In this document: positions 1-64,000 of the stretch, piece by piece
How positions within the stretch are numbered: position 1 is the stretch's first letter
Layout of the letters: every line of letters begins with the position of its first letter
Position numbers and translations under genes: made by a program
Notes under the pieces: model-generated
Seen by the model: the letters and a program-made list of their open reading frames with translations, nothing else
Told to the model about the DNA's origin: nothing
Database searches by the model: none
Source of the DNA: a virus
DNA length: 64,000 nucleotides
IMG/VR virus record: IMGVR_UViG_3300008259_003680
Location: 1-64,000 of that record
Strand: one strand, 5' to 3'

Positions 1-50
1 GGATTGTTCCTAAAAGGAAAATTAACACCATATGTTGTTCCATTTGCCAT
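1..50 (-). CDS. Partial structural gene, possible gp25-like baseplate wedge protein (N-terminus only)
   Basis: An ATG at 48-50 on the minus strand opens a reading frame that runs off the left edge of the window, giving 16 codons (MANGTTYGVNFPFRNN). From memory, this kind of N-terminus (xxGxTYGxNFPFR) is typical of short gp25/GPW-type baseplate wedge proteins of marine T4-like phages, but sixteen residues cannot prove it. A TATTTATT box lies five bases upstream of the ATG, as for several other structural genes in the window. The gene follows the nrdA terminator, so it is probably transcribed separately. Confidence 0.4.
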   Translation of the reverse strand, partial: MANGTTYGVNFPFRNN

Positions 51-95
51 ATTATAATAAATATAATGTGGTACACTTTTCTTTTAAATAAAAAA

Positions 96-112
96 TCCCA
101 ACTAGATTGGGA
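96..112 (-). terminator. Rho-independent terminator after nrdA
   Basis: Six-base arms TCCCAA and TTGGGA enclose a five-base loop. On the minus strand the hairpin is followed by TTTTTTATTT. It begins about ten bases beyond the nrdA stop codon and closes the helicase-nrdB-nrdA run. Confidence 0.75.
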
Positions 113-121
113 CTTAATTTT

Positions 122-2551
122 TTATGATGAACAACCAAAACAATCAAAATCAGAATCATTTGGTTTTGGTGGTAAGTTCATATATGAGTAATCCACTTTA
201 ACAGGTTCTGGTGTTGTTTTTGGTTTTTCCTTTTTACTGATGTCAACTGCCAAGTGTTTTGCACCAGTTGATATCGCTCTTGTTCTCACATAATAACATA
301 AAGTTTTTAAACCTTTTTCCCAAGCATGGAAATGTGATGATGTTATTTTTGATAAAGTCGGATTGGCCATATAGATATTCATTGATTGTGATTGATCAAT
401 AAATGGTGCCCTATCAGTTGCCATATCAATAAGTTGTTTTTGTGAAATCTCCCAAATTGTTTTATATTTAGGAATTAAATGTTCAATTCGTTTCACTTTT
501 TTAAGATAGTTTTTATCTTCCGGATCCAAATAGTTATTGAAATTAATATTCTGAATTGACCCTTCATTAATAATAATTTCATTTTTTAAGTCCTCACACC
601 AGATTCCAATTTTTTCAAAATCATTAATAAGATACTTATTTACAATTAAAATCTCACCCCCAACTACTCGTCTATTAAATAGAGCAGAATGTGCTGGTTC
701 CGTCATCTCAAATGAACCGGTTACCTTAGCGGAACTTGCTACGGGCATTTGTGCCGTAAATAGGGAATTACAAATCCCATATTCTTTTACACTATCTTTT
801 AGATTATTCCAATCCCACATACCAGATAAATTAGACTCATTTAACCCCCACATATCATATTGGAATATACCTTGTGACATTGGTGAATTATTAAAGTAAG
901 TGTACGGTTCGTATTTTCCTTCTCTACACAATTGATTACTTTCATATATTGCAGCATAATAAATTGTTTCAAAAATATCTTTATTCAATTTTTTTGCTTC
1001 ATCAGATGTAAAAATATAATCCATTAAATAAAATACGTCCGCCAAACCTTGCGTCCCAATAGCGATAGCTCTTTGTTCTAAACCACCTTTTCTCCCTTTT
1101 TCAGTTGAGTAATTATTAATGTTAATAACCTTATTTAAGGCTCTTACCACTTTTCTAACTTCAGTAAATAATGATTCAAAATTGAATTTTCCATTTTCAA
1201 CAAAGTTTTTCAGTACCATAGATGAAAGAGTACAGATGGCTGTAGTTGTCTCATCCGTAAATTGATAAATTTCGTTACAAAGATTACTTTGTTTTATTAC
1301 CCCAATATTTTGGTGATTAGTTTTTTTGTTAGCATTATCTTTTGAACATAAATAAGGTACCCCCGTCTCCACTTGTGATTCAATGATTTTAGTCCATATG
1401 GTTTGAGCTGAAACCTTTTTACCGATACTTAACCTTACCGCTTCATTATAAACTTCTTCATATTCATCACCATAACAATTTTGTAGTGGTTTTAAACCGG
1501 CTTTAATTATATCATTTGGACAAAACAAATACCAGTCACTATTATTTTTTACGGCTCTCATAAAATTATCTGGAATCCAAATTGCGGTAAATAAGTCACG
1601 AGCTCTTAACTCTTCTGCGCCTGTATTTTTTTTGATATCTAAAAGATCAATAATATCTCTATGCCAAGGTTCAATATAGATCGCAGCACTTCCAGGTCTC
1701 CTCCCTTGTTGGTTGAAGTATCTTAGTGATTCATTTACAATTTTTAAATACTTCAACAACCCACCGGCATAACCACCAGATGATGATATTCTACTTTCTT
1801 TACTTCTAATGTTTGACATTGAAAGCCCGATCCCAGCAGCATCAGATGAAAATGTTGAAATATCATTTAATGTGCCTAGTAAACCGTCTCTTGAATCTGA
1901 ATTATTATAGTGTAACACACACGAAGCTAATTGAGGTACTTTCGTACCAGCATTAATCATAATAGGTGTTGCTTTTGAGATAAGTTGTGTGGATAGTGAT
2001 TTATAATACTCAGCAGCTTCACTAAATGAATCAGTAACCCATAGTGCGACCCGCATATACATATGTTGTGGACGCTCAATTACCTGACCATTAGGTCTTT
2101 TTAATAGATACATTTCTTGAAGTGACCTCCAAGCAAAATAATCAAAATTATAATCATTATCATGGTTGATTACCATATCAATTGTATCATCACCATACTC
2201 ATCAATAATTTGAATTAATTTTTCATTAACCACACCATCTTGGTGTAATAACCTCATTGTTTTAGAAAAACTATCATCCGTTTCTTTATGGTAAGATGAA
2301 ATTGCGACTGATGACGCTAATCTGGAATAATCATAATGACTACCAGTATAAGCTGCGGCAATTTCATAAATGAGTTTATCTAACTCCTTTGTTGTTATTT
2401 CACCTTCTGTTGGTACAGATGTGATAACCTTAATAAAAATCTCATCGGAGTTAACATTCAACCCTTTTGCTGCTCTTTTAACTCTGTTATAAATTTTTTG
2501 TGGATTAAATGATGCACTTTCCCCACCTCTTTTAATTATTTTTAATGGCAT
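122..2551 (-). CDS. nrdA: Ribonucleoside-diphosphate reductase class I alpha subunit
   Basis: This is the large subunit of aerobic ribonucleotide reductase, which reduces ribonucleoside diphosphates to deoxy forms for phage DNA synthesis in the cytoplasm. At 809 aa it has the full family length. Residues 1-90 form an ATP-cone allosteric domain. The active-site cysteines are in place: C211 and C440 as the reducing pair and C425 in the motif NLCNE (423-427) as thiyl radical site. The C-terminus carries the redox shuttle CFGC. It lies ten bases downstream of nrdB on the same strand, so the two subunits are probably co-transcribed. No intein interrupts it, although the nearby helicase and methyltransferase each carry one. 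The ATG start is the first in frame and begins the ATP cone directly. Confidence 0.97.
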   Translation of the reverse strand: MPLKIIKRGGESASFNPQKIYNRVKRAAKGLNVNSDEIFIKVITSVPTEGEITTKELDKLIYEIAAAYTGSHYDYSRLASSVAISSYHKETDDSFSKTMRLLHQDGVVNEKLIQIIDEYGDDTIDMVINHDNDYNFDYFAWRSLQEMYLLKRPNGQVIERPQHMYMRVALWVTDSFSEAAEYYKSLSTQLISKATPIMINAGTKVPQLASCVLHYNNSDSRDGLLGTLNDISTFSSDAAGIGLSMSNIRSKESRISSSGGYAGGLLKYLKIVNESLRYFNQQGRRPGSAAIYIEPWHRDIIDLLDIKKNTGAEELRARDLFTAIWIPDNFMRAVKNNSDWYLFCPNDIIKAGLKPLQNCYGDEYEEVYNEAVRLSIGKKVSAQTIWTKIIESQVETGVPYLCSKDNANKKTNHQNIGVIKQSNLCNEIYQFTDETTTAICTLSSMVLKNFVENGKFNFESLFTEVRKVVRALNKVININNYSTEKGRKGGLEQRAIAIGTQGLADVFYLMDYIFTSDEAKKLNKDIFETIYYAAIYESNQLCREGKYEPYTYFNNSPMSQGIFQYDMWGLNESNLSGMWDWNNLKDSVKEYGICNSLFTAQMPVASSAKVTGSFEMTEPAHSALFNRRVVGGEILIVNKYLINDFEKIGIWCEDLKNEIIINEGSIQNINFNNYLDPEDKNYLKKVKRIEHLIPKYKTIWEISQKQLIDMATDRAPFIDQSQSMNIYMANPTLSKITSSHFHAWEKGLKTLCYYVRTRAISTGAKHLAVDISKKEKPKTTPEPVKVDYSYMNLPPKPNDSDFDCFGCSS

Positions 2552-2561
2552 ATCTATTATT

Positions 2562-3509
2562 TTAAAAATCGTCAGTAAACGTTATTGTTTCATTTAACTT
2601 GGCTTTTTGGTACTCAACCGTTCTTGATTCAAAAAAGTTACCTTTTGTTTCAACGGCAATTTGTTCCATAAATTTAAATGGTTGTTCAACATTGAACTCT
2701 TTACTACAACCCATTTTCATAAGTAACCCATCAACAACAAATTCCAAATATTGTTTCATTAAGTTTGAATTCATACCAATTAACGATACCGGTAATGATT
2801 CGGTGATAAATTCCTTTTCTATTTCAAGTGCGGAAAGTAAAATCTCTCTAATCTTCTTTTCGGATGGTTTGTTTTCCAAATGATTATTTAACAAATGAAT
2901 TGCAAAATCACAATGAAGATTTTCATCTTTAAAAATTAAAGAGTTTGCATTACACAAACCTTGCATAATACCACGAGACTTTAACCAGAAGATTGAACAA
3001 AAGGAACCGGAGAAAAATATACCTTCAACGGCAGCAAAAGCAACTAATCTTTCAGCAAAAGATGCGTTCTCAATCCAATCAAGAGCCCACTTCGCTTTCT
3101 TTTGTACAGCAGGCAGTCTGTCAATAGCATTAAAACATTCGTCCTTTTCTTTTGGGTCATTAATGTATGTATCAATTAATAATGAATACATTAAAGAGTG
3201 AATATTTTCCATAGCCAACTGAAATCCATAAAAGAACTTAGCTTCTGGGTATTGTACTTCCCTATAAAAATTTTCCGCTAGGTTCTCATTTACAATACCA
3301 TCTGATGCGGCAAAAAATGATAGAACATTTTTAATGAAATATTGTTCATTTTCAGTCAAAGATTCCCAATCTCTGATATCGTTTGTCAAGTCTATCTCCT
3401 CTGCAGTCCAAAACGCCGCTTGATGTTGTTTGTAGTATTCCCAAATATCGTTGTATTGGATTGGGAAAATTACAAATCGTCCAGGATTTTCTGTTAATAT
3501 TTTTTCCAT
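2562..3509 (-). CDS. nrdB: Ribonucleoside-diphosphate reductase class I beta subunit
   Basis: This is the small, metal- and radical-bearing subunit that partners NrdA. In 315 aa the ferritin-like helical fold retains all the expected metal ligands: D70, E101, H104, E162, E196 and H199. Tyrosine Y108 sits four residues after H104, the position of the classical tyrosyl radical, so this looks like a normal radical-storing class Ia or Ib-type protein and not a tyrosine-less variant. It lies between the replicative helicase gene (13-base gap) and nrdA (10-base gap). This resembles the grouping of nucleotide and DNA metabolism genes in T4-like phages. Confidence 0.96.
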
Positions 3510-3522
3510 AATAAATTTTAAT

Positions 3523-5973
3523 TTAATTGTTTTCTGATTGTTGTTCTTTTAACTTCTTTTTTTCCAACAGTTCTTTAATTCTGTTCCTATTCTTTTCTTC
3601 TTTTTGTTCTTCGTGACCTAGAAACGTCACACTTTGTTCTGTATCAATTTCCAACATTCCGTTGTCAAACTTACAATTTTCAAACACAATACCATCTTTA
3701 CCAATTCTGGATTTTGTGATTGCAATTGTCGCCAAATTCATTTCTTTTTGTTGTAATGATTTTGCAACCGTAATAATGACGTGGGCAACTTGTGCTTTCT
3801 TAATAGATCCACCCATTTGATCAGTTGTTACAACATCAGATGAGATTGAACTTCTTGAACCTTGGGTGGCCGTCCATCCCGCAATATCAAGTTCATGACA
3901 CATTGATTCAAAACCTCTCATTACTGAACCCTCACTTTTCCATTCGTCGCCCAAGTTTTTATCCGGAACAACACAATCAATATAATCCAAAATAAGCAAA
4001 TCAATCTTTGTTCCTTCGGCCATCATTTTTCTTATCTGAGTTTTAATCTGATTCATTGTTACCGTATCTGATGGTAATTTTTTCATAATCAACTTATTCT
4101 TTCTTGTTGATTGGATGTGTTTAACTTTTGCCATAACTTCCTCTCTATTTTCAGAAAGTTCGTCCGGATGAATTCCAGTCCAAAGTGTCATATGTTTTCT
4201 TTGAATAATTTTTGCATTGTCCTCAAAGAAAATCTGAAGTACATTATACCCCAAATTAAAGGCGTGATTGGCAATTTTTGTGGTGAAGGTCGTGTTATGT
4301 GTTAAAACATAATCTCTGGTTACATACAAGCAATCTGGGTTTGATACTTTAATACAAACCGCTTCTTCATCGTGTGTGTGACTTATTGACTTAACATACT
4401 TTTGTTCAACATATTTTGTTCTTTTATAATACCTACTAACTTTTCTCATTAGTTTAAATGGTACAACATCATTAGCAAAGGAAATTGTAACATTATAAGT
4501 TAGTTGACCTTGTTTTTTCTCACCATTGATTCTATAAGTTGGTATTTTTGTTTTAACTCTAACAGTACCACCTAAAGATAATACAAGTTCTCTAACATCC
4601 TCACTAAGTTGTTTTGATATGGTTGTAAATTGAACCAATCCTTTTTTAGCTACGTACCCATCAGTGTCCATCAAACCGCGAAGTATTTCAATTCTGTTGT
4701 CCAATGAATTATACAAATAATCTTTTGGTATGAATTTGTTGTTTGATTTCATTCCCTTCAAACCATATGTTTCCAATTTTTTGGCAACATCACTTTTCAA
4801 TCTAATTACCTTGATTGTTTTTTCATTGGTTTTGGTATATTCTGTAAAGGCGGTATGTTCTGACAAATGTGAAATATTTTCAAACAACTCATCATCTTTT
4901 GTTGAAATAATGGGGTTACTTTGATTTAAATAACCATCACCCAACAATAACCCCATAAGGTATGGATCAATAGTTACTTCTTTTTGTTCAAACTCAATTG
5001 GGGCAACCACTGGAAGTCTATAATTGTATCTACCTCTTTTTTTGATGTCATTTACCATATCCAAGGTTTTAACAACTTTGTATCCAAAATTAGGTGAATA
5101 AGTGTTTTTTCCTTTAACTCTTACCTTTCTGGTTCTCATATTAAGTGTGTTTACACTCCACAAATGTTCAGCGTCACAATTGGAAAATGTCCCATCACTA
5201 AACTCAACTTTATAGATCGGTCTGATACCTTGGGGGTACACCCCCAATACATATTGTTCTTTACCATCGGAACCAATAACTTTATCACCCACTTTTAGAT
5301 CGCCCATTTTGGTCCAACCTTTTGGTGTTAAAACCGGTTCAGAAATTGGATTAGCTTTTCCCGTTCCGGTAGGGGCCAAAAATACCCCAATTTCACCCTT
5401 AGCCAAACCACCCTTTAAAAGGTTATCAATACCTGGAATTCCAAGTGGAATTGGGTGTCTAAAATCATCATCCAAAACCTCATCCAAGTTAAAAAATACA
5501 TCCATTGTACCTTTGTCAACTTCACCAACTTGAAGGGCCCCTCTGACCATTTCTTCCAGTTTATCATAACTTTCAAAATCTCCCTTATCAATTATTGATT
5601 GGGCTTTGGTCATAACTTTTTGAAGTTCTTGTTGTTTACAGAATTTAAGTGATTTTTCTTGAACAAAAATGGATCCTTCATCTGATACATTCTTTACTTG
5701 GTCCAAGGTGTCCAAAACACTTTTTTGGGCCATCGGTGAACTAATTTCAGATTTGGTTAATTGTTCCAGAGTGTCAAACGTTGGTGTATGTTCATACTTT
5801 GAATAATATTCCTTAATCATCTGACAAATGATTTTGAAATATTGGTTATCAAAATAATTTGGTTCAATAACTTCAATGATGGAATTGGAAAAATCCTTAT
5901 AAATTATAATGTTATTTAATAGTTGAATCTGAAAGGTGTTTCCTAAGTATCCGAAGTTTTTTTTGTCTGACAT
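3523..5973 (-). CDS. Replicative DNA helicase, DnaB/gp41 family, interrupted by an intein
   Basis: This is the DnaB-type hexameric helicase that unwinds DNA at the phage replication fork (T4 gp41 counterpart). The precursor is 816 aa; removing the 354-aa intein (residues 207-560) leaves about 462 aa, a normal size. The N-terminal half (1-170) is the helical domain. The RecA-like ATPase begins near residue 175, with Walker A split as PTGTGK (201-206) before the intein and TT after it. Walker B is [10 protein letters not shown]. Helicase activity therefore requires splicing. The C-terminus is lysine- and glutamate-rich. A TATTTATT box lies at 5999-6006, 25 bases before the ATG. nrdB follows after 13 bases. 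Confidence 0.95.
4294..5355 (-). other. Intein in helicase P-loop, class 3 (WCT) type with LAGLIDADG endonuclease
   Basis: The element encodes precursor residues 207-560. It starts with alanine (ANPISEP) instead of the usual Cys or Ser and ends in THN before extein threonine. The residues defining class 3 inteins are present: W272 in EHLW (block B), C548 in NPDC (block F) and T558 just before the terminal HN (block G). Class 3 inteins use the block F cysteine in place of an N-terminal nucleophile. Two LAGLIDADG-type helices, near LLLGDGYL (342-349) and LMDTDGYV (434-441), mark a homing endonuclease domain that looks intact. The insertion point, between GTGK and T of Walker A, is a known hot spot for DnaB inteins. 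Confidence 0.88.
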
Positions 5974-6009
5974 ATTGATTAATTTCTAGGTTTGTAAAAA
6001 TAAATATAG

Positions 6010-6462
6010 TTAAGCAAACGAATAATTTAGATATTCATAAGATAAATTTTTACCTGAAAAAATGTCAGTTAGGTCTTTTAGAATGTTTTTTATGTCTGGT
6101 CGTACATCTAGGGTATATCTGACCTTCGGAGGGTATACTTTTGCATCAATGGTTCTATGACAAATTGTCTGATTTCCCACCTTTAAAATAACGTTAAATA
6201 CTTCCGGTCCGTCCGTATTTGATGTGTTTAATACACTTGGATCTTCTTCAATTTGGTATTTGTTATCCAACATATAAACCAAACACTTTTTTCTCAATTT
6301 TGTTTTAAGTTGTTCTGACAAATCTTTAATGTATTCATAAAGTTCAACGGAGTTTTGTGCGTTCTCGTTGAAGTTTTTAACATTAAAGAAACGTTGTACA
6401 ACAAAATTGTTGTTTAGTGTAATTAGAAATTCAACCTTCGTGAAATCATACTGCTCTTTCAT
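6010..6462 (-). CDS. Hypothetical phage protein, 150 aa
   Basis: No family was recognised. The protein is soluble-looking, with no signal peptide or membrane segment. It has alternating hydrophobic strands at both ends and a charged helical stretch around residues 35-60 (ELYEYIKDLSEQLKTKLRKK). It sits between the RNase H gene (4-base gap) and the helicase gene, inside the replication cluster, so a DNA-metabolism or structural adaptor role is possible but unproven. The ATG start is followed by a good coding frame, and codon use resembles its neighbours. Confidence 0.75.
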   Translation of the reverse strand: MKEQYDFTKVEFLITLNNNFVVQRFFNVKNFNENAQNSVELYEYIKDLSEQLKTKLRKKCLVYMLDNKYQIEEDPSVLNTSNTDGPEVFNVILKVGNQTICHRTIDAKVYPPKVRYTLDVRPDIKNILKDLTDIFSGKNLSYEYLNYSFA

Positions 6463-6466
6463 AATC

Positions 6467-7474
6467 TTACTTTTTTGTTTTAAATTTTGTTTTTTCTTTT
6501 CTTGTTAGTTTTAAAAATGGTTTTAAAAAATAAACCCACTGATCATCTCCCTTGGGTAGATATTTAAATAATCCGTCCTCCATCATCATCCGAATTAAGT
6601 TTTTATACCCTCTTCCGTCAGGATCCAATGACTCAGAATAATATAATTTAACCAATTCCTTTCCTTCTTCACTTATTAGTGGTTCGGACAAATCCACTAT
6701 CTTTTTGTTTACTTCAAAAAACTCATCACCAAATATCCCCTCCTTTGTTCGCCCAGTTAAAAGGTTCTTTAATGTGGTGTTGTCCTTTTGTTCTTTCAGT
6801 AAATCCTCACCTCTTTTTAAAATATCGGAAAAACTTATTTCTTTTTCAAGTATCTCAGGAAATAACTTTACAAAAGTTTTTTCTCCAAGATAATAAATCC
6901 CATTAATATTGTCGGATTTGTCACCAGAAATAATTTTAAAAGTTTTTACATTGTAGTGTGGAATCTCAATGGAGTTCATTTTGATTGTATCCCCCTTTTT
7001 ATAATACTTCTTGGTGTTTGGTGAGTAAATGGTCACATCTTCCGAAATAAGTTGTGTAAGGTCTCTATCCGCACTGAAAATCGTTTTTGATTCATCCTTT
7101 GCAATTTTACAATAATAGGCAATTAAATCATCGGCTTCCGAATTTTCAAACTCAACTTGTCTAACGAACATTTCTTCCAAATATTGTTTAACTCGTTGTT
7201 TTTGTTTGTTGTAAGATAACTCCAGATTTTCATCCTCAGATCTTTTTCTATTTAACTTATAGTTCGGATATACCATTCGTCTTTGTGATGAACTTGTTTC
7301 ACCATCCCAAAACACAACGGTTTTGTTGAAGTTATCTTCATCAATGAACCTACGTAAGGTATTTAAAAAGTGCCAAATACCACCAACGTGTTCAACACCA
7401 TTGAAATATCCTTTAACACCATAAAAACCAATTGTTAAAAGGTTGTCACCGTCAACCAATAAGGTTTTAGTCAT
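6467..7474 (-). CDS. rnh: RNase H / 5'-3' exonuclease, FEN family (T4 Rnh-like)
   Basis: This enzyme removes RNA primers and 5' flaps from lagging-strand fragments. The 335-aa protein starts with the PIN-like nuclease signature LLVDGDNLL, continues with the acidic cluster SEADDLIAYY, then SADRDLTQL, and a helix-3-turn-helix region with ISGDKSDN and YLGEKTF. These supply the conserved acidic residues of two-metal FEN nucleases. Length is close to T4 RNase H (about 305 aa). The gene start overlaps the end of the methyltransferase gene by eight bases and the next gene follows by four bases, so it is part of one operon with them. Confidence 0.9.
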   Translation of the reverse strand: MTKTLLVDGDNLLTIGFYGVKGYFNGVEHVGGIWHFLNTLRRFIDEDNFNKTVVFWDGETSSSQRRMVYPNYKLNRKRSEDENLELSYNKQKQRVKQYLEEMFVRQVEFENSEADDLIAYYCKIAKDESKTIFSADRDLTQLISEDVTIYSPNTKKYYKKGDTIKMNSIEIPHYNVKTFKIISGDKSDNINGIYYLGEKTFVKLFPEILEKEISFSDILKRGEDLLKEQKDNTTLKNLLTGRTKEGIFGDEFFEVNKKIVDLSEPLISEEGKELVKLYYSESLDPDGRGYKNLIRMMMEDGLFKYLPKGDDQWVYFLKPFLKLTRKEKTKFKTKK

Positions 7475-9548
7475 TGATTATTTCATTAAGGGGGTTTGAC
7501 AATACTGGTTTGTTTTTTGAAATATAATCTGAGAAGAACTCAGAAAAAATAGCTTCCATTACCGGGACACAAATTGAGTTTCCGGCCAAAGATACGTGGG
7601 CGGTGTTTGATAACGATGTTGATAGTAACAAATCAATGTCTTCTTCTTTAACACCCATAAACCGATAACCTTCCCTTGCGGTGATTGTTCTTACACGACC
7701 GTCTTCTGTCATAATTTGGGGTGAACCACTTGTCGTTAAAGTTGGGGAACATCCGTCAACCGAATAAATCCTTCTGGCTTGATCATAACTTATGTCATCC
7801 CTTCTTGCGATTAATCTACAAATGGTATCTTTTTTTGGTTGATGAGGTGTGTAATTACAATCAACAATTAAGTCGGGATTAAAATTTTCATCAATAAATG
7901 AACGCATCGGAACTCTCGGTTTTTTGTGATTGTTTACATTTTCCATTTTTTGTTTGACCTCGTCTGAGTCTCCGTGTAATACTGAAATCATAAAAACACG
8001 TTCTCTATTTTGGGGACAACCAAAATCAGCTCCGTTTAAAAGTTTCCAATAAGATGTGTAACCTAGACCTCGTAAGTAATAGATGTGTTTTTGAAAGTTA
8101 TCAATGTGATTTTTGGAAACAAGGTTTTTGACATTTTCCATAAGTAGATACTTCGGTCTGTTAGTTGAAAGGATTCTCTCAACATCAAACAATAATCCAC
8201 TTCTTGTCCCTTCTTTTATCCCTTGTTGATTTCCAGAAATTGAAATATCTTGACAATTATGGGCAATACAACCATTAGCGGTAAAAGAGTGATCCTCTTC
8301 AACTTCAATATCATAAACAAAATCACTAGTCAATGTATTTTCAACATCTATCACTTTAGACCAAACATATCCGTTATCATAAAATATTTTATTTCTTTTT
8401 ATTTCCCCTATTTTGAATCTTATTTCGTATGATGGTCTTTGATTAACGACTCTATTTTCAATGATACAAGTTGGGGGTCTTTCTGATCTATAAATGGAAT
8501 ATGGTACCCGATACACTTTACTAACGCATTGTGCAATACCATAAATTAACTCCCTACTAGTACTTGAAATACTATTAGTATTGTCTTTTTTAACGTTCCC
8601 ATCAGCAGAAAAATATCCCTCAATAAAAGACTCCAATAAATTCGTAGGTAAATCTAAAACAGTATTATTTAGATGTTTACCGTGTGCGTATTTTCCAAAC
8701 TGAGACACAAATAAACCTATTTCTTTTTTTGGTAAATGTATCTTATATGTTGACCCATCTCTAACAACTGTTGCGTTAAATTGTAATTTTTCTAATCTTT
8801 CACTAATTTCTTTAAGTTCTTTGTCATTTCTGTTTGTACAACAAATTATTATACCTCCTTGGTGTCTTAACCAACCATCACCAATGTATCTTCCAATTAC
8901 CCACCAAAAATCTTTATTATCCATATAACTAGATAATTCATTTTTGTGTCTTGTTTTTCTACCATCTTTCCACTTAAAACTAATACCATCCCATTTAGGA
9001 ATAATACTATTTTGATTAATAGCAACCCCAAGATAGTCATTACTTGTTAAATCTTTACACTCTTTCCAGTGTGGTTCTGTTATATTATTTTTATCACCGT
9101 CTATCTTAGTTCTAACATAAAATCTATGATTTTCAGTTGTTTTTAACTCATTAAATATAGGTGATTTTATTTTCCATATTTCTTTTTTTCCTTGTTCAAA
9201 TTTATTTGTAACTTTTTTGTATGTGTTAGTATGTGTTAAAACTAAATCATTAATTTCAACATCTATAATATTTTTGTGTCCAGTACTAGTTAAAACAAGT
9301 GTATCCTTAGTAAAACATGGGAAGGAGTATGTTAATAAATCACATTCTGGGAATTTTGTTTCATCAATTTTTTTAATATCACCCAAATTACCATTTGTCG
9401 TTTTATGTAAAACGTCATAACATTCATTGGCTGGTCTGAAATTATCACAATTAGAAACAACTTCATAATTAACACCTAAATATTTAAGTGCTAGCTCCTG
9501 TGTTCCGTAACCGGAAAATAATGATATTACTTTTAACTTTTTGTCCAT
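7467..9548 (-). CDS. DNA C5-cytosine methyltransferase (Dcm type) interrupted by an intein
   Basis: The mature enzyme (about 339 aa after removal of a 354-aa intein) should transfer a methyl group from SAM to C5 of cytosine in DNA. Motif I is FSGYGTQELALKYLG (11-25), motif IV is the catalytic PCQ split by the intein (SFP before, CQDISISG after), motif VI is MENVKNL, motif VIII is QNRERVFMISV and motif X contains GNSICVP near the C-terminus. The catalytic cysteine is the +1 extein residue (C432), so the enzyme is inactive until spliced. No partner restriction enzyme is visible nearby. A protective modification role against host restriction is therefore likely. The target sequence cannot be read from the protein. 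Confidence 0.93.
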   Translation of the reverse strand: MDKKLKVISLFSGYGTQELALKYLGVNYEVVSNCDNFRPANECYDVLHKTTNGNLGDIKKIDETKFPECDLLTYSFPCFTKDTLVLTSTGHKNIIDVEINDLVLTHTNTYKKVTNKFEQGKKEIWKIKSPIFNELKTTENHRFYVRTKIDGDKNNITEPHWKECKDLTSNDYLGVAINQNSIIPKWDGISFKWKDGRKTRHKNELSSYMDNKDFWWVIGRYIGDGWLRHQGGIIICCTNRNDKELKEISERLEKLQFNATVVRDGSTYKIHLPKKEIGLFVSQFGKYAHGKHLNNTVLDLPTNLLESFIEGYFSADGNVKKDNTNSISSTSRELIYGIAQCVSKVYRVPYSIYRSERPPTCIIENRVVNQRPSYEIRFKIGEIKRNKIFYDNGYVWSKVIDVENTLTSDFVYDIEVEEDHSFTANGCIAHNCQDISISGNQQGIKEGTRSGLLFDVERILSTNRPKYLLMENVKNLVSKNHIDNFQKHIYYLRGLGYTSYWKLLNGADFGCPQNRERVFMISVLHGDSDEVKQKMENVNNHKKPRVPMRSFIDENFNPDLIVDCNYTPHQPKKDTICRLIARRDDISYDQARRIYSVDGCSPTLTTSGSPQIMTEDGRVRTITAREGYRFMGVKEEDIDLLLSTSLSNTAHVSLAGNSICVPVMEAIFSEFFSDYISKNKPVLSNPLNEIIND
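8256..9317 (-). other. Intein in methyltransferase active site, class 1 with LAGLIDADG endonuclease
   Basis: Precursor residues 78-431 begin with Cys (CFTKDTLVLT) and end with IAHN before extein Cys, the standard class 1 junctions. Block B reads TTENHRF, and block F reads VYDIEVEEDHSF. The central part has two LAGLIDADG-like helices, near VIGRYIGDGWL and FIEGYFSADGNV, and looks like an intact homing endonuclease. Its length equals that of the helicase intein (354 aa), but the sequences and splice classes differ, so this is coincidence and not a recent copy. A second feature of note is that the insertion splits the PCQ catalytic motif. Confidence 0.9.
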
Positions 9549-9591
9549 TTGTTTTTTTTTATAATAAAAATATAGTATTTTTTTGTATCAA

Positions 9592-9750
9592 TCAATTTTC
9601 GTTTCCATTTTTAATATATTCCTTCAATAGTTTATTAACTAGGGAAGAAAGATTAATGGATTTGTCTTTAAAATGTTGTGGAATATACGGTTCAACCGTG
9701 ACACCAATTTTAACTTTTTTTTCCTCGTCTTTAATTTTTTTTCTTCCCAT
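9592..9750 (-). CDS. Small ribbon-helix-helix-like protein, 52 aa
   Basis: A short reading frame fills the gap between the methyltransferase and uvsX. It is basic at the N-terminus (MGRKKIKDEEKK), then has a strand-like segment (VKIGVTVEPYI) followed by two predicted helices (INLSSLVNKLLKEYIKN). That order is the ribbon-helix-helix arrangement of Arc/CopG-type DNA-binding proteins, which act as dimeric repressors. A TATTTATT box at 9756-9763 lies five bases before the ATG. Function as a transcription regulator is inferred from shape only. Confidence 0.6.
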   Translation of the reverse strand: MGRKKIKDEEKKVKIGVTVEPYIPQHFKDKSINLSSLVNKLLKEYIKNGNEN

Positions 9751-9802
9751 ATATTAATAAATATCAGTAAAATAATAAAAATATAGAATTTATAGAATTT
9801 TT

Positions 9803-10786
9803 TTATTCAAAATCATCATTTTTTGACTCTTCTAAAGTGAATTCATTTCCACCCATTTTATTTGCCCAATAATCTGAATAGTCTTTTTTATACTTATCAA
9901 GAGCTTCTTTTGTATCACCAATAAACCCATTATGAACAGCAATTATTTTAGAATCCTTAAAACCTAAACCATTAACGTGGTTTTTCAATATAGATATTTT
10001 AGTTCGTATTGCAAATGAAATTTTTCTACCATTTTTTGTTGCGTCAATATGTGAAACCCCTGCTTTTTTTTGATTACCAAATAAAAACACCAAGGAACTT
10101 GCTAACCAAACGGCAGTACCTCCTTTTGCTTGGATTTCAGGCTGACCAAAAGGATTATCAGGGAGTAATACCCATGGTTGGTTCAAAATAACTAAAGTAT
10201 TATAATAAGGGTAATCCTCTTTTTTAGATTTTGTAATTCTAGAATGTATACCCATTCCGATCTTATCAGCTAATACCTTCGCATTAAACATTCCACCACC
10301 CTTACCATCGTATGTCATCTGACATGGGATACTACCAATGCTATCCCATAAAAATAACAAATTATACGGTATATCACCTTTCTCCTGTGCATCTAAAACA
10401 TCATTTATAAAATCCGTAGCTTGTTCAATAACATCAAAAGAATCGTTAAAAATAAACATACCTTCCCATTCCCCATCTTCGTTTTTTTTAGCGTCTAATC
10501 CTAACTCAACGGCATGATCCCAAGACCATTTTTTTTCGGTGATTATAAACACCGGTAAATGTCCCTTACGTTGGGCATCGGTTGCTGCCAAAATCATTGC
10601 AGTGGTCTTTCCAGCATTACTGTGCCCTAAAAACATTGAAATTCCCCCCATTACAGGTCCAGGTAATCCACACGCATCCATAAAGGCTTCTCCACAATTA
10701 TAAAACTGGGTTTCCTTGTATTTTGTTTTTGTGGAAAATTTATTTTTTATATCATTAAAATTGATTTCCTTCTTCTTGATTGCCAT
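9803..10786 (-). CDS. uvsX: UvsX-like RecA-family recombinase
   Basis: This strand-exchange recombinase forms filaments on single-stranded DNA and supports recombination-dependent replication and repair. The 327-aa protein has Walker A GHSNAGKTT (54-62), Walker B LLFLWDSIG with D148, and the later LVILNQPW and KGGTAVW segments typical of RecA/UvsX cores. It is somewhat shorter than T4 UvsX (about 390 aa), mostly at the C-terminus, which ends in an acidic tail (EESKNDDFE) as in other RecA-like proteins. Its start overlaps the upstream 104-aa gene by 32 bases, which suggests translational coupling. Confidence 0.9.
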   Translation of the reverse strand: MAIKKKEINFNDIKNKFSTKTKYKETQFYNCGEAFMDACGLPGPVMGGISMFLGHSNAGKTTAMILAATDAQRKGHLPVFIITEKKWSWDHAVELGLDAKKNEDGEWEGMFIFNDSFDVIEQATDFINDVLDAQEKGDIPYNLLFLWDSIGSIPCQMTYDGKGGGMFNAKVLADKIGMGIHSRITKSKKEDYPYYNTLVILNQPWVLLPDNPFGQPEIQAKGGTAVWLASSLVFLFGNQKKAGVSHIDATKNGRKISFAIRTKISILKNHVNGLGFKDSKIIAVHNGFIGDTKEALDKYKKDYSDYWANKMGGNEFTLEESKNDDFE

Positions 10787-11069
10787 CTTGTTTTGTTTGT
10801 TCGTTTAATATTTTTAACATATCTTCGGTGATTTCAAATTTCTCGTCCTTTTTGATGTTATACCTATAGACCGTTTCCAACATTTCAAGTTTGTCCTTTG
10901 CGTTTGTCATCTTCTCAACAAACCTATCCATTTCCTCCAAATGTTGTGGGTGTTCACCAATCCCAACTGAGTTATTGAAGTAAACCAATAATGTGGCTTC
11001 AGCTTCAGCCATTTCTGACCTATATTTCAAGGTCAGAGCTTCGTACATCTTTTGTGCTATCTTATTCAT
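10755..11069 (-). CDS. Hypothetical protein, 104 aa, between gp32-like and uvsX genes
   Basis: No family was recognised. The sequence is mostly helical and charged, with a likely coiled-coil stretch at residues 40-75 (EEMDRFVEKMTNAKDKLEML) and a Gln/Glu-rich C-terminus. It overlaps uvsX by 32 bases and lies 12 bases after the single-strand binding protein gene, so the three are probably one transcript. A role as a helicase loader or recombination mediator (as for T4 gp59 or UvsY) would fit the position but cannot be shown from sequence. Confidence 0.7.
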   Translation of the reverse strand: MNKIAQKMYEALTLKYRSEMAEAEATLLVYFNNSVGIGEHPQHLEEMDRFVEKMTNAKDKLEMLETVYRYNIKKDEKFEITEDMLKILNEQTKQDGNQEEGNQF

Positions 11070-11081
11070 GGCTAACTATTT

Positions 11082-11933
11082 TTAGAAAGGTAAGTCCTCA
11101 GAGGGTTCATCATTTGCTTGTGGGTCAACAACCACCACTTCTTCTTCTTTTTGTGCACCACCCAATGAGATTTCGGCTTCTTCACCATAAACATATTTTT
11201 TAAGTTCAGAGTTCCAAATTGGCGTTTCACCAACCGCTACCGCTTCCAAATATTCAACTGGTTTTTTGGAGTATACATCATTCCAAGTTAACTCATCTTG
11301 TAACCAACCTTCTTTGATTTCTTTATCTTCGTGAAGTGGTGATGGGTCATCGTACATAATTGTTTGAATAACCGTGTACTCTTTTCCTTGTGGTGTTTTT
11401 GCTTTGATTAATTCAATGATGAGGTCTCTACCTTTTTCTGAATCGGTTACGTCACCTTTGGCTTTCCAAATTGGAAGGATTTTGTCAAGTACACCTTCTT
11501 GTTTGTAATTGTGTTTGAATCTCCAAAATTTAACGCCATCTTGTTCATTGTCTCTGTCAATAACTTTAACAATGTAAAATAAACGTGCTCTGTATTGTGA
11601 TGCCAAATCTTTATCCTCTTTTTTTCCGGTTTGAATAAGTTCATTGTAAACTTCCGTTAAAGGCGATCTTTCGTTGTCATTTTTGTCTGGGTCATACAAC
11701 TTAACCCATTGCCCATTAACTTGAATCTCGTGATACCAAACCTCAACGAATGGCGATGAACCATCTTTTGTTGGTAAAATTCTAATTCTTTTTTGGGCTG
11801 ATTTTTCATTCTTCTGAAGGATTGCTGAAAAATACTTTTTCATTCTGTCCTCTTGTGAAATGTTTTGTCTTTGTGAACTCGGTTGTGAGTTCTTTTCGTA
11901 CTGTGCCAGTACCGCATCAATTGAGTTTGCCAT
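11082..11933 (-). CDS. Single-stranded DNA-binding protein, gp32-like
   Basis: This protein coats single-stranded DNA during replication and recombination. The 283-aa sequence has the gp32-like layout: a basic, Gln-rich N-terminal arm, an OB-fold core with RIRILPTKDG and EVWYHEIQV, the KFWRFKHNY segment, and a long acidic C-terminal tail ending SEDLPF. Unlike T4 gp32 it contains no cysteine, so the zinc-binding site of T4 gp32 is absent. The DLPF end resembles the acidic tips by which bacterial SSBs recruit partners. A strong promoter candidate lies at 11972-12001. uvsX and the 104-aa gene follow in the same direction. Confidence 0.87.
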   Translation of the reverse strand: MANSIDAVLAQYEKNSQPSSQRQNISQEDRMKKYFSAILQKNEKSAQKRIRILPTKDGSSPFVEVWYHEIQVNGQWVKLYDPDKNDNERSPLTEVYNELIQTGKKEDKDLASQYRARLFYIVKVIDRDNEQDGVKFWRFKHNYKQEGVLDKILPIWKAKGDVTDSEKGRDLIIELIKAKTPQGKEYTVIQTIMYDDPSPLHEDKEIKEGWLQDELTWNDVYSKKPVEYLEAVAVGETPIWNSELKKYVYGEEAEISLGGAQKEEEVVVVDPQANDEPSEDLPF

Positions 11934-11971
11934 AGATTTTTGTTTTAAATTTTTATCTCTTTTATCTATAA

Positions 11972-12001
11972 CAAGTATAAGTGATTTTTTGGTATTGTCA
12001 A
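11972..12001 (-). promoter_or_regulatory. Promoter for the gp32-like gene
   Basis: On the minus strand TTGACA is followed after 16 bases by TATACT, extended as TATACTTG. This fits a sigma-70 promoter and also the Bacteroidota TTG...TAnnTTTG form. It begins just after the terminator at 12007-12031 and lies about 40 bases before the gp32-like ATG. Confidence 0.65.
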
Positions 12002-12006
12002 ATGAA

Positions 12007-12031
12007 AAAGGGAACCTTGTGAGTTCCCTTT
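12007..12031 (-). terminator. Terminator after the 215-aa gene
   Basis: Nine-base arms AAAGGGAAC and GTTCCCTTT enclose a seven-base loop. On the minus strand they follow the stop codon of the 12049-12696 gene, and a short T run comes next. It insulates the gp32-like promoter from the structural block. Confidence 0.75.
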
Positions 12032-12048
12032 CTTTAATTATTCTTTAA

Positions 12049-12696
12049 TTATTCTTCTTCAGTCTCGTCGTAAATATTAAAGGTTTTTTTAACTTCATTT
12101 GGTGAAAAATTCTCAACCTCATCAGATGTTAAAACATATTCATTCTTTCCTGACTTTTCCATTTCAACTTGTTTGTCGTCAAAAAAATCTGTTAATTTTT
12201 GATTGTATGGATACGAATCAAGAGATCTCAACATTAATTTTTCTTCTGGCGTTTTGTCTCTGTATTTATCAAACTTTGACTCAAGGTTTTGAATTCTGTT
12301 TAATATTTCATCCATTCCTTCCAGTTTTGATTGTAAATCGTCTAACCTTCTGAACATACTATCCATAAACGCCTCTTGTTTATCTTTAATATCCATTTGG
12401 GTTGTAACCAAATCTGTAATATCAATTTCTTCTTCACCGCCTTCTGGTGTTGTTTCCTCGGCTCCGATTTCTTCAACATCCGGATCTGTTGCCACATCAA
12501 CTGGCTCTGGAACTTCAGTTCCCGTTGGTGGTGTTTCTCCTGGTGTTGGTGGTGGTGTGTCGGTTGCTGGTGGTGTATCCGCTAAACCAGGTTCTGGTAC
12601 TGGTGGTAAAGCCGGTGGTTCTTGTTCATTTAATACATATGTATTAATCTGATTGAACCTTTTTAATTCCTCCAATATTTTTCTATCTAAACTCAT
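12049..12696 (-). CDS. Pro/Thr-rich acidic protein with coiled coil, 215 aa, probable virion-associated
   Basis: No enzymatic family was recognised. The N-terminal leader (MSLDRKILEELKRF...YVLNEQ, 1-25) is helical. It is followed by a Pro/Thr-rich linker (about 26-65), an acidic stretch, a coiled-coil segment (about 98-145, with LDDLQSKLEGMDEILNRI), and an acidic C-terminus. It is the penultimate gene of the minus-strand tail block, before a terminator, so a structural or assembly role is likely. The leader ending in a Glu-containing motif resembles other short N-terminal leaders in this window, which could be processed by a prohead protease; that is inference. Confidence 0.75.
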   Translation of the reverse strand: MSLDRKILEELKRFNQINTYVLNEQEPPALPPVPEPGLADTPPATDTPPPTPGETPPTGTEVPEPVDVATDPDVEEIGAEETTPEGGEEEIDITDLVTTQMDIKDKQEAFMDSMFRRLDDLQSKLEGMDEILNRIQNLESKFDKYRDKTPEEKLMLRSLDSYPYNQKLTDFFDDKQVEMEKSGKNEYVLTSDEVENFSPNEVKKTFNIYDETEEE

Positions 12697-12708
12697 TTTT
12701 AATTTTTA

Positions 12709-12936
12709 TTAACCGTTTAATAGTGTTTTAACACCAGCTGGAGTCTCAACTCTTAATGTTCTGTTTGTTTGCATTGTGTTGTCCACTCTTTCAATCAAAC
12801 CATCTTTCATTCTAATTACATAACAATCACCGGTATCCAAGTCACATACTTGTTTGTGATTGTCGTCTATTTGTTTTTCAGATACTCTTGTATCCTTTCT
12901 CAAATAATTATCCAATAACATTTTAATATTACTCAT
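12709..12936 (-). CDS. Hypothetical protein, 75 aa, tail cluster
   Basis: The family was not recognised. This small protein has a basic N-terminus and a strand-rich second half with a CDLDTGDCYV segment that contains two cysteines six residues apart. It lies 12 bases upstream of the 215-aa gene and 26 bases after the 2180-aa baseplate gene. A TATTTATA box is at 12950-12957, 13 bases before its ATG. The position suggests a minor tail or assembly protein. Confidence 0.7.
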   Translation of the reverse strand: MSNIKMLLDNYLRKDTRVSEKQIDDNHKQVCDLDTGDCYVIRMKDGLIERVDNTMQTNRTLRVETPAGVKTLLNG

Positions 12937-12949
12937 AACGTTTTTTCTA

Positions 12950-12957
12950 TATAAATA
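12950..12957 (-). promoter_or_regulatory. Candidate late-promoter box TATTTATA
   Basis: TATTTATA in sense orientation, 13 bases before the ATG of the 75-aa gene. It is one of about 19 such boxes in the window. Confidence 0.4.
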
Positions 12958-12962
12958 TATCG

Positions 12963-15900
12963 TTAATTGAAAAACTTCTTAAACGCGGTCTCGTATTTTT
13001 TCATATATGATAAATAAGCGTCATAAATGTTTTTATTTTGTGGTTTTATTTTTTCATCGTACCTTTGTTTGAACTCAATATACTGTTTAGGTAATGTTGT
13101 GTAAAAACCGGTACCTCCACCATCTTTTATATACCACGTCTGATCCCAGAACAACGTAAATACTGTATATGCTTGAGCATATTTTTTGGCTTGTGTTAAC
13201 TCAGTACTATTATTCACCCATGTATTAATATAATCAACGTATTGTTGTGTAACGCCAGCGTAGAAGTCTAAGGAATCTTGATAACTATTAAAATTAAAAT
13301 ACGGGTACGGTGTTGTAATAATAGTTGTAGTCGCACAAACCTTTCCAGTCACTAGTTGTAATATAGAGTCTGTATAATCATTAAATGCTCCACTACCATA
13401 TAAATTGTAATTAAATGATGTTATGACATTCTTATCAATTGAATTAAGTGGTTGTGTTTTAACAATACCATAGTATAACGGTTTTAAAACAGCATCTATT
13501 GATGAATTTGAAACTAATTCAAATAATTCATTTTCAGTTATTTGTGTGGTTTTTAGGTCAACATATGGTAACGTATTGTATTTTTCAAGTTCAAATTTTT
13601 GACACTCTGGTTCACTACCTTTAATGGCTCCAGGAGTTTTTGGTGAAATAGTTTCAGATAAATTTGTTACTACTGGTGTTTCCGATGTTTTAAGGGTTTG
13701 TATTATCAAATCTTTATAATACTTAACATAATTTTTTTCTACAGCTTCAAGTAAACTATTAGGTTTAGGTAAAGTATATAGTGGCATCCTAACCCCTTTA
13801 AATTGTGTATCAAATTTACCAGGACTAATACTATGATTGACTTCCATAATCCAATACGGACCATAAAATAATGGGACGTGTCTTAAATTAAAATACATCG
13901 TAGGTTGGATCATAGCATCACCCATACAATCAATTGTACAGGTATATGATCTAGTTTTATAAATACTATATAATGATACCGTTTGTTGAGCCACTTTGTT
14001 ACCAGAAGCAGATTCACCAAGTTGTGTTATTAATTTGTTAGACTCTGCCGTATTTTTTTTCTCTGACATATCAAGTTGGACACTTTTGAATATACTTTGG
14101 TTTTGGGTTCCGTAATCAACTGAAAAACCAACAACTCTATTGACTTTGGAAAAATCGGTCTCAGGCCCATACGATGTACTTATAGGGTTGTCATATTTTC
14201 TCAAGTCAAACGCATCATCCCTAAATTTAACGAACTTCGCTTCACTTGCGACATGTTCCGATGGTTTACCAACATATACACATAAAAACTTAGGTCGTGA
14301 GTCCATATAATCCACATCTAAATAGGTTCCGAACATTGAATTTGGTATTTCAACAGGTATCGGAGTATTTTGTCTCACCGCTTCTTGAATCCCATAAAAA
14401 TTAACGTATGCTGGCATAGCAAAAAATATGAAATTATTTTTTTCTAGTATTTTACTAACAAGGTCTAAGTAATTTTTATTTGGGTCTGTTAAAAAACTTT
14501 CTAAATCACTTACTGATATTGTAAACTGATCACCAATATCCCTATTTGCTCTATCAAAAAATAAGAAATCTTCAAAAATCGTTTTGTTTTTAAAATCACT
14601 TCCGGCAATCCACTTATCGTTCATTGTCTTTAATGTCGTATAATATTCCAACTTAACAACGTTCCCAGATGTGGTACTATTAACCACATTTGTTTTAACC
14701 TTAACTTCTTCTAAATTTTTATTTAAAAAAGATATTATTTCATTTAACACATAACTATTAAAAGTATTTTGTTCAACAACAAAACTATTAATTAATTGAA
14801 TAAATTTAATTTTGTTAAAGGTACTATCTTTTAATTTTTCTTTTGCATATAATCTTATAAGTGGGTATAATGTTTCAATACTTGAAACACTAAACTCTAT
14901 GTCGTTGTCAATAAAAAATGAAGTTATTGCCGAACCATTATTTGTGTATTTTATCCCTGTTTGATCAAAATCACCTATGTATTTTTTAAGTGTTTTCCAT
15001 TCTAAACCATTTGCAGCTTGACTCAATAATAAAGCATTAGGACCTGTCAAAACACCGTCACCTGGTAAGGTTCCACTAATATATTTTGGTAATGGAGAAA
15101 AACTAATAGGTTTAAAATTTGGATTACTACTAAAATAGTTAAAGGTTTTTCTATTGAAGTTTCCTGGATTTCCCATTTTCAAAACACAATCAAAATTTAA
15201 AAGTTCAACAACTTTAGCCATAAAATTTTTGGTTTGTGCTTCGGCTAATAATTTTCCATCCAAAATTTCTTGGTTTGTTAATGTGACTGAATTTTTTGGT
15301 AATAAATAAAGAGATTCTATTTGGTACAATAATTTTTTCTGCCCAACATTTTTTACTTTACCCGGTGTATCTGTTGTTGCTTGTGTTTGTTCCCCAAACA
15401 AAACCATATCAGATATCACATCTTTTGGGTTACAAAAATTTAAAAACAACTTTTCAAACTCATCCAATATTTTTGGTTCAAACACCGCAAAAATTTCATC
15501 AATTTTTGAATAAGTGGATTGACTATCTTTAAGTTCAAACGGTGTTTGTGGTGTATTATCGGTATAAATAGTTTTTAAATATTCATTATAATTCGGTTTT
15601 TTTATCAAACTATTATCAAAATAACCAAAGTTTGAAACACCCCACAATGACCTTACCGACCCATTATACAGTGCATTATTATTAAATACTTCTTTTGTGA
15701 TTTTATCCAAATCATTAAAACACTCGTATTCCGCTTGGTTAATATTTAAACCACCCATACTAGGTACCAAAAGATAATTGTCAGTATCGCCATTTGGTGT
15801 TTTAAAAAATTGATAATAATTTTTAATTGTAAGTTGTCTTATTGGATCTGTTAAATCAAACCCAGGTAAAAAAGTTCTTGTGTAACTGTTTGAGACAACT

Positions 15901-18900
15901 AAACCATTTTCTACACTTTCATTCTGAAAATTCGTTACGGATGGGTTTTGTAATATGTCAAGGTCTGTTTTGTAAAAACACCTAAAAACATCATTAATCA
16001 CTTTTGGATAAAACCCCATTGTAATAATATCATTTGTATTTGTCGTGTTTGGTACTAAAGTTGATGATTGTAATACGATGTTACCCACCCAATTTCCTGA
16101 ATAACTGGTAGTTATGTTATTTGTAATTGGATCGTAGTTTGTTGTATAGTCAAAGTCTTTCCAGATATCATCTAAAATGTCAATCCCTTCATCAATATAT
16201 TTTTTATATCTGTGCCAAATTGAACCATATTTTAAAACCCAAACATATGGTAATTGATGGATAGATGAGAATTTATTGAAGGTTGCTGCTAAATAATCCA
16301 AATCGGTGGGTTCCAAACCATTTTCGGTTTTTTTAATCTTTTCTTTTGTTGTGATAAGTGGTAATGAATTAAGATATAAATAACCTAAACTAACGTAAGG
16401 GTTTTGATTATTTGTTTTTTCTAGTTCAACACCTTTTTGTAGTGCATTAATAAAATATGGTGTATTTAATAACGACGTTGTTTGAATACTTGTTACATTC
16501 CCAGAATAAGAAGGACCATAATTTACAAATGATTCTGTAAAATACTGATCTTTTTGTGTTCTCGTTGTAAAAAAACTTTTTAATGAAAAACGAGAAGTAA
16601 CAGGTAAATTAGTTGTTTGATCCGCAATATATGATTGATTGTAATTTGTGAAACCAAATTTATTCACAAATAAATTAATATTATTTAATGTTTCAGTTTG
16701 ATTAAGTCTAGCGATTGTTTTTTTATCATTTAAATATGAAAATGTTTGTGTTTTGTAAAAATCTTGTGTACTTAAAAAACTATCACCCTTTTCTAAATTA
16801 TTTTTTAACCAGTTAAGATTATTAAATGGGTAAGGATCTAGAACATATTGTTGTTCTGTACTAGTACTATTTAAATAAGTTTTAAATTTATCAATCAATT
16901 GGATGTTACCACCAACTGAGAGTGACACACCATTTAGGGTATCAATACTATAAATTTTATTGTACTCGTTAAAATAATTTTTAATATAACCCGTATTATA
17001 TTCTGAGTTAGTATAATTTGTCCAGAATTCACCTGTACCTTCTGTTGATATTTTTTTCAAGTATTCCAAATACTGATTGTATGTTGGTTTGAAATTTTTT
17101 AATATATTTGTCAAAGTATAACTTGGTGAATTAGTTAAACTATTTTTAATGTTTTCAGCATCAATATCCGCTAAGATTTTATCAATTTGACTTTCTTTAT
17201 ATTTTCCTCTTTCAATGTTTGAGTAGTGTGTAGCCAAATATGTTCTTTCAAAAATTTCATACAAAAAGTTCACTTCAGTTTTATTCAAAAATGGTGTGTC
17301 GTTGAATGGAAATTCAATTGGGTTTACTGACATCAACTCAGTATTACTTTGCGGGTTGTTTGTACTTTGTGGTACAGTAGGTGGGCTTTTTTGAAGTGAA
17401 GCGTTAATGAATTCCTCAGTAAAGGCTATTTCTGGCCATATTGTATTATTGTAACCTTGTGTTACACTTAATGAATTGGCATCACCCGGATATTTAATTG
17501 TGTATAATTCAGTACCATCTTGTTGTCTTTCTTTCTCAAAATATTGTGGCCATGGATAAACCGTATTTTCGTTGTTTAACTGGAAACTCCCGTTAACCAC
17601 ACCCAATGAGTCAACACCTACGTTTTGTTTTTGTGGCGGTAATATTGAATTTAATCTTGTTGGGTTTTTTCTTTGGTTCCAAGCATTTGTATGTACATCT
17701 TCCATCATCCTATAAAAACCATCAAGTCCGGCAAATAAAACGGCAAATACATTTCTAATTGTTGGTTGAAACCCTAAACCACCGTCACTGTCAACTATCA
17801 TTTCGGACAACGCGGTAGTTAGTGCTTGTTCTATACTGTTTCTTTTTGTAGTTAAGTCTGAGTTCATTTTTTGAACTAAGTCTAAAAACGAATCGGTTTT
17901 AAAACTGTTAACAACATTTGGTATTTCACCAAAAGTGTAATATATAGGTAGTGTTTGTTCTATTTCTTTTTTTGAATTAATGATTGTTTGTGTCGTAACA
18001 TTAAAACTCTTAAATTCCAAAATAAATTTTTGAAGTTCCTCATCACTTGGGGTTCTACCAAAATTTATTTCGTATGTTGTTTTAAAATCATCATTTGAAA
18101 TTACGTTATAGTCAATTTCTTTTAACAAATCATCAAATTTAACTTTTACGTCAATTTTACCAGACTGTGTGTTTTGTTTGTTTTTAGAATTTTCATTTTT
18201 TGTGGAACTTGGTAATATGTACGTACCACTTTCACCAAAACTTGGGTTTTGTTTTAATTTTTGTACTAATTCATCAAATTTACTTTTAGTCCTATTTCTA
18301 GCTTCTTCTTTTTTTGTATCTTCCAAATCATTTGAATATGGGTAATAAATTACACCGTCATACACTAACCTTCTTCCCGTGTCCAAAAAATCATTTATTG
18401 AATTTACATAAATTGATTGTCTCAAGTCATTCAAAGTTGTTTGATACGTATTAATATCATTTATTACGTTAAAATCACCCTGTTTGATTTTATCTTGAAT
18501 GGATTGTTCGTACTTATTTACCCTATAAATAAACTCCTCCATTGTAATTTCAGGAAAGGTTTTATCTATTAATTTTTTTTCTTTATATACCGAATAAACT
18601 TCTCTTAATTTTTGAAGTCCAACAGTATCATTTTCAATTGATAGTTGTGTTTTATTATTACCAGTCTGTGTTGAAGATGATGTATTACCTTGTTTTTGGA
18701 CTTGAGTTGTAAACATTTTTGGGGAATGTTTAGCGAATGATAAAATACTATCGGCAAGTATCGCACTATTTCTACCCATTAATTTTAATGTAATATCAAA
18801 ATTACCGGTTCCTGGGTCAAACTTAGCATTAAATGAAAGAAGTGTTAATTGATATCTTATAGCTTTACCGTAATAACCTTTTAGTGTTAAATAAAACGTT

Positions 18901-19505
18901 GGGTATGGTAAGTTAAAAAAAACTGAATAAATTGAGTTGTCACCTTGTTCAAACAAAGCACGACCTCTAACGTCAGTCAATAACATATCAACTGTTGGTA
19001 CACCAATTGATGAAATTTTTACTGTAATATTTTTAATCCCTAGGTTTTGGGTATCTTCATAATTTAAAACTTTAGTTTTCGTTTTACTAATACCATTTTC
19101 AACTACTGAATATTGTTGATTTTGATTGGTTCCTTGTCCTTGTCTTGAACCTCTCCCTGTAAAATCATCGGACCAACTGGTATCAAAATAATTTTTTCCT
19201 TTTGGTTTTAAAAAATTAATATTCAAATCCTCATCGTTTGATGATAGAGAGGCGATTGAAGTATTATTAACCGGTGTATCAAAACTATCACCTACTGCTA
19301 ATTTAGTTCTTGGGATTATTTTGGTTTCAAGGTTTGCATACATAACAAGATTTTCTTGCTGGACAAACCTATCTTCAATAGTACCACCACCATTTACTAC
19401 TTTATTTGGGTCAATTAGTATAATATTTTCATAGTCCGCTTCAACATACAAACGGTTCTCTAAATTATATATCTGTCTAAATTTTGTTGGATCATTAACG
19501 GCCAT
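12963..19505 (-). CDS. Giant baseplate/tail structural protein, 2180 aa
   Basis: This very large protein lies between a gp53-like gene and the end of the tail block, so it is most likely a baseplate component. Near residues 190-260 it has a segment (LRGRALFEQ-like, then FYLTLKGYYGKAIRYQLTLL and a GNFDITLKLMGRN strand) that I have seen in baseplate proteins of marine T4-like phages. Near the C-terminus it has VPLFYGPYWIMEVNHSIS and FKGVRMPLYTL, reminiscent of tail hub proteins. The middle is Asn/Tyr/Thr-rich and strand-rich without a recognised enzyme. Its start overlaps the gp53-like gene by 11 bases. T4 has no baseplate protein this large, so it probably fuses several wedge or hub functions. 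Confidence 0.75.
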   Translation of the reverse strand: MAVNDPTKFRQIYNLENRLYVEADYENIILIDPNKVVNGGGTIEDRFVQQENLVMYANLETKIIPRTKLAVGDSFDTPVNNTSIASLSSNDEDLNINFLKPKGKNYFDTSWSDDFTGRGSRQGQGTNQNQQYSVVENGISKTKTKVLNYEDTQNLGIKNITVKISSIGVPTVDMLLTDVRGRALFEQGDNSIYSVFFNLPYPTFYLTLKGYYGKAIRYQLTLLSFNAKFDPGTGNFDITLKLMGRNSAILADSILSFAKHSPKMFTTQVQKQGNTSSSTQTGNNKTQLSIENDTVGLQKLREVYSVYKEKKLIDKTFPEITMEEFIYRVNKYEQSIQDKIKQGDFNVINDINTYQTTLNDLRQSIYVNSINDFLDTGRRLVYDGVIYYPYSNDLEDTKKEEARNRTKSKFDELVQKLKQNPSFGESGTYILPSSTKNENSKNKQNTQSGKIDVKVKFDDLLKEIDYNVISNDDFKTTYEINFGRTPSDEELQKFILEFKSFNVTTQTIINSKKEIEQTLPIYYTFGEIPNVVNSFKTDSFLDLVQKMNSDLTTKRNSIEQALTTALSEMIVDSDGGLGFQPTIRNVFAVLFAGLDGFYRMMEDVHTNAWNQRKNPTRLNSILPPQKQNVGVDSLGVVNGSFQLNNENTVYPWPQYFEKERQQDGTELYTIKYPGDANSLSVTQGYNNTIWPEIAFTEEFINASLQKSPPTVPQSTNNPQSNTELMSVNPIEFPFNDTPFLNKTEVNFLYEIFERTYLATHYSNIERGKYKESQIDKILADIDAENIKNSLTNSPSYTLTNILKNFKPTYNQYLEYLKKISTEGTGEFWTNYTNSEYNTGYIKNYFNEYNKIYSIDTLNGVSLSVGGNIQLIDKFKTYLNSTSTEQQYVLDPYPFNNLNWLKNNLEKGDSFLSTQDFYKTQTFSYLNDKKTIARLNQTETLNNINLFVNKFGFTNYNQSYIADQTTNLPVTSRFSLKSFFTTRTQKDQYFTESFVNYGPSYSGNVTSIQTTSLLNTPYFINALQKGVELEKTNNQNPYVSLGYLYLNSLPLITTKEKIKKTENGLEPTDLDYLAATFNKFSSIHQLPYVWVLKYGSIWHRYKKYIDEGIDILDDIWKDFDYTTNYDPITNNITTSYSGNWVGNIVLQSSTLVPNTTNTNDIITMGFYPKVINDVFRCFYKTDLDILQNPSVTNFQNESVENGLVVSNSYTRTFLPGFDLTDPIRQLTIKNYYQFFKTPNGDTDNYLLVPSMGGLNINQAEYECFNDLDKITKEVFNNNALYNGSVRSLWGVSNFGYFDNSLIKKPNYNEYLKTIYTDNTPQTPFELKDSQSTYSKIDEIFAVFEPKILDEFEKLFLNFCNPKDVISDMVLFGEQTQATTDTPGKVKNVGQKKLLYQIESLYLLPKNSVTLTNQEILDGKLLAEAQTKNFMAKVVELLNFDCVLKMGNPGNFNRKTFNYFSSNPNFKPISFSPLPKYISGTLPGDGVLTGPNALLLSQAANGLEWKTLKKYIGDFDQTGIKYTNNGSAITSFFIDNDIEFSVSSIETLYPLIRLYAKEKLKDSTFNKIKFIQLINSFVVEQNTFNSYVLNEIISFLNKNLEEVKVKTNVVNSTTSGNVVKLEYYTTLKTMNDKWIAGSDFKNKTIFEDFLFFDRANRDIGDQFTISVSDLESFLTDPNKNYLDLVSKILEKNNFIFFAMPAYVNFYGIQEAVRQNTPIPVEIPNSMFGTYLDVDYMDSRPKFLCVYVGKPSEHVASEAKFVKFRDDAFDLRKYDNPISTSYGPETDFSKVNRVVGFSVDYGTQNQSIFKSVQLDMSEKKNTAESNKLITQLGESASGNKVAQQTVSLYSIYKTRSYTCTIDCMGDAMIQPTMYFNLRHVPLFYGPYWIMEVNHSISPGKFDTQFKGVRMPLYTLPKPNSLLEAVEKNYVKYYKDLIIQTLKTSETPVVTNLSETISPKTPGAIKGSEPECQKFELEKYNTLPYVDLKTTQITENELFELVSNSSIDAVLKPLYYGIVKTQPLNSIDKNVITSFNYNLYGSGAFNDYTDSILQLVTGKVCATTTIITTPYPYFNFNSYQDSLDFYAGVTQQYVDYINTWVNNSTELTQAKKYAQAYTVFTLFWDQTWYIKDGGGTGFYTTLPKQYIEFKQRYDEKIKPQNKNIYDAYLSYMKKYETAFKKFFN

Positions 19506-19812
19506 AATAAAAAATATGATTATCTAGTGCACTTTTGTAGTCTTTCAATGCCGTTATTAAAGGGAATGGTATAATTAAAATGGATCCATCAGGTATTTCA
19601 GATTCCAATCCACCATAAATCGGGTTAGCGATTTGTATTAACCAACCGAAATAAGGTGTGTTATATTTCTCAAAACTTATTTTATCCAATCGTGATTTGT
19701 TTTTAATGTATACATATCTCTGATCTGTAGTCCTACTACCAATACTTACGTATGGAACGACCGTTTGTTGACCATTTATTAAAAAGTTTTGATATCTATC
19801 GTAGTATTGCAT
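19495..19812 (-). CDS. gp53-like baseplate wedge protein (LysM-like), 105 aa
   Basis: The protein resembles the LysM-like family that includes T4 baseplate wedge protein gp53. The key stretch is KISFEKYNTPYFGWLIQIAN, in which a WLIxIAN helix follows the Y(N/G)xP segment, then PDGSILIIPFP. At 105 aa it is shorter than T4 gp53 (about 196 aa) and is close to a single LysM-type domain. The gene is squeezed between the two giant baseplate genes, sharing one base with the first and 11 with the second, which indicates coupled translation and joint assembly. Confidence 0.65.
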   Translation of the reverse strand: MQYYDRYQNFLINGQQTVVPYVSIGSRTTDQRYVYIKNKSRLDKISFEKYNTPYFGWLIQIANPIYGGLESEIPDGSILIIPFPLITALKDYKSALDNHIFYYGR

Positions 19813-22800
19813 TACTTAAATGTTTTTTTAAGATTAAATTTATCGTCGGTACTATTTACGGATGAGTTTAAATTTTTAAGATTTTGTTCACTTGTAGGGG
19901 TAATTGGTACTTGTGTTGCAAAATCTAAAATTCTTTTTTTATCTTTGTTATAAGGGTTGTAGTTTGTAAATTTATTATTATAATATTCATCAAAAAACTT
20001 TTTGAATCTTTTATCAACTTCATCTTTTTGTTTTTTAAATTGTGAGTATATTTGTTGGTCTGACGTTTGTGTGTTTGTATTTAAATCGTATCCCAAGTTT
20101 GACGCTATAAAACTTTTCCATGGTTGTTTATCTTCCGTATTAAGTGTTGACACTATTGTATCAATAAATTTACCGATATCTGTAATAACGTCAATACCAA
20201 AAACCATATTAAATCTTTTTTCGTAAACGCTATCACCAATCAACAAGTCAAAAGAAAAATTATTTTTCCATGTAGTAGATTCAGAAGTTGTAATAATCTG
20301 GTACTCTTCAAGTTTTGTTATAAATTGATTCATATCATCGGCGATTTTTAAATAATCACCTTGAAGTTCTATTAGTGTATTTGGGTATGATGTGTCGGAT
20401 ACGTCAACCTGCGTCGTTCCGGATGTGTTATATATAATTGGATTACCTTTTTTATTTATAAAACCATCGGTTGCATTTGTTACAAAATTTAGTTTGTCGG
20501 TTATACTAACTAAATTTAGTTCTTCTTGGGTTATTGAATTATTGTTGTTATCAATATCTGAAAGGTATAATGTCTTTTTTTCATCAACCATTTTTTTAAG
20601 TTGTTTTTTAACTTTTGTTTTTTGTTGATTTGTAAAATTTTGTGAGTTTAACCCACCCAATACTGGTATTTGACCTGAGTCAATATCGTCTTTAATTTTA
20701 GAAAATAACAAATCTATTTTATCTTGATAATTGTTACTTTTACCATAAATTTTAACATCGTTAGTATAATATTTACCATTTTGGTACTTTCTATCCGTAT
20801 TAATTACATACAACCCACCAAGTAAGTGTTTTTCATTCGTTTGTTTTAGAGTGTCATACACTTTTGAAGTGTATGTTTTTGTTAATTGAATAAAATCTTT
20901 CATTTTGGATTCATAAGAAATAGTACCTGTTTGAGTACCGTCTGATAATTCTTGTGATGTTTTTATATCCCCAATCGTATTACCAATTTCATTTGTTGGT
21001 TTTATTTGTGGGTTTGTTGGTGTATTTAATTTTGCCGCCTCAAAAAACTCACTATCATATTTTTCATTTAATGGTTCAGTAACATCTGCTCGTTCGTCAT
21101 ACATTTCAGTGTTTGCGTAATAATTAAATGATAAAGCGTTTTGTAGTTTTGAGATAGGTCCGGCTAAACCACTACCACCTATAAATTTAAATGAAAGTGT
21201 AATACTGGCAATCATTGGTTGGACACCAATACCTTCTGGATTTAAGTCATAAAGTCCGTCTTTATCAAATTTAATTGACAAGCTATCTGGAACAATTTTA
21301 GTATGGTAAAAATCACCAATCCTTAACACTAATACTGGTGGGGACCCAAACACACTGTTGAAAGCATCTTGATAATCTAAAGTCAAGCTACCTGATCCGG
21401 TTTGTTTTACAGTAGGTATGGTGTCACCCGGTCTAACGCATTGTTGTAAGAATGTAAGTCTAGCGTTTAAACCTTCTGGGGTTATTGAGTGGAATGCAGG
21501 TTGAAAATGTTTGAATCTTTTTTTAATTCCGTCATATATTACCGGACTATTTTCTTGTAACATTTGGAAATAGTTACATTCACTTAAAAGATTTCTTATT
21601 AATTTTTTGGTCATTCCAGCATAAAGTGGTGTGTCCTTAATTGTTGTTTCACTAAAATTGTTTGATTGTGGTGTGTTAGTTTCTGTGTTATCCACATCCG
21701 CAGCCAATATGTTTGGTATTTCACCTTCAGGTTTTTCTGGTTGTTCTTCTTTAGGTTTTTCCACTTGACTGACTTGTACGTCCGAAATTTTTACCCTTCT
21801 ACAAGCCATCGCCTGAATTGAATAAGTACCTTCTTCGTCTGGTCTTTCAAATTTTAAAGAACAATCAATTTCTTTTAATTTTTCGTCTTTTAGGTTTGTT
21901 GACGTGTCACCTTTTGGTTCTTCTTTAATTGTTAAGGTTTTTTTATAATAATCTTCTAGTTTTTTACCATTAAATGTTTTGGCTAAAATGTATTTTTTAA
22001 CCGACTCAATTCTTCTTTTAGAAAGTGACGAATTTGATGCGGGATTGTTAGTTGAGCTTGCGGAACCTAGTAAACTAAATGTTACCTTTCCGCCGGAATC
22101 TAATACTTTTCCAATTTTACTTATAAAATCATCAAGTACTGTTAGTGATTTTTCAACACTATTTTCAAAAAAATCAGTCAATGAACCATCTCTTGTGTCT
22201 ATATATTCCTTTAAAGAAAAATCAGGTTCAGTGTTTGGTAAGGTTTGTGGGGTTATAGGTTTTAATCCAGGGTTTAAATTAGTTTTTGTATAAGCAAAAA
22301 TTTTATCTTTACCATTTGACTGGTAATTTGTTTTGTTGTTTTTATATTCATTAAACCAATAAGCAAAATCATTGTCCGTATCTTTTTTAGGTAAGTCGTT
22401 TTCAAAGAACATAAAATATTCTTTATTTTTATCATTTAACTCATCTATTGTACTTTGTGTAGTATCCTCACTTGTTGTTTGACTCGGCGGTGTTTGTTTT
22501 AAAACTTTTTGTACGTCCTCTTTTGTTTTAACAAAATTAATAGCATCTTGAATGTCATTAGGTGAAAATTGAACAAACTTTTTGGACAAGTCATATAAAT
22601 CATATTTTAAACAACCGGCAAAAAATGAATCCATAATTTTGGTAACTTCGGATTCTGGTGTTACACTTTTTAACTCTTGATCAATTAATAAATTTGATAT
22701 GGATGGATGATCCACCAATATTGTCCAACTTATACTACCAGAACGTGATGTATTTTTATAAGTGTAAATTGGTTCTGGTCTACCGATAAAATTTACAGTT

Positions 22801-25487
22801 TCAAAATCCGGTTTGGACTCATCGGAGAACGTTAAGTCATAAGGTGGAAACCACATTATCCTTCCCCCATTTGGTCCCTTCTCACATGCCGGTAAATCAT
22901 CAACAGTAAAACCAGGTTTGTTTGATGTTCTCCATGCCAAATTCTCAAGTGAGAACATATATTTTTTAACACGACCATCAACAATATTTGTTGATTGACC
23001 GTTTTTATCATTCATCGGTGCAATGTTCAAATTGTAAGTGTTATCCAAAACAGAATAACCAAACTTCCTAATGTTGCCATCGGTTTTTTGTAACTGACCA
23101 TACGTGTAGAATGGTGTGTCCTTTGTGAATAATCTACAGTATTCAAGTCCTTCAAATTCTTTACCGCTAGTATCAATTGAATTTTTTGTTACATATTTAA
23201 TAACTCGTGAACCTTTTGTGATTTCCATATAACCATCATTAAACACTTTTGCAACTTGATTAATTGCGTTTCCAACATGTTCCAATTTTCTAACACCGTC
23301 TCTTGATCCGGCATCAACAATTTTTTGGGTTATATCAAGTAAAGAACCTTCTTTAAAATCATAATTTGTTGATTCGGAATCCGTAAATTGTTTTTTAATT
23401 TCAGATGAAAAAACAGATGAAGAATCAAATTCTTGCCTACCTTGTCTTCCAGCTTTTCTTCCTGGAATAAAGAAACTTTTTTGTGTTGACCAACTAAAAT
23501 TACTTGTAATTGCAACGTTGCCATCGTAAAAGTTTCTCGTATTTAATCCGAAAAATATTTTAGATATTGTGTCACCTTCATATTCTTTTGCAACATCAGA
23601 ATACCCATAAACGGCCGAATCTAATGTTTTACCATTTTTATATTCCGGTAAATCTGTTACTGGTGAGATTATATCGGTAATTGAATTTTTTCTGGTACCG
23701 ACATAAAAATTAGGTTTAGGTGAAAATAAATTTGGGTTTCTTAATGAATTTAACCTATAGTCAGGTCTAAACTCATTATAAAATAACTGACCCCATAATA
23801 AATCTCTGGTTGCTGGTGATGTGTAAGCTAAAAACAAATCAGAACCCCTTCTGATATTTTTTGATGTTATACTCCTAATAGCACCCATTACGGTATTTGT
23901 TAACAAGGCGACTGGATTTTCAATCAATTGATTCAATAATCTTTTTTCAGGATAGTCAAAATATTCATCTGGAATAATAGAATAAGGAGAATAAAGTCCG
24001 GCAAGTTTACCGGCAAACCCTATTGCTTTACCAATAGCGGTATCTGGTGATGTTACTTTATAGTTTCTAATTAAAAGTGGAACATTACCACTAATAATAC
24101 CCGCAGCATTAAATGGGTCTGATTTTGGTTTAACTGATATTTCACCACTATCCGGATCTATACTTGATTCAAGGTTATTTACTCTACCTATTGTTTCGGA
24201 TAGTAACTCAGAGGCAACCCTAAATTTAAATTCTTTTTGTAATTGTTTTGCACCGATATTCGCTAATGCCGAATCCTGTGATAAGGAACCGTTTGAACCA
24301 GACGGGTCGCTACTTGTTAATATACTTAATGGACTATACTCTGATGGTACAAAAACAAAAGATTGTGCTGAATTATAATACCTTTGACTAGTTGTTTGTA
24401 TTTGTACATCGTCAATGGTTAATACTTTATATGAACCATCACCTGGTACATATCTATTCACCACATATGCGTCGTGTTGTTCAATTAATCCATCTTTTTC
24501 TAATTGACTTCCAATTGTGTCACTAAAATTGTACTCACCTTCGTTTGAACCCATAACCCTGTCGTTATTAATATTCCATCTTGTTGGACCATAATCATTG
24601 TTGTTGTCTGGTGTATATTTGTTTTTAATCCTTAAATTGATTTCTTGTTGGGTTCCGAATTGTTCCAATAAATTGTTTTGTGTATCCGTAATTGAATAAA
24701 GTCCCTCACCTATCGTATTAATAACTAAATCATTATTAATCCAATAAACGGTTGAACCGAAATCATCACCGGGATTTTTATAAACATTTTTAATTTTGTT
24801 TAATATTTCATACTGATTTCCAAGTAGTTCCAATCTAGAACCAATAGTGTCAGTAATTGTATATTCGCCATTACCATTTGTAACAATATTAAGGTCATCA
24901 TTAATTGACCACTTGGTTGACCCAAAATCATTAGTTTGTGGTTTGTATACATTTTTAACAATTAAATCAATTTCTTTTTGGTTTCCTATTTGTTCTAATT
25001 TTGAATTGATAGAATTTGGATAACCGTAAAGTCCAAGGTTAGTATTAACTTGATATAATTTATTTATATTTACAGTATCACCATAAGATGTTCCAAACTG
25101 GGTAGGTCCATACAAATTTTTGATGTATAATAAACTTTCTTGTATGTTTCCATTTAGTTCAAGTTTGGATCCAAATGAATCAGAATAATCGTATTCACCA
25201 AAGTTTGTTTGAGTGTTTAAATTTAAATTTATGTTTACGGTATTACCATATGATGTTTTATCTTGTGGTCCGTATTTGTTAAGTGGATATAGTGAACTCT
25301 CTTGAATTTCTCCGATTACTTCAACACTAGGACTATCAATAACTGAATAATCAACAATTTGATATTGATTTGGCGCAACAATATCATTTGATGTGAAACC
25401 ATTTTCAACCTTGTAAGGTTTTAAATTTCTAACAAGTAGTTTCTTTCTAAAATTTTCTGTTGAGTCAAATGATAAAGGACTTTCCAT
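19812..25487 (-). CDS. Giant baseplate protein with N-terminal repeats and OmpA-like domain, 1891 aa
   Basis: Residues 59-332 form five tandem units of about 55 aa, with recurring (I/V)KNxYxP and (I/S)DTxxxxLExxGN segments and a partial sixth unit to 350. A later part has IMWFPPYDLTF and FIGRPEPIYTYKNT followed by ILVDHPS, a combination typical of T4-like environmental phage baseplate proteins. Around residues 1105-1180 a stretch with FSLLGSASST and LSKRRIESVKKYI resembles an OmpA/MotB peptidoglycan-binding domain. That could let the baseplate grip the cell wall or self-associate. A TATTTATT box is at 25502-25509, before the ATG. The gene is followed directly by the gp53-like gene. Confidence 0.75.
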   Translation of the reverse strand: MESPLSFDSTENFRKKLLVRNLKPYKVENGFTSNDIVAPNQYQIVDYSVIDSPSVEVIGEIQESSLYPLNKYGPQDKTSYGNTVNINLNLNTQTNFGEYDYSDSFGSKLELNGNIQESLLYIKNLYGPTQFGTSYGDTVNINKLYQVNTNLGLYGYPNSINSKLEQIGNQKEIDLIVKNVYKPQTNDFGSTKWSINDDLNIVTNGNGEYTITDTIGSRLELLGNQYEILNKIKNVYKNPGDDFGSTVYWINNDLVINTIGEGLYSITDTQNNLLEQFGTQQEINLRIKNKYTPDNNNDYGPTRWNINNDRVMGSNEGEYNFSDTIGSQLEKDGLIEQHDAYVVNRYVPGDGSYKVLTIDDVQIQTTSQRYYNSAQSFVFVPSEYSPLSILTSSDPSGSNGSLSQDSALANIGAKQLQKEFKFRVASELLSETIGRVNNLESSIDPDSGEISVKPKSDPFNAAGIISGNVPLLIRNYKVTSPDTAIGKAIGFAGKLAGLYSPYSIIPDEYFDYPEKRLLNQLIENPVALLTNTVMGAIRSITSKNIRRGSDLFLAYTSPATRDLLWGQLFYNEFRPDYRLNSLRNPNLFSPKPNFYVGTRKNSITDIISPVTDLPEYKNGKTLDSAVYGYSDVAKEYEGDTISKIFFGLNTRNFYDGNVAITSNFSWSTQKSFFIPGRKAGRQGRQEFDSSSVFSSEIKKQFTDSESTNYDFKEGSLLDITQKIVDAGSRDGVRKLEHVGNAINQVAKVFNDGYMEITKGSRVIKYVTKNSIDTSGKEFEGLEYCRLFTKDTPFYTYGQLQKTDGNIRKFGYSVLDNTYNLNIAPMNDKNGQSTNIVDGRVKKYMFSLENLAWRTSNKPGFTVDDLPACEKGPNGGRIMWFPPYDLTFSDESKPDFETVNFIGRPEPIYTYKNTSRSGSISWTILVDHPSISNLLIDQELKSVTPESEVTKIMDSFFAGCLKYDLYDLSKKFVQFSPNDIQDAINFVKTKEDVQKVLKQTPPSQTTSEDTTQSTIDELNDKNKEYFMFFENDLPKKDTDNDFAYWFNEYKNNKTNYQSNGKDKIFAYTKTNLNPGLKPITPQTLPNTEPDFSLKEYIDTRDGSLTDFFENSVEKSLTVLDDFISKIGKVLDSGGKVTFSLLGSASSTNNPASNSSLSKRRIESVKKYILAKTFNGKKLEDYYKKTLTIKEEPKGDTSTNLKDEKLKEIDCSLKFERPDEEGTYSIQAMACRRVKISDVQVSQVEKPKEEQPEKPEGEIPNILAADVDNTETNTPQSNNFSETTIKDTPLYAGMTKKLIRNLLSECNYFQMLQENSPVIYDGIKKRFKHFQPAFHSITPEGLNARLTFLQQCVRPGDTIPTVKQTGSGSLTLDYQDAFNSVFGSPPVLVLRIGDFYHTKIVPDSLSIKFDKDGLYDLNPEGIGVQPMIASITLSFKFIGGSGLAGPISKLQNALSFNYYANTEMYDERADVTEPLNEKYDSEFFEAAKLNTPTNPQIKPTNEIGNTIGDIKTSQELSDGTQTGTISYESKMKDFIQLTKTYTSKVYDTLKQTNEKHLLGGLYVINTDRKYQNGKYYTNDVKIYGKSNNYQDKIDLLFSKIKDDIDSGQIPVLGGLNSQNFTNQQKTKVKKQLKKMVDEKKTLYLSDIDNNNNSITQEELNLVSITDKLNFVTNATDGFINKKGNPIIYNTSGTTQVDVSDTSYPNTLIELQGDYLKIADDMNQFITKLEEYQIITTSESTTWKNNFSFDLLIGDSVYEKRFNMVFGIDVITDIGKFIDTIVSTLNTEDKQPWKSFIASNLGYDLNTNTQTSDQQIYSQFKKQKDEVDKRFKKFFDEYYNNKFTNYNPYNKDKKRILDFATQVPITPTSEQNLKNLNSSVNSTDDKFNLKKTFK
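24438..25313 (-). repeat. Tandem protein repeat, about 55 codons per unit
   Basis: Five full and one partial unit encode residues 59-350 of the 1891-aa baseplate protein. The DNA copies are diverged, so the array is old and not a recent slippage product. Confidence 0.75.
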
Positions 25488-25501
25488 TTATTTCTTTTAT
25501 T

Positions 25502-25509
25502 AATAAATA
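25502..25509 (-). promoter_or_regulatory. Candidate late-promoter box TATTTATT
   Basis: Sense-oriented box 14 bases before the ATG of the 1891-aa baseplate gene. Confidence 0.38.
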
Positions 25510-25525
25510 GACAATTTCGTATTTT

Positions 25526-27469
25526 TTAACCGGTAGTTATTGCGTTGATTAATTTTTCGGAGTAACCTTTACTTAATCTTTCATTAACTGTCGCCATAAT
25601 CGTGTTTTTAAGTTCTGGTGTGTCAATTATTTTGGTTAATAAGTCATTTGGTATGTTTGATTCTATTTTAAGGTTCACATCAGTTGAACCTTCTATTTTA
25701 AGAGTATTAATTTTTTCTTCTTTTTTTGTTTCAATTTTAGATATTTCATTTATATCTTTTTGTATTGTTTCGTTTAAAATTGGAGTTATCTCTTGTATTT
25801 TTTTTGTGTCTATTTCCACACCCAGATTATCTACTTTTTCTTTAATTTTTTCTGGTTCCATACCAGTATTTTCTAATAATTTTTTACTATCTTCTTTAAT
25901 TTTTGAAACTGTTTTTTCTAAATCTTCTAACGCAACATCTGGTTTCCCTTTTAGTACATCAGCTAACACTATAACCGCACCTTCAATGGTTTTAAAACCA
26001 ATTTTAGCTGTTTCTACAAATATATTTAAACCCTTATTAAGTTCTTCGCTTTTTAAAGCACCAACCAATGTATTATTTACTGTTTGAATTGTAGTAACGT
26101 ATGCCTCCATTTCGGCACCAACAACTTTACCAATACCTTCTTTTAGTTTATCATAACCGAATTTTTCTTCTTCAGCTCGTATTTTATTCGCTTCAATAAT
26201 TTGGTCTTTTAAAGAAAGTTCACCCCCTTTACTAACTAAAGCAGATCTAACACCTTGCAAAGAAATATCTCTTAATGAATTGTTTATATTATTTAATACA
26301 CTTAGTTGGTCTAAAGCCACTTGTTTTGCATCTTTACCAGCATCTTCTTGAGCTTTTTCTAAAGCTTTCATTGCCTTTGAGTTATCTTTTAATTCGTTAA
26401 CATCCAGTAATTGGTCAGTACCCGGAATTCTAACTTTAACCTCACCACCTTTACCAATTTCAGCAAAAGCACCAATTAAATTTTTTTGTTCTTCTGTAAA
26501 ACCTTCAGTATTTATTCTTGAAAATATTTCTTGTTCTTTTTTGAATTTTATGGCTGATTTCATATAGTCGTCAGCTGATATACCCATAGCAGTTGCAGTT
26601 TCTTTCATATTTCTTCTCATTTCTGGAGAAATACTAAACTCACCTGTTGTTTTGTTAAAATCAACCATAGACGCTGACGCTTTACCTATTTGATTTTGTA
26701 ATTCTCCAACATCACTTTGCGCCAAATTAATTAATTGAAATGGATCACCTAATGCTCCGATATTACCACCTAACATTTGAATTGAAGATGCCATCTCAAT
26801 CGCACCTTCCGGATCAAAAGCTTTTTCTGCGGCGTTTTGAGCCATTTCCATACTAATACCAAGTCTTTGGGCTTGTGCTGCCATTTTTGTTAAACCATCA
26901 ATACCATCTTTAAAACCATACGCTTGAGCTTTAAATATGTTTTCAGAAACCGTTTTGGTTAGTTTACCAGCATCAATACCATACTTTCTAGCGGTATCAA
27001 AAGTTTTTGTAAGTTTTTCGGTTGCTACATCTTGAGATAATCCCATACTGGCAAAACTACCATACATCTTACCCATTTCAGTGGCGGATACACCCATCGC
27101 TTTACCCAAAATGATTGCTTGTTCTGTATTTTTTTCACTTAGTGGTACAACACGACCTAGTTCTCCGGCCATTGAAGATAGAAAGTCGGCAGTATCTTTA
27201 TATTGAAATCCAAGTTCAATATTTTTTTCATACAATCCAACAATTAAATTTTCAAGTACTTTTACGTTTCCGGTAAATTGATTAGATATTGATGCGTTAG
27301 CTTTTTTAGCATCTTCTTCTAATTTCAAAAAAAACTTCTCAGTGATTCTAGGGTCTAAAGCTGATTTAATAGCTTCCCCCATTTTGGTAATAAATTCAGT
27401 ACTCCCAATAACATTTGAAAAATTCAATGGATCTGATTCGGGGGTTTCATTCACTGTCTGCCAAAACAT
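25526..27469 (-). CDS. Probable tail tape measure protein, 647 aa
   Basis: The protein is largely alpha-helical and Ala/Gly/Met-rich, with repeated helical segments such as VSATEMGKMYGSFASMGLSQ. It lies between the tail chaperone gene and the baseplate genes, the usual place of the tape measure. At 647 aa it is close to T4 gp29 (590 aa). With the usual 1.5 angstroms per residue it would span a tail of about 100 nm. No membrane helix or lytic domain was seen. The C-terminal third has charged coiled-coil stretches. A TATTTATT box at 27482-27489 lies 12 bases before the ATG. Confidence rests mainly on position and composition. Confidence 0.6.
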   Translation of the reverse strand: MFWQTVNETPESDPLNFSNVIGSTEFITKMGEAIKSALDPRITEKFFLKLEEDAKKANASISNQFTGNVKVLENLIVGLYEKNIELGFQYKDTADFLSSMAGELGRVVPLSEKNTEQAIILGKAMGVSATEMGKMYGSFASMGLSQDVATEKLTKTFDTARKYGIDAGKLTKTVSENIFKAQAYGFKDGIDGLTKMAAQAQRLGISMEMAQNAAEKAFDPEGAIEMASSIQMLGGNIGALGDPFQLINLAQSDVGELQNQIGKASASMVDFNKTTGEFSISPEMRRNMKETATAMGISADDYMKSAIKFKKEQEIFSRINTEGFTEEQKNLIGAFAEIGKGGEVKVRIPGTDQLLDVNELKDNSKAMKALEKAQEDAGKDAKQVALDQLSVLNNINNSLRDISLQGVRSALVSKGGELSLKDQIIEANKIRAEEEKFGYDKLKEGIGKVVGAEMEAYVTTIQTVNNTLVGALKSEELNKGLNIFVETAKIGFKTIEGAVIVLADVLKGKPDVALEDLEKTVSKIKEDSKKLLENTGMEPEKIKEKVDNLGVEIDTKKIQEITPILNETIQKDINEISKIETKKEEKINTLKIEGSTDVNLKIESNIPNDLLTKIIDTPELKNTIMATVNERLSKGYSEKLINAITTG

Positions 27470-27481
27470 AAGTTTTTTTTA

Positions 27482-27489
27482 AATAAATA
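27482..27489 (-). promoter_or_regulatory. Candidate late-promoter box TATTTATT
   Basis: Sense-oriented box 12 bases before the ATG of the tape measure gene. Confidence 0.38.
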
Positions 27490-27495
27490 TGATAT

Positions 27496-27651
27496 TTATT
27501 GTTTTTCCAAATCTTTGATTAATTTTTCAACAAAATACTTTCTCTCATATACTGGCATATTGAGTAAATCTGAATAGGTAAAGTTGGCTATTTTAACCAA
27601 ATAATAAATTTCGTCTAATTGACTTGTCTTATAGTTAGAAGAAAGGCCGAA
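27496..27651 (-). CDS. Tail assembly chaperone extension reached by probable +1 frameshift, 51 aa
   Basis: This short frame has no useful start codon of its own but is open in the +1 frame from within the last codons of the gp26-like gene. It reads FFGLSSNYKT, then LDEIYYLVKI, then LLNMPVYERKYF. The pattern FFGL...L.EI..L......F...D...MPV..R.F matches the second half of tail chaperones encoded just before tape measure genes in many tailed phages. The overlap contains TTT TTT CGG. A +1 slip moves a phenylalanine tRNA from TTT to TTC, ahead of a CGG arginine codon that I expect to be rare in this AT-rich genome. The fused product would end gp26-like...VEFFGLSS. The frameshift itself is inferred. 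Confidence 0.65.
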   Translation of the reverse strand, partial: FGLSSNYKTSQLDEIYYLVKIANFTYSDLLNMPVYERKYFVEKLIKDLEKQ

Positions 27652-28387
27652 AAAATTCTACCCCAAAAGTGATGTTAACAATCACTTCTTCTCCAGACGG
27701 GGTCATAATTTTTCTTTCAAGATCTAGTTTAGGTTCGCATTCGTTCATAAAACTACGAATAAGTTTGGAGTCAGATATCGGTAATTGATTAACAAATTGT
27801 GCAATTTTTAATCTATCGTTGGTTCCGTTTAATTCTACAATTTGTTTTTCCAAACGTTTAGTAATTACCGGAGCCACCATGCCTTGTGGGTATTGGTCAG
27901 TTAATTTATCTATTTCCCTTTGTTCACCAATATTTAATAGTTTTAATTTTACATCCGTATTACTTTTAGGTAGTTTCAAACTAAAATAACCATTTTCATC
28001 TGGTGTATGTTTTGGTTGAAGGTAGTTAATTTCATCTAATAATAATGTCGCATCAAACTTTTTACCGGTTGCCGGATCTGTGATTGTAAAATTATATTCA
28101 GGTCCAAACGCGGTGTTTCTTAAAAAAATCAAAACGGCTTGTACGTCCGTATCAATCATTTCATCAATTAAAAATCCAGGTTCATATATTTTTTGTCTCA
28201 ATAATGAAAAAATTATTCCATCTCTACTAACGTTTGGTGCCATTAATATGTTTTCATCATTGGCGGTTAAATACCCAACCTTAACGGCTTCTTTTTTTGT
28301 TTTATAAAAAATACCCTTTGAAGGTAAACTTATAACGTCGTGAGGTAGCGAAAAATTATCTTGTCCATATTTTACTTCATCTTCCAT
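27635..28387 (-). CDS. gp26-like baseplate/tail assembly chaperone, 250 aa
   Basis: The protein resembles the T4 gp26 baseplate family: it starts with SLPSKGIFY, followed by a strand (VKVGYLTANDENIL), DTDVQAVLIFLR and a central AFGPEYNF segment. It ends EVIVNITFGVEFFRPFF. Its position immediately before the tape measure gene agrees with a role in tail assembly. The last codons overlap the +1-frame extension at 27496-27651, so two products are likely: the short form given here and a longer frameshifted form with a different C-terminus. This mirrors the lambda gpG/gpGT arrangement. Confidence 0.7.
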   Translation of the reverse strand: MEDEVKYGQDNFSLPHDVISLPSKGIFYKTKKEAVKVGYLTANDENILMAPNVSRDGIIFSLLRQKIYEPGFLIDEMIDTDVQAVLIFLRNTAFGPEYNFTITDPATGKKFDATLLLDEINYLQPKHTPDENGYFSLKLPKSNTDVKLKLLNIGEQREIDKLTDQYPQGMVAPVITKRLEKQIVELNGTNDRLKIAQFVNQLPISDSKLIRSFMNECEPKLDLERKIMTPSGEEVIVNITFGVEFFRPFF

Positions 28388-28436
28388 AATACTTTTTGTT
28401 TAAAAAATAATACCAACATAATTAATGTAAACAAAA

Positions 28437-28457
28437 AACCCACCAATGAGGTGGGTT
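28437..28457 (-). terminator. Terminator after tail tube gene
   Basis: Eight-base arms AACCCACC and GGTGGGTT enclose a five-base loop. On the minus strand TTTTTTG follows. It lies 28 bases after the tube stop and separates the abundant tube message from the chaperone and tape measure genes. Confidence 0.8.
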
Positions 28458-28484
28458 AAATTATAACATATGAAAAAAACTATC

Positions 28485-28973
28485 TTAGTAAACTAAAATA
28501 CATCTATCTGGTTGAATTGTCATATCAATATTGGCCAAATCATCACCAGTGTAACCTAAGTCACCAAATCCAGCAGAAGTTATCTGACAACCAACTAAAA
28601 TCCATTTTTCAACAGCAACACCTGTTGGGTCCAACATTTCAAGATCAACATTCTTTTTGTAACCCGCAGCATAACCCATACGTCCAGTTACAGATTCGGC
28701 GTGTAAACGAACCCATTCCATAACAGCTTGTGCCGCTGATGGTCCGATCGGATCTCTTAATTTCACTGTAATTGGGTCCCATTTAAATTGACCAGCAACA
28801 TAAGTTTCAGTGTTTAAGAACTTAATCTCTTTTGATCCTATTGTAATTTTTGGTCTACTTGCACTTTCTACGTACCACGAATTGATACCTAAAGAAGAAT
28901 CAAAACTCAATATAAACCTATTTTTTCTTTTCGGTTCGTATTGTATGGGCATTTTCATTAATAAATCCGCCAT
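28485..28973 (-). CDS. Tail tube protein, gp19-like, 162 aa
   Basis: This is the subunit of the inner tail tube through which DNA passes. Length (162 aa, T4 gp19 163 aa) and pattern match the gp19 family. The N-terminus is basic (YEPKRKNRFILSF), followed by SASRPKITIGSKEIKFLNTE, then the conserved FKWDPITVKLRDP and the C-terminal DMTIQPDRCIL. A strong terminator follows, in line with high expression. It is separated from the sheath gene by a homing endonuclease, a HAD-like gene and a 53-aa gene, whereas sheath and tube genes are adjacent in T4. Confidence 0.88.
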   Translation of the reverse strand: MADLLMKMPIQYEPKRKNRFILSFDSSLGINSWYVESASRPKITIGSKEIKFLNTETYVAGQFKWDPITVKLRDPIGPSAAQAVMEWVRLHAESVTGRMGYAAGYKKNVDLEMLDPTGVAVEKWILVGCQITSAGFGDLGYTGDDLANIDMTIQPDRCILVY

Positions 28974-28976
28974 TTT

Positions 28977-29008
28977 CTTGTTTTTTTAAATATTTATGTT
29001 TATATTTG
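28977..29008 (+). promoter_or_regulatory. Candidate Bacteroidota-type promoter for the homing endonuclease
   Basis: CTTG at 28977-28980 and TATATTTG at 29001-29008 are 20 bases apart, matching the TTTG-N19-21-TAnnTTTG form known for Bacteroidota. It points at the plus-strand endonuclease gene, 50 bases downstream. Confidence 0.4.
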
Positions 29009-29058
29009 TAAATTATACAATTCACATTACTCATAAATATATTGTAAAGTAAAAAAAA

Positions 29059-30567
29059 ATGGATTTAATTAATTTTTTTATAGAAAATAATAAAAACGGT
29101 ATCAAAACTAAAGAGTCCTTTTTAAAAAAAAATTATCCAGATATATATTTTGAAATTATTGATTACAGCAACGACGAATTAAACGACTTACCTTTCATAC
29201 AAAAAATCTGGCATTTTATTAATGAAGAACCAAACAAACCAGTATGTCCGACCTGTAATATTCAACTAAAATTTAAAAGATCTTTAAAAGAAGGTTATGG
29301 GGTATATTGTTCAAAAGTATGTTCCAACAAAAATGAAATTCAAAAAACAAAAATTAAAAACACCAATAATGAAAAATATGGAGGTAACGCTCCAATTTGT
29401 TCTGATGAGATTAAAAATAAAATAAAAAAAACTCATTTAGAAAAATACGGTGTAGACAATCTTTTTAAAGATAAAGATTATATTAAAACAAAAACAATAG
29501 AAAAACATAATGTAAATCATATCGCAAAACTTGATTCAACAAAAGAAAAAATAAAAAATACAAATCTTATAAAATATGGTGTGTCGTCCCCTCTGAAATT
29601 ACCAAACGTTAGACGTAAAAGAGTTAGAAAAAATACCAGTTTAAGTACTGTTGATTTTATAAAAAGAAAAATTGTTTTAATGGATAACCCGTTAAACGAA
29701 TTAAAATCATTAAAAGAAAAACAAATTTGTGAATTCTTAGGTGAATTAAATATTAAATACATTAAGGGTGACAGAACCTTACTTAAAGGTCAAGAGTTAG
29801 ATATTTTTATTCCAGATTATAGTTTGGCCATTGAATTTAATGGATTATTTTGGCATTCCGATAAATTTATAGAAAATAATTACCATTATAATAAAACTAA
29901 GGATTGTAATAAATTAAATATAAGGTTGGTACATATCTTTGAAGATGAGTGGACATATAACTCGTCTATCGTAAAAAGTAGACTTAAAACATTGTTGGGA
30001 TTAACTCAAACACGTATTTTTGCAAGAAAATGTGAAATAAAATACGTTGACACAAAAACAAAAACTCAATTTTTAATTGAAAATCACATACAAGGCCCCG
30101 TTGGTAGTAAGTTTAACTTGGGTCTTTATTATAATTCAGAATTGGTATCCATTATGACTTTTGGTAAAAAACGGCTAAACCTTGGATTCAAACAAAGTAA
30201 AAACGATGAATATGAGTTACTCCGGTTCTGTAATAAATTAAACCATATTGTTGTTGGTGGAGCTTCTAAACTACTCAAGAAATTTATTTCGGATCAATCA
30301 CCAAAAGAAATAATAAGCTACGCAGATAAAAGATGGAGTGATGGTAACCTATATAAAAAATTGGGGTTCTCCTTCGTTAAGGAAACCGTTCCTAATTATT
30401 ATTATATTGTTAGTAAGAAAAGGGAATCCAGATTTAAATATAGGAAAGATGTGTTGGTGAGTTTGGGTTTTGATAAAAATAAAAGTGAATCCGAAATTAT
30501 GGAAGAAAGGGGAATTAGAAAAATTTATGATTGTGGAAATTTATTATTTAAAATGAGTTTTATTTAA
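29059..30567 (+). CDS. Free-standing homing endonuclease, Vsr-like (EDxHD/PD-(D/E)XK) family
   Basis: A mobile endonuclease that cuts related phage genomes lacking the gene. The N-terminal third has a zinc-finger pattern C63-x2-C66 and C84-x3-C88, then helical repeats of the type KI(K)xTxxxKYGV (around 97-180) as in DNA-binding modules of homing enzymes. The nuclease core (about 225-300) has LDIFIPDYSLAIEFNGLFWHS (E259, H266) followed by HIFEDEW, the arrangement of very-short-patch-repair-like enzymes such as I-Bth0305I. It is the only plus-strand gene inside the minus-strand tail block, between the tube and HAD-like genes, and is very AT-rich. Both features indicate insertion. Confidence 0.82.
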   Translation: MDLINFFIENNKNGIKTKESFLKKNYPDIYFEIIDYSNDELNDLPFIQKIWHFINEEPNKPVCPTCNIQLKFKRSLKEGYGVYCSKVCSNKNEIQKTKIKNTNNEKYGGNAPICSDEIKNKIKKTHLEKYGVDNLFKDKDYIKTKTIEKHNVNHIAKLDSTKEKIKNTNLIKYGVSSPLKLPNVRRKRVRKNTSLSTVDFIKRKIVLMDNPLNELKSLKEKQICEFLGELNIKYIKGDRTLLKGQELDIFIPDYSLAIEFNGLFWHSDKFIENNYHYNKTKDCNKLNIRLVHIFEDEWTYNSSIVKSRLKTLLGLTQTRIFARKCEIKYVDTKTKTQFLIENHIQGPVGSKFNLGLYYNSELVSIMTFGKKRLNLGFKQSKNDEYELLRFCNKLNHIVVGGASKLLKKFISDQSPKEIISYADKRWSDGNLYKKLGFSFVKETVPNYYYIVSKKRESRFKYRKDVLVSLGFDKNKSESEIMEERGIRKIYDCGNLLFKMSFI

Positions 30568-30642
30568 TCTTAAAACTTTTTTCTATTTACTTTCAATTAT
30601 TTTAAAATTATCCTTTATATATAAATTAACTAATAAATAATA

Positions 30643-31524
30643 TTAAACTTCTTTTTTCTCTCCTCCTTTAGTTAAATAAGTTCTTACAGGACTTTTTTCA
30701 TATTCACTTGATAAAAATTCTTTCATTTTTTCAATATTTCTTGGGTCGTCGTCTGAAAAACCAATAAAAGGGATTATTTCGTGATTCTCAACATCATTCT
30801 TAAACATTGCTTTTTTTCCAATTTCTTGAGCCAAATCTTTACAATAATTAATAAATGATCTAAGTGCTTTTATTTTTCCTTCTTCTGGATTTGCAGCACT
30901 ACCTTCACCAAAAGTTACCGGATGGAATCTACACATATCTAAATATTCATCAATCAACTCCTTATCAGATACTTTTAAATTAATATTTTCCTTTACGGTA
31001 TCATCAGCGAAGTGTCTATATTTTTTTAGATTTTCCACTAATGTGTTTTTATTAATTCCGTTGTGATTTGAAATAATAAAGTTGTATGTCGCTTCTTTTA
31101 ATGTTTCTGGATTATGTCCTCTAGCGGTTATAATCGCAAAGATGGAACCACCATTAATACACTCCACAAAATCATTCCAGGATGGTCCAGGGCTTGCAAT
31201 CATTGAGTCAATGATGAATCTCTTATTACCTTCCTCTTTGAAGTTTCTAAAAGGGCTTGGCGCATAATCCACAACTGTCGTCCCTTTAAATGAAAAAGGT
31301 TCAACGCCAATCTGATGTCTATGTTCAGCAAACTCCTCAGTTGACATACCTACTTCTTCTTCATTTTCAGTCAAAACCATTATTTTGGTTGGCATATAAC
31401 AAATGTTATCGTCCCAATCAAAAGCATAATATTTTGAGTCCGGAGTACCTTCCTCAGTCATACCTTCTTTAATGGTTTGGTTTCTTTTTTTAATTTCGTT
31501 AAGAACGTGTTTTTTTATGTTCAT
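30643..31524 (-). CDS. HAD-like hydrolase, 293 aa
   Basis: The protein carries HAD-superfamily motifs: motif I FDWDDNI with D36 and D38 in DxD spacing, IITARG as a motif II-like strand, and IGFSDDDPRNIEKM as a motif IV-like acidic loop. Most members are Mg-dependent phosphatases or nucleotidases. The substrate is unknown; a nucleotide, a polynucleotide 3' phosphate or a sugar phosphate are all possible. The N-terminal 30 residues (KKHVLNEIKKRNQ...) form a charged leader before the core. It overlaps the upstream 53-aa gene by 26 bases. It lies between sheath and tube genes, which is unusual for an enzyme and could mean a virion-associated role. Confidence 0.72.
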   Translation of the reverse strand: MNIKKHVLNEIKKRNQTIKEGMTEEGTPDSKYYAFDWDDNICYMPTKIMVLTENEEEVGMSTEEFAEHRHQIGVEPFSFKGTTVVDYAPSPFRNFKEEGNKRFIIDSMIASPGPSWNDFVECINGGSIFAIITARGHNPETLKEATYNFIISNHNGINKNTLVENLKKYRHFADDTVKENINLKVSDKELIDEYLDMCRFHPVTFGEGSAANPEEGKIKALRSFINYCKDLAQEIGKKAMFKNDVENHEIIPFIGFSDDDPRNIEKMKEFLSSEYEKSPVRTYLTKGGEKKEV

Positions 31525-31660
31525 CTTTTTTTAGTTTTTTTAATAAATTTTCCAATTGTGATTCACTCAAAATGACATTTTGTTTTTTAGATGAAAAAGT
31601 TTTGTTATTTTTATCATCTAAGTTAAGTGACTCAACAATAATTTTTTTTGAGATTTCCAT
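31499..31660 (-). CDS. Small hypothetical protein, 53 aa, with SESxLxxLL leader-like helix
   Basis: The short frame MEISKKIIVESL... continues to QNVILSESQLENLLKKLKK and a basic end. The second half resembles the leader KIIRLTESDLTRIVRR of the 152-aa protein at 36867-37325. It overlaps the HAD-like gene by 26 bases. A TATTTATA box at 31672-31679 lies 11 bases before the ATG, and the sheath terminator lies upstream. The family was not recognised. Confidence 0.6.
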   Translation of the reverse strand: MEISKKIIVESLNLDDKNNKTFSSKKQNVILSESQLENLLKKLKKDEHKKTRS

Positions 31661-31671
31661 ACTTTTTTATT

Positions 31672-31679
31672 TATAAATA
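31672..31679 (-). promoter_or_regulatory. Candidate late-promoter box TATTTATA
   Basis: Sense-oriented box 11 bases before the ATG of the 53-aa gene and directly after the sheath terminator, so a new transcript starting here makes sense. Confidence 0.45.
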
Positions 31680-31684
31680 TACAA

Positions 31685-31707
31685 AAGGGGAGTAAATTAC
31701 TCCCCTT
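31685..31707 (-). terminator. Terminator after tail sheath gene
   Basis: Eleven-base arms AAGGGGAGTAA and TTACTCCCCTT face each other around one base (in practice nine pairs and a small loop). On the minus strand TTTTGT follows. It lies about 28 bases after the sheath stop. Confidence 0.75.
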
Positions 31708-31734
31708 CCATTTATTTTTTTTCTTTTTTTTGAA

Positions 31735-34700
31735 TTAAATGTTCTCAAAAGAAGCACCAGTTGGTGTAATTACGAACTCAATATCTATCATCTCGAGTGC
31801 TTTTGTCGGTTTTAGGTACACCTTCCCCGTCAATGTGTTTGAGTCTAAATCCTCTGGAGTGTTAGATACTGTAACTCTAAAGTCAATCAAACCTCTATCT
31901 CTTCTGATTGAATCCAAAATTGGGTTCACTGAGTCTAGGAAGTCTTGTCTAACCTTATCATCATTTTGTTCAAACAACAATCTAACAGCAACAGCAGATA
32001 TCAATTTACGAGCCTGTAACAACAATCTTCTAACATTAATTCTGTCAAGAGCAGATTCTCTAATTTGTAGAGTTTTGTTACCCCAAATTACAGTACCCAC
32101 ATCTGAGAACGTTGCAATTGGATTAATTCTACCCTTATAAAGTGTATCTCTATCGTCTTGAGTTAACTTTCTACGTGCTTTAATTGCGTTAACAATACCA
32201 CGAGTATAACCAGCAGATGCAAACCAAGGGAACGCGATGTTATCAGTCAATGCCAAGTTTTTAGTTACCTCAGCAGTTGGTGGTAAATAAATTTGAGTAT
32301 TATTTACACTATCTCTTGTTAGTACCCACGGATAGTAAGTTGCAGTATAGTTTGAATCAATTCCAGTATTATCCAAATTGTCAACCACCTCTTGAGGGTA
32401 AATTAAACCTTCAGTCACATCACTATATGTCGGTAAGAACATATTGAAGTCAGGAGTTGTACAGATGTAAATTGAGTCAGCTCTATCAGTTTCAACCATA
32501 TCAATTGCAAGTTCAACAAGGTTTGAGTTATTTACATAATCAATTCCTGGTGTTGTAAACACATTGATGTTTGTTGCTTCTGGGTTAGCAAAAGTTTGTT
32601 GCCCCCACAAATAAGCGTAGTAATCTGTATTTGCCCAATTTTCTTGGTTTGGACCACTAATTTGTTTAAATGAACCCCAACCAGATGCGGTAGGATAAGT
32701 GATGGATGCTTCAGCACCAAATTTATAACCAGATTGACCTAAAGCGAACTGATCACCATTTGTTCTATTTTCTCTATAGATATCCCAACCATCAAAACCA
32801 CCGTAGGCATATACTGTGAATTTTCTTGTGTTTAATCTGTAGTAAGCATTGTCAGAATCTTCTGGTTCTGTATTAAATGATGATACACCTACTTCAAATG
32901 CTGGATTTCCAGAAGTTACATATCTATTTGGAATTGTGACAGCACTTGCGTTTACATCCATGTGGAATCCTTGTGTTAAATAACCCCATTGTGGGCCGGT
33001 TGTGTCAGTACCTAAATTAGGTGGGACTATTTTCCCTTTGTAATCAAAGAAATCATAATCAACTCCACTAATATTTGAAATACCCAAATAAGCCCTTCTT
33101 GGATTTTCACCATTTGAGATAACTGGATTGTCACCACCATTTGTTGAACCAAAAGGAGGGTTGTAAATAACGTCACCTGGTTGTAAGTATTTTGTTTTGT
33201 AAATAATGTATGGTGATTTTGCGTTCGCATATTCTCTCATAACATATCCTTCAAATCCACAAGGTAAAGCATCGGTTGGTGCCTCGTCACTCATCTCCAA
33301 CATAATGTATTTTGACTTAACTTGGTATTCACCATTTGAAGTACCAATTTTGTTTGCCACGTAATTATTTAAGTTTGGATCTAATGAACAATTTGTGAAG
33401 CTTTCAATAACTCTTACATTTTGATCATTGTCATAAAAATCTCTAACAAAAACATCAAACGTACCATTAGCAAATGAAATATTTCCAATAGATAATTTAA
33501 CAAGTCTATTTGCCGCATTACCATCAGAAATCAATACAAACTTAAATAATTTGTAAACTTTATTACCTCTTAATTCTGAAACCACAAATGGAGTTTCCGG
33601 TGTTTGGTATTGTTCCAAATAGAATCCGATTGAATCTGTATTTAATGATTCGGCACTATCAAGTTCAATGAAGTCACAATATAAACCTCTAACCTTACCG
33701 TCTCTATAACCATTTAATAATAAACTTGAGTAAGCTTCCTCAACAAATAAAGGAACTTCAGTTCTATCTTTACCAAAATTACTTCTACCAAATACTTTTG
33801 ATAAATAATTTGTACTTGCCGAGTCCATTGATGTTTCAAAACTAAATGTGTCGTTGTCAAATGTTGTCCCACTAATTACAAACGTACCGAATGGATTTTT
33901 TGAAATACCGGAATAAGAACCAGCACATACCATTGAAGCGTCAGATGTTGCCGATACTTCGTATCTTGGTCCGTGTTGTGTTGATGAATATGTCGTAATA
34001 CCTCTTGATCTTAAAGTAGCAACTACCATATCATCGAAATCGCTGTATGGGTCAGATGTGTATTGTGTACCATAAACTGTACAAGTACCAGTAAATTCAG
34101 TCACTGTAGTACCAGTTCCAATATTACTTAAAGCAACACCAAATCCATAACCATAATATGAACCAACACTAGCTACTTTTGTATAATCAAACAAAGCATA
34201 ATACCAAGCATCGTTTACTTCACTTGACAATGTTGAATTTTCAAGTATTAAAGAGTCAACACCTAGTACATTTGTTGTTGCAGATACCGCATTTGAAAAT
34301 ACGGTTACACCAGTAACTGAATTAAATGTTGATGAACTCACAGGGCCCCAGAATAATGCGTTACCACCAGTTGCTCCGGAACCTATCGTTGCAAAATTAT
34401 TAATTTGTGTTGAAACAAAAGATTGTAAATCGGCGTTTAATGATGAAGTACCACCTTCAAAAGTGGTGTAAGTATTATAAAACAAATCATTAAGTAATGC
34501 GGGTAAACCAGTAAACACAACATTTGAACTCGTACCAGTAGTACCTGTAAAAGTTAAAGTTTGAGAACCAGTAATACCTGTCGCACTTACAGTTGACGGG
34601 TCCGGATTTGCAATTGTTGTTATTGACCAAGATGGTCCCGCGTCATAACCAGACAATCCTAAGATTCTGGTTACAAATAATTGGTTAGATTGAGTTAAAT

Positions 34701-34950
34701 ATGATTTTGCAATATATGCCGCCTCATATTTTGGGATTTGAGTATTAACAAATTTTTCGGGGCTTGTTCCACCGAAATAAACTTGAAACTCATCATAATT
34801 TGTGATAAAGATTGGTTCAAACGCCGGACCTTGTAAAGTTTCACCTACAAGTCCTAGAGTTGTAACACCGACACTTTGAGCCACAAAAGTTAAATCTCTT
34901 TCAGATGTATAAACACCTGGAGATACAAATACTTTGTTAGTTGATGCCAT
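31735..34950 (-). CDS. Tail sheath protein, gp18-like, 1071 aa
   Basis: This subunit forms the contractile outer sheath. The N-terminus is typical: FVSPGVYTSERDLTFVAQ, GLVGETLQGPAF, then FITNYDEFQVYFGG. The conserved C-terminal domain (about 880-1071) contains NVRRLLLQARKLI, LLFEQNDDKVRQDF and the GKVYLKPTKALEMIDI strand. Between them are several hundred Gly/Ser/Thr/Asn-rich residues. The total is far above T4 gp18 (659 aa), so surface-exposed insertions decorate the sheath. A TATTTATA box at 34981-34988 precedes the ATG by 30 bases and a terminator follows the stop, so it is likely a highly expressed monocistronic late gene. Confidence 0.9.
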   Translation of the reverse strand: MASTNKVFVSPGVYTSERDLTFVAQSVGVTTLGLVGETLQGPAFEPIFITNYDEFQVYFGGTSPEKFVNTQIPKYEAAYIAKSYLTQSNQLFVTRILGLSGYDAGPSWSITTIANPDPSTVSATGITGSQTLTFTGTTGTSSNVVFTGLPALLNDLFYNTYTTFEGGTSSLNADLQSFVSTQINNFATIGSGATGGNALFWGPVSSSTFNSVTGVTVFSNAVSATTNVLGVDSLILENSTLSSEVNDAWYYALFDYTKVASVGSYYGYGFGVALSNIGTGTTVTEFTGTCTVYGTQYTSDPYSDFDDMVVATLRSRGITTYSSTQHGPRYEVSATSDASMVCAGSYSGISKNPFGTFVISGTTFDNDTFSFETSMDSASTNYLSKVFGRSNFGKDRTEVPLFVEEAYSSLLLNGYRDGKVRGLYCDFIELDSAESLNTDSIGFYLEQYQTPETPFVVSELRGNKVYKLFKFVLISDGNAANRLVKLSIGNISFANGTFDVFVRDFYDNDQNVRVIESFTNCSLDPNLNNYVANKIGTSNGEYQVKSKYIMLEMSDEAPTDALPCGFEGYVMREYANAKSPYIIYKTKYLQPGDVIYNPPFGSTNGGDNPVISNGENPRRAYLGISNISGVDYDFFDYKGKIVPPNLGTDTTGPQWGYLTQGFHMDVNASAVTIPNRYVTSGNPAFEVGVSSFNTEPEDSDNAYYRLNTRKFTVYAYGGFDGWDIYRENRTNGDQFALGQSGYKFGAEASITYPTASGWGSFKQISGPNQENWANTDYYAYLWGQQTFANPEATNINVFTTPGIDYVNNSNLVELAIDMVETDRADSIYICTTPDFNMFLPTYSDVTEGLIYPQEVVDNLDNTGIDSNYTATYYPWVLTRDSVNNTQIYLPPTAEVTKNLALTDNIAFPWFASAGYTRGIVNAIKARRKLTQDDRDTLYKGRINPIATFSDVGTVIWGNKTLQIRESALDRINVRRLLLQARKLISAVAVRLLFEQNDDKVRQDFLDSVNPILDSIRRDRGLIDFRVTVSNTPEDLDSNTLTGKVYLKPTKALEMIDIEFVITPTGASFENI

Positions 34951-34980
34951 TATTAATTATAATTTAAACATTTATTTTAA

Positions 34981-34988
34981 TATAAATA
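34981..34988 (-). promoter_or_regulatory. Candidate late-promoter box TATTTATA
   Basis: Sense-oriented box 30 bases before the ATG of the sheath gene. Confidence 0.4.
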
Positions 34989-34998
34989 CATTGAAATT

Positions 34999-35027
34999 TT
35001 GCAAAAAACACCGCTGACTCATAATTA
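34999..35027 (+). promoter_or_regulatory. Candidate sigma-70-like promoter for the 49-aa gene
   Basis: TTGCAA at 34999-35004 and TAATTA at 35022-35027 are separated by 17 bases and face the small plus-strand gene 60 bases downstream. Confidence 0.35.
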
Positions 35028-35087
35028 TTTAAGATAGGGTAGAAAAAAGGTAGATTTTTTTCTTCCTTTTTAAAAACCATTAAAACA

Positions 35088-35237
35088 ATGAAAAAAATTA
35101 AAAATCTTAAAATATCAGAAGAAACTCACGAAGTTCTCAAAAAATATTGTGAAGAAAAAGGTTTGAAAATATATAAGTTTTTGGAATCACTTATATTGAA
35201 AAATTGTCAAAAAGAAAAAGATATTTACGGAGAGTAA
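35088..35237 (+). CDS. Small ribbon-helix-helix-like protein, 49 aa
   Basis: A plus-strand frame lies between the minus-strand sheath and gp15-like genes. A short basic strand (MKKIKNLKISEET) is followed by helix 1 (HEVLKKYCEEKG) and helix 2 (IYKFLESLILKNCQ), the CopG/Arc pattern. It would be a dimeric DNA-binding protein, perhaps a regulator of late genes. It is transcribed against the surrounding structural operon, from a possible promoter of its own. Its stop lies four bases from the end of the convergent gp15-like gene. Confidence 0.6.
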   Translation: MKKIKNLKISEETHEVLKKYCEEKGLKIYKFLESLILKNCQKEKDIYGE

Positions 35238-35240
35238 AAA

Positions 35241-36284
35241 TTAGGTCACTAAATGTGCAATTGTATTAATGGTAGATTCTTCTAATGGATTTGTTTTGGT
35301 TACCCCAACGACTAGGGTATCACCATCATTAATCTGAATTATTTCCAAATCCGAACCAACAAAATTTCCATTTATAAAAACAGAATAAGTATCAACATTT
35401 GTTGTGTTTTGAATTTTAATATCGGCAGTATACCTAAAAACTTCACTAAGTTGTGTATTACCGGACACAAATAATAAATTCAAGTCAAACGTATCTGGTC
35501 GTGGTGGTTGAATGTTTACCTTTCTTGATTTGTTTAATGGATCAACTTCAAACATTGTAACTTGTCTAGTTATACCGGGTGAGACTTGAAACTCGGCTTC
35601 ATCCAATAAAAAACCCATCAGAGTTATTTTATAATTTTGAATATAATATTTTCTTTTTTCAATTTCTTTAACGGATTCATCAGTTGGATCCGCCAATTTC
35701 ATCGGCATATAGTGACCCTTAATCTGAGTGTACGCTTGTTTTGATGTAAACGTTTGCATCATAATTTTATTAAACTCATTAAGTTCACGCATTCTATTAC
35801 AAAATATTTTAACATTGTAAGTGATATCAACCGGTACGGGTTGAGGTATTTTATACACATCAACACCTTTCCTATCACCATCCCAAGTTGGAACTGAATA
35901 ATAAAAAAACCTTAAACGTTCCGGAATATTTGCGGCACCTCCTTGAAATTTTCCATATATAACTTCAGGTTGTCTAACGGTAATTATAAAAGGTAATGAA
36001 ACATTTTTATCCAAATCTTGAAATTTCCATGTTTCAGTAAATTGTGACCAACTTTGTGTTGTAATGATTTTATCAACTGTCGGTACTGTTTTTCCGTCCA
36101 CAACTAGTTTTAATCTTTCTTTGACAAAATCCAAAACACCTTTATCCAAATCAGCATGTAAAACACCCTTCGGTAAATACGTGCCATTATCTGTCACATC
36201 TTCAATTAATTCCATACGCCTCTCCGTACCAAACTTTTTTGGAACCAAAGGTAAATGTTTTTTAATCTTTTTTGGGAAAGCCAT
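35241..36284 (-). CDS. Possible tail completion/sheath stabiliser protein (gp15-like), 347 aa
   Basis: The N-terminus (MAFPKKIKKHLPLVPKKFG) is basic. The middle has IPERLRFFYYSVP, then the stretch VPVDITYNVKIFCNRMRELNEFNKIMMQTF followed by a hydrophobic strand. In pattern this recalls gp15-type tail terminators, where a PxPY-type strand is followed by an N-D-x-x-x-I-I-E-Q-I-L-type helix. It lies upstream of the sheath gene, as in T4 gene order (15 before 18). The C-terminal 80 residues look like a small beta domain. The assignment rests on a remembered pattern and position, so it is tentative. It shares one base with the preceding 171-aa gene. Confidence 0.5.
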   Translation of the reverse strand: MAFPKKIKKHLPLVPKKFGTERRMELIEDVTDNGTYLPKGVLHADLDKGVLDFVKERLKLVVDGKTVPTVDKIITTQSWSQFTETWKFQDLDKNVSLPFIITVRQPEVIYGKFQGGAANIPERLRFFYYSVPTWDGDRKGVDVYKIPQPVPVDITYNVKIFCNRMRELNEFNKIMMQTFTSKQAYTQIKGHYMPMKLADPTDESVKEIEKRKYYIQNYKITLMGFLLDEAEFQVSPGITRQVTMFEVDPLNKSRKVNIQPPRPDTFDLNLLFVSGNTQLSEVFRYTADIKIQNTTNVDTYSVFINGNFVGSDLEIIQINDGDTLVVGVTKTNPLEESTINTIAHLVT

Positions 36285-36799
36285 TATATTCCGTTAAATT
36301 CATCATTTGTTACAGGAGCCGCAATTATTGTCCTATAATATTTTTTATAACCACCATAAGTGTGTTTCATATCGGAGTTAACCCTTCCGTCATTTACTAC
36401 ACTATAATACCTAACTCTATCTTCGGTTTCGTAATAGGCCAAATAATCACCTAATGAAATTTCAATAGCCAATTGATCTAAATGTGATTGGTAAACACTA
36501 AATGTCATATTACCCGGTTCTATTTGTGAAACTCTTGAGGAACCGTAATCCGTATTTGTTGGTGTGTCAATCCTAACCAACCCTTTAACCTCAATCGGAG
36601 CCATAAATTGAATTCCGGAAGAAAGGGCCTCACCATAAACATCATCATTATTTGTGCGTTGTCTGTCCACTCTATATAAAACAACGGTAAAGTTCATGTC
36701 TCCGTACATCCATTCGGACCCAAGCGAGATCTCAAGTTCGTAGTCCGCAGCAGAAAAAAACTTATTTAACCTCGTAATAGGTACTCTATTTTGTGTCAT
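36284..36799 (-). CDS. Virion structural protein, neck or head-tail connector candidate, 171 aa
   Basis: No family was recognised with certainty. The protein is strand-rich and soluble, with SLGSEWMYGDMNFTVVLYRV near residues 27-47 and a conserved-looking SVYQSHLDQLAIEISLGDYLAYY region. It overlaps the gp15-like gene by one base and lies upstream of sheath, so it probably takes part in the neck or tail completion complex. A TATTTATT box at 36803-36810 sits only three bases before the ATG, which would give an almost leaderless message if it acts as a promoter. Confidence 0.65.
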   Translation of the reverse strand: MTQNRVPITRLNKFFSAADYELEISLGSEWMYGDMNFTVVLYRVDRQRTNNDDVYGEALSSGIQFMAPIEVKGLVRIDTPTNTDYGSSRVSQIEPGNMTFSVYQSHLDQLAIEISLGDYLAYYETEDRVRYYSVVNDGRVNSDMKHTYGGYKKYYRTIIAAPVTNDEFNGI

Positions 36800-36802
36800 A
36801 CT

Positions 36803-36810
36803 AATAAATA
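36803..36810 (-). promoter_or_regulatory. Candidate late-promoter box TATTTATT
   Basis: Sense-oriented box three bases before the ATG of the 171-aa gene. Confidence 0.35.
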
Positions 36811-36826
36811 TCTATAAAACAAAAAA

Positions 36827-36845
36827 CCCCTCTTTTAGGGAGGGG
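36827..36845 (-). terminator. Terminator after the 152-aa gene
   Basis: Arms CCCCTC and GAGGGG enclose a seven-base loop. On the minus strand TTTTTTGTTTT follows. It lies about 20 bases after the stop codon. Confidence 0.78.
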
Positions 36846-36866
36846 AATATAACCATTTTATTTTTT

Positions 36867-37325
36867 TTATTTAAACTTACTTCTATCTCTTTTAACCCTT
36901 TTATCACTAAGTTCTTTATTTCTTGGGTTGTTACGCCATTTTGCGAATTCAGGTTCCCATTTTGAAACGTCATTATCAAAATCTTTTAAATATGGACCTT
37001 TAGATCTGATATCTTGATATTCCATTTCTTCTTCATCCGACCAAGAACCAAATTCTGGTGTAGTGTCTAGTGATGAATTTTTATGTTTAGTTCTAGACAT
37101 TTTATCACCTAATTCTTTGTATCTTGGATTGTTTTTCCATTTTTCAAATTCTGGTTCCCATTTTGAAATATCATTGTCAAAATCCTTTAAGTATGGCCCT
37201 TTTGATCTAATGTCGTCCCACTCAGATTGATCTTCATCAGTCCAAGATTCCTCCTCAGATTCTCTAATAACTCGTCTTACAATTCTTGTAAGATCTGATT
37301 CCGTTAATCTAATTATTTTTTTCAT
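36867..37325 (-). CDS. Duplicated-motif protein with basic N-terminal leader, 152 aa
   Basis: Function is unknown. The N-terminal 22 residues (KKIIRLTESDLTRIVRRVIRE) form a basic helix ending in Ile-Arg-Glu. The rest consists of two nearly identical units of about 50 aa (roughly residues 27-75 and 93-142), each with the core DIRSKGPYLKDFDND, then SKWEPEF, KW and NNPR. I have seen such KKIIRLTESDL leaders on unrelated small proteins of environmental T4-like phages; a capsid-targeting or propeptide role is a guess. It is followed by a strong terminator. The start lies in a divergent region shared with the SNF2 helicase gene, with a TATTTATA box at 37355-37362. Confidence 0.75.
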   Translation of the reverse strand: MKKIIRLTESDLTRIVRRVIRESEEESWTDEDQSEWDDIRSKGPYLKDFDNDISKWEPEFEKWKNNPRYKELGDKMSRTKHKNSSLDTTPEFGSWSDEEEMEYQDIRSKGPYLKDFDNDVSKWEPEFAKWRNNPRNKELSDKRVKRDRSKFK

Positions 37326-37354
37326 TTTATAATTTTTTTAAATTTATTTTTTAT

Positions 37355-37362
37355 TATAAATA
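37355..37362 (-). promoter_or_regulatory. Candidate late-promoter box TATTTATA in divergent region
   Basis: Sense-oriented for the 152-aa gene, 29 bases before its ATG. Read the other way it is TATAAATA, the T4 late-promoter form, and could instead serve the plus-strand helicase gene. Confidence 0.35.
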
Positions 37363-37421
37363 TATCCAAGTTAATTAAAAGTTGATTTTAAAACAAAATT
37401 GATTATTTTAATTTTTAATTA

Positions 37422-39185
37422 ATGGAAGAATTAATTTCAAAAACTCCAGAGACACGAGCCCTCCAATTACTTGATGAATATATTGGGTCAAACAACTATA
37501 TCCTAGCGTTAAAAAACAAAAAACAAAATAGTAAGTCATTCACACCAACAAGATCACAAGCTGAGTATATAATTAATTTCCACGGTAGAAATCCCAAGGT
37601 TGCCAAAAAATGGGTTAAATTGGATTCCTATTTTGGAAAAAAAATGATGGAAGATAAAATGTACACAAAAGAACCATCAGAAATATATGTTGAGAAGTTG
37701 TTGGTTGAAAAAGATAAGTCGTATCATATTTGGGGAAAAATATTCAGTGGTGAAACCTTACATGACTTCTGGATACCAAAATCCGCCATTATAAAGGACA
37801 ACGAAGTTAAAAATGTTGTTGTTGATTATTCCAAATATATTTCTAGACCACCAATGGAACATCAAAAGGTGGCAATTGAAAAACTGGTTGGTAATAAAAA
37901 GTATATTCTGGCGGACGACATGGGACTAGGTAAGTCAGCGTCAGCCGTGGTTGCGGTGTTAGAATCTGGGGCAAAAAAAATACTTATAATCTGTCCAGCA
38001 TCATTAAAACTAAACTGGGAAAGAGAAATAAGGATATATTCCGACAAATCAATTTTTATTTCGGAAGGTAAGAAATTTTCAACCGAGTACGATATTGTAA
38101 TCATAAATTATGATATTTTAAAAAACTTCCACGACATAAAAAACAAAGAAAATTCTGAAATATTAAAAGCCAATTTTGATTTGGTTATTATGGACGAAGC
38201 CCATATGATATCCAACCCCCAGGCGGCAAGAACCAAAATAGTAAATGATATCGCATCATCAATTGAACGTGTTTGGTTATTAACCGGAACCCCAATGACA
38301 TCCAGACCAATGAACTATTTCAACTTATTAAAACTTGTTGAATGTCCGGTATCGGTCAATTGGATGGCTTACGCAAAAAGATATTGTAATGGATTTCAAT
38401 TCAATGTTGGAAAGAAAAAAGTCTGGAATGTCACCGGTGCCTCAAACTTGGATGAACTAAGAGAAAGAACCCAATCACATATTTTAAGAAGGTTAAAAGA
38501 AGAAGTACTGGATTTGCCAGAAAAAATAATAACTCCAGTATATCTTAATTTAAAATCAAAAGAATATGAGGATATGATGGGTGAATATTATGATTGGTTT
38601 AATTCAAACAAAGAGGAATCATCATCACTTACCATTCAGTTTGGTAAATTAATGAAAGTAAGAAAGGTTATTGCGAATGAAAAAGTAAAATCAACAATTG
38701 AGTTGGCTGAAAATATAATTGAGCAAGAAAAAAAGGTAATTATATTCACAAACTTTACAGACACATTACAAGAAATTTATAATCATTTTGGAAAAAGTGC
38801 CGTATATTTGGATGGCTCCTGTTCCAAAAATCACCGTCAACAAGCCGTTGACCAATTCCAAACAAATGACAAAATTAAAGTGTTTGTTGGAAATTTAAAA
38901 GCCGCTGGGGCTGGAATCACATTAACGGCGGCCGAAGCTGTTATTATGAACGACCTTTCATTTGTTCCAGCAGAACATGCTCAAGCTGAAGATCGTTCAC
39001 ATAGAATCGGTCAAAAAAAATCAACATCAGTATATTACCCTTTATTCCAAAACTCAATTGAGGGTATGATTTATGACATCCTTGAAAGAAAGAAAAAAAT
39101 AATATCAACCGTTATGGGTGACAATCTAATGGACGAGGCTTCAGTTATTGAAGAAATGCTCAATCGGATTTCTGCTAGTAGGTGA
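37422..39185 (+). CDS. SNF2-family DNA helicase/translocase (SMARCAL1-like)
   Basis: This superfamily 2 ATPase probably remodels replication forks or anneals strands, the job UvsW does in T4, although it is of a different lineage. Motif I is DDMGLGKS (165-172), motif II is DEAH (258-261), motif III is LLTGTP, and the C-terminal RecA-like half has IIFTNFTDTL, YLDGSCS, GAGITLTAA and the SNF2 hallmark DRSHRIGQ. The length of 587 aa fits an N-terminal substrate-recognition region (1-140) plus the two-lobe motor, with no extra nuclease domain. It is the first gene of a plus-strand run that leads to the metallopeptidase-SOD and neck genes. Confidence 0.9.
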   Translation: MEELISKTPETRALQLLDEYIGSNNYILALKNKKQNSKSFTPTRSQAEYIINFHGRNPKVAKKWVKLDSYFGKKMMEDKMYTKEPSEIYVEKLLVEKDKSYHIWGKIFSGETLHDFWIPKSAIIKDNEVKNVVVDYSKYISRPPMEHQKVAIEKLVGNKKYILADDMGLGKSASAVVAVLESGAKKILIICPASLKLNWEREIRIYSDKSIFISEGKKFSTEYDIVIINYDILKNFHDIKNKENSEILKANFDLVIMDEAHMISNPQAARTKIVNDIASSIERVWLLTGTPMTSRPMNYFNLLKLVECPVSVNWMAYAKRYCNGFQFNVGKKKVWNVTGASNLDELRERTQSHILRRLKEEVLDLPEKIITPVYLNLKSKEYEDMMGEYYDWFNSNKEESSSLTIQFGKLMKVRKVIANEKVKSTIELAENIIEQEKKVIIFTNFTDTLQEIYNHFGKSAVYLDGSCSKNHRQQAVDQFQTNDKIKVFVGNLKAAGAGITLTAAEAVIMNDLSFVPAEHAQAEDRSHRIGQKKSTSVYYPLFQNSIEGMIYDILERKKKIISTVMGDNLMDEASVIEEMLNRISASR

Positions 39186-39193
39186 TATTTATA
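39186..39193 (+). promoter_or_regulatory. Candidate late-promoter box TATTTATA
   Basis: Sense-oriented box four bases before the ATG of the metallopeptidase-SOD gene. Confidence 0.35.
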
Positions 39194-39197
39194 TTAT

Positions 39198-40289
39198 ATG
39201 AATGTCAAAATAACTTATCACGACACCGTTTCAAAAGAAGAACAAAAATTAATTGAGGAGTTTATATCTTTTTTAAAAATAAAATATCCATTGGAAAAAG
39301 ATGTATTTATTGATTTTTTGAAAAAGAGAACAAGTGAAATGTCAACTGGTGGTAGAACCTCAACACATCATCTAAAAATTTTGGTTAAAGATAGACTAAA
39401 CCGAGATGTTCTTAGATCCTTAGTTCACGAATGGGTGCACGAATATCAAAGGACTGTATTGGGAAGAAAAAAAGGTCCGGAAATTGGTGGAAAAAACGAG
39501 GACGAAGCAAATGCTATTGCTGGACAAATGATGAAAAAGTTTGAAAAAACACATAAAGAAGAACTACCAAAAATTTATAAAAGTTTTTCCGAACAAATAA
39601 CAAAACTTGAGGAATCATTAAATATTGAATCATTTAATAACTCACAAATCATATCTGAAATAAAACAAGTCAGTGTTGAAAAATTACCGTATGAATATGA
39701 TTCACTTGAAAGTTTTATTGACCCAGAAACAATGGAAACACATTATACAAAACACTACAAGGGTTATGTTGAAAAACTAAATGTGGAACTTGAAAAAATA
39801 AAAGGGAAGGATTTGGATTTGGAGGAAATTGTAACAAATATATCAAAATTTAATACAACGATTAAAAATAATGGTGGTGGTGCGTTCAATCACGCTCTTT
39901 TTTGGAAAATGTTATCACCCAAAAAACAAACAATTAAAGATCCAATCAAAACAAAAATTGAAAAAACTTTTGGTTCGTTTGAAAAATTTAAAGATACGTT
40001 TGAAGAAGCCGCAAAGTCCAGATTTGGTTCCGGTTGGGTTTGGTTGATACTAACCGATAAAAATAGATTAAAGATTGTAACGACCGCAAATCAAGATAAC
40101 CCACTAATGAATTCAGAAAAAGAAAGGGGTTATCCGTTGTTGGGACTGGATGTTTGGGAACATGCATATTATTTAAAATACAAAAATAAAAGGGACAAAT
40201 ATGTGTCAAACTTTTGGAAAGTTGTAAATTGGGGTTTTGTAAATGACCAATACACAACCAGACTAGATATTCTAAAATTCAAACAATAA
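39198..40289 (+). CDS. Fusion of a zinc metallopeptidase-like domain and a Mn-type superoxide dismutase
   Basis: Residues 1-130 contain HEWVHE (77-82) and a downstream DEANAIAG with E103, the HExxH...E layout of small zinc metallopeptidases. After a charged linker (about 130-155), residues 160-363 form a complete Fe/Mn superoxide dismutase. It starts KLPYEYDSLESFI and has the four metal ligands H182, H232 (NHALFW), D318 and H322 (LDVWEHAYY). NNGGG before H232 and NQDNP (298-302) favour the manganese type. The SOD half would convert superoxide to peroxide. The gene sits between the SNF2 helicase and a neck-protein gene, with a TATTTATA box four bases before its ATG. I do not know this fusion from any characterised phage. 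Confidence 0.88.
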   Translation: MNVKITYHDTVSKEEQKLIEEFISFLKIKYPLEKDVFIDFLKKRTSEMSTGGRTSTHHLKILVKDRLNRDVLRSLVHEWVHEYQRTVLGRKKGPEIGGKNEDEANAIAGQMMKKFEKTHKEELPKIYKSFSEQITKLEESLNIESFNNSQIISEIKQVSVEKLPYEYDSLESFIDPETMETHYTKHYKGYVEKLNVELEKIKGKDLDLEEIVTNISKFNTTIKNNGGGAFNHALFWKMLSPKKQTIKDPIKTKIEKTFGSFEKFKDTFEEAAKSRFGSGWVWLILTDKNRLKIVTTANQDNPLMNSEKERGYPLLGLDVWEHAYYLKYKNKRDKYVSNFWKVVNWGFVNDQYTTRLDILKFKQ

Positions 40290-40291
40290 GA

Positions 40292-40299
40292 TATTTATA
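40292..40299 (+). promoter_or_regulatory. Candidate late-promoter box TATTTATA
   Basis: Sense-oriented box 14 bases before the ATG of the neck protein gene. It lies directly after the stop codon of the SOD fusion gene, where a new start is plausible. Confidence 0.45.
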
Positions 40300-40313
40300 A
40301 AAAAATATATCTT

Positions 40314-41432
40314 ATGTCAACTTCAATAATTACAGAACCACAAAGATCAAAATTATATAAAAGAATTAGAAATCTTTTGGGTGCACCACTAAGGGGTGTT
40401 GAGTTAGAGGATGAAATGATGGATTCATTGTTGGAACTTTCAATTCAAGATTATTCACAACACGTTAATGATTGGTTAATTGAATCTCAGTGGTCCTCAG
40501 TTTATGGTTTAAACCTTGATGAACAATCATTGACGAGAGCTTTTACAACCAGAAGTTTGGACTGGGAAACACAATATACGTATGCTTACTCAAAAATTGT
40601 TGGTTTACAAGCTGGTGGTGATTGGGTGTTAGAAAAAGATTATGTTGATTTAATTCCAGGTCAACAAATATATGAAATACCAGCAGGTAGAGAAATAAAT
40701 GAACTTTTATGGTTTGCAAGACCAGAATTAGATGCTGCTTATTTTGATCCATTTATGGGTGGATTTGGTGGGTTCGGTGGTATCGGACTTGGTGGTGGTG
40801 CCGGATTTTCTCAAATGGGAACTACCGGAAATTATTTCATCACGCCAGCTTCCGATATATTACTTAGAATGGCTGACATCCAAATGAAAAGGAGATTAAT
40901 TACCGGTGACTTAACATATAGAGTTACTGCACTTCCGGAAGGTAAAAAAGCCCTACATTTATACAACGTACCTGGTGGTAAGTTTGATTTTGGTAACATA
41001 CAAAGAAACCAATATAGAGTGTGGTATTGGTACTATAACACCTTTGACCGTGACGATTGTTTGGCTAAAAACCCAGATGTTGTTAGATTACCATCAGACG
41101 TTCCTATTGACGAAACGAGATGGGATGAATTAAATAGTCCAGCACAAACTTGGGTTAGAAGATGGTTTACAGCTTATTGTAAAGAAACCTTAGCCAGAGT
41201 TAGAGGTAAGTATAGTGGTAACTTAAAAACACCAGATTCTGAATTAACACTTGAATATCAAACACTACAATCTGAAGCCAAAGATGAAAAAGCCATGTTG
41301 TGGGAGGAATTAAAAACCAGACTTGAAAGATTGAGACCTGAAAAACAATGGGAAATCAAAGGTACTATGGCTGAAAATATGAATAAAGCTCTTAAATTTA
41401 GACCATTTAATAGCCCATATAATATCATATAA
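40314..41432 (+). CDS. Neck protein, gp13-like, 372 aa
   Basis: The N-terminus reads LYKRIRNLLGAPLRGVELEDEMMDSLLELSIQDYSQ, the pattern seen in gp13-type neck proteins of T4-like phages, where an RxLGxPxxxVELxDxxxxxxIxxA helix region opens the protein. A Gly/Phe-rich loop (about 145-170, FMGGFGGFGGIGLGGGAG) follows, then strands and an AYCKETLARVRGKYSG helix. The C-terminus is helical. A neck protein joins the portal to the tail. The adjacent genes on this strand are a small structural-looking protein and the SOD fusion, so late expression is likely. Assignment is by pattern, not by structure. Confidence 0.6.
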   Translation: MSTSIITEPQRSKLYKRIRNLLGAPLRGVELEDEMMDSLLELSIQDYSQHVNDWLIESQWSSVYGLNLDEQSLTRAFTTRSLDWETQYTYAYSKIVGLQAGGDWVLEKDYVDLIPGQQIYEIPAGREINELLWFARPELDAAYFDPFMGGFGGFGGIGLGGGAGFSQMGTTGNYFITPASDILLRMADIQMKRRLITGDLTYRVTALPEGKKALHLYNVPGGKFDFGNIQRNQYRVWYWYYNTFDRDDCLAKNPDVVRLPSDVPIDETRWDELNSPAQTWVRRWFTAYCKETLARVRGKYSGNLKTPDSELTLEYQTLQSEAKDEKAMLWEELKTRLERLRPEKQWEIKGTMAENMNKALKFRPFNSPYNII

Positions 41433-41438
41433 TTCATT

Positions 41439-41771
41439 ATGGCAATATATAGAAACACGCCTTCAATTAGAATTATAAATGGTCACGAAATTAAAACTTC
41501 GGATTCTGTTGTTGTAACAAATAAAAGTTATACCACAAACGGAGAATTTATTGTGGTGGTTAGGGATGTTGATTATTGTGAGGTGTTTTTGGATTCAAAA
41601 ACAACCGACCATATAGTCATAAAATCACTTACGTATGTTTTAATAAAAGCAGACAGTAAAATTGACGACGAGTTTGATGAAATTGAAATCGGTGAGGGTG
41701 CGTCAGTTGAATTTAAAAACGTTGGTGGTATATGGTATATAATATCATCTGACGGTTTGAAGGGTTCTTAG
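41439..41771 (+). CDS. Hypothetical protein, 110 aa, after neck gene
   Basis: No family was recognised. The protein is strand-rich, with SDSVVVTNKSY and EFIVVVRDVDYCEVFLD segments and an acidic middle (KIDDEFDEIEIGEGA). It may be a small beta-barrel structural protein such as a fibritin or connector piece. The gene lies six bases after the neck gene. Its end overlaps the convergent DNA polymerase gene by four bases, so the two transcripts meet here; no clear bidirectional terminator was found. Confidence 0.7.
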   Translation: MAIYRNTPSIRIINGHEIKTSDSVVVTNKSYTTNGEFIVVVRDVDYCEVFLDSKTTDHIVIKSLTYVLIKADSKIDDEFDEIEIGEGASVEFKNVGGIWYIISSDGLKGS

Positions 41772-44671
41772 TCAAAAGCCAAACTCATTAAATCACCATC
41801 TTCATCAAATTCGTAAATTTCTTCATCATCAATTTTGTTATCAATCTTGTGTGTTTCCATTAACTTTTTGTTATGTTCAACCCTTTCTGAATCAACCAAA
41901 TTAATGGTATCATCAATATACATATAATACGGATCAATACCCACCTTTTTCCAAAACGAAAGTTCCATGTCAGAAAGTGTCAACAATTCATCTAAGGTAT
42001 CTTGATCTTTTTCTTTATTTGGATAACCTCTAGTTAATTCTGTTTGAGATTTTGTAAATATCGGTCTATCTTTTGGGTCCTCAATTAAAATATCCTTTCT
42101 GATGTCCGTACTATATACAACTAATAACGGTTCAATTCGTTTGTTAAATGCAGCCAAAATACGCGGAACATTGTACTCACCCAACATATCCGGGTTTCTC
42201 TCAATTTCCTTCTCATCAATTAAATAACAATTCAAAATTAATTCATCTTCATATTCAATTGGGAAAGGTTTACCGTTGTTAGTTTCATACAAAAACACTT
42301 CTTCTTTTGTTGCCTTAATTTTTTTAGTTTTTTTCTGAACATCACCTTGTGATTTTTTAACACCATTGTTTACATAATAAATGGTATCACCAAGTCCTGG
42401 ATTTTTACCTTCCCTTATAAGTAACTCCATATGTGCTTGTCTGGACATCAGATTCCCAGCTTTTGTTCTTTTAGTTATATGAACCTTATAGTCCTCAATA
42501 GATTGTTTAACTCTAGCTTTACTGGCGACTTTGGCTAATGGTATTTGTTTGTTGTATATCTTATCCACATATTCATAATAGAAATCCAAAAACTCACCAC
42601 CCTTACCGTCAAGTAACATTCTAAGTCCTTTATCCAAAAACTCGGCAACATATGTTTGAAGTTTTTTTGACTTAATGGTATTTCCGGTAAGTTTAACTTT
42701 ACCCTTATCAGTTAATAATGCGTAGTTTTTTCTTGCAACATTAATAGTTGTTGGCCACACACCATCAATATCTAGACCCATCTCATTTCGCATAAATGTG
42801 TCGTTATATTCCGCAACATCCGCTTCAGCACCAGTATACTCCTTTCCTTTTTCAACCAACCCATTAAGTCCCTTTCCGATATAGGTATAAGTGTCCCTAC
42901 CTTGAGGAGTCTCAAAGTTTACACCATCCGTATCTAAAACTAGGGGAATGTACCCTCGTTTCATAAAATACATAATCATCTGTCTAAGATATTGCCTACC
43001 GGTACACGTAATCTGTTCTCCCATGTCCATATCACCCCAGGCAAATACGTGTGGGGCCGAGAGTGACCCAAAGAATGCGTTGATGAAGATTTTGATTGGT
43101 AATTGTTTCCTGTCGTATGAAACAGAAAGTTTCGGATCCGTTTTTTTAAATTCACTTGCTAAGTTTTTATATTTTATACGTGTATCACGAAAGTACTTTA
43201 ACATACTTTTCATGGCACCCATTACGTCACATTTTGGAAATACGTCGTGAACCAACTGAATGGAAGGATATAGGGATGAGTAGTCAAGTTTCAATACGTT
43301 TTTTGAGTAACCCACCTGTAGTAACCTTGAAAGTCCTCCGGTGAATTTTCTTTTTGGTAATTTTCTTGGGATTGCCAAATTGTGTTTGTATGACCACGCA
43401 CACATAATCATTTTCCATAAAGTGGCGGTACCCATCGTGGATAACCTCTCATATGTTGTTGGTACTAGTTTTGAAAGTAAGAAATTCGCTTGATTGAATT
43501 GTTCATCCACAACCATCGTTTCATAAAGGTCATCGTCAAGATATTGTTCAATAATTTCAGATCCGGATATCTTTTTGTATACATCATCCCTCCTTGAACA
43601 AATTTCATCTATTTTTAAATCAATGCCGACCCTTTTGTAGTTCCCATTTTCTTTATTCATCCAATAGTTATCATTCTCAAAATAAATTTTTCCGATTTTA
43701 TCACCCTCAACATATACCCGGTTTTCTTTTTCGGCTTCAATAAATTTAGTTATGTATTTCAATGACCAACTTTTAATATCGGAGTTAATTGCTTGTGCTC
43801 TCCTTACCGCATGCGCAATATCAACAATGTTATACCCCCACATTTGGGTTTGCGTGTAGGGTTCCATTTCATTTGCCAACTTTAATAATCCTTCTTTTTG
43901 TTTTAAAGAGTAATCCGGATTAAGGGTTTTACTAATCTTTTTGATATTTAATTTTAAAATTTCAGCTCGTTTTAAAATAAATGGGAAGTCAAAGAAAGCG
44001 GAGTTATACCCACCAATTAAGGATGGTTTTAATTTATCAATTGTGTCAAAAAATTCCACAATCATCTTTCTTTCTTCTTCTTCGTTTTGGGCCGATAAAA
44101 GTTTCAAAAATCCACGGTTGTCCTTCATACCAATAAGGAATATCTTACTGGTTTTTGGATCCAAACCCGTGGTCTCAATATCAAATACAAACCGGTGAAT
44201 TTCATCATATTCATCAAAACCCTTAAATAATCTTTTGTTTCTTTGAATCAAGTATTGTTCAACTGGTGAAAGGATTGAAATAAAATCAGAGTTATCCCTA
44301 CCCCACGGGTCAAGTCCACCACCCTTAAAAAAGTTTACTAGGTTTGAATATGATTTTGTTGTTTTAACAATATATGTAAGTCCGGTTTTTAATCGTTCAT
44401 CACCGCGATGTTCCAATTTTTCAATAATAATTCCGTTCTCGGACATTGCCTTCTTTTGGAAGTCCTTATTACCTTTATAGAAATTTTTGGTACGTAAATC
44501 ACCAACCCAGGCAAATGGAATAAATGTATCCATTCTCAAAAGTTTACCTTTGATTGGATCTTGGATTACCTTAAAAATTTTGTCGGTTTTGTAGTCGTAC
44601 TCTAGTGCTACTATGTATTTTTCGTCGTCCTCGCCGTGTAGGAAACGTTCAATTTCTTCTTGTGGAACCAT
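41768..44671 (-). CDS. DNA polymerase, family B (T4 gp43-like)
   Basis: This is the replicative phage polymerase with proofreading. The exonuclease domain has FDIETTGLDP (Exo I, near residue 165), GGYNSAFFDFPFI (Exo II region) and the downstream Tyr/Asp motif in YLDDDLYETM. The polymerase domain has motif A KLDYSSLYPSI, motif B KIFINAFFGSLSAP and motif C LVLDTDGVNF, with the two catalytic aspartates of DTD. At 967 aa it is slightly longer than T4 gp43 (898 aa). No intein is present, although polymerase B genes are common intein sites. The start at 44671 is followed by a clear N-terminal domain, and upstream lies an 89-base gap with no recognisable promoter. Confidence 0.95.
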   Translation of the reverse strand: MVPQEEIERFLHGEDDEKYIVALEYDYKTDKIFKVIQDPIKGKLLRMDTFIPFAWVGDLRTKNFYKGNKDFQKKAMSENGIIIEKLEHRGDERLKTGLTYIVKTTKSYSNLVNFFKGGGLDPWGRDNSDFISILSPVEQYLIQRNKRLFKGFDEYDEIHRFVFDIETTGLDPKTSKIFLIGMKDNRGFLKLLSAQNEEEERKMIVEFFDTIDKLKPSLIGGYNSAFFDFPFILKRAEILKLNIKKISKTLNPDYSLKQKEGLLKLANEMEPYTQTQMWGYNIVDIAHAVRRAQAINSDIKSWSLKYITKFIEAEKENRVYVEGDKIGKIYFENDNYWMNKENGNYKRVGIDLKIDEICSRRDDVYKKISGSEIIEQYLDDDLYETMVVDEQFNQANFLLSKLVPTTYERLSTMGTATLWKMIMCAWSYKHNLAIPRKLPKRKFTGGLSRLLQVGYSKNVLKLDYSSLYPSIQLVHDVFPKCDVMGAMKSMLKYFRDTRIKYKNLASEFKKTDPKLSVSYDRKQLPIKIFINAFFGSLSAPHVFAWGDMDMGEQITCTGRQYLRQMIMYFMKRGYIPLVLDTDGVNFETPQGRDTYTYIGKGLNGLVEKGKEYTGAEADVAEYNDTFMRNEMGLDIDGVWPTTINVARKNYALLTDKGKVKLTGNTIKSKKLQTYVAEFLDKGLRMLLDGKGGEFLDFYYEYVDKIYNKQIPLAKVASKARVKQSIEDYKVHITKRTKAGNLMSRQAHMELLIREGKNPGLGDTIYYVNNGVKKSQGDVQKKTKKIKATKEEVFLYETNNGKPFPIEYEDELILNCYLIDEKEIERNPDMLGEYNVPRILAAFNKRIEPLLVVYSTDIRKDILIEDPKDRPIFTKSQTELTRGYPNKEKDQDTLDELLTLSDMELSFWKKVGIDPYYMYIDDTINLVDSERVEHNKKLMETHKIDNKIDDEEIYEFDEDGDLMSLAFD

Positions 44672-44760
44672 ATATAATCTATTTTAAATTTGGGTTATTA
44701 TGCTCAAAAACTAAGTTTTGATTTCCCTTTAACTTAAAAATAGAATTAATTTTCGGTTTG

Positions 44761-45114
44761 TCAAATGATATTTATGTAAAGATTTTCACCGATTGGTACA
44801 ATCAAATCACCGGTTTCAAGTTCGGCAAAAAATTCACCCACAAACCTACCCTTCTTACTTGTGTCCTTTCCGGACCATTTATAAAACACATAATATTCTC
44901 TGGGTGAATCAATGTTGTTTCTTATTTTTTCTGTAACATATGCAGGTTTCATAAATATTTTTTGAATTCCGTCATCTTCACTTCTCATTGAGAATTTAAT
45001 GTTGGCGTTTACTAGTTCATCATAAAACAACTTATCTGAGTCAGTTCTACCGTCTCTTACCACATCCATAAGTAATATGGGTAAATTACTATTTTGTTTG
45101 ATAAAAAAATCCAT
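44761..45114 (-). CDS. Hypothetical protein, 117 aa
   Basis: The function was not recognised. The sequence has a strand-helix pattern with LFYDELVNANIKFSMRSEDDG and ends with a strand-rich tail (FAELETGDLIVPIGENLYIN). It lies upstream of the polymerase gene in the same direction with an 89-base gap, and 14 bases after a membrane protein gene. A TATTTATA box at 45119-45126 is four bases before the ATG. No membrane segment or signal peptide is visible. Confidence 0.7.
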   Translation of the reverse strand: MDFFIKQNSNLPILLMDVVRDGRTDSDKLFYDELVNANIKFSMRSEDDGIQKIFMKPAYVTEKIRNNIDSPREYYVFYKWSGKDTSKKGRFVGEFFAELETGDLIVPIGENLYINII

Positions 45115-45128
45115 TAACTATAAATAGT

Positions 45129-45512
45129 TCAATCCTCAAATAATCTAAAAAATAGAGTAAAAGATAATCCAAAAATAATTCTGGCAATTATTACATATAA
45201 AAGACAATTGGTTTGAGATATACAATGTGTGAACAAAAAATAGATTCCGGAAAAAATAAATAGGGTTCTTAATAGTTTGAACAAATGCCAAGCATCTGTA
45301 AAACCAACAAGTAATGATTTTGACAAGAAAAATTTCTCACCTTTTAGTGGGTCACTATCTTTATATTTATTTTTCCAGGAAAGTTGTGGATTCCAAAAAA
45401 GTTGGTTTTTTAGATTTTTGAATATGGATAAGTCATAATGAAATTGTAATTTATCCATCGCCGCTTCACTCACTCCTGCTAAAACAAATAACACAAACCC
45501 TAGATATTCCAT
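45129..45512 (-). CDS. Small membrane protein, 127 aa
   Basis: The protein begins with a hydrophobic helix (YLGFVLFVLAGVSEAAMD) followed by a conserved-looking soluble loop with FHYDLSIF, FWNPQLSWKNKY and PLKGEKFF. It then has two more hydrophobic helices (LFIFSGIYFLF and IIARIIFGLSFTLFF). The Trp-rich WNPxxSWKNKY pattern occurs in conserved hypothetical proteins of bacteria and phages. I know no function for it. It starts one base inside the end of the preceding 63-aa membrane gene, so both are probably translated together. Confidence 0.75.
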   Translation of the reverse strand: MEYLGFVLFVLAGVSEAAMDKLQFHYDLSIFKNLKNQLFWNPQLSWKNKYKDSDPLKGEKFFLSKSLLVGFTDAWHLFKLLRTLFIFSGIYFLFTHCISQTNCLLYVIIARIIFGLSFTLFFRLFED

Positions 45513-45703
45513 CAGTTATTTTTAATGTATTTAAGGTACCAAACAAGTGATCCGACAAAACCACCATAAATAGCGACAAATGAACCGATTAGTGGATATA
45601 ATTCATCCAAGTACCCATCTTTAATCCAAAATGGATAAAGTACGGAACAAACACCCAAAAAAACAACTGGAAGTAAGTGGAATATATGTTTTACTATTTT
45701 CAT
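45512..45703 (-). CDS. Two-helix membrane protein, 63 aa
   Basis: The protein has two hydrophobic segments (FHLLPVVFLGVCSVLYPFWI and PLIGSFVAIYGGFVGSLVWYL) linked by a short acidic loop, suggesting an inner-membrane hairpin such as a holin or an envelope-modifying protein; neither can be proven. A longer frame exists from a TTG at 45733, but the ATG at 45703 is preferred because a TATTTATA box (45718-45725) lies 14 bases before it, like other genes here. It overlaps the next membrane gene by one base. Confidence 0.65.
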   Translation of the reverse strand: MKIVKHIFHLLPVVFLGVCSVLYPFWIKDGYLDELYPLIGSFVAIYGGFVGSLVWYLKYIKNN

Positions 45704-45717
45704 AACTATTATTTTAA

Positions 45718-45725
45718 TATAAATA
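45718..45725 (-). promoter_or_regulatory. Candidate late-promoter box TATTTATA, divergent pair (minus member)
   Basis: Sense-oriented box 14 bases before the ATG of the 63-aa membrane gene. It lies 11 bases from the plus-strand box at 45737-45744, each facing its own gene. Confidence 0.5.
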
Positions 45726-45736
45726 GTTTCCAAAAA

Positions 45737-45744
45737 TATTTATC
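45737..45744 (+). promoter_or_regulatory. Candidate late-promoter box TATTTATC, divergent pair (plus member)
   Basis: Sense-oriented box five bases before the ATG of the J-domain gene, paired back to back with the minus-strand box at 45718-45725. Confidence 0.45.
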
Positions 45745-45749
45745 ATTAA

Positions 45750-46337
45750 ATGAGCGACAAATTAGAGAAATTAAAACTGAACAAACTTATTCAAGAGTAC
45801 AATTATTTGATGATAGATTTTGAATATAAAATGGAGGTTGTTGAAGAATATCGGCAACCATTTATGAATGATGTTGCCGAAAAAAGAAAAACCGAGGAAC
45901 CAAAACCACCACCACCTCCCCCACCAATTAATGAGAACAAAAACGAAGAACCGAAAAAAAAAGATCCGAAAATAAAAGATGAGGTTTTGGATGATGAAAC
46001 AAAAGGTAAAATCAAAAAGATATTTCGTGACATTGTTAAAAAATCACATCCAGATAAAATTGGTTCTGATGAACATTTGGAAATTTATATTTCGGCAAAA
46101 GACGCATATGAGGATAATGACCTAATGGAACTGTATAGAATTTGTGGAAAATTGGGTATTTCTGTTGATCCGGAAGTTCAAGATATGTTATTGCTTGAGG
46201 AATTAATTGAAATGAAACGACAAGAAATTAAAAATCTTGAATCATCATTTATTTGGTCGTGGATTAAAACCGAAACACAAGAACAAAAAGACGGATTGGT
46301 TAATCAGTTTATTAAAACACATCATCAGAAATTCTAA
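45750..46337 (+). CDS. DnaJ-like J-domain protein with polyproline linker, 195 aa
   Basis: An N-terminal coiled coil (1-40) is followed by a proline tract (53-59) and charged linker. A J-domain-like segment follows at residues 84-130 with IKKIFRDIVKKSHPDK, where HPD (100-102) is the motif that stimulates Hsp70 ATPase activity. The C-terminal helices (about 140-195) are unique. The protein could recruit the host DnaK to a phage assembly step or to a host target. It is convergent with the methyltransferase gene, with one base between their stops. The J-domain looks shortened after HPD, so binding to DnaK is likely but untested. Confidence 0.72.
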   Translation: MSDKLEKLKLNKLIQEYNYLMIDFEYKMEVVEEYRQPFMNDVAEKRKTEEPKPPPPPPPINENKNEEPKKKDPKIKDEVLDDETKGKIKKIFRDIVKKSHPDKIGSDEHLEIYISAKDAYEDNDLMELYRICGKLGISVDPEVQDMLLLEELIEMKRQEIKNLESSFIWSWIKTETQEQKDGLVNQFIKTHHQKF

Positions 46338-46338
46338 A

Positions 46339-46929
46339 TCATTTAATAAAATACCAGCTTGAGAATAATTCTGGAGTAAAATTAATTTTCACATCATATT
46401 TTTTGATTATTTCATCAATTGCTGTATTAACTCCGAAATTACCCAAAAAGTTATCACCAGAATAAATTGCCTTATCTTTGTTGTTGTCAAGAAATTTTCC
46501 GTCGTACCAATGAATCATCATATAATCGTGTCCGGCAATTAATCCACCTTTTTTAACTTTTGGAAACCAGTTATTAAAATCGGTCATAAAACCATCATAT
46601 GAATGGTTGGCATCCAAATATACAAAATCCAAACTATCATCTGAAAATAACTTGCAAGCCACTTCTGAAGGCATTCGCATCATATGTGCCCTATCGGCAA
46701 ATTTTGATATGTTTTTTATACAGTCAACAATAACACCCGAATCTTCATCGTTGTTATTTGTGTCAATATAATCGTCAATTTTTCTCCACACATCAACCAT
46801 AAACAACGTACCATCCTTCCATCTGGACAAAAGTGCTTTTGAAAATTCACCTCTTAACGTTCCAACCTCAACACCTTTTTTGTAGTTGTTTCTTACCAAA
46901 ATATCTGAAATTATATCTTCCCTTCTCAT
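46339..46929 (-). CDS. Class I SAM-dependent methyltransferase (Methyltransf_24-like), 196 aa
   Basis: The fold begins with the SAM-binding glycine loop KGVEVGTLRGEFSKAL. It continues with LFMVDVW (end of strand beta 2, acidic ribose binder) and DFVYLDANHSYDG, the motif of small-molecule and sugar O-methyltransferases in the Methyltransf_24/FkbM-related group. GGLIAGHDYM follows. Likely substrates are sugars or glycan side groups, in line with the adjacent GT8 glycosyltransferase, whose end overlaps it by four bases. The target is not known. No DNA-methyltransferase motif is present. Confidence 0.8.
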   Translation of the reverse strand: MRREDIISDILVRNNYKKGVEVGTLRGEFSKALLSRWKDGTLFMVDVWRKIDDYIDTNNNDEDSGVIVDCIKNISKFADRAHMMRMPSEVACKLFSDDSLDFVYLDANHSYDGFMTDFNNWFPKVKKGGLIAGHDYMMIHWYDGKFLDNNKDKAIYSGDNFLGNFGVNTAIDEIIKKYDVKINFTPELFSSWYFIK

Positions 46930-47666
46930 AATTTTAATTTTAAAACTTTAGAATAATATTCAAACCAATAACGTTCTTGCCACAATGTACCTTCTTCCAA
47001 ATACACTGGTGGTTTGTTCTGCCAAGGTTTTTTAACAACATAATGTAATATCTTAACATATTTTGGCAAACCCAAATTTTTAAAAATTCCTTTATTGTAA
47101 ATTTTCAAAAAGTTATAGGAAATCGGAATATCGGTTATAACATCCAAAAAATAGTTATTGATTATGTCCTGATCCAAATGTTCGGTAATTCCGTACAATT
47201 CGGTTAATTTAATTAAGTCTGTTGTTATTTTTGTATTTAAATATTTTTTATTTATAACCATAACACCGGTATTGTGTTGATCAATAAATAATTCTCTAAC
47301 CGCACCAAAATCGTCCTTGAAATCAATTAAATAATCAATATTACCCAAAATAAGGGTGTCAGAATCTAAAAATATAATTTTATCAAAATCCACCATTGAA
47401 AAAAGTTCAAACTTGGTATAATCACCAAAGGCCATTCGTTCTTTTTTCATCTCATTTATTTTCTCATATTTTGATTCATCATATCTTTTTAATGAGATAT
47501 TATCATAAATTTTTCTTGACGTGATTAAATCTTCGTCCGTCAAATCATTTGATATAATAACAAAAGGAAAATTTTCATTCTCAATTCTTGGGTTATTTTC
47601 AATAAGTGATTTTAACATCACTTCAAACCCAACTAAATAATTTTTATCGCAATTTGTAACAAACAT
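46926..47666 (-). CDS. Glycosyltransferase family 8-like, 246 aa
   Basis: The protein looks like a GT-A retaining glycosyltransferase of the glycogenin/GT8 kind. It starts FVTNCDKNYLVGFEVMLKSL, has the metal-binding DxD motif in FLDSDTLILG (D101, D103), then NTGVMVIN, HLDQDIINNYF and KILHYVVKKPW, all typical positions of the family. It would transfer a sugar from a nucleotide donor to a protein or glycan. It overlaps the methyltransferase gene by four bases (ATGA type), so the pair probably makes a methylated sugar decoration. The 91-base space to the divergent sulfotransferase gene has no clear promoter. Confidence 0.85.
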   Translation of the reverse strand: MFVTNCDKNYLVGFEVMLKSLIENNPRIENENFPFVIISNDLTDEDLITSRKIYDNISLKRYDESKYEKINEMKKERMAFGDYTKFELFSMVDFDKIIFLDSDTLILGNIDYLIDFKDDFGAVRELFIDQHNTGVMVINKKYLNTKITTDLIKLTELYGITEHLDQDIINNYFLDVITDIPISYNFLKIYNKGIFKNLGLPKYVKILHYVVKKPWQNKPPVYLEEGTLWQERYWFEYYSKVLKLKL

Positions 47667-47757
47667 ATGATAATTCTAAAATAACAAATTATTTTTTAAA
47701 TGGTTGAGGGTTTAAAAAAACAAATTATTTTGTTATCATTCATTTAAAAAACAAGTT

Positions 47758-48579
47758 ATGGTAAAAAAGATATTTTTTCAAAGTTCATTACCCAGGGCCG
47801 GGTCAACATTATTTCAAAATGTTATTTCACAAAATCCAGAATTTTATGCGACTCCAACTTCTGGAGTACTGGAATTAATTTACGCATCAAGAGGAAACTA
47901 TACCAATTCACCTGAGTTCAAAGCTCAAGATGGTGAATTAATGAAAAAAGGATTTTTGTCCTTTTGTAAAAACGGTGTTGAAGGGTTTTTTAATGGTATC
48001 ACTGATAAACCTTATGTGGTTGATAAAAGTAGAGGTTGGGGAGTCCATTATAATTGGTTAAATTCATTTTATCCGAACGCAAAAGTCGTATGTATGGTAA
48101 GAGACCTAAGAGGCATTTTTGCTTCAATGGAGAAGAACTATAGAAAAAATATGCACCTTGATAGTGGCATTGTTAATCATTCACAAATGAAGGGAACCAC
48201 AACAGAAAAAAGGATTGATATTTGGTCAAGTTCCCAACCAGTTGGACTTGCAATTGAAAGGTTGTACCAAATTTTAAAGGAGGGTAACGGAAGAAATATG
48301 TTATTTATTCGTTTTGAGGACTTTTGTTTGGACCCAAAAACACAAATGGAAAGAGTATATAACTATTTTGAATTACCTTATTATGAAGGACATGATTTTG
48401 ATAACGTAGCTCAAGTAACAAAAGAAGATGATTCAGTATATGGTATTTATGGTGATCACGTAATAAAACAAAAAATTGAACCACAAAAATTGGATTATAA
48501 AGAAGTTTTGGGTATCAATGTATGTAGTAATATAAAAAGTAAATATAAGTGGTTCTACGATGAATTCAGATACAACTAA
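47758..48579 (+). CDS. Sulfotransferase, PAPS-dependent, 273 aa
   Basis: The protein has the two PAPS-binding signatures: the 5'-phosphosulfate loop SLPRAGSTLFQNV (10-22) and the 3'-phosphate site CMVRDLRGIFASM (112-124), where the conserved Arg and Ser lie at R115 and S123. The rest fits the sulfotransferase fold (RFEDFCLDP, MERVYNYFEL). It would move sulfate from PAPS to a hydroxyl or amino group of a sugar, protein or small molecule. The gene overlaps the APS kinase fusion gene by 20 bases. A coupled supply of PAPS is therefore built in. There is no signal peptide or membrane helix, so the acceptor is cytoplasmic. Confidence 0.88.
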   Translation: MVKKIFFQSSLPRAGSTLFQNVISQNPEFYATPTSGVLELIYASRGNYTNSPEFKAQDGELMKKGFLSFCKNGVEGFFNGITDKPYVVDKSRGWGVHYNWLNSFYPNAKVVCMVRDLRGIFASMEKNYRKNMHLDSGIVNHSQMKGTTTEKRIDIWSSSQPVGLAIERLYQILKEGNGRNMLFIRFEDFCLDPKTQMERVYNYFELPYYEGHDFDNVAQVTKEDDSVYGIYGDHVIKQKIEPQKLDYKEVLGINVCSNIKSKYKWFYDEFRYN

Positions 48580-49609
48580 AAACAATCTAACAAAACACGA
48601 ACAAGTTGTTACAAAACTTGAAAGACAAAATCTTTTAAAACAAAAGTCACCAGTGATTTGGTTAACTGGCTTATCGGGGTCAGGAAAATCAACCATCGCA
48701 AATGAACTAGCAAGGCAATTATTTGAAATGGGTAAATTATCGTACATTTTGGATGGTGATAATATTAGACTTGGACTTAATAAAGATTTAGGATTTTCTG
48801 ATGATGACAGAAAAGAGAACATTAGAAGGATTGCCGAAACTGCAAAACTTTTTTCAGACGCCGGTGTTATCACAATAACGGCATTTATTTCACCATTTAT
48901 TAATGATAGGGAGTTAGCTAAAGAAATAATTGGTGAAAGTGATTTTTTTGAAATATTTGTTGATAGTTCATTGGAATTATGTGAAACAAGGGACCCAAAA
49001 GGGTTGTACAAAAAAGCAAGAGCGGGTGAAATTAAAATGTTTACCGGGATTGACTCACCTTATGAAAAACCAATAAATCCTTTTATGGTGTTAAAAACCG
49101 AAAATACAACACCGGAAGACTTGGCGAAAAAAATAATAAAAAAAATAACATTTTATTTTTTGTGGGAAAAAATCAATCACGGGGGTGAACCAACAAATAA
49201 TAAAGATAAAAAATATGCAATTTTTATAGGCCGTTTTCAACCTCCACATTTGGGTCATTTTCAGTTAATTGAACAAAAGTTAAACGAAGGGGTCCCCGCA
49301 CTTATTATGGTAAGAGACATTGAACCGGACGAAAAAAATCCATTTACAACTGAACAAACAATCAATATGGTTGAAAAATATCACCATTCAAAAGGACACG
49401 ACGTAAAAGTTATGTCAATTCCGGATATTGAATCAGTTAACTTTGGTAGGGGTGTAGGTTATGAAATTAATGAGTTTATTCCACCAAAAGATTTGGCATT
49501 TATTTCTGCAACAAAAATTAGAGAATCAATCAAAAATAGTGATGATACCTGGAGAAATATGGTTGATGAGTCAATACAAAATGATGTTATAGAATATTTA
49601 AAAGTATGA
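48560..49609 (+). CDS. APS kinase fused to a HxGH nucleotidyltransferase (possible PAPS synthase-like protein)
   Basis: Residues 32-200 are a full adenylylsulfate kinase: P-loop GLSGSGKST (37-45), DGDNIRLGLNKDLGFS, DRKENIRR, AFISPF and DPKGLYKKARAGEIKMFTGID. It makes PAPS from APS and ATP. Residues 215-349 are a nucleotidyltransferase of the HxGH family with YAIFIGRFQPPHLGHF (H230, H233) and ISATKIR (315-321), resembling NadM/FAD-synthase enzymes. The order, APS kinase then a Rossmann-like nucleotidyltransferase, parallels animal PAPS synthetase, in which the second half is ATP sulfurylase. Whether this half makes APS or NAD-type products is not resolved. It is coupled to the sulfotransferase and the DUF2061 genes. 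Confidence 0.9.
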   Translation: MNSDTTKNNLTKHEQVVTKLERQNLLKQKSPVIWLTGLSGSGKSTIANELARQLFEMGKLSYILDGDNIRLGLNKDLGFSDDDRKENIRRIAETAKLFSDAGVITITAFISPFINDRELAKEIIGESDFFEIFVDSSLELCETRDPKGLYKKARAGEIKMFTGIDSPYEKPINPFMVLKTENTTPEDLAKKIIKKITFYFLWEKINHGGEPTNNKDKKYAIFIGRFQPPHLGHFQLIEQKLNEGVPALIMVRDIEPDEKNPFTTEQTINMVEKYHHSKGHDVKVMSIPDIESVNFGRGVGYEINEFIPPKDLAFISATKIRESIKNSDDTWRNMVDESIQNDVIEYLKV

Positions 49610-50037
49610 GTCAAGAAAAAACATACCAAATAAGATACAACACACATTCAAAAGATGATAATGATAGTTGGAGGTTAATATGTGATGGTGAAGAAACGTT
49701 GGTTTCTGACATTATTATAACATCAAAAACAAGAACAACAAAAGATTATATTGAAGATTTGGGAAACAAATATCACATTACTTGTGAAGGGGTTTTGGAG
49801 GTTAAAGATAATGTTGCTCACATTAAAACAAAAAGACCGGATAATCCGAATATTCGTCACATCTTAAAAACGATAACCTATAGATTAACAGCAACTTGTG
49901 TAACCGTATTAACCGCATATTTTTTGGGTATGTCCTTGGAAGTGTCATCATTAATCGGAATTGGAGAATTAACAATTAAACCTTTTATTTATTTTTTACA
50001 CGAAAAATTATGGTTTAAATTCGGAAATTTTAAATGA
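49606..50037 (+). CDS. Fusion of a small phage domain with a DUF2061 membrane domain, 143 aa
   Basis: Residues 1-75 resemble a stand-alone domain common in phages (DSWRLICDGEETLVSDI and KYHITCEG segments). Residues 84-140 match DUF2061, a short membrane domain with RHILKTITYRLTATCVTVLTAYFLG and KPFIYFLHEKLW. From memory, DUF2061 genes often sit near sulfate-activation genes (cysD, cysN, cysC, cysQ) in Bacteroidota. That fits its place here after an APS kinase gene, with a four-base ATGA overlap. It has one or two membrane helices. A sulfate- or sulfation-related role is inference. It converges on the glycosyltransferase gene with an eight-base overlap. Confidence 0.75.
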   Translation: MSQEKTYQIRYNTHSKDDNDSWRLICDGEETLVSDIIITSKTRTTKDYIEDLGNKYHITCEGVLEVKDNVAHIKTKRPDNPNIRHILKTITYRLTATCVTVLTAYFLGMSLEVSSLIGIGELTIKPFIYFLHEKLWFKFGNFK

Positions 50038-51055
50038 TTTTCTCCAAAACTTTTATAACTTCCTCAGTTGAGGTGTAATCTTCAATTTCATAATCAACCG
50101 ATTCCAAATTGTTTTTTCCGATTCTAATCATATTTGTTTGGAATTCGTGATCAAGTGGTGTACAATCACTTATCATAATGACCGGTTTACCACAACCCCA
50201 AGCAACCCAAGATAGACCAGATGATACACCCATAAAAAACTCAGAATAAAACAAATCAACCATTCGTTCTTTTAATGGATAGTCGCCGGTTAAATTGATT
50301 ACATTTTCTAATGTTGTCGATTCTTTTGATATAACAACCACTTTAATACCTTTTGAGTTTAAATAATTAACGACGTTTTGCCATCCGTTCGGTTCCTTCC
50401 ATTCCTTTTTTGGTGCACTACCTTTTTCAGAAATACAAACATATCTACCAGATATTCTCCGATGATTATGTTCAATTGATTTCATTAAGTCCGGAACTAT
50501 TTCCGTATATTCTAGACCCAATATATCACAAGCGGTTTGTTGAAGTGGTATTTTTTTTGAATCTTTTGGTGAGTAAACACCGTCATTGTCGTGAGCACCA
50601 ATATAATATTGAGCGTACACATTATGGGCTTGTGTATTTGGTTCTAAAAATAAAATGTCCGGATATACGTGTTTAAAAATATCATTAAAATACGCCGAAC
50701 ATAAAACATGACAATTGTGTTTTTTTCTAAACTCATCAACATATGGAATCCAAGCCAAGTTATCACCCAAGGCCCTACCATCAATTTTTATAAAAACATA
50801 TTTGTTTGTAAGGTCAAACTTATCGGTATGGATTAGTTCGTTGTCCTTATAAATTTTAATTAACCAGTCACAATACCATTGTCTATAACCATATACTTTT
50901 TCGTTTGAATAAAAGGTTTGTGAATGAACAATTTCTGAAGTTTGGTTATCAATGAATTCAATAAAATATTCATTTTGCTCATTTTCAATGATTACGCAAG
51001 CCGGTGCGTTTCCTTGAAGTGGTAAAGTTGTTTTATAATTAATCTTGATTTGCAT
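50030..51055 (-). CDS. Glycosyltransferase, GT9/autotransporter heptosyltransferase-like, 341 aa
   Basis: The C-terminal GT-B half has GRALGDNLAWIPYVDEF, CHVLCSAYF, RYVCISEKGSAPKKEW and FFMGVSSGLSWVAWGCGKPVIMIS, a pattern of ADP-heptose-type transferases related to Aah/TibC, which glycosylate autotransporter adhesins. About 90 N-terminal residues form a beta domain. A longer frame from TTG 51130 exists, but the ATG at 51055 overlaps the previous gene by only 17 bases and begins the domain cleanly. The neighbour on the same strand is DUF2827, and the upstream fibre gene is YadA-like, so the phage fibre itself is a candidate acceptor. Confidence 0.72.
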   Translation of the reverse strand: MQIKINYKTTLPLQGNAPACVIIENEQNEYFIEFIDNQTSEIVHSQTFYSNEKVYGYRQWYCDWLIKIYKDNELIHTDKFDLTNKYVFIKIDGRALGDNLAWIPYVDEFRKKHNCHVLCSAYFNDIFKHVYPDILFLEPNTQAHNVYAQYYIGAHDNDGVYSPKDSKKIPLQQTACDILGLEYTEIVPDLMKSIEHNHRRISGRYVCISEKGSAPKKEWKEPNGWQNVVNYLNSKGIKVVVISKESTTLENVINLTGDYPLKERMVDLFYSEFFMGVSSGLSWVAWGCGKPVIMISDCTPLDHEFQTNMIRIGKNNLESVDYEIEDYTSTEEVIKVLEKII

Positions 51056-52247
51056 TACTATTTTTATACAGGTTTGTTTCTGGGTTATATTCCAAATAAG
51101 TATTTGGTATGTTATTAAATAAGTTTTCAATTAATAGATCATACATACTTATCAGTTCTTCATTTTCGGCAAAGTATCTATTTAATACCTGGTCGTTTCT
51201 TTTGTCATATTCCTCAATATTTTCATCATGATGTTTTAAAATATAATTTAACATCTTTCCACCTTCTTTTGTATTGGAACCTTCGTAATAATAACCCAAA
51301 TCCTTACAAAGTGGTGCATTGTGTAATATTGGATAACCCATATAAACTGCGTCCAGATATAAATAATTGAGGGGGTTTAACAATTGGTGTGATACAATTA
51401 CATCCGCGTGTTGAGATAAGATATAGGGTGTTTGATATCTACTTTCGGCAGTTATCATTTTGTCCTTACCCAAATCAAGTTTTTTAATAAGTTGAACAAA
51501 GTTTTGTTTTTTGTTTAACTTATCACCTCCAAAAATATACACATTCTCAATATTTTCTTTCCCTTCTGATCTATAACTTTCTTCACAAACAAATATTGGA
51601 ATCAAACAAAATTTAACCACATTAATGTTTGGTTCCATTATTGCGATGTTCTTTTTTTCCTTTCCGATTTGGTATCTAAAATCTTTTTTATAATGACCGG
51701 ATTTGTAACCTTTCTCAATGTCAAGTATGGAATTTTTTATAAACTTATAGTGCCATATAAATGGAACAGCTAAAGCGTTTGTTCTATGGAGTGTTGAAAA
51801 ATAACCTTGACAGGTCTCGTGTTGTTGGGGGACATACCAAACTTCATCGTATAAATCCTCATTTTCATATTCAGTGGTTTTAAAACCTTCGTGGAATAAA
51901 AACTTCTCAACACCTAATATGTAGTTATTTCCACACTTATAAGAAATTACTTTTTTGTTTTTATCCTTTTTAAATTCCTCAACTAAGTCCCATTTCATTT
52001 GTGAACCCATCGCAACTAACAAATCCATTTCAGAATATGCGTCGTCAAAATACCTTAGTTTAACACCATCAAAATGTTTGGGGAGTGTTTCTGGTACGTC
52101 AATTTTATTTACATTCAATAAATAAACATCATAATTTTTAGTTGAATGTGTCAACATATGGATAAAATAAAATATGTTGAGTTTTAACCCATTTGTCCAA
52201 ATGGATTCATTTACATCTTTGAGAGATATGCTTACACCTATTTTCAT
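51039..52247 (-). CDS. DUF2827 family, glycosyltransferase-like, 402 aa
   Basis: The N-terminus reads KIGVSISLKDVNESIWTNGLKLNIFYFIHML, the signature of the DUF2827 family. These are thought to be GT-B-type glycosyltransferases and are found near surface polysaccharide genes. The C-terminal part has HADVIVSHQLLNPLNYLYLDAVYMGYPILHN, which resembles a nucleotide-sugar binding site. It probably acts with the following GT9-like gene, which it overlaps by 17 bases. It lies downstream of the fibre terminator at 52277-52300. The exact donor and acceptor are unknown. Confidence 0.78.
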   Translation of the reverse strand: MKIGVSISLKDVNESIWTNGLKLNIFYFIHMLTHSTKNYDVYLLNVNKIDVPETLPKHFDGVKLRYFDDAYSEMDLLVAMGSQMKWDLVEEFKKDKNKKVISYKCGNNYILGVEKFLFHEGFKTTEYENEDLYDEVWYVPQQHETCQGYFSTLHRTNALAVPFIWHYKFIKNSILDIEKGYKSGHYKKDFRYQIGKEKKNIAIMEPNINVVKFCLIPIFVCEESYRSEGKENIENVYIFGGDKLNKKQNFVQLIKKLDLGKDKMITAESRYQTPYILSQHADVIVSHQLLNPLNYLYLDAVYMGYPILHNAPLCKDLGYYYEGSNTKEGGKMLNYILKHHDENIEEYDKRNDQVLNRYFAENEELISMYDLLIENLFNNIPNTYLEYNPETNLYKNSNANQD

Positions 52248-52276
52248 GTTTTAAATATAATTATTTTCAAAAAAAA

Positions 52277-52300
52277 ATGGAGTCCATTTCTGAACTCCAT
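52277..52300 (-). terminator. Terminator after the fibre gene cluster
   Basis: Arms ATGGAGT and ACTCCAT enclose a ten-base loop. On the minus strand TTTTTTTTTG follows. It ends the transcript of the tail fibre and its C-terminal segment, separating them from the glycosyltransferase genes. Confidence 0.8.
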
Positions 52301-52321
52301 CTTTCTTTTTTTTATCTAAGA

Positions 52322-52651
52322 TTAAATATCACCGTAGATAATTAATTTACTAACAGCAGACGGCGCGGTATTAAATGTAATTGTATTACCTACAATTGTA
52401 TAATCATTACCTCCATCTTGTTGAAGTAAACCATTTAAGAACACTTGTTCTCTGTTTGCAACTAATGTTCCAGTTGTAACTTCAAACACATTATTTGTTC
52501 CATCAACTGCACCTGAGTAGGCCAATCTTTGGAATGCACCAGTTGTTACATTTGAAATCGCATCATCAACATAAAGTTTTGTAACCAATGTCAAATCATC
52601 AAATTGAGTTAAACCAGATGGTTGAGCTGTCAATCTAATGTTATCAGACAT
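52322..52651 (-). CDS. C-terminal segment of the tail fibre, now a separate frame, 109 aa
   Basis: From the ATG at 52651 the frame encodes MSDNIRLTAQPSGL followed by a small strand-rich domain (VFLNGLLQQDGGNDYTI). The same frame is open upstream to 52816, where it reads YSHAEGEGTI, GTFNVSGDTQLAIIGNG and NRSNLAEFYTTGLT. It therefore continues the SHAEG fibre of the 52654-55872 gene, but is one frame off. The segment was probably part of one fibre before a deletion of about 25 bases. Its final domain is related to the C-terminus of the 165-aa protein at 56311-56808. Confidence 0.75.
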   Translation of the reverse strand: MSDNIRLTAQPSGLTQFDDLTLVTKLYVDDAISNVTTGAFQRLAYSGAVDGTNNVFEVTTGTLVANREQVFLNGLLQQDGGNDYTIVGNTITFNTAPSAVSKLIIYGDI

Positions 52652-52653
52652 TG

Positions 52654-55600
52654 TTAAACCTGTTGTATAGAACTCAGCAAGGTTTGATCTGTTCTCATTG
52701 TCAGCACCATTACCAATAATTGCAAGTTGAGTGTCACCAGATACGTTAAATGTTCCTTGAACGTGTTGTGCTCTACCTGCTGCAATTGTTCCTTCACCTT
52801 CAGCATGCGAATAACTTCAGCGTGAGAATAATTTCCTAACGTTATTGTCGCTTGTCCTTCAGCGTGAGAATAATTTCCAGATGCCGTTGTTTGATAACCT
52901 TCAGCGTGAGAATATTGTCCAATTGCAGTTGTAGAACTACCTTCAGCGTGAGAATAATATCCGGCCGTTGTAGCAAATCCCTCAGCATGAGAACCTTCAC
53001 CAAGAGCCACTGTACTTCCACCTTCAGCGTGAGAAGCATTTCCTAAAGCAATTGTAGAATCACCTTCAGCGTGAGAAGTATTTCCCGATGTCGTTGTCGC
53101 GTTACCTTCGGCGTGAGAATAATTTCCAACAGAAGTTGTCTGAACACCTTCAGCGTGAGAACCAGCACCAATCGCATAACCTCCAGGTACGTCACCGGTT
53201 TGATCTCCACCTTCAGCGTGAGAACCAATTCCTTCAGCAATTGTTTTGTATCCTTCAGTATGAGAATAATATCCAGATGTCGTTGTTAATCTACCTTCAG
53301 CGTGAGAATAATATCCAGCTACCGTTGTTGATGAACCTTCAGCGTGAGAATAACTTCCAGATGCCGTTGTGTAATAACCTTCAGCGTGAGAATAACTTCC
53401 AGATGCCGTTGTCTGAAAACCTTCAGCGTGAGAACCACTTCCCAATGCCGTTGTCTGAACACCTTCAGCGTGAGAATAATCTCCCAATGCCGTTGTGTCA
53501 TTACCTTCAGCGTGAGAATAATTTCCAGATGCTATTGTTCCTTCACCTTCAGCGTGAGAACCAGCACCAATCGCCGTTGTGCCATAACCTTCAGCGTGAG
53601 ACATATCACCAACAGAAGTTGTTGTTCTACCTTCAGCGTGAGAACCAATACCAATTGCATAACCTCCAGCTATATCATTAACTTGATCTCCACCTTCAGC
53701 GTGTGAACCAATCCCTTCAGCTATTGTTTTATAACCTTCAGCGTGAGAATATAATCCAGATGCTGTTGTTAAATAACCTTCAGCGTGAGAACTTTGTCCA
53801 ATCGCCGTTGTTGATTGACCCTCAGCGTGAGAATAAGTTCCTGATGCCGTTGTATTACCACCTTCAGCGTGAGAATTATTTCCAGATGCCCTTGTGCCAT
53901 TACCTTCAGCGTGTGAATAATTTCCTAATGCCCTTGTTTTATATCCTTCAGTATGAGAATAATCTCCAGATGCTGTAGTTTCTCTACCTTCAGCGTGAGA
54001 ATAAGTTCCAGATGCCGTTGTTAAATAACCTTCAGCGTGAGAACCATTACCAACAGAAGTTGTTTGAATACCTTCAGCGTGAGAACCAACACCAATTGCA
54101 TAACCTCCAGCTAAATCATTAACTTTATCTCCACCTTCAGCGTGAGAGTTATCACCTTCAGCAATTGTTTTGTATCCTTCAGCGTGAGAATAAAATCCTG
54201 ATGCCGTTGTGTATCTACCTTCAGTGTGGGAAGCATATCCAGATGCCGTTGTTGTATCACCTTCGGCATGAGAATAATCTCCAGATGCAACGGTATTATA
54301 ACCTGACGCAGTTGAATTTGTTCCACTTGCCGTTGAACCAGTTGTTCCAAGAACTATTGAACCTTCAAATGTTCTGGTACCACCACTATTTGCTGCAACA
54401 ACTTGTTTTAACTCAATTTTGTTGTCACCATTTGTAATGATTGTAACACCATCAGGATCTGCCATTCCATCAATTTTCAAGTCAAGTGAATTCTCAGCAG
54501 ATTCTGCTCTTGAAGTTTCAGATGAAATTTTACTGTCTAAAGAACTATCAGCAGATTCTCTGTTAGAAACTTCACTAGATACTTTTGAATCTAAAGAACC
54601 TTCAGCACTTTCCGCTCTTGAAGTTTCAGTTGAAACTTTTGAGTCCAATGAACCTTCAGCAGATTCTGCTCTACTAACTTCTTGAGAAATTAAAGCTTCA
54701 AGTGAATCATCGCCAGACTCATTTTGAGAAATTCTAGCAGATAATGAATCTTCAGCACTTTCTGCTCTTGAAGTTTCTGTGGATACTTTACTGTCTAAAG
54801 AACTATCAGCAGATTCTCTGTTTGAAACCTCAGTAGAAATGTCAGAAGAAATTCTAGAATCCAAAGAACCTTCAGTAGATTCTGCTCTTGACGTTTCGTT
54901 AGAAACCTTCGCGTCCAATGAAGTTTCAGCTGAATCTCTTTTACTTTCTTCAGTTGAAATTCTGGACTCAAGTGAATCTTCAGTACTTTCCGCTCTACTT
55001 GTTTCGTTAGAAACTTTTGAATCCAAAGAACTATCAGCAGATTCTCTGTTTGAAGTTTCTGTAGAAACTTTTGAATCCAAAGAACCTTCAGCGGATTCCG
55101 CTCTACTAACTTCTTGAGAAATTAAAGCTTCCAATGAATCGTCACCAGATTCGTTTTGAGAAATTCTAGCAGATAATGAATCTTCAGCAGATTCTGCTCT
55201 TGAAGTCTCGTTAGAAACTTTTGAATCTAAAGAACTGTCAGCGGATGTTCTGTTACTTTCTTCTGTTGATACTCTAGAATCCAATGAACCTTCCACACTT
55301 TCTGCTCTTGACGTTTCGTTAGAAACTTTTGAATCCAATGAACCTTCAGCACTTTCCGCTCTTGATGTTTCTTCAGAAATTAAAGCTTCCAATGAATCAT
55401 CTCCTGATTCATTACTTGAAATTCTCGCAGATAATGAATCTTCAGCTGACTCAGCTCTTGAAGTTTCAGTTGAAACTTTTGCATCCAATGAATCGTCAGC
55501 AGATTCTCTTGCACTTTCTTCAACAGATACCCTGTCGGTTAATGAGCCTTCAGCCGATTCAGCTCTTGATACTTCAGACGATAAGTCTGCTTCAAGAGAA

Positions 55601-55872
55601 TCATTACCTGATACTCTGTTTGAGATTTCAGTTGAAATCTCGGATGAAATTTTGCTATCCAATGAACCTTCAGCTGATGTTGCTCTGGATGTTTCATTTG
55701 ATACTTTCGCATCCAATGAAGCATCACCAGACAATCTACCCGATTCTTCGTTAGATAATGTTGAACTTAACTCCGCGATATCCGTAATTGTTAAACCGGA
55801 TGGAGTTAAAATCGTTGCGTTCGTCAGCAATAAGTCGGACTGACGATTTAATACAATTTTAGTTACTGCCAT
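52654..55872 (-). CDS. Tail fibre with coiled-coil repeats and YadA-head-like SHAEG repeats, frameshifted near the end, 1072 aa
   Basis: Residues 1-25 form a lead with VLNRQSDLLLTNATIL. Residues about 30-480 consist of 18-residue coiled-coil-like units built on SLDSKVSNETSRAESAEG. Residues about 510-1013 consist of 34 left-handed beta-roll units of 14 aa with the core SHAEGxxTTASG, as in the head domains of trimeric autotransporter adhesins (YadA/Hep_Hag). The last 57 residues (VIRMLKVKEQLQQ...) do not continue the repeat and come from a frameshift at 52815-52818. It is a homotrimeric receptor-binding fibre candidate. A TATTTATA box is at 56021-56028, far upstream, and direct repeats lie at 55952-55985. 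Confidence 0.82.
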   Translation of the reverse strand: MAVTKIVLNRQSDLLLTNATILTPSGLTITDIAELSSTLSNEESGRLSGDASLDAKVSNETSRATSAEGSLDSKISSEISTEISNRVSGNDSLEADLSSEVSRAESAEGSLTDRVSVEESARESADDSLDAKVSTETSRAESAEDSLSARISSNESGDDSLEALISEETSRAESAEGSLDSKVSNETSRAESVEGSLDSRVSTEESNRTSADSSLDSKVSNETSRAESAEDSLSARISQNESGDDSLEALISQEVSRAESAEGSLDSKVSTETSNRESADSSLDSKVSNETSRAESTEDSLESRISTEESKRDSAETSLDAKVSNETSRAESTEGSLDSRISSDISTEVSNRESADSSLDSKVSTETSRAESAEDSLSARISQNESGDDSLEALISQEVSRAESAEGSLDSKVSTETSRAESAEGSLDSKVSSEVSNRESADSSLDSKISSETSRAESAENSLDLKIDGMADPDGVTIITNGDNKIELKQVVAANSGGTRTFEGSIVLGTTGSTASGTNSTASGYNTVASGDYSHAEGDTTTASGYASHTEGRYTTASGFYSHAEGYKTIAEGDNSHAEGGDKVNDLAGGYAIGVGSHAEGIQTTSVGNGSHAEGYLTTASGTYSHAEGRETTASGDYSHTEGYKTRALGNYSHAEGNGTRASGNNSHAEGGNTTASGTYSHAEGQSTTAIGQSSHAEGYLTTASGLYSHAEGYKTIAEGIGSHAEGGDQVNDIAGGYAIGIGSHAEGRTTTSVGDMSHAEGYGTTAIGAGSHAEGEGTIASGNYSHAEGNDTTALGDYSHAEGVQTTALGSGSHAEGFQTTASGSYSHAEGYYTTASGSYSHAEGSSTTVAGYYSHAEGRLTTTSGYYSHTEGYKTIAEGIGSHAEGGDQTGDVPGGYAIGAGSHAEGVQTTSVGNYSHAEGNATTTSGNTSHAEGDSTIALGNASHAEGGSTVALGEGSHAEGFATTAGYYSHAEGSSTTAIGQYSHAEGYQTTASGNYSHAEGQATITLGNYSHAEVIRMLKVKEQLQQVEHNTFKEHLTYLVTLNLQLLVMVLTMRTDQTLLSSIQQV
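52800..54370 (-). repeat. SHAEG tandem repeat array (about 42 bases per unit)
   Basis: Thirty-five near-identical 14-codon units (counting one beyond the frameshift), arranged in part as higher-order blocks. A block with YKTIAEG, GGD, GGYAIG and TTSVG recurs three times. Confidence 0.88.
52815..52818 (-). other. Frameshift junction in the fibre repeat array
   Basis: At this point the coding strand reads GCTGAAGTTATTCGC. A normal repeat would need about eight more codons between GAAGG and the GGAAGTTATTC of the next unit. Joining at the shared GAAG gives a loss of about 25 bases (or 25 plus whole repeats), which changes frame. Downstream the correct frame runs to 52322. Confidence 0.75.
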
Positions 55873-55951
55873 TTCTTATCTTTTTTTTAGAATGATAGTT
55901 TATTCTGTATCTCTTTATACAGCATGTTTTTCTGGATACGTATACGCATAC

Positions 55952-55985
55952 GGATATGTGATATGTGATATTGGATATGTGATAT
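55952..55985. repeat. 13-base direct repeat in the fibre gene leader
   Basis: GGATATGTGATAT occurs at 55952-55964 and 55973-55985, preceded by an ATACG/ATACG/ATACG stretch from 55936. It lies in the 175-base gap before the fibre gene. Confidence 0.6.
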
Positions 55986-56020
55986 AGATACTAGTTACCC
56001 GCATCCCTGCCGATACATTA

Positions 56021-56028
56021 TATAAATA
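56021..56028 (-). promoter_or_regulatory. Candidate late-promoter box TATTTATA for the tail fibre
   Basis: Sense-oriented box about 150 bases before the fibre ATG and inside the gap, upstream of the direct repeats. Confidence 0.3.
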
Positions 56029-56047
56029 TGCACTAACTTAGAAAAAG

Positions 56048-56284
56048 TTAAGAATTGTGAATAAAATTTTTAATATTTTTGATTGTGTTGGAAAATAACA
56101 ATGGATCAACCGTAGCATTTTCAGTATAATAGAGGTTTAAAGAACCAACAAATTCATCTGTTTTTTCAAAAGAAAAAATGAATCTATTTTTATGTTTTGA
56201 AGTTTTATATTTAAACCCTTGTAATTTTAAATAAGCAATTAAGTATAAATCAGATGTATCAAATGTTGTAGGTTCAGTTTCCAT
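56048..56284 (-). CDS. Hypothetical protein, 78 aa, between fibre genes
   Basis: No family was recognised. The protein starts METEPTTFDTSDLYLIAYLKLQGF and has a basic middle (KTSKHKNRFIFSFEKTDEF). The stretch Sxx LYLIAYLxxxG occurs in small proteins of unknown function in environmental phages. It lies between the fibre gene and a small structural gene, with a TATTTATA box at 56290-56297, five bases before its ATG. Confidence 0.7.
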   Translation of the reverse strand: METEPTTFDTSDLYLIAYLKLQGFKYKTSKHKNRFIFSFEKTDEFVGSLNLYYTENATVDPLLFSNTIKNIKNFIHNS

Positions 56285-56289
56285 TGTTT

Positions 56290-56297
56290 TATAAATA
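56290..56297 (-). promoter_or_regulatory. Candidate late-promoter box TATTTATA
   Basis: Sense-oriented box five bases before the ATG of the 78-aa gene. Confidence 0.4.
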
Positions 56298-56310
56298 GTT
56301 TAAATTTAAT

Positions 56311-56808
56311 TTAAGTCGTTCTATAAGAACATCTTAATTTCATATTTGGGTCAGGTGCCTCATTATAGGTTATAATATTGTTAATGATTGTATAATCTTC
56401 AGTAACCCCCTCGTCTTGTAACAATCCATTTAAGTATAAATGTTCAGACCCAGGTATTGGTATACTAGATAATATAAATGTAACATTTACCCCATCGGTT
56501 GAGCCAGAAGGTATTTCCTTATCAACAAAAGCTGTGTTTGAGAAATTAACCTGATCCCAATCAGCCAAGGTATAATTCCAGGAAGGTAAATTCTTTAATT
56601 TATAATAAATGGTACCGCCAGAAACACCAACAATCATTCCCGGTCTTCTTCGTTCTTCGGTTACATCATTTAAGTCTGTGATTGTGTCAACGTTTCGTAA
56701 TCCATCAATACCATACAAGGGATCTATTACCGCATAGGTATCCTCAGTGTCCATTGGGCTAATAAACCCTAATATTCCTACACCACCTTGTAAAGCAAAA
56801 TTACTCAT
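56311..56808 (-). CDS. Small structural protein related to the fibre C-terminus, 165 aa
   Basis: The N-terminal half has a compact strand-rich domain (LQGGVGILGFISPMD, DPLYGIDGLRNVDTI, KNLPSWNYTLADW). The C-terminal 60 residues carry the same domain as the fibre end at 52322-52651. Shared features are a TDGVNVTF/TNNVFEV-type strand, LNGLLQ and DYTI. It may be a fibre attachment or capping protein. It lies 14 bases after the 789-aa adhesin-like gene and before the fibre cluster, a place typical of host-recognition parts. Confidence 0.7.
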   Translation of the reverse strand: MSNFALQGGVGILGFISPMDTEDTYAVIDPLYGIDGLRNVDTITDLNDVTEERRRPGMIVGVSGGTIYYKLKNLPSWNYTLADWDQVNFSNTAFVDKEIPSGSTDGVNVTFILSSIPIPGSEHLYLNGLLQDEGVTEDYTIINNIITYNEAPDPNMKLRCSYRTT

Positions 56809-56822
56809 TTAATTATACTGAT

Positions 56823-59192
56823 TTAACTACATATCCACGTATCAACAAAGGTATGCGTTCTCACAAACGTGCGATATACATTATAAATAACACTATTACC
56901 ATAATTGTCAACAATTGTTACTGGTGAAAGTGTTTTAAATGGAATAATGAAACCTGTACAGGTAATATTATCATTTCGCACCTCAACTGGTTGGTTTATG
57001 TCTTGAGATACCAACATATATAGATAACCAAATACTGGAGGATAGTACAAGTAATTATTTTCAACGTTATCCACATCCAAAGTACTAAACGTTGATACGT
57101 CACCTGATGTGATTGTATTTCCAGAAAATTTACCATAGAATATAGTAATTCCAGACATTGGTTCTGGGGTTGTTGTCGGTGTTGGTGTCGGTACCGGTGT
57201 TTCAGTTGGTGTTGGTGTTGGTACTGGAGTTCCAGTCGGTGTTGGTGTTGGTAATGGTGTTTCGGTTGGACTAGGTGTCGGAGTAGGTGTTGGAGTAGGT
57301 GTTGGTACTGGTGGACTTAAACATTCAGGACACCAATAATCAAACAATGTAAATTTATCTTTTAATATTCTAAAATTGTGTTGAACTTGTGGAAACCCTA
57401 ATGGTTCGGTGTACATTCTAAACTGAGATATACCCCCCATAAAAGTTCCACCAAAATTTTGTTCTAGTAAAATGTCAGTTGATAATCCGCTTAATGTGGT
57501 TGCACTTAAAATATTATTTGGAAATAATTCCGGATCTTGTGTGTATGGACCGAATGGGTTTGAACAACCAGAAAAAATTAAATGGTCATGTAACCCTTGT
57601 GTACCACCACCAAATGAAATATTAAACGGTACACCGACCTGTTTTTCTTTTTCTGTATTTAATTCTCTTGGGATTATTTCTTCAAAATCCTCAATGACGT
57701 AAAACAAATAACCATTAACATAAATTTTTAAGGTACCCAATCTATATTTTAAATCATCGGTCCATTTTTTGTTTAAATTTATTTGGTAAACTTTTGGTTC
57801 TTTTGTGTCACCACTATGTGTTTGAGGAGGACCAATTAATTTATATGATTGACCATCAATTGATGACTGATAGGTTTCCTTTCTAATATCGCCAAGCCCA
57901 CCCAAATTTAATAAGTCACAATTTTCAATGTTTGTGTATCTTTCAAAAACACAACTCACATATACCCATTGCTCGGTGGTGGATGTAAAAGAACCATAAT
58001 TACATATTGAATAAATTGGCGGAGTACTATATTCTGTAATTGTATAACCAGTTTGATATGTAACACCCGTAGTTTCACAAGTTCCGGTTGTAACACAATC
58101 CCCAGTGAATTTTAAATATTTAATAGATATTCTCGGATTAAAAGGATCACCATCAAACCTCAACGACAAAGCGTTTGATAAAACATCCATTTTTGGGTCC
58201 GTTTCTGGTTTTGGTACTTGTTTTGTTTCATAACATCCACAATCACAAGAACCGTCGTGAACGGTTGTATAACCGGAATTTGGATAAACTTGGACACAAT
58301 TTGAATTTGTAACACCAGTATTTGAACAACCACACGTTTCAATACAAGTTAATTCTCCCGTATTTCTTGTGTAACCAGAATCTGATTTTGGTGTACCACT
58401 TGCTTGGTGATAATATTTGTTCTCGGCTCTTGTACCAAAAAAGAAAAAGGTTCCGGAGTTATCCGGATATATATCATTTAAGTATTGTTCCGTTGAATTA
58501 TCAATTGTAAATTCGTTTGTAATTCTTGGTTTTAGAACCATTTCGGCCGTCCACCCCTTATTTACACGTTCTGGAAATACTTCATAATCATATCCAAATA
58601 ACTTATAAAAACCTTGATAAAATCCACCATATAACTCTTGATAGTAACCAGTAGTTGCCCCAGTTTTTGATACAATATTATAAATGGTGTTTTTTGGTCT
58701 ACCAGAAAATACTTCATTTGGTAGTTGTGTATAACCGGTGATAGGTACCATTTTAAACCTACCATCCCTATAATGAGGATGAAATTTGTAGGTGTTGTCA
58801 ATCCCCTTTTTATAATAAAGGGTTTCACCACTCATTTTGGTATATAACCCATTATCCGTCCCAGTCAAACCAACATCACAAATTTCAGTGTACGCCGTAT
58901 AACAATCAAAATTTAAATTAAGTGGATTATAAAAGTTTTTTGAAACAAACGTATTTCCACTTAAATATTCACCAAAATTGATTGTTTGTTGTGTGGTAGT
59001 GGCACTATTTGAAAGGTCAATTAAGATTGGAAGTCTATTTCCGTCATTCAACCCAATTAAGTCATTTGAAAAAACAACTTCTCGGTCATAATTCAACTCA
59101 TCTGAGGCCAGAGTTAAGTCAAAATACTTTGGATATCTGAGTGTTAAACTATATGCTGGATAATAATAACCATTAATTTTTTGAGTCGGCAT
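56823..59192 (-). CDS. Adhesin-like structural protein with LamG-like and PT-linker regions, 789 aa
   Basis: The middle has a strand-rich LamG/concanavalin-like domain ([22 protein letters not shown] and [19 protein letters not shown]). Around residues 280-320 is a cysteine cluster (CIETCGC, then [11 protein letters not shown]), which may bind metal or form disulfides. A proline-threonine linker (about 625-680, repeated PTPTPT units) follows, and the C-terminal 110 residues form another strand-rich domain. It fits a baseplate or fibre protein that binds a surface glycan. A TATTTATT box at 59206-59213 lies 13 bases before the ATG. Confidence 0.75.
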
Positions 59193-59205
59193 TCCCTTTT
59201 TTAAA

Positions 59206-59213
59206 AATAAATA
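59206..59213 (-). promoter_or_regulatory. Candidate late-promoter box TATTTATT
   Basis: Sense-oriented box 13 bases before the ATG of the 789-aa gene; a plus-strand box at 59226-59233 faces the other way. Confidence 0.42.
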
Positions 59214-59225
59214 CTTAATATATGA

Positions 59226-59233
59226 TATTTATA
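59226..59233 (+). promoter_or_regulatory. Candidate late-promoter box TATTTATA (divergent partner)
   Basis: Sense-oriented box 14 bases before the ATG of the 244-aa plus-strand gene, 12 bases from the minus-strand box at 59206-59213. Confidence 0.45.
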
Positions 59234-59247
59234 ATAAAATTAGCTCA

Positions 59248-59982
59248 ATGAATACATATAAATACTCAACAGAAGAAAGAGCACAAAGGGTTGCAAAAAC
59301 CCTAGGATGTAGCGGATTCCACTCTCATAATGAGGATGGGAAGAAAATTTATATGCCATGTAAAACCATGGAAATATTCAAAGAAAAAACAAAAAAGAAA
59401 AAAGAAGAAGAAGTAACTGAACTAGTTGACGTTGACGGAACTTGGTTAACATCCAATGTCGGAAGGCTTGATCCTGCTTCAACAGTTCAAGGTTCAACAA
59501 TTACAGATAAGATTGTCCCAATGAGTAGAAACCCAAGAGATCCGCTCCTTAGAGGTTGGTATGGGTATTATGGTGAAAGTGTTGTAAAAGAGGAAGATAT
59601 GGAAGATGCCTTTGGTTTTGAAGATACCAAATTTATGGACTATAAAGATACGGTAAAACATTATGAAAAAGAACTAGGTTTAGACAAGGAAGATGCTGTT
59701 GACCGAGCCAGACAACAAGGGAAGGGTGAGACATTAAAAAAGAAAGCACCCAAAAAAATTAAAAATTTAAAAAACTTTGTTGACCGACTTGTATTAAAGG
59801 AACTGGATGACGAAATTCACGAAGATATATTGGTTAACAAAAATAATGATAATGATATAAAATCAAAAATAAAAGATGTTAATCCATTGTTACTTAGAAA
59901 CATTAAGTCATTGAAGAAAATGGCAAAAGATAACGGAATTACAGTACAAGAATTGGTAAGGTTACTAAAAGATGAACAGTAA
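59248..59982 (+). CDS. Hypothetical protein with small Cys/His motif, 244 aa
   Basis: The N-terminal part carries GCSGFHSHNEDG and YMPCKTM, a Cys-x3-His-x-His...Cys motif that recurs at the start of other T4-like phage proteins and may bind metal. The middle is charged (DVDGTWLTS, GWYGYYGESVV), and the C-terminal 80 residues are helical and lysine-rich. It begins a plus-strand run of five small genes that could encode virion or core proteins. It overlaps the next gene by 11 bases. No catalytic motif was found. Confidence 0.72.
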   Translation: MNTYKYSTEERAQRVAKTLGCSGFHSHNEDGKKIYMPCKTMEIFKEKTKKKKEEEVTELVDVDGTWLTSNVGRLDPASTVQGSTITDKIVPMSRNPRDPLLRGWYGYYGESVVKEEDMEDAFGFEDTKFMDYKDTVKHYEKELGLDKEDAVDRARQQGKGETLKKKAPKKIKNLKNFVDRLVLKELDDEIHEDILVNKNNDNDIKSKIKDVNPLLLRNIKSLKKMAKDNGITVQELVRLLKDEQ

Positions 59983-60421
59983 ATTATACGACAATATTAT
60001 AATACTTCCGGAAACATTAATCAAACATCTTGAACAATGTTTTAATTCTGTTAATGGTGACACAAAAACTGAAGGTTATAACAGAAACCAAGAACTTAGA
60101 AAAACAAAACAAATAACTTATCAAAATTTAAAAAGAATTAAAAATTGGTTTGAAGCATTTAATGGAAGAAAGGAAGATGTTCCTTTTATATTGAATGGTG
60201 GTGATAGAATGTATCAGTGGGTTAATCACGCACTTAAACAAATGAGAGATAGTTTAAATACCGGAAAAAAAGTAAAAAAAGATACCGGAATGTTAAACCA
60301 ATATATTGATAACCATCAAAAAGATGGGACAGACATAGATAGTCAACATTCAAGAACTGTTGATAACCTAAAAGTTGAGAATGAAATAAAACGAATAAAT
60401 AAATTAATTAAATTGTTATAA
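59972..60421 (+). CDS. Hypothetical helical protein, 149 aa
   Basis: Function was not recognised. It is highly charged and helical, with IIILPETLIKHLEQCF at the start and a NRNQELRKTKQITYQNLKRI region. A motif HSRTVDNLKVENEIKR lies near the C-terminus. From memory, similar proteins precede small core genes in marine T4-like phages. It overlaps the 244-aa gene at its start by 11 bases, and the next gene follows after one base. Confidence 0.68.
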   Translation: MNSKLYDNIIILPETLIKHLEQCFNSVNGDTKTEGYNRNQELRKTKQITYQNLKRIKNWFEAFNGRKEDVPFILNGGDRMYQWVNHALKQMRDSLNTGKKVKKDTGMLNQYIDNHQKDGTDIDSQHSRTVDNLKVENEIKRINKLIKLL

Positions 60422-60422
60422 A

Positions 60423-60716
60423 ATGGCAACACAAAATGACAAACTTGATTTTTCGCAACCAGATAATGAATTATCAAGAATTGCTGAAGAACAAAGAAAA
60501 AGATTGTTTCCAAGAAACGATTATAATCCAGCCGATCAATATTCAACAGTTCACCCAGACGCAATAGCAAATGGTGATGTTTTGGGTAGAGGAACTGGTG
60601 GTGATTTGGACGTTTACAACACAAATGCCGGAACAAGTACCGACAAACAAGAAAGGAAAGAAGATCTAAAAATTAACAAATACTCAACAAACAACCCATA
60701 TTTTTTACCAAAATGA
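60423..60716 (+). CDS. Hypothetical protein, 97 aa
   Basis: This short, polar, Asp/Asn-rich protein has a RIAEEQRKRLFPRNDYN segment and a C-terminal NKYSTNNPYFLPK. It is probably disordered and of unknown role. It overlaps the following WYL-like gene by four bases (ATGA type), so the genes from 59248 to 61710 appear to form one transcript ending in a terminator. Confidence 0.68.
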   Translation: MATQNDKLDFSQPDNELSRIAEEQRKRLFPRNDYNPADQYSTVHPDAIANGDVLGRGTGGDLDVYNTNAGTSTDKQERKEDLKINKYSTNNPYFLPK

Positions 60717-61108
60717 AACTTTTAAACTCATTAAAAACTCTATTAAATGAAGCCGTTTCTAATAATGAAGTAAAAGATTCCATTAGAAAGAAAAAGGTCG
60801 TGAACATTTATTATGATGGAAAGGATAACGGTGGAAAGGGTTATAGGACAATTGAACCGGTTTGTTTGGGTGTTTCAAAAAAGGGAAAATTAGTTTTAAG
60901 AGCTTGGGAAAGAGAAGGTTCATCTTATAGTGCACAAAATGAAGGAAATATCTTACCAGGTTGGAGGTTATTTAGATTGGATAAAATATTTACATATACA
61001 CCGACCTTAGATAACTTTACAGAAGCTAGACCACTTTATAACCCAAATGGTGATAAATCAATGATAACGGTCTACTTAAACGCCAAATTTAATGATAATA
61101 TAGCTTAA
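60713..61108 (+). CDS. WYL-like domain protein with short N-terminal leader, 131 aa
   Basis: After a leader (MKLLNSLKTLLNEAV, 1-15) the sequence shows a WYL-type beta domain: VVNIYYDG, then GYRTIEPVCLGV, KLVLRAWEREG and GWRLFRLDKIF. WYL domains bind nucleic acids or ligands in bacterial regulators and defence proteins, and occur without an attached helix-turn-helix in some phages. The leader Leu-Leu-Asn-Glu before Ala resembles a prohead-protease cleavage motif ([I/L]-x-E), so delivery inside the capsid is possible. That point is inference. It lies between the 97-aa and 199-aa genes in one operon. Confidence 0.65.
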   Translation: MKLLNSLKTLLNEAVSNNEVKDSIRKKKVVNIYYDGKDNGGKGYRTIEPVCLGVSKKGKLVLRAWEREGSSYSAQNEGNILPGWRLFRLDKIFTYTPTLDNFTEARPLYNPNGDKSMITVYLNAKFNDNIA

Positions 61109-61110
61109 TT

Positions 61111-61710
61111 ATGAATACAGAACAAGATTTGATGCAAAGACTTGCGGTTTCCAAAAAGATTATGGAAAAACACAGTGAGATTAAAAGGGGTGATGTTAGA
61201 AATACATCACAAATAACTGAAAGTTTTGACACACCAGACACAACATATAATGTACCAGGTGATGTTATGGTTGAACAAACACAAACACCAAGTTATAACC
61301 CAACTCAACCATTAGAAAAAGATAAGATTTTAAAGTCAAAATTACCAGACGAAATCAAACGACTTATGATTGAACAACCAATTGTTCAACCAAACACAAT
61401 GACCGGTCCGACAATTTCAAATGAGGTTATTGAAGGCGCACAAAGATTGATGAAAAAAGATACAATATCTGATTTTCCTCAAAAACAAAAAATAACAGAA
61501 TCACATAACTCATCAAATATCAATATGGGCGATCTAAAAACAATGATTAGAGACGTTGTTAGAGACACCGTTAGAGATGTGGTTAGAGAAGAACTTCAAG
61601 AAGCCGGGATGTTGATTGAATCAACAACAAACACAAATGAGGTTATTCAATTTAAAGTCGGAAATACCGTATTTGTTGGAAAGGTAACAAAGGTTAAAAA
61701 ATTAAAATAA
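61111..61710 (+). CDS. Hypothetical protein, 199 aa, possible virion core component
   Basis: No enzyme was recognised. The N-terminal part has LAVSKKIMEKHSEI, then a Pro-rich region, an LPDEIKRLMIEQPI segment and a helix MGDLKTMIRDVVRD that repeats VRDTVRDVVREEL. The C-terminal VIQFKVGNTVFVGKVTKVKKLK looks like a small beta domain. From memory, proteins with this layout are conserved in T4-like environmental phages, some in the virion. A terminator follows the stop. Confidence 0.7.
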   Translation: MNTEQDLMQRLAVSKKIMEKHSEIKRGDVRNTSQITESFDTPDTTYNVPGDVMVEQTQTPSYNPTQPLEKDKILKSKLPDEIKRLMIEQPIVQPNTMTGPTISNEVIEGAQRLMKKDTISDFPQKQKITESHNSSNINMGDLKTMIRDVVRDTVRDVVREELQEAGMLIESTTNTNEVIQFKVGNTVFVGKVTKVKKLK

Positions 61711-61733
61711 CTACGTATCATCGGTTATTTAAG

Positions 61734-61763
61734 AATCCACCTCAAAAGGGTGGATTTTTTATT
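61734..61763 (+). terminator. Terminator after the plus-strand small-gene operon
   Basis: Eight-base arms AATCCACC and GGTGGATT enclose a seven-base loop, followed by a T-rich run (TTTTTATTTTATT). It ends the operon that begins at 59248. Confidence 0.82.
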
Positions 61764-61773
61764 TTATTATAAC

Positions 61774-61781
61774 TATACTTG
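61774..61781 (+). promoter_or_regulatory. Candidate promoter -10 box for the GT-B gene
   Basis: TATACTTG matches the extended -10 of the gp32-like promoter at 11972-12001. It lies 17 bases before the ATG at 61799, and no good -35 sequence is visible upstream of it. Confidence 0.3.
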
Positions 61782-61798
61782 AATTAAATTATTAGTAT

Positions 61799-63010
61799 AT
61801 GTCAAAAATTAAAGTTTTATGTCTGCCCTCAGACACATCTGGAGTTTTTAAATTCCGCTCTGGAGACCCCCACGTTATGTTACAAAATAACTACCCAGAT
61901 GAGTATCACGTAGATATTGATTATCAACCAAAAGTTGATGATATGAATTTTTGGAAAAAATATGACATTGTTCATTTTCACAGAAATATCGGTCACGATT
62001 ATTCAAAAACTCCAGAGTTATTGAAAAAATTGAATGATATGGGTATTGTAACCATTATGGACTTGGACGATTATTGGTTACCAACAAAAGAACATCCGGT
62101 TCACCAATTAATTATGCAACACAAAATCCACGAAAAAATCATCGCAAATTTAAAAGCGGTTAGTTATGTTACAACAACAACATCAATTTTTGCCGATGAA
62201 ATTAAAAAATATAATAAGAATGTTTTTGTATTACCAAATGGTATTAATCCAAACGAACCACAATTCCAAGCTGAGACTTTACCATCCGAAAAACTACGTT
62301 TTGGGTGGTTAGGTGGCTCTTCACATTTGCATGACCTTAAACTTTTGGATGGGACTTTTAATGCTTTATCATCCCTAAAAGATCAATTTGGTGTATATTT
62401 ATGTGGGTTTGATACCAGAGGTACCGTAACGGAAATTAATCAACAAACAGGTCAACAATCACAACGACCAATCAAACCGGAAGAAACCGTTTGGGCTCGT
62501 TATGAAGAAATATTTACTGGTAGATACAATTTGGTTGATCCAAAACATAAAGAATTCTTAATGAAGTTTAGAGAAGAAGATTATGTCTCAGACACACAAC
62601 CATTTTACAATAGAGTTTGGACAAAACCAGTTACAAGTTACGCATCCAATTATAGGTTGTTTGACGTATCACTCGCACCAATTAAAAACCACATATTCAA
62701 CAGAGTTAAGTCACAGTTAAAAGTAATTGAAGCTGGATTCTATAAAAAGGCAATTATTGCTTCAAACATTGGTCCATATAAAATTGACCTTAAACATGCA
62801 CTTAAAAATGGTGAATTTGTAGATGGAAACGCATTATTGGTTGATGAAGTTAGAAGTGGAGATTGGGCCAAATATATGAAAAAACTTATTCAAAATCCCA
62901 ATTGGGCTTATGATTTGGGTCAGAGACTTTATGAAACAGTTAAAGATACGTATGACTTAAATAATATAACAAAAACACGTAGTGAACTATATAAATCCTT
63001 AATAAAATGA
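61799..63010 (+). CDS. GT-B glycosyltransferase (GT4-like), 403 aa
   Basis: The protein begins KIKVLCLPSDTSGVFKFR with a hydrophobic strand and glycine, and has DIVHFHRN, DLDDYWLP, then VFVLPNGINP, FGWLGGSSHLHDLKLL and KSQLKVIEAGFYKKAIIASN. These are the landmarks of GT-B retaining transferases. It would use a nucleotide sugar to modify a glycan or protein. It overlaps the following exonuclease gene by four bases. The donor and acceptor are unknown; the other glycosyltransferase-like genes lie 10-17 kb upstream. Confidence 0.82.
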   Translation: MSKIKVLCLPSDTSGVFKFRSGDPHVMLQNNYPDEYHVDIDYQPKVDDMNFWKKYDIVHFHRNIGHDYSKTPELLKKLNDMGIVTIMDLDDYWLPTKEHPVHQLIMQHKIHEKIIANLKAVSYVTTTTSIFADEIKKYNKNVFVLPNGINPNEPQFQAETLPSEKLRFGWLGGSSHLHDLKLLDGTFNALSSLKDQFGVYLCGFDTRGTVTEINQQTGQQSQRPIKPEETVWARYEEIFTGRYNLVDPKHKEFLMKFREEDYVSDTQPFYNRVWTKPVTSYASNYRLFDVSLAPIKNHIFNRVKSQLKVIEAGFYKKAIIASNIGPYKIDLKHALKNGEFVDGNALLVDEVRSGDWAKYMKKLIQNPNWAYDLGQRLYETVKDTYDLNNITKTRSELYKSLIK

Positions 63011-63708
63011 TAAATACACCCATTACAAAAATATTATTCTTGGACATTGAAACCGTTGGTGGTTGTCCGGATTTGGAATCTTGTGAAAGGTTTAATCCAG
63101 AACTTGCCGAACAATTTAATAAATATTATGATTGGTTTTTAAAAAGATTTCCTGAAGATTCCGTATTATTTAAAGATGAGGTATTTGAAAAACGAGCAGC
63201 ACTTGTTCCAGAATTTGCCAAAATTGTTTGTGTATCAATGGCATTTGTTATGGAGAACGGTGAAATCAAAAAACAAACATTTTCAAACGACAACGAACAT
63301 GAATTGTTACTTCAGGTAAGAAACCTATTAGATAGGTGTAACAAATTGGATTTTTATTTGTGTGGACACAATTTAAAGAACTTTGATATTCCAATGTTGG
63401 CAAAAAGAATGATGATAAACGGAATTTTACCGTCTAAACTATTACCATCTTACGATACAAAACCTTGGGAAGTTAAAGCTATTGACACAAAGGAAATTTG
63501 GCAATACGGTTCATATACCGCCATTGGTTCTTTGGATCTTGTTTGTTCAACAATGGGTATTCCAACACCAAAAGACGGTGAAATAACCGGGGCGAATGTT
63601 CATAAAGCATATTGGGGAGAACAAAAATTAAATGAAATTGCCGAATATTGTGAAAAAGATGTGGATGTATTAATACAATTCATAAAAAAATTAAAAGAAT
63701 TAAAATAA
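63007..63708 (+). CDS. DEDD-family 3'-5' exonuclease, 233 aa
   Basis: The enzyme carries LFLDIETVG (D13, E15) as motif I, CGHNLKNFDIPMLAKR as motif II and EYCEKDVDVL as motif III, the DEDDy set of 3'-5' exonucleases related to the proofreading domain of family B polymerases. It is a stand-alone nuclease with no polymerase domain, probably for DNA repair or recombination. The dUTPase gene that follows begins on the last base of its stop codon, so both are likely co-translated. Confidence 0.85.
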   Translation: MINTPITKILFLDIETVGGCPDLESCERFNPELAEQFNKYYDWFLKRFPEDSVLFKDEVFEKRAALVPEFAKIVCVSMAFVMENGEIKKQTFSNDNEHELLLQVRNLLDRCNKLDFYLCGHNLKNFDIPMLAKRMMINGILPSKLLPSYDTKPWEVKAIDTKEIWQYGSYTAIGSLDLVCSTMGIPTPKDGEITGANVHKAYWGEQKLNEIAEYCEKDVDVLIQFIKKLKELK

Positions 63709-64000
63709 TGGAACAAAATTTTGATGATTTAAAAAATAGTTTGGATTTTTTGAAAGATTTTGAACAAAAAATCACTGGACTTAGTACTGACGATCCACAA
63801 AAATTACTAGATGAGTTGGGTATTGATTTTGACGAATTAAATTCTCATTTTGAAAAATCAATGGAAAAAAAGATATCATTAAATTATGTTAATGAATCGG
63901 ACAACAAAGAACCAAAATATGAGTATGAAACAGATTCTGGTTTTGACTTACGGTCAACCGAAGATGTCTATATTTCGGCAGGAGATAGAAAATTGGTACC
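63708..64000 (+). CDS. dut: dUTPase, N-terminal part only (runs off the window)
   Basis: The 97 visible codons start with about 70 charged residues (MEQNFDDLKNSLDFLKDFEQ...), then YETDSGFDLRS, the first motif of trimeric dUTP pyrophosphatases, followed by VYISAGDRKLVP. This enzyme hydrolyses dUTP to dUMP, keeping uracil out of DNA. The N-terminal extension is longer than in most phage dUTPases and looks helical. The remaining motifs lie beyond the window. The ATG at 63708 overlaps the exonuclease stop by one base. Confidence 0.82.
   Translation, partial: MEQNFDDLKNSLDFLKDFEQKITGLSTDDPQKLLDELGIDFDELNSHFEKSMEKKISLNYVNESDNKEPKYEYETDSGFDLRSTEDVYISAGDRKLV

Follow-up and report, generated by a model that had tools for sequence, protein, structure and literature searches.

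How does a T4-like phage reach an open frame that begins in +1 just before the stop of its gp26-like gene and that has no start codon of its own? Most known frameshifted tail chaperones slip backward, and the ratio between chaperone forms controls the assembly of the tail. The question was raised by one window of 64,000 nucleotides (the whole stretch of DNA analysed here, taken from a virus record of 66,537 bases), in which all features of the locus lie on the minus strand. Judging from the comparison of relatives described below, this T4-like phage, together with at least 150 distinct relatives, very probably makes a long chaperone by +1 fusion.

The chaperone locus and its neighbourhood

The gp26-like gene of the window (28387-27635) codes in the zero frame for a protein of 250 aa, for which matches to PF12322 and phrog_150 and an AlphaFold model point to a short tail assembly chaperone (TAC-N). 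Its 3′ end reads GTA GAA TTT TTT CGG CCT TTC TTC TAA and its protein ends in GVEFFRPFF, the zero-frame TAA (27637-27635) being four codons past the shift codon. The shift site TTT TTT C (27655-27649) includes the P-site TTT (27652-27650), which would re-pair with TTC in the +1 frame, and leads into the A-site CGG (27649-27647), a rare arginine codon. Read in +1 from the second TTT, the sequence continues as GGC CTT TCT TCT AAC... for 50 codons up to a TAA at 27498-27496; this extension of 50 codons plus stop (27648-27496), the putative gp51-like TAC-C half, has in the window the peptide FFGLSSNYKTSQLDEIYYLVKIANFTYSDLLNMPVYERKYFVEKLIKDLEKQ. Joining of both frames in +1 would give a predicted fused product (TAC-NC) of 296 aa (28387-27496). 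The initial annotation had described a gp26-like gene ending in FFRPFF, with a +1 frame that opens before its stop and lacks a start codon. The position and sequence of the gene proved correct, on the minus strand, and the open frame was confirmed over its 50 codons, down to 27496. There is no ATG before NMPVYER, and a TTG (in YYL), about 18 codons into the extension, is the sole near-cognate start.

Directly upstream of the gp26-like gene we find the tail tube protein, which is T4 gp19-like (28973-28485; phrog_4542, 1.6e-29), and directly downstream an ORF of 647 aa (27469-25526), a likely tape-measure protein by its position and length only, for which no family match reached the cut-off in Pfam or PHROGs. 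The chaperone gene sits between these two, as in G/GT-type pairs, and with this assignment of the 647-aa ORF the initial annotation was right to place it directly before the tape measure gene. On the other side of the tail tube gene, between it and an ORF of the minus strand, there is a 502-aa ORF on the plus strand (29059-30567) that matches DUF7487 (57 bits) and, just under the cut-off, the Mom family, and which may be a mobile gene, or one for DNA modification, that entered the tail cluster. A tail sheath protein of 1071 aa (34950-31735, minus strand) also belongs to the observations made in the window, with its sheath matches in Pfam and PHROGs confined to the C-terminal third.

Identity of the two protein halves

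The gp26-like ORF scored 25.8 bits against PF12322 (T4_baseplate; cut-off 24.5) and 2.2e-14 against the baseplate hub family phrog_150. With the fused protein, the match to phrog_150 rose from 54.5 to 63.5 bits, and its end moved from profile position 233 to position 280 of 282. The extension of cyanophages corresponds to phrog_634, the baseplate hub assembly catalyst (7e-23). The window's own extension matched only phrog_18291 and phrog_4845, families of unknown function in PHROGs, and could be aligned with that of phage S-H38 by tblastn at an E value of 0.01. These matches suggest a likeness of the extension to gp51, which partners gp26, and the two halves would then be the counterparts of the short and long chaperone forms of other phages.

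The AlphaFold model of the zero-frame half reached a pLDDT of 84.7. Its best match in the PDB was the HK97 tail assembly chaperone 2ob9, with values that fall within the range of chance matches both for Foldseek (E 0.52, prob 0.82) and for VIA (Z 6.2, rmsd 3.1, 79 residues), and an HK97 gp14-like chaperone fold of this modelled half is suggestive. Among predicted viral proteins (BFVD), the model matched the T4-like baseplate hub protein gp26, such as gp26 of Aeromonas phage 25 (8.7e-6), and a profile search of PDB sequences gave no match.

Conservation of the extension in the +1 frame

Viral contigs, when first scanned, yielded near-identical copies of the locus and one more distant relative, L007 (78% protein identity), with an identical shift site and an extension that carries many changes, mainly at third positions. 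From a profile scan with at least 525 matches, 80 loci of 51-100% identity were taken, and a further scan brought the collection to 134 loci in total, corresponding to 100 distinct sequences. The search found no relatives in genome contigs, and a single partial relative of the GXN1-like branch. The +1 frame stays open for 42-58 codons beyond the zero-frame stop in all of the first examined relatives (81/81), where the -1 frame closes sooner past the end of the gp26-like gene, and this openness of the +1 frame is far beyond chance. Differences between relatives in the extension, counted in the +1 frame, fall on 4958 third positions vs 2437 first and 1751 second ones, an excess of about twice the first or second positions that, as far as sequence comparison goes, is the mark of a translated +1 frame. 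The initial annotation had left the conservation of the two frames to an alignment of related phages, in which both of them, and the shift site, turned out to be kept.

The predicted shift site and its rare arginine codon

A TTT-CGN sequence occupies the shift site in 100 out of 100 distinct sequences. On a tree inferred from gp26 DNA further upstream, zero changes fell on the third base of the P-site TTT over these 100 sequences, and the third base of codon -4 (mostly Val) changed at least 35 times on the same tree. The third base of CGN is also variable (at least 29 changes), and no change from CGN to AGA or AGG was found. In the ORFs of 81 loci, arginine is encoded by AGA in about 75% of the cases (3105 of 4137 codons), and the CGG expected to be rare by the initial annotation accounts for 11 of the 575 Arg codons in the ORFs of the window, vs 398 AGA. 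All 82 shift sites of the Phe-Phe-Arg kind carry CGN (CGG 41, CGT 26, CGC 14, CGA 1); CGG and CGC fill 55 of these 82 sites, and 61 of 100 in the larger set, while outside the shift sites they appear 22 and 7 times in approximately 100,000 codons (around 0.7-1% of Arg codons). The residue encoded in the +1 frame (Gly for CGG, Val for CGT, Ala for CGC and Asp for CGA) may partly explain the presence of CGG, CGC and CGT over CGA. As a slip from UUU to the next frame needs a C after UUU, the complete absence of AGA and AGG at the site fits this requirement. No tRNA genes able to affect CGN decoding were found in the window. What characterizes the UUU_C class of +1 sites, a P-site UUU followed by C and a slow codon in the A site, is found here as TTT-CGN together with the enrichment in CGG and CGC. 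Altogether, the comparison of relatives argues for what had been put forward from the window alone, a TTT-to-TTC slip with a rare CGG as the next codon.

A conserved hairpin upstream of the shift site

Upstream of the shift site there is a GC-rich stem (S1) in which (G/A)CCCC pairs with GGGG(U/C), the arms in the window being ACCCC on the 5′ side (27703-27699) and GGGGT on the 3′ side (27664-27660). S1 closes at a distance of 4 nt from the E-site codon and 7 nt from the P-site codon, the place that a Shine-Dalgarno duplex would take up, with a spacing to the shift site that is constant in all 100 relatives; 96 of them contain it in their minimum-energy fold, and it is also the consensus fold. 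Synonymous constraint extends to the codons that form it: codon -5 reads GGG in 73 of 76 cases, though GGG accounts for about 10% of the codons for Gly, and nearly all relatives have GCC or ACC as codon -18. The pair between positions -18.3 and -5.3, the only one of S1 with both sides synonymously free, is C-G in 96 sequences, A-T in 2 (L053 and L091) and T-A in another 2 (the L064 lineage), with mismatches in 0 of 100. Each of these two positions changed exactly twice on the tree, in the same lineages, and in the L064 lineage the neighbouring C-G became G-C, both of its sides having undergone an amino-acid change. All five pairs of S1 are present in 97 of 100 sequences, against a mean of 44.5 and a maximum of 62 in 2000 synonymous-codon resamplings, a null that ignores relatedness. 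Three of the five pairs are largely fixed by the amino acids, the compensatory events come from two lineages only, and the -18.1/-4.2 pair gave few supported pairs in an independent-pairs test. A search of Rfam gave no match.

The loop carries a motif, TCTGGAGAA in the window (27697-27689) and TCAGGAGAA in most relatives, that is nearly invariant at the synonymous sites of codons -16 and -15 among the 100 relatives and as conserved as S1 itself; the third base of its GGA changed once on the tree. Two candidate roles for this motif were discarded. A pseudoknot helix (S2) of TCAGGAGAA (codons -16 to -14) with a downstream TTCTTCTGA shows no covariation and is broken in many sequences, and the AGGAG of the loop, taken as a Shine-Dalgarno site, has no conserved start after it and belongs to a phage without Shine-Dalgarno use. 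In this regard, none of the 47 ORFs of the window with at least 120 aa is preceded by a Shine-Dalgarno-like motif (0/47), and the sequence ahead of them is A/T-rich, as it is in Bacteroidota phages. The absence of these sites is as expected for a putative Bacteroidota-like host. The GGGG of the stem lies inside the helix and its end is 8 nt away from the P-site TTT, and a Shine-Dalgarno element at 3 nt, as in prfB, is absent.

Previous work with 70S ribosomes showed that an upstream hairpin placed by the E site stimulates +1 frameshifting and mimics an internal Shine-Dalgarno element (PMC6321510). In F. johnsoniae, Shine-Dalgarno sequences are seldom used and frameshifting at prfB is poor (PMC12421855). 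The position of S1 at the exit side, a phage that does not use Shine-Dalgarno sites and this hairpin precedent (PMC6321510) lead us to propose, with moderate confidence, that the stem is a stand-in stimulator. That it does act on the shift we regard as about evenly balanced, a judgement separate from the high probability of the +1 fusion. The strongest rival, which touches the stem and leaves the fusion aside, is that S1 and the synonymous constraint serve another role, for instance in mRNA stability or as a site for an RNA-protein contact. We see in it a serious, if minority, possibility: the loop motif is conserved equally with the stem, and S1 is limited to the clade of the window, a second +1 clade managing without an obvious equivalent. 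It does not agree, however, with the fixed spacing to the shift site (100/100), nor with a position from which hairpins stimulate +1 shifts on 70S ribosomes (PMC6321510).

The same extension in other T4-like phages

The second clade, around Flavobacterium phage immuto, has 50 distinct sites, and at every one of them the extension lies in +1 (TTTCTTTGG in 24, TTTTTTTGG in 22, TTTCTATGG in 3 and TTTCTTTAC in 1), and its shift would take place at TTT-CTT-TGG or T7-GG. Within this clade (L013, L015, L174-L253), TTT-CTT-TGG-C is near to the CUU-UGA-C of prfB, with a Trp codon that replaces the stop, and no obvious conserved stem lies upstream. The same extension occurs in the -1 frame in phages S-H38, S-MbCM6, S-SKS1, S-B68, HTVC008M, phiM7, Bhz51, ACP17, V45v66 and LR756511, mostly at T_TTT_TTY sites, and behind an ATG that overlaps the gp26 stop in Cygsa01, RHph_I1_18 and Vibrio phage D506; these -1 and ATG assignments were read off the sequence, with one genome per phage. 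These two arrangements are seen in cyanophages and proteobacterial T4-like phages. Phage T4 itself has genes 26 and 51 at separate places and on opposite strands. The occurrence of the extension in -1, in +1 or behind an ATG suggests that the route to the second half changed at least between these modes.

A deep split in the gp26 tree has all +1 phages to one side; the -1 phage LR756511 stands among them on a long branch, and a single +1 clade was not rejected (p-AU 0.348). At the end of the gp26-like gene of LR756511 (L016), the -1 extension begins at GGT TTT TTC amid +1 phages, a possible reversal of the shift direction. The putative gp51-like nature of the extension, the codon rarity kept across relatives, the conserved upstream hairpin and the -1 frame of other T4-like phages were all absent from the initial annotation.

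Other routes to the extension

The +1 frame could also be reached by a -2 slip on the run of T, with one extra Phe in the product (EFFFGLSS / ...VEFFFGLSSNYK). The T6 of the window lets the P-site tRNA re-pair two bases back, and there is a precedent in the tail genes of Mu (PMC5009743), but at TTC TTT CGC in L049, TTC TTT CGT in GXN1 and TTT CTA in LR756508 the tRNA would need mismatched re-pairing, while a clean +1 move from UUU to UUC is always possible at these three sites. A rare codon in the A site is moreover typical of +1 shifts, and we consider a -2 slip highly improbable. Transcriptional slippage, by which one T is lost from the run and a part of the mRNA codes the fusion in one frame, has an even slimmer chance: a T6 minus one T would give the same protein, but the longest T run is only 3 in L049, GXN1, LR756508 and the TTT CTT/CTA sites, so that this explanation is disfavoured, and it leaves the kept rare CGN codon and the upstream stem unexplained.

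Just as slim is the chance that the extension is a separate gene with internal or coupled initiation, since, despite the TAATG over the gp26 stop in Cygsa01, RHph_I1_18 and Vibrio D506 and an upstream +1-frame ATG in 41 of 100 relatives, the 100 distinct relatives share no conserved start codon for the extension, the conserved domain starts at the shift site itself, and the frozen TTT-CGN would be left unexplained. Before codon 12 of the extension, 59 of the 100 relatives have no ATG, and 13 of them, the window included, have neither ATG, GTG nor TTG; the first candidate of the window, its TTG at about codon 18, is a TTA in L007. A +1 slip at TTT-CGN stands as the preferred route to the second half.

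Comparison with known frameshifting systems

Vladimirov, Gautam and Davidson 2022 (Virology 566:9) reportedly assigned T4 genes 26 and 51 as separate chaperone halves, such halves being joined by frameshifting in several T4-like groups. This study is cited for the T4-like chaperone genes in PMC12846349, where the signals are poly-T -1 sites. Like the T4-like gp26/gp51 pair, the locus has a gp26-like and a putatively gp51-like half by the tail tube and the tape measure genes, but unlike at those poly-T -1 sites, the shift here would be +1, at a TTT-CGN that has a rare codon in the A site and a stem upstream. For their chaperones, tailed phages shift by -1, -2 or +1, among them -2 in Mu and likely +1 in HSTV-2 (PMC5009743), the latter being the only other +1 case of a tail chaperone found in the literature searched. 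As in the G/GT proteins of lambda, there would be a short form and a frameshift-extended one, from a gene located just before the tape measure (PMC5009743), whereas both the direction and the site differ from those of lambda (-1) and Mu (-2). The Listeria phages PSA, A118 and A500 also show a +1 shift in a tail gene (CCC-UGA), but theirs is the major tail protein, with a proline codon and a stop codon (PMC5009743).

The closest likeness in the site itself comes from influenza A virus, whose PA-X protein arises by a +1 slip at UUU_CGU established by mass spectrometry, for which a class of such sites was suggested (PMC3498833). Both at UCC_UUU_CGU of PA-X and in our phages, a P-site UUU would move to UUC before CGN, and GXN1 has TTC TTT CGT. 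Unlike the phage case, PA-X belongs to a eukaryotic host and an unrelated gene, and the likeness is one of mechanism, with no sequence kinship. In the bacterial prfB gene (RF2), the +1 shift at AGGGGG-NNN-CUU-UGA is stimulated by a Shine-Dalgarno duplex. The chaperone locus would share with prfB a +1 direction, a slow A-site codon and, if the candidate action of the stem holds, a duplex located in the exit channel for the mRNA, and differs from it in having a sense codon instead of a stop and an intramolecular hairpin instead of a duplex with 16S rRNA. S1 is also more distant, at 4 nt from the E-site and 7 nt from the P-site codon, than the 3-nt spacing of the prfB element.

With the -1, -2 and +1 tail chaperones reviewed before (PMC5009743), this kind of system is already known. 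As far as the literature found shows, what would be new is the +1 direction of the shift among T4-like phages, a UUU-CGN site at which a rare codon is conserved, and a candidate hairpin stimulator, although Vladimirov et al. 2022 or the HSTV-2 paper may already note a +1 site.

A proposed mechanism

From these frames, site, codon bias and conserved stem, we infer a +1 event, its efficiency and its role in assembly as follows. Most ribosomes would halt at the TAA and release the short gp26-like form of 250 aa. A minority of them would be caught with TTT in the P site and CGG in the A site, and during the slow decoding of CGN the P-site tRNA-Phe would slip from UUU to UUC, giving the fused junction ...VEFFGLSSNYK. 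S1 (ACCCC/GGGGU) may re-form behind the ribosome and push it forward, replacing the Shine-Dalgarno duplex of prfB. By analogy with G and GT of lambda, coating of the tape-measure protein would fall to the short form, and recruitment of the tail tube subunits to the long one.

Significance

A broader reading is that a conserved exit hairpin replaces the Shine-Dalgarno duplex in hosts that do not use such sequences, and that the shift of T4-like phages switched its polarity between -1 and +1 in evolution, a tentative proposal to which we give slightly less than an even chance. The group is very common in the environment, with more than 500 contigs matched in each of the two clades, and ordinary gene annotation misses the long chaperone that these phages would make. 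They may also offer a bacterial system for the study of hungry codons and of hairpins that re-form behind the ribosome.

Follow-up and report, generated by a model that had tools for sequence, protein, structure and literature searches.

The gene at positions 39198-40289 (+) of the window (the 64,000-nucleotide stretch of viral DNA analysed here, from IMG/VR record IMGVR_UViG_3300008259_003680) encodes a 363-residue protein, hereafter pepSOD, in which a zincin domain is joined through a linker to a Mn-type superoxide dismutase (SOD). We consider that pepSOD is probably the precursor of a head-internal SOD of T4-like phages, which would be freed by the prohead protease and ejected into the host. 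SODs of phages are mostly recorded as isolated auxiliary metabolic genes; in this case a large phage group has an SOD as a conserved component, apparently produced together with the head and cleaved in the manner of an internal protein.

The ORF call and its translation give one uninterrupted reading frame that occupies exactly these positions, with no internal stops. The N-terminal zincin (gluzincin-like) domain, delimited with AlphaFold, Foldseek and its invariant residues, comprises residues 1-123 (39198-39566, +), and is followed by a linker of residues 124-156 (39567-39665, +), in which residues 140-156 have a pLDDT below 50 and are predicted to be disordered. The Mn/Fe SOD domain, defined by Pfam, PDB matches and its metal ligands, spans residues 160-356 (39675-40265, +). 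A sequence-only reading of this DNA had described a HEWVHE domain followed by a complete Mn-type SOD in a single gene, and this description holds, with all four ligands and the NQDNP motif confirmed. The possibility it had raised, that two genes were joined by a frameshift or an assembly error, is refuted by 57 distinct full-length relatives with conserved catalytic residues and synteny; chance or artefact is excluded because the fusion is conserved across these relatives.

The SOD domain matches both Pfam models above the cut-off (Sod_Fe_N, 1.2e-23; Sod_Fe_C, 3.9e-42), and MnSODs of the PDB at E about 1e-60, with Sphingobacterium MnSODs (about 2e-60) as its best relatives there. The metal ligands H182, H232, D318 and H322 correspond to H26, H81, D167 and H171 of E. 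coli SodA, and the second-shell residues Y190, H186 and Q299, the latter inside NQDNP, are also present. In the alignment, ligands and second-shell residues are kept in at least 56 of the 57 distinct relatives. A C-terminal Gln together with Gly or Ala two residues before the Asp ligand indicates Mn preference (PMC10172142), and from Q299 and G316, which occupy these positions in pepSOD, the preferred metal is predicted to be Mn, with which the enzyme would dismutate superoxide. The domain shares with bacterial Mn-type Fe/Mn SODs (SodFM1-like) the fold, the four ligands, the Gln of NQDNP and the Gly two residues before Asp, and is 43-51% identical to bacterial MnSODs, but in contrast to these it is fused to a zincin or a tag and to C-terminal modules. 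In the phylogenetic tree the sister of the fusion SODs, within one clade, is the tagged SOD of a phage (L338, see below; support 99/100). Other Fe/Mn-SODs are likewise phage-encoded, in PA5oct-like Pseudomonas phages and Vibrio phage 2.275.O, but are only about 26-27% identical to pepSOD, over the SOD part, and leave the zincin half unmatched. SOD matches in Salmonella, Staphylococcus, Listeria and Enterococcus 'phage' records (H1-H9, H14) are ordinary bacterial SOD genes and were left out; these records appear to be contigs of bacteria that were deposited under phage names.

In the zincin domain, HEWVHE corresponds to residues 77-82, with HExxH at residues 77-81 (39426-39440), and the third predicted zinc ligand is E101 (39498-39500); the stretch NEDEAN lies 20 residues after HEWVHE. 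H77, E78, H81 and E101 are invariant in an alignment of 32 homologues, both fused and stand-alone. Modelled alone with AlphaFold, the domain reaches a pLDDT of 89 and a pTM of 0.85, with the elements E3-7 H13-29 E36-41 E51-53 E58-62 H68-86 H99-119. The model thus has the HExxH motif, a third ligand in the following helix and a three-stranded sheet with an N-terminal helix, the features that define a zincin. The same minimal topology, with HExxH and a Glu ligand in the next helix, is found in the Wss1/SprT zincins and the M78 peptidases. However, we claim membership in neither group, as the matches are weak: the best PDB fold match in Foldseek is Wss1 (5xbn, E 1.7e-3, TMq 0.63), the zincin profile matches Spartan at E 0.94, and M78 (ImmA/IrrE, PF06114) was rejected, with the window protein unmatched and cyanophage homologues at 13.0 and 19.5 bits against a cut-off of 22. 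Searches of Pfam and PHROG gave no confident family for the zincin. Homologues stand alone in cyanophages (L082, 5944-6342; L083, 5827-6201; L134-L222). One stand-alone type starts with MxYKQFLxES, a start resembling a T4-type capsid-targeting peptide, while the second type lies in a replication gene cluster and has no such tag. The zincin of pepSOD may act as a propeptide for targeting, as a second enzyme that is ejected, or as a protease that processes its own chain.

Fusions of this kind are numerous: a scan of IMG/VR revealed pepSOD relatives in at least 593 stretches, the best 80 of which, together with the window, provided the 57 distinct full-length sequences of the alignment, which keep the catalytic residues of both halves. 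pepSOD therefore represents a widespread conserved family of HExxH-SOD fusions and not a one-off. The combination had been described as unknown from characterised phages, and we agree: among 50,697 annotated phage records, 31 match pepSOD and none reaches 80% query coverage, so the fusion is absent from the annotated records searched. One scan of bacterial and archaeal genomes identified 30 SOD loci, none with the zincin half, and a bacterial origin of the complete fusion was rejected on this count. A search of the literature, mostly outside subscription journals, returned no report of the fusion or of a phage-encoded SOD in such a setting.

The gene order is conserved, and comprises an SNF2-type helicase, pepSOD, a neck protein, orf110 and a convergent DNA polymerase. 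The placement of pepSOD between a helicase and a neck gene had been read correctly on both sides. The upstream neighbour (37422-39185, +) is an SNF2-type DNA helicase (PF00176, 2.4e-29), syntenic in the relatives, and the downstream one (40314-41432, +) is a neck or head-completion protein, which matches phrog_211 ('head-tail adaptor Ad2', 2.4e-10) and also a 'putative head completion protein' of Flavobacterium phage immuto. A fusion of SOD and neck protein, considered for relatives of about 735 residues, was ruled out, as their neck gene is separate and downstream. The helicase ORFs of L003, L009, L028 and L060 contain an insert, probably an intein, that is several hundred residues long. Judged by capsid and neck proteins, Flavobacterium phage immuto and Rhodothermus phage RM378 are among the nearest relatives in culture, and the host of the pepSOD phages is therefore probably a member of the Bacteroidota. 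In Immutovirus-like relatives pepSOD is absent near the neck gene, and is therefore dispensable in that lineage.

The late-type box noted upstream of the gene is real: GATATTTATA, with a TATTTAT core, lies directly before pepSOD (39184-39193, +) and is conserved in relatives, and the same box precedes the neck gene (40290-40299). The T4 late promoter motif is TATAAATA, and the box, which reads TATTTATA in the direction of the gene, is its reverse complement and not the T4 motif itself. Of 52 distinct pepSOD loci, 51 have TATTTAT in the 45 nt upstream of the gene, as have 45 of 45 neck genes and all four genes each of gp21 and gp22, vs 9 of 27 helicase genes and none of 26 polB (DNA polymerase), 39 orf110 or 4 capsid genes, the motif having been first spotted in the window and then counted in relatives that are not independent of one another. 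The background is 12% of AT-rich 45-nt windows in the same loci. This distribution suggests that pepSOD is expressed late, like head genes.

A putative processing site lies immediately before the SOD. Residue 154 is Glu in 57 of 57 distinct proteins and position 152 has Ile or Leu in 56 of them and Val in one, whereas residue 153 is free. This is the sole conserved [L/I]-x-E of the whole protein, and the linker around it is variable except for E154 and K156. In the window protein it reads I-S-E (residues 152-154; 39651-39659, +), a putative cleavage site for a gp21-type prohead protease. Counted over all scans, in relatives that are not independent samples, [L/I/V]-x-E precedes the SOD in 114 of 116 distinct SOD ORFs, one of these 114 having V-x-E; only L338 and L350 depart from the pattern. 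The prohead protease of T4, gp21, cuts after L/I-X-E (PMC9026906). Homologues of gp21 (PF03420), gp22 and gp23 (PF07068) are carried by the relatives. Among 13 related records that were searched, none known to be complete, 5 have gp21/gp23 genes, and these genes were not seen in the window phage's own record, itself incomplete. The gp21 homologue aligns well, and the capsid protein of the relatives has LINE|A where T4 gp23 has FLTE|A, its cleavage site according to the literature. Against the cleavage model, P1' at the pepSOD site is mostly Met or Ile, in contrast to the Ala at the capsid site.

The same type of site persists where the zincin is missing. Six relatives (L386, L404, L405, L406, L408 and L417) have a short prefix before the SOD, ending in FITE, FLSE, ILSE, IIQE, ILKE or FLNE, and their SODs adjoin the same helicase and, contig permitting, the same neck gene. 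The SOD of L338, on a 222-kb viral contig, has an 11-residue tag, MNLKIVDILRE|G, in place of the zincin, and L350 has an SOD without a tag. The L338 SOD is identical to one on a 31.6-kb contig (L335-L336) binned in a Fluviicola MAG, and because of this identity the MAG contig is probably of phage origin, although binned with a bacterium; neither gp23 nor S77 was found in this MAG. Amphipathic tags ending in [I/L]xE start 11 of the 42 ORFs of the 31.6-kb contig vs 1 of 227 bacterial ORFs. T4 gp24, which is a gp21 substrate, is also found with this pattern. The pattern was written after the tags had been seen, so that the p-value of the comparison is no clean test, and the counts in bacteria and T4 are its controls. 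These tags are likely capsid-targeting propeptides.

At the other end of the protein, many relatives carry about 100 to 600 further residues after the SOD, while about half of the distinct SOD ORFs have no C-terminal cargo. We distinguished module A (L051, L073), module B (L046, L075), module C (L068), module D (L061) and module E (L404, L406, L408, L417), as well as the compound forms B+D (L405) and C+B (L080, L384). As judged from these sequences, the pepSOD locus is a variable platform, in which the SOD is constant, the zincin usually present and at least five types of C-terminal module interchangeable. Modules B and E have the E..D..QxK pattern of PD-(D/E)xK nucleases and module D a weaker version of it; in module E, E152, D185, Q198 and K200 are invariant in an alignment of four sequences. 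Several of the modules thus appear nuclease-like from their conserved residues. Modules A, B and D have no confident Pfam or PHROG family, and a PDB profile search with module E returned nothing meaningful. The junctions before the modules are tag-like, for example KKLTESINRLLVE|N and KKNLKENVDVKKILSE|A, and can be compared with MKKIIRLTESDLTRIVRRVIRE|S, the N-terminal [I/L]xE tag of another protein of the window (36867-37325, -), which is of the same type as the other tags predicted in the phage group. In L231, module A occurs in another chain, after a LETM1-like, hydrophobic stretch and once more with LLNE before it.

A different role for the enzyme would be that of an intracellular auxiliary SOD that is made late, stays unpackaged and protects the infected cell or phage assembly, with the zincin acting separately on a host or phage protein. 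The complete active site is in keeping with this role, as are the phage SODs that have neither zincin nor tag (PA5oct-like phages, L350), but it leaves unexplained the conserved [L/I]-x-E, the tags of the zincin-less relatives and the modules behind tag-like junctions, and we regard it as unlikely. In another route a polyvalent protein is delivered into the host and its zincin then cuts the linker, as the sequence-only reading had suggested, and the other junctions. Among the domains of polyvalent proteins, zincin-like metallopeptidases are the most frequent, and a part in the processing of these proteins has been proposed for them (PMC5512222). In the pepSOD zincin the predicted zinc-binding and catalytic residues are all conserved, and multi-module forms exist. 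However, the site is the same in forms without the zincin, it fits the motif of a separate gp21 protease of the phage group, and zincins also stand alone in cyanophages, which makes self-processing quite improbable. Finally, a constant SOD with varying C-terminal modules could be mainly a dimeric carrier or fold with which cargo modules are packaged, with catalysis secondary, but the conservation of catalytic and second-shell residues throughout, and the lack of cargo in about half of the distinct ORFs, make this highly improbable.

The preferred reading, a head-internal SOD released by the prohead protease, accommodates these observations as follows. The precursor would be made late, together with the head genes, and its N-terminal part (zincin and helical linker), or the short tag in the zincin-less relatives, would recruit it into the prohead core. 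A gp21-type protease would then cut after [L/I]-x-E, at E154, freeing the SOD, and in many relatives the C-terminal nuclease-like modules would also be freed, at further [L/I]-x-E junctions. The mature SOD would enter the cell with the DNA and remove superoxide at the start of infection. Protection from oxidative damage by the SOD is plausible. Delivery with the virion had been proposed in the sequence-only reading, and it gains sequence support from the gp21-type site, the tagged zincin-less relatives and the box shared with head genes; packaging, cleavage, ejection, SOD activity with Mn and the benefit to infection are inferred. A wider proposal, which we make tentatively and as a serious candidate, is that this group of T4-like phages injects SOD as a conserved head-internal platform, on which nuclease-like modules are exchangeable and are individually set free by the prohead protease; the whole would be a virion-borne antioxidant-plus-nuclease polyprotein.

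The closest known systems are the internal and ejected head proteins of T4 (IPI-III, Alt), which have a capsid-targeting prefix and are processed by gp21. pepSOD likewise has a prefix ending in L/I-x-E, a gp21-type protease in the phage group, predicted late expression and variable cargo. In contrast to the T4 proteins, its cargo is an SOD, which is conserved in the family while the extra modules vary, its prefix often includes a whole zincin, and its packaging is predicted. The polyvalent proteins of phages and conjugative elements also chain a zincin-like metallopeptidase to unrelated enzyme domains and are predicted to be delivered with DNA (Iyer et al. 2017, PMC5512222). The minimal topology described for their metallopeptidases is the one seen in the pepSOD zincin model, and superoxide is not mentioned in that paper (PMC5512222). 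A polyvalent protein has a zincin and at least two unrelated enzyme domains, whereas the window form has a zincin and SOD only, and its relatives add PD-(D/E)xK-like modules; in these T4-like phages the chain has a single SOD and a few modules at most. By analogy with both systems, SOD would be the new element, and its presence among T4-type internal or polyvalent proteins is unreported in the literature searched, mostly outside subscription journals.

If this reading is true, oxidative stress stands in the way of phages during the first minutes of infection, and they bear the cost of an injected enzyme to overcome it; the [L/I]-x-E tag would also provide a sequence rule for finding other ejected proteins, nuclease-like ones included, in uncultured T4-like phages. 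Amphipathic tags ending in [I/L]xE also start many unrelated proteins of these phages, in the window (36867-37325, -; 60713-61108, +) and in L097, L102, L335 and L336. The form of the tag in these phages is MKKIIRLTESDLxRIVKRVxxE and similar, and it can differ between orthologues of one body, as seen for L089 and L102.
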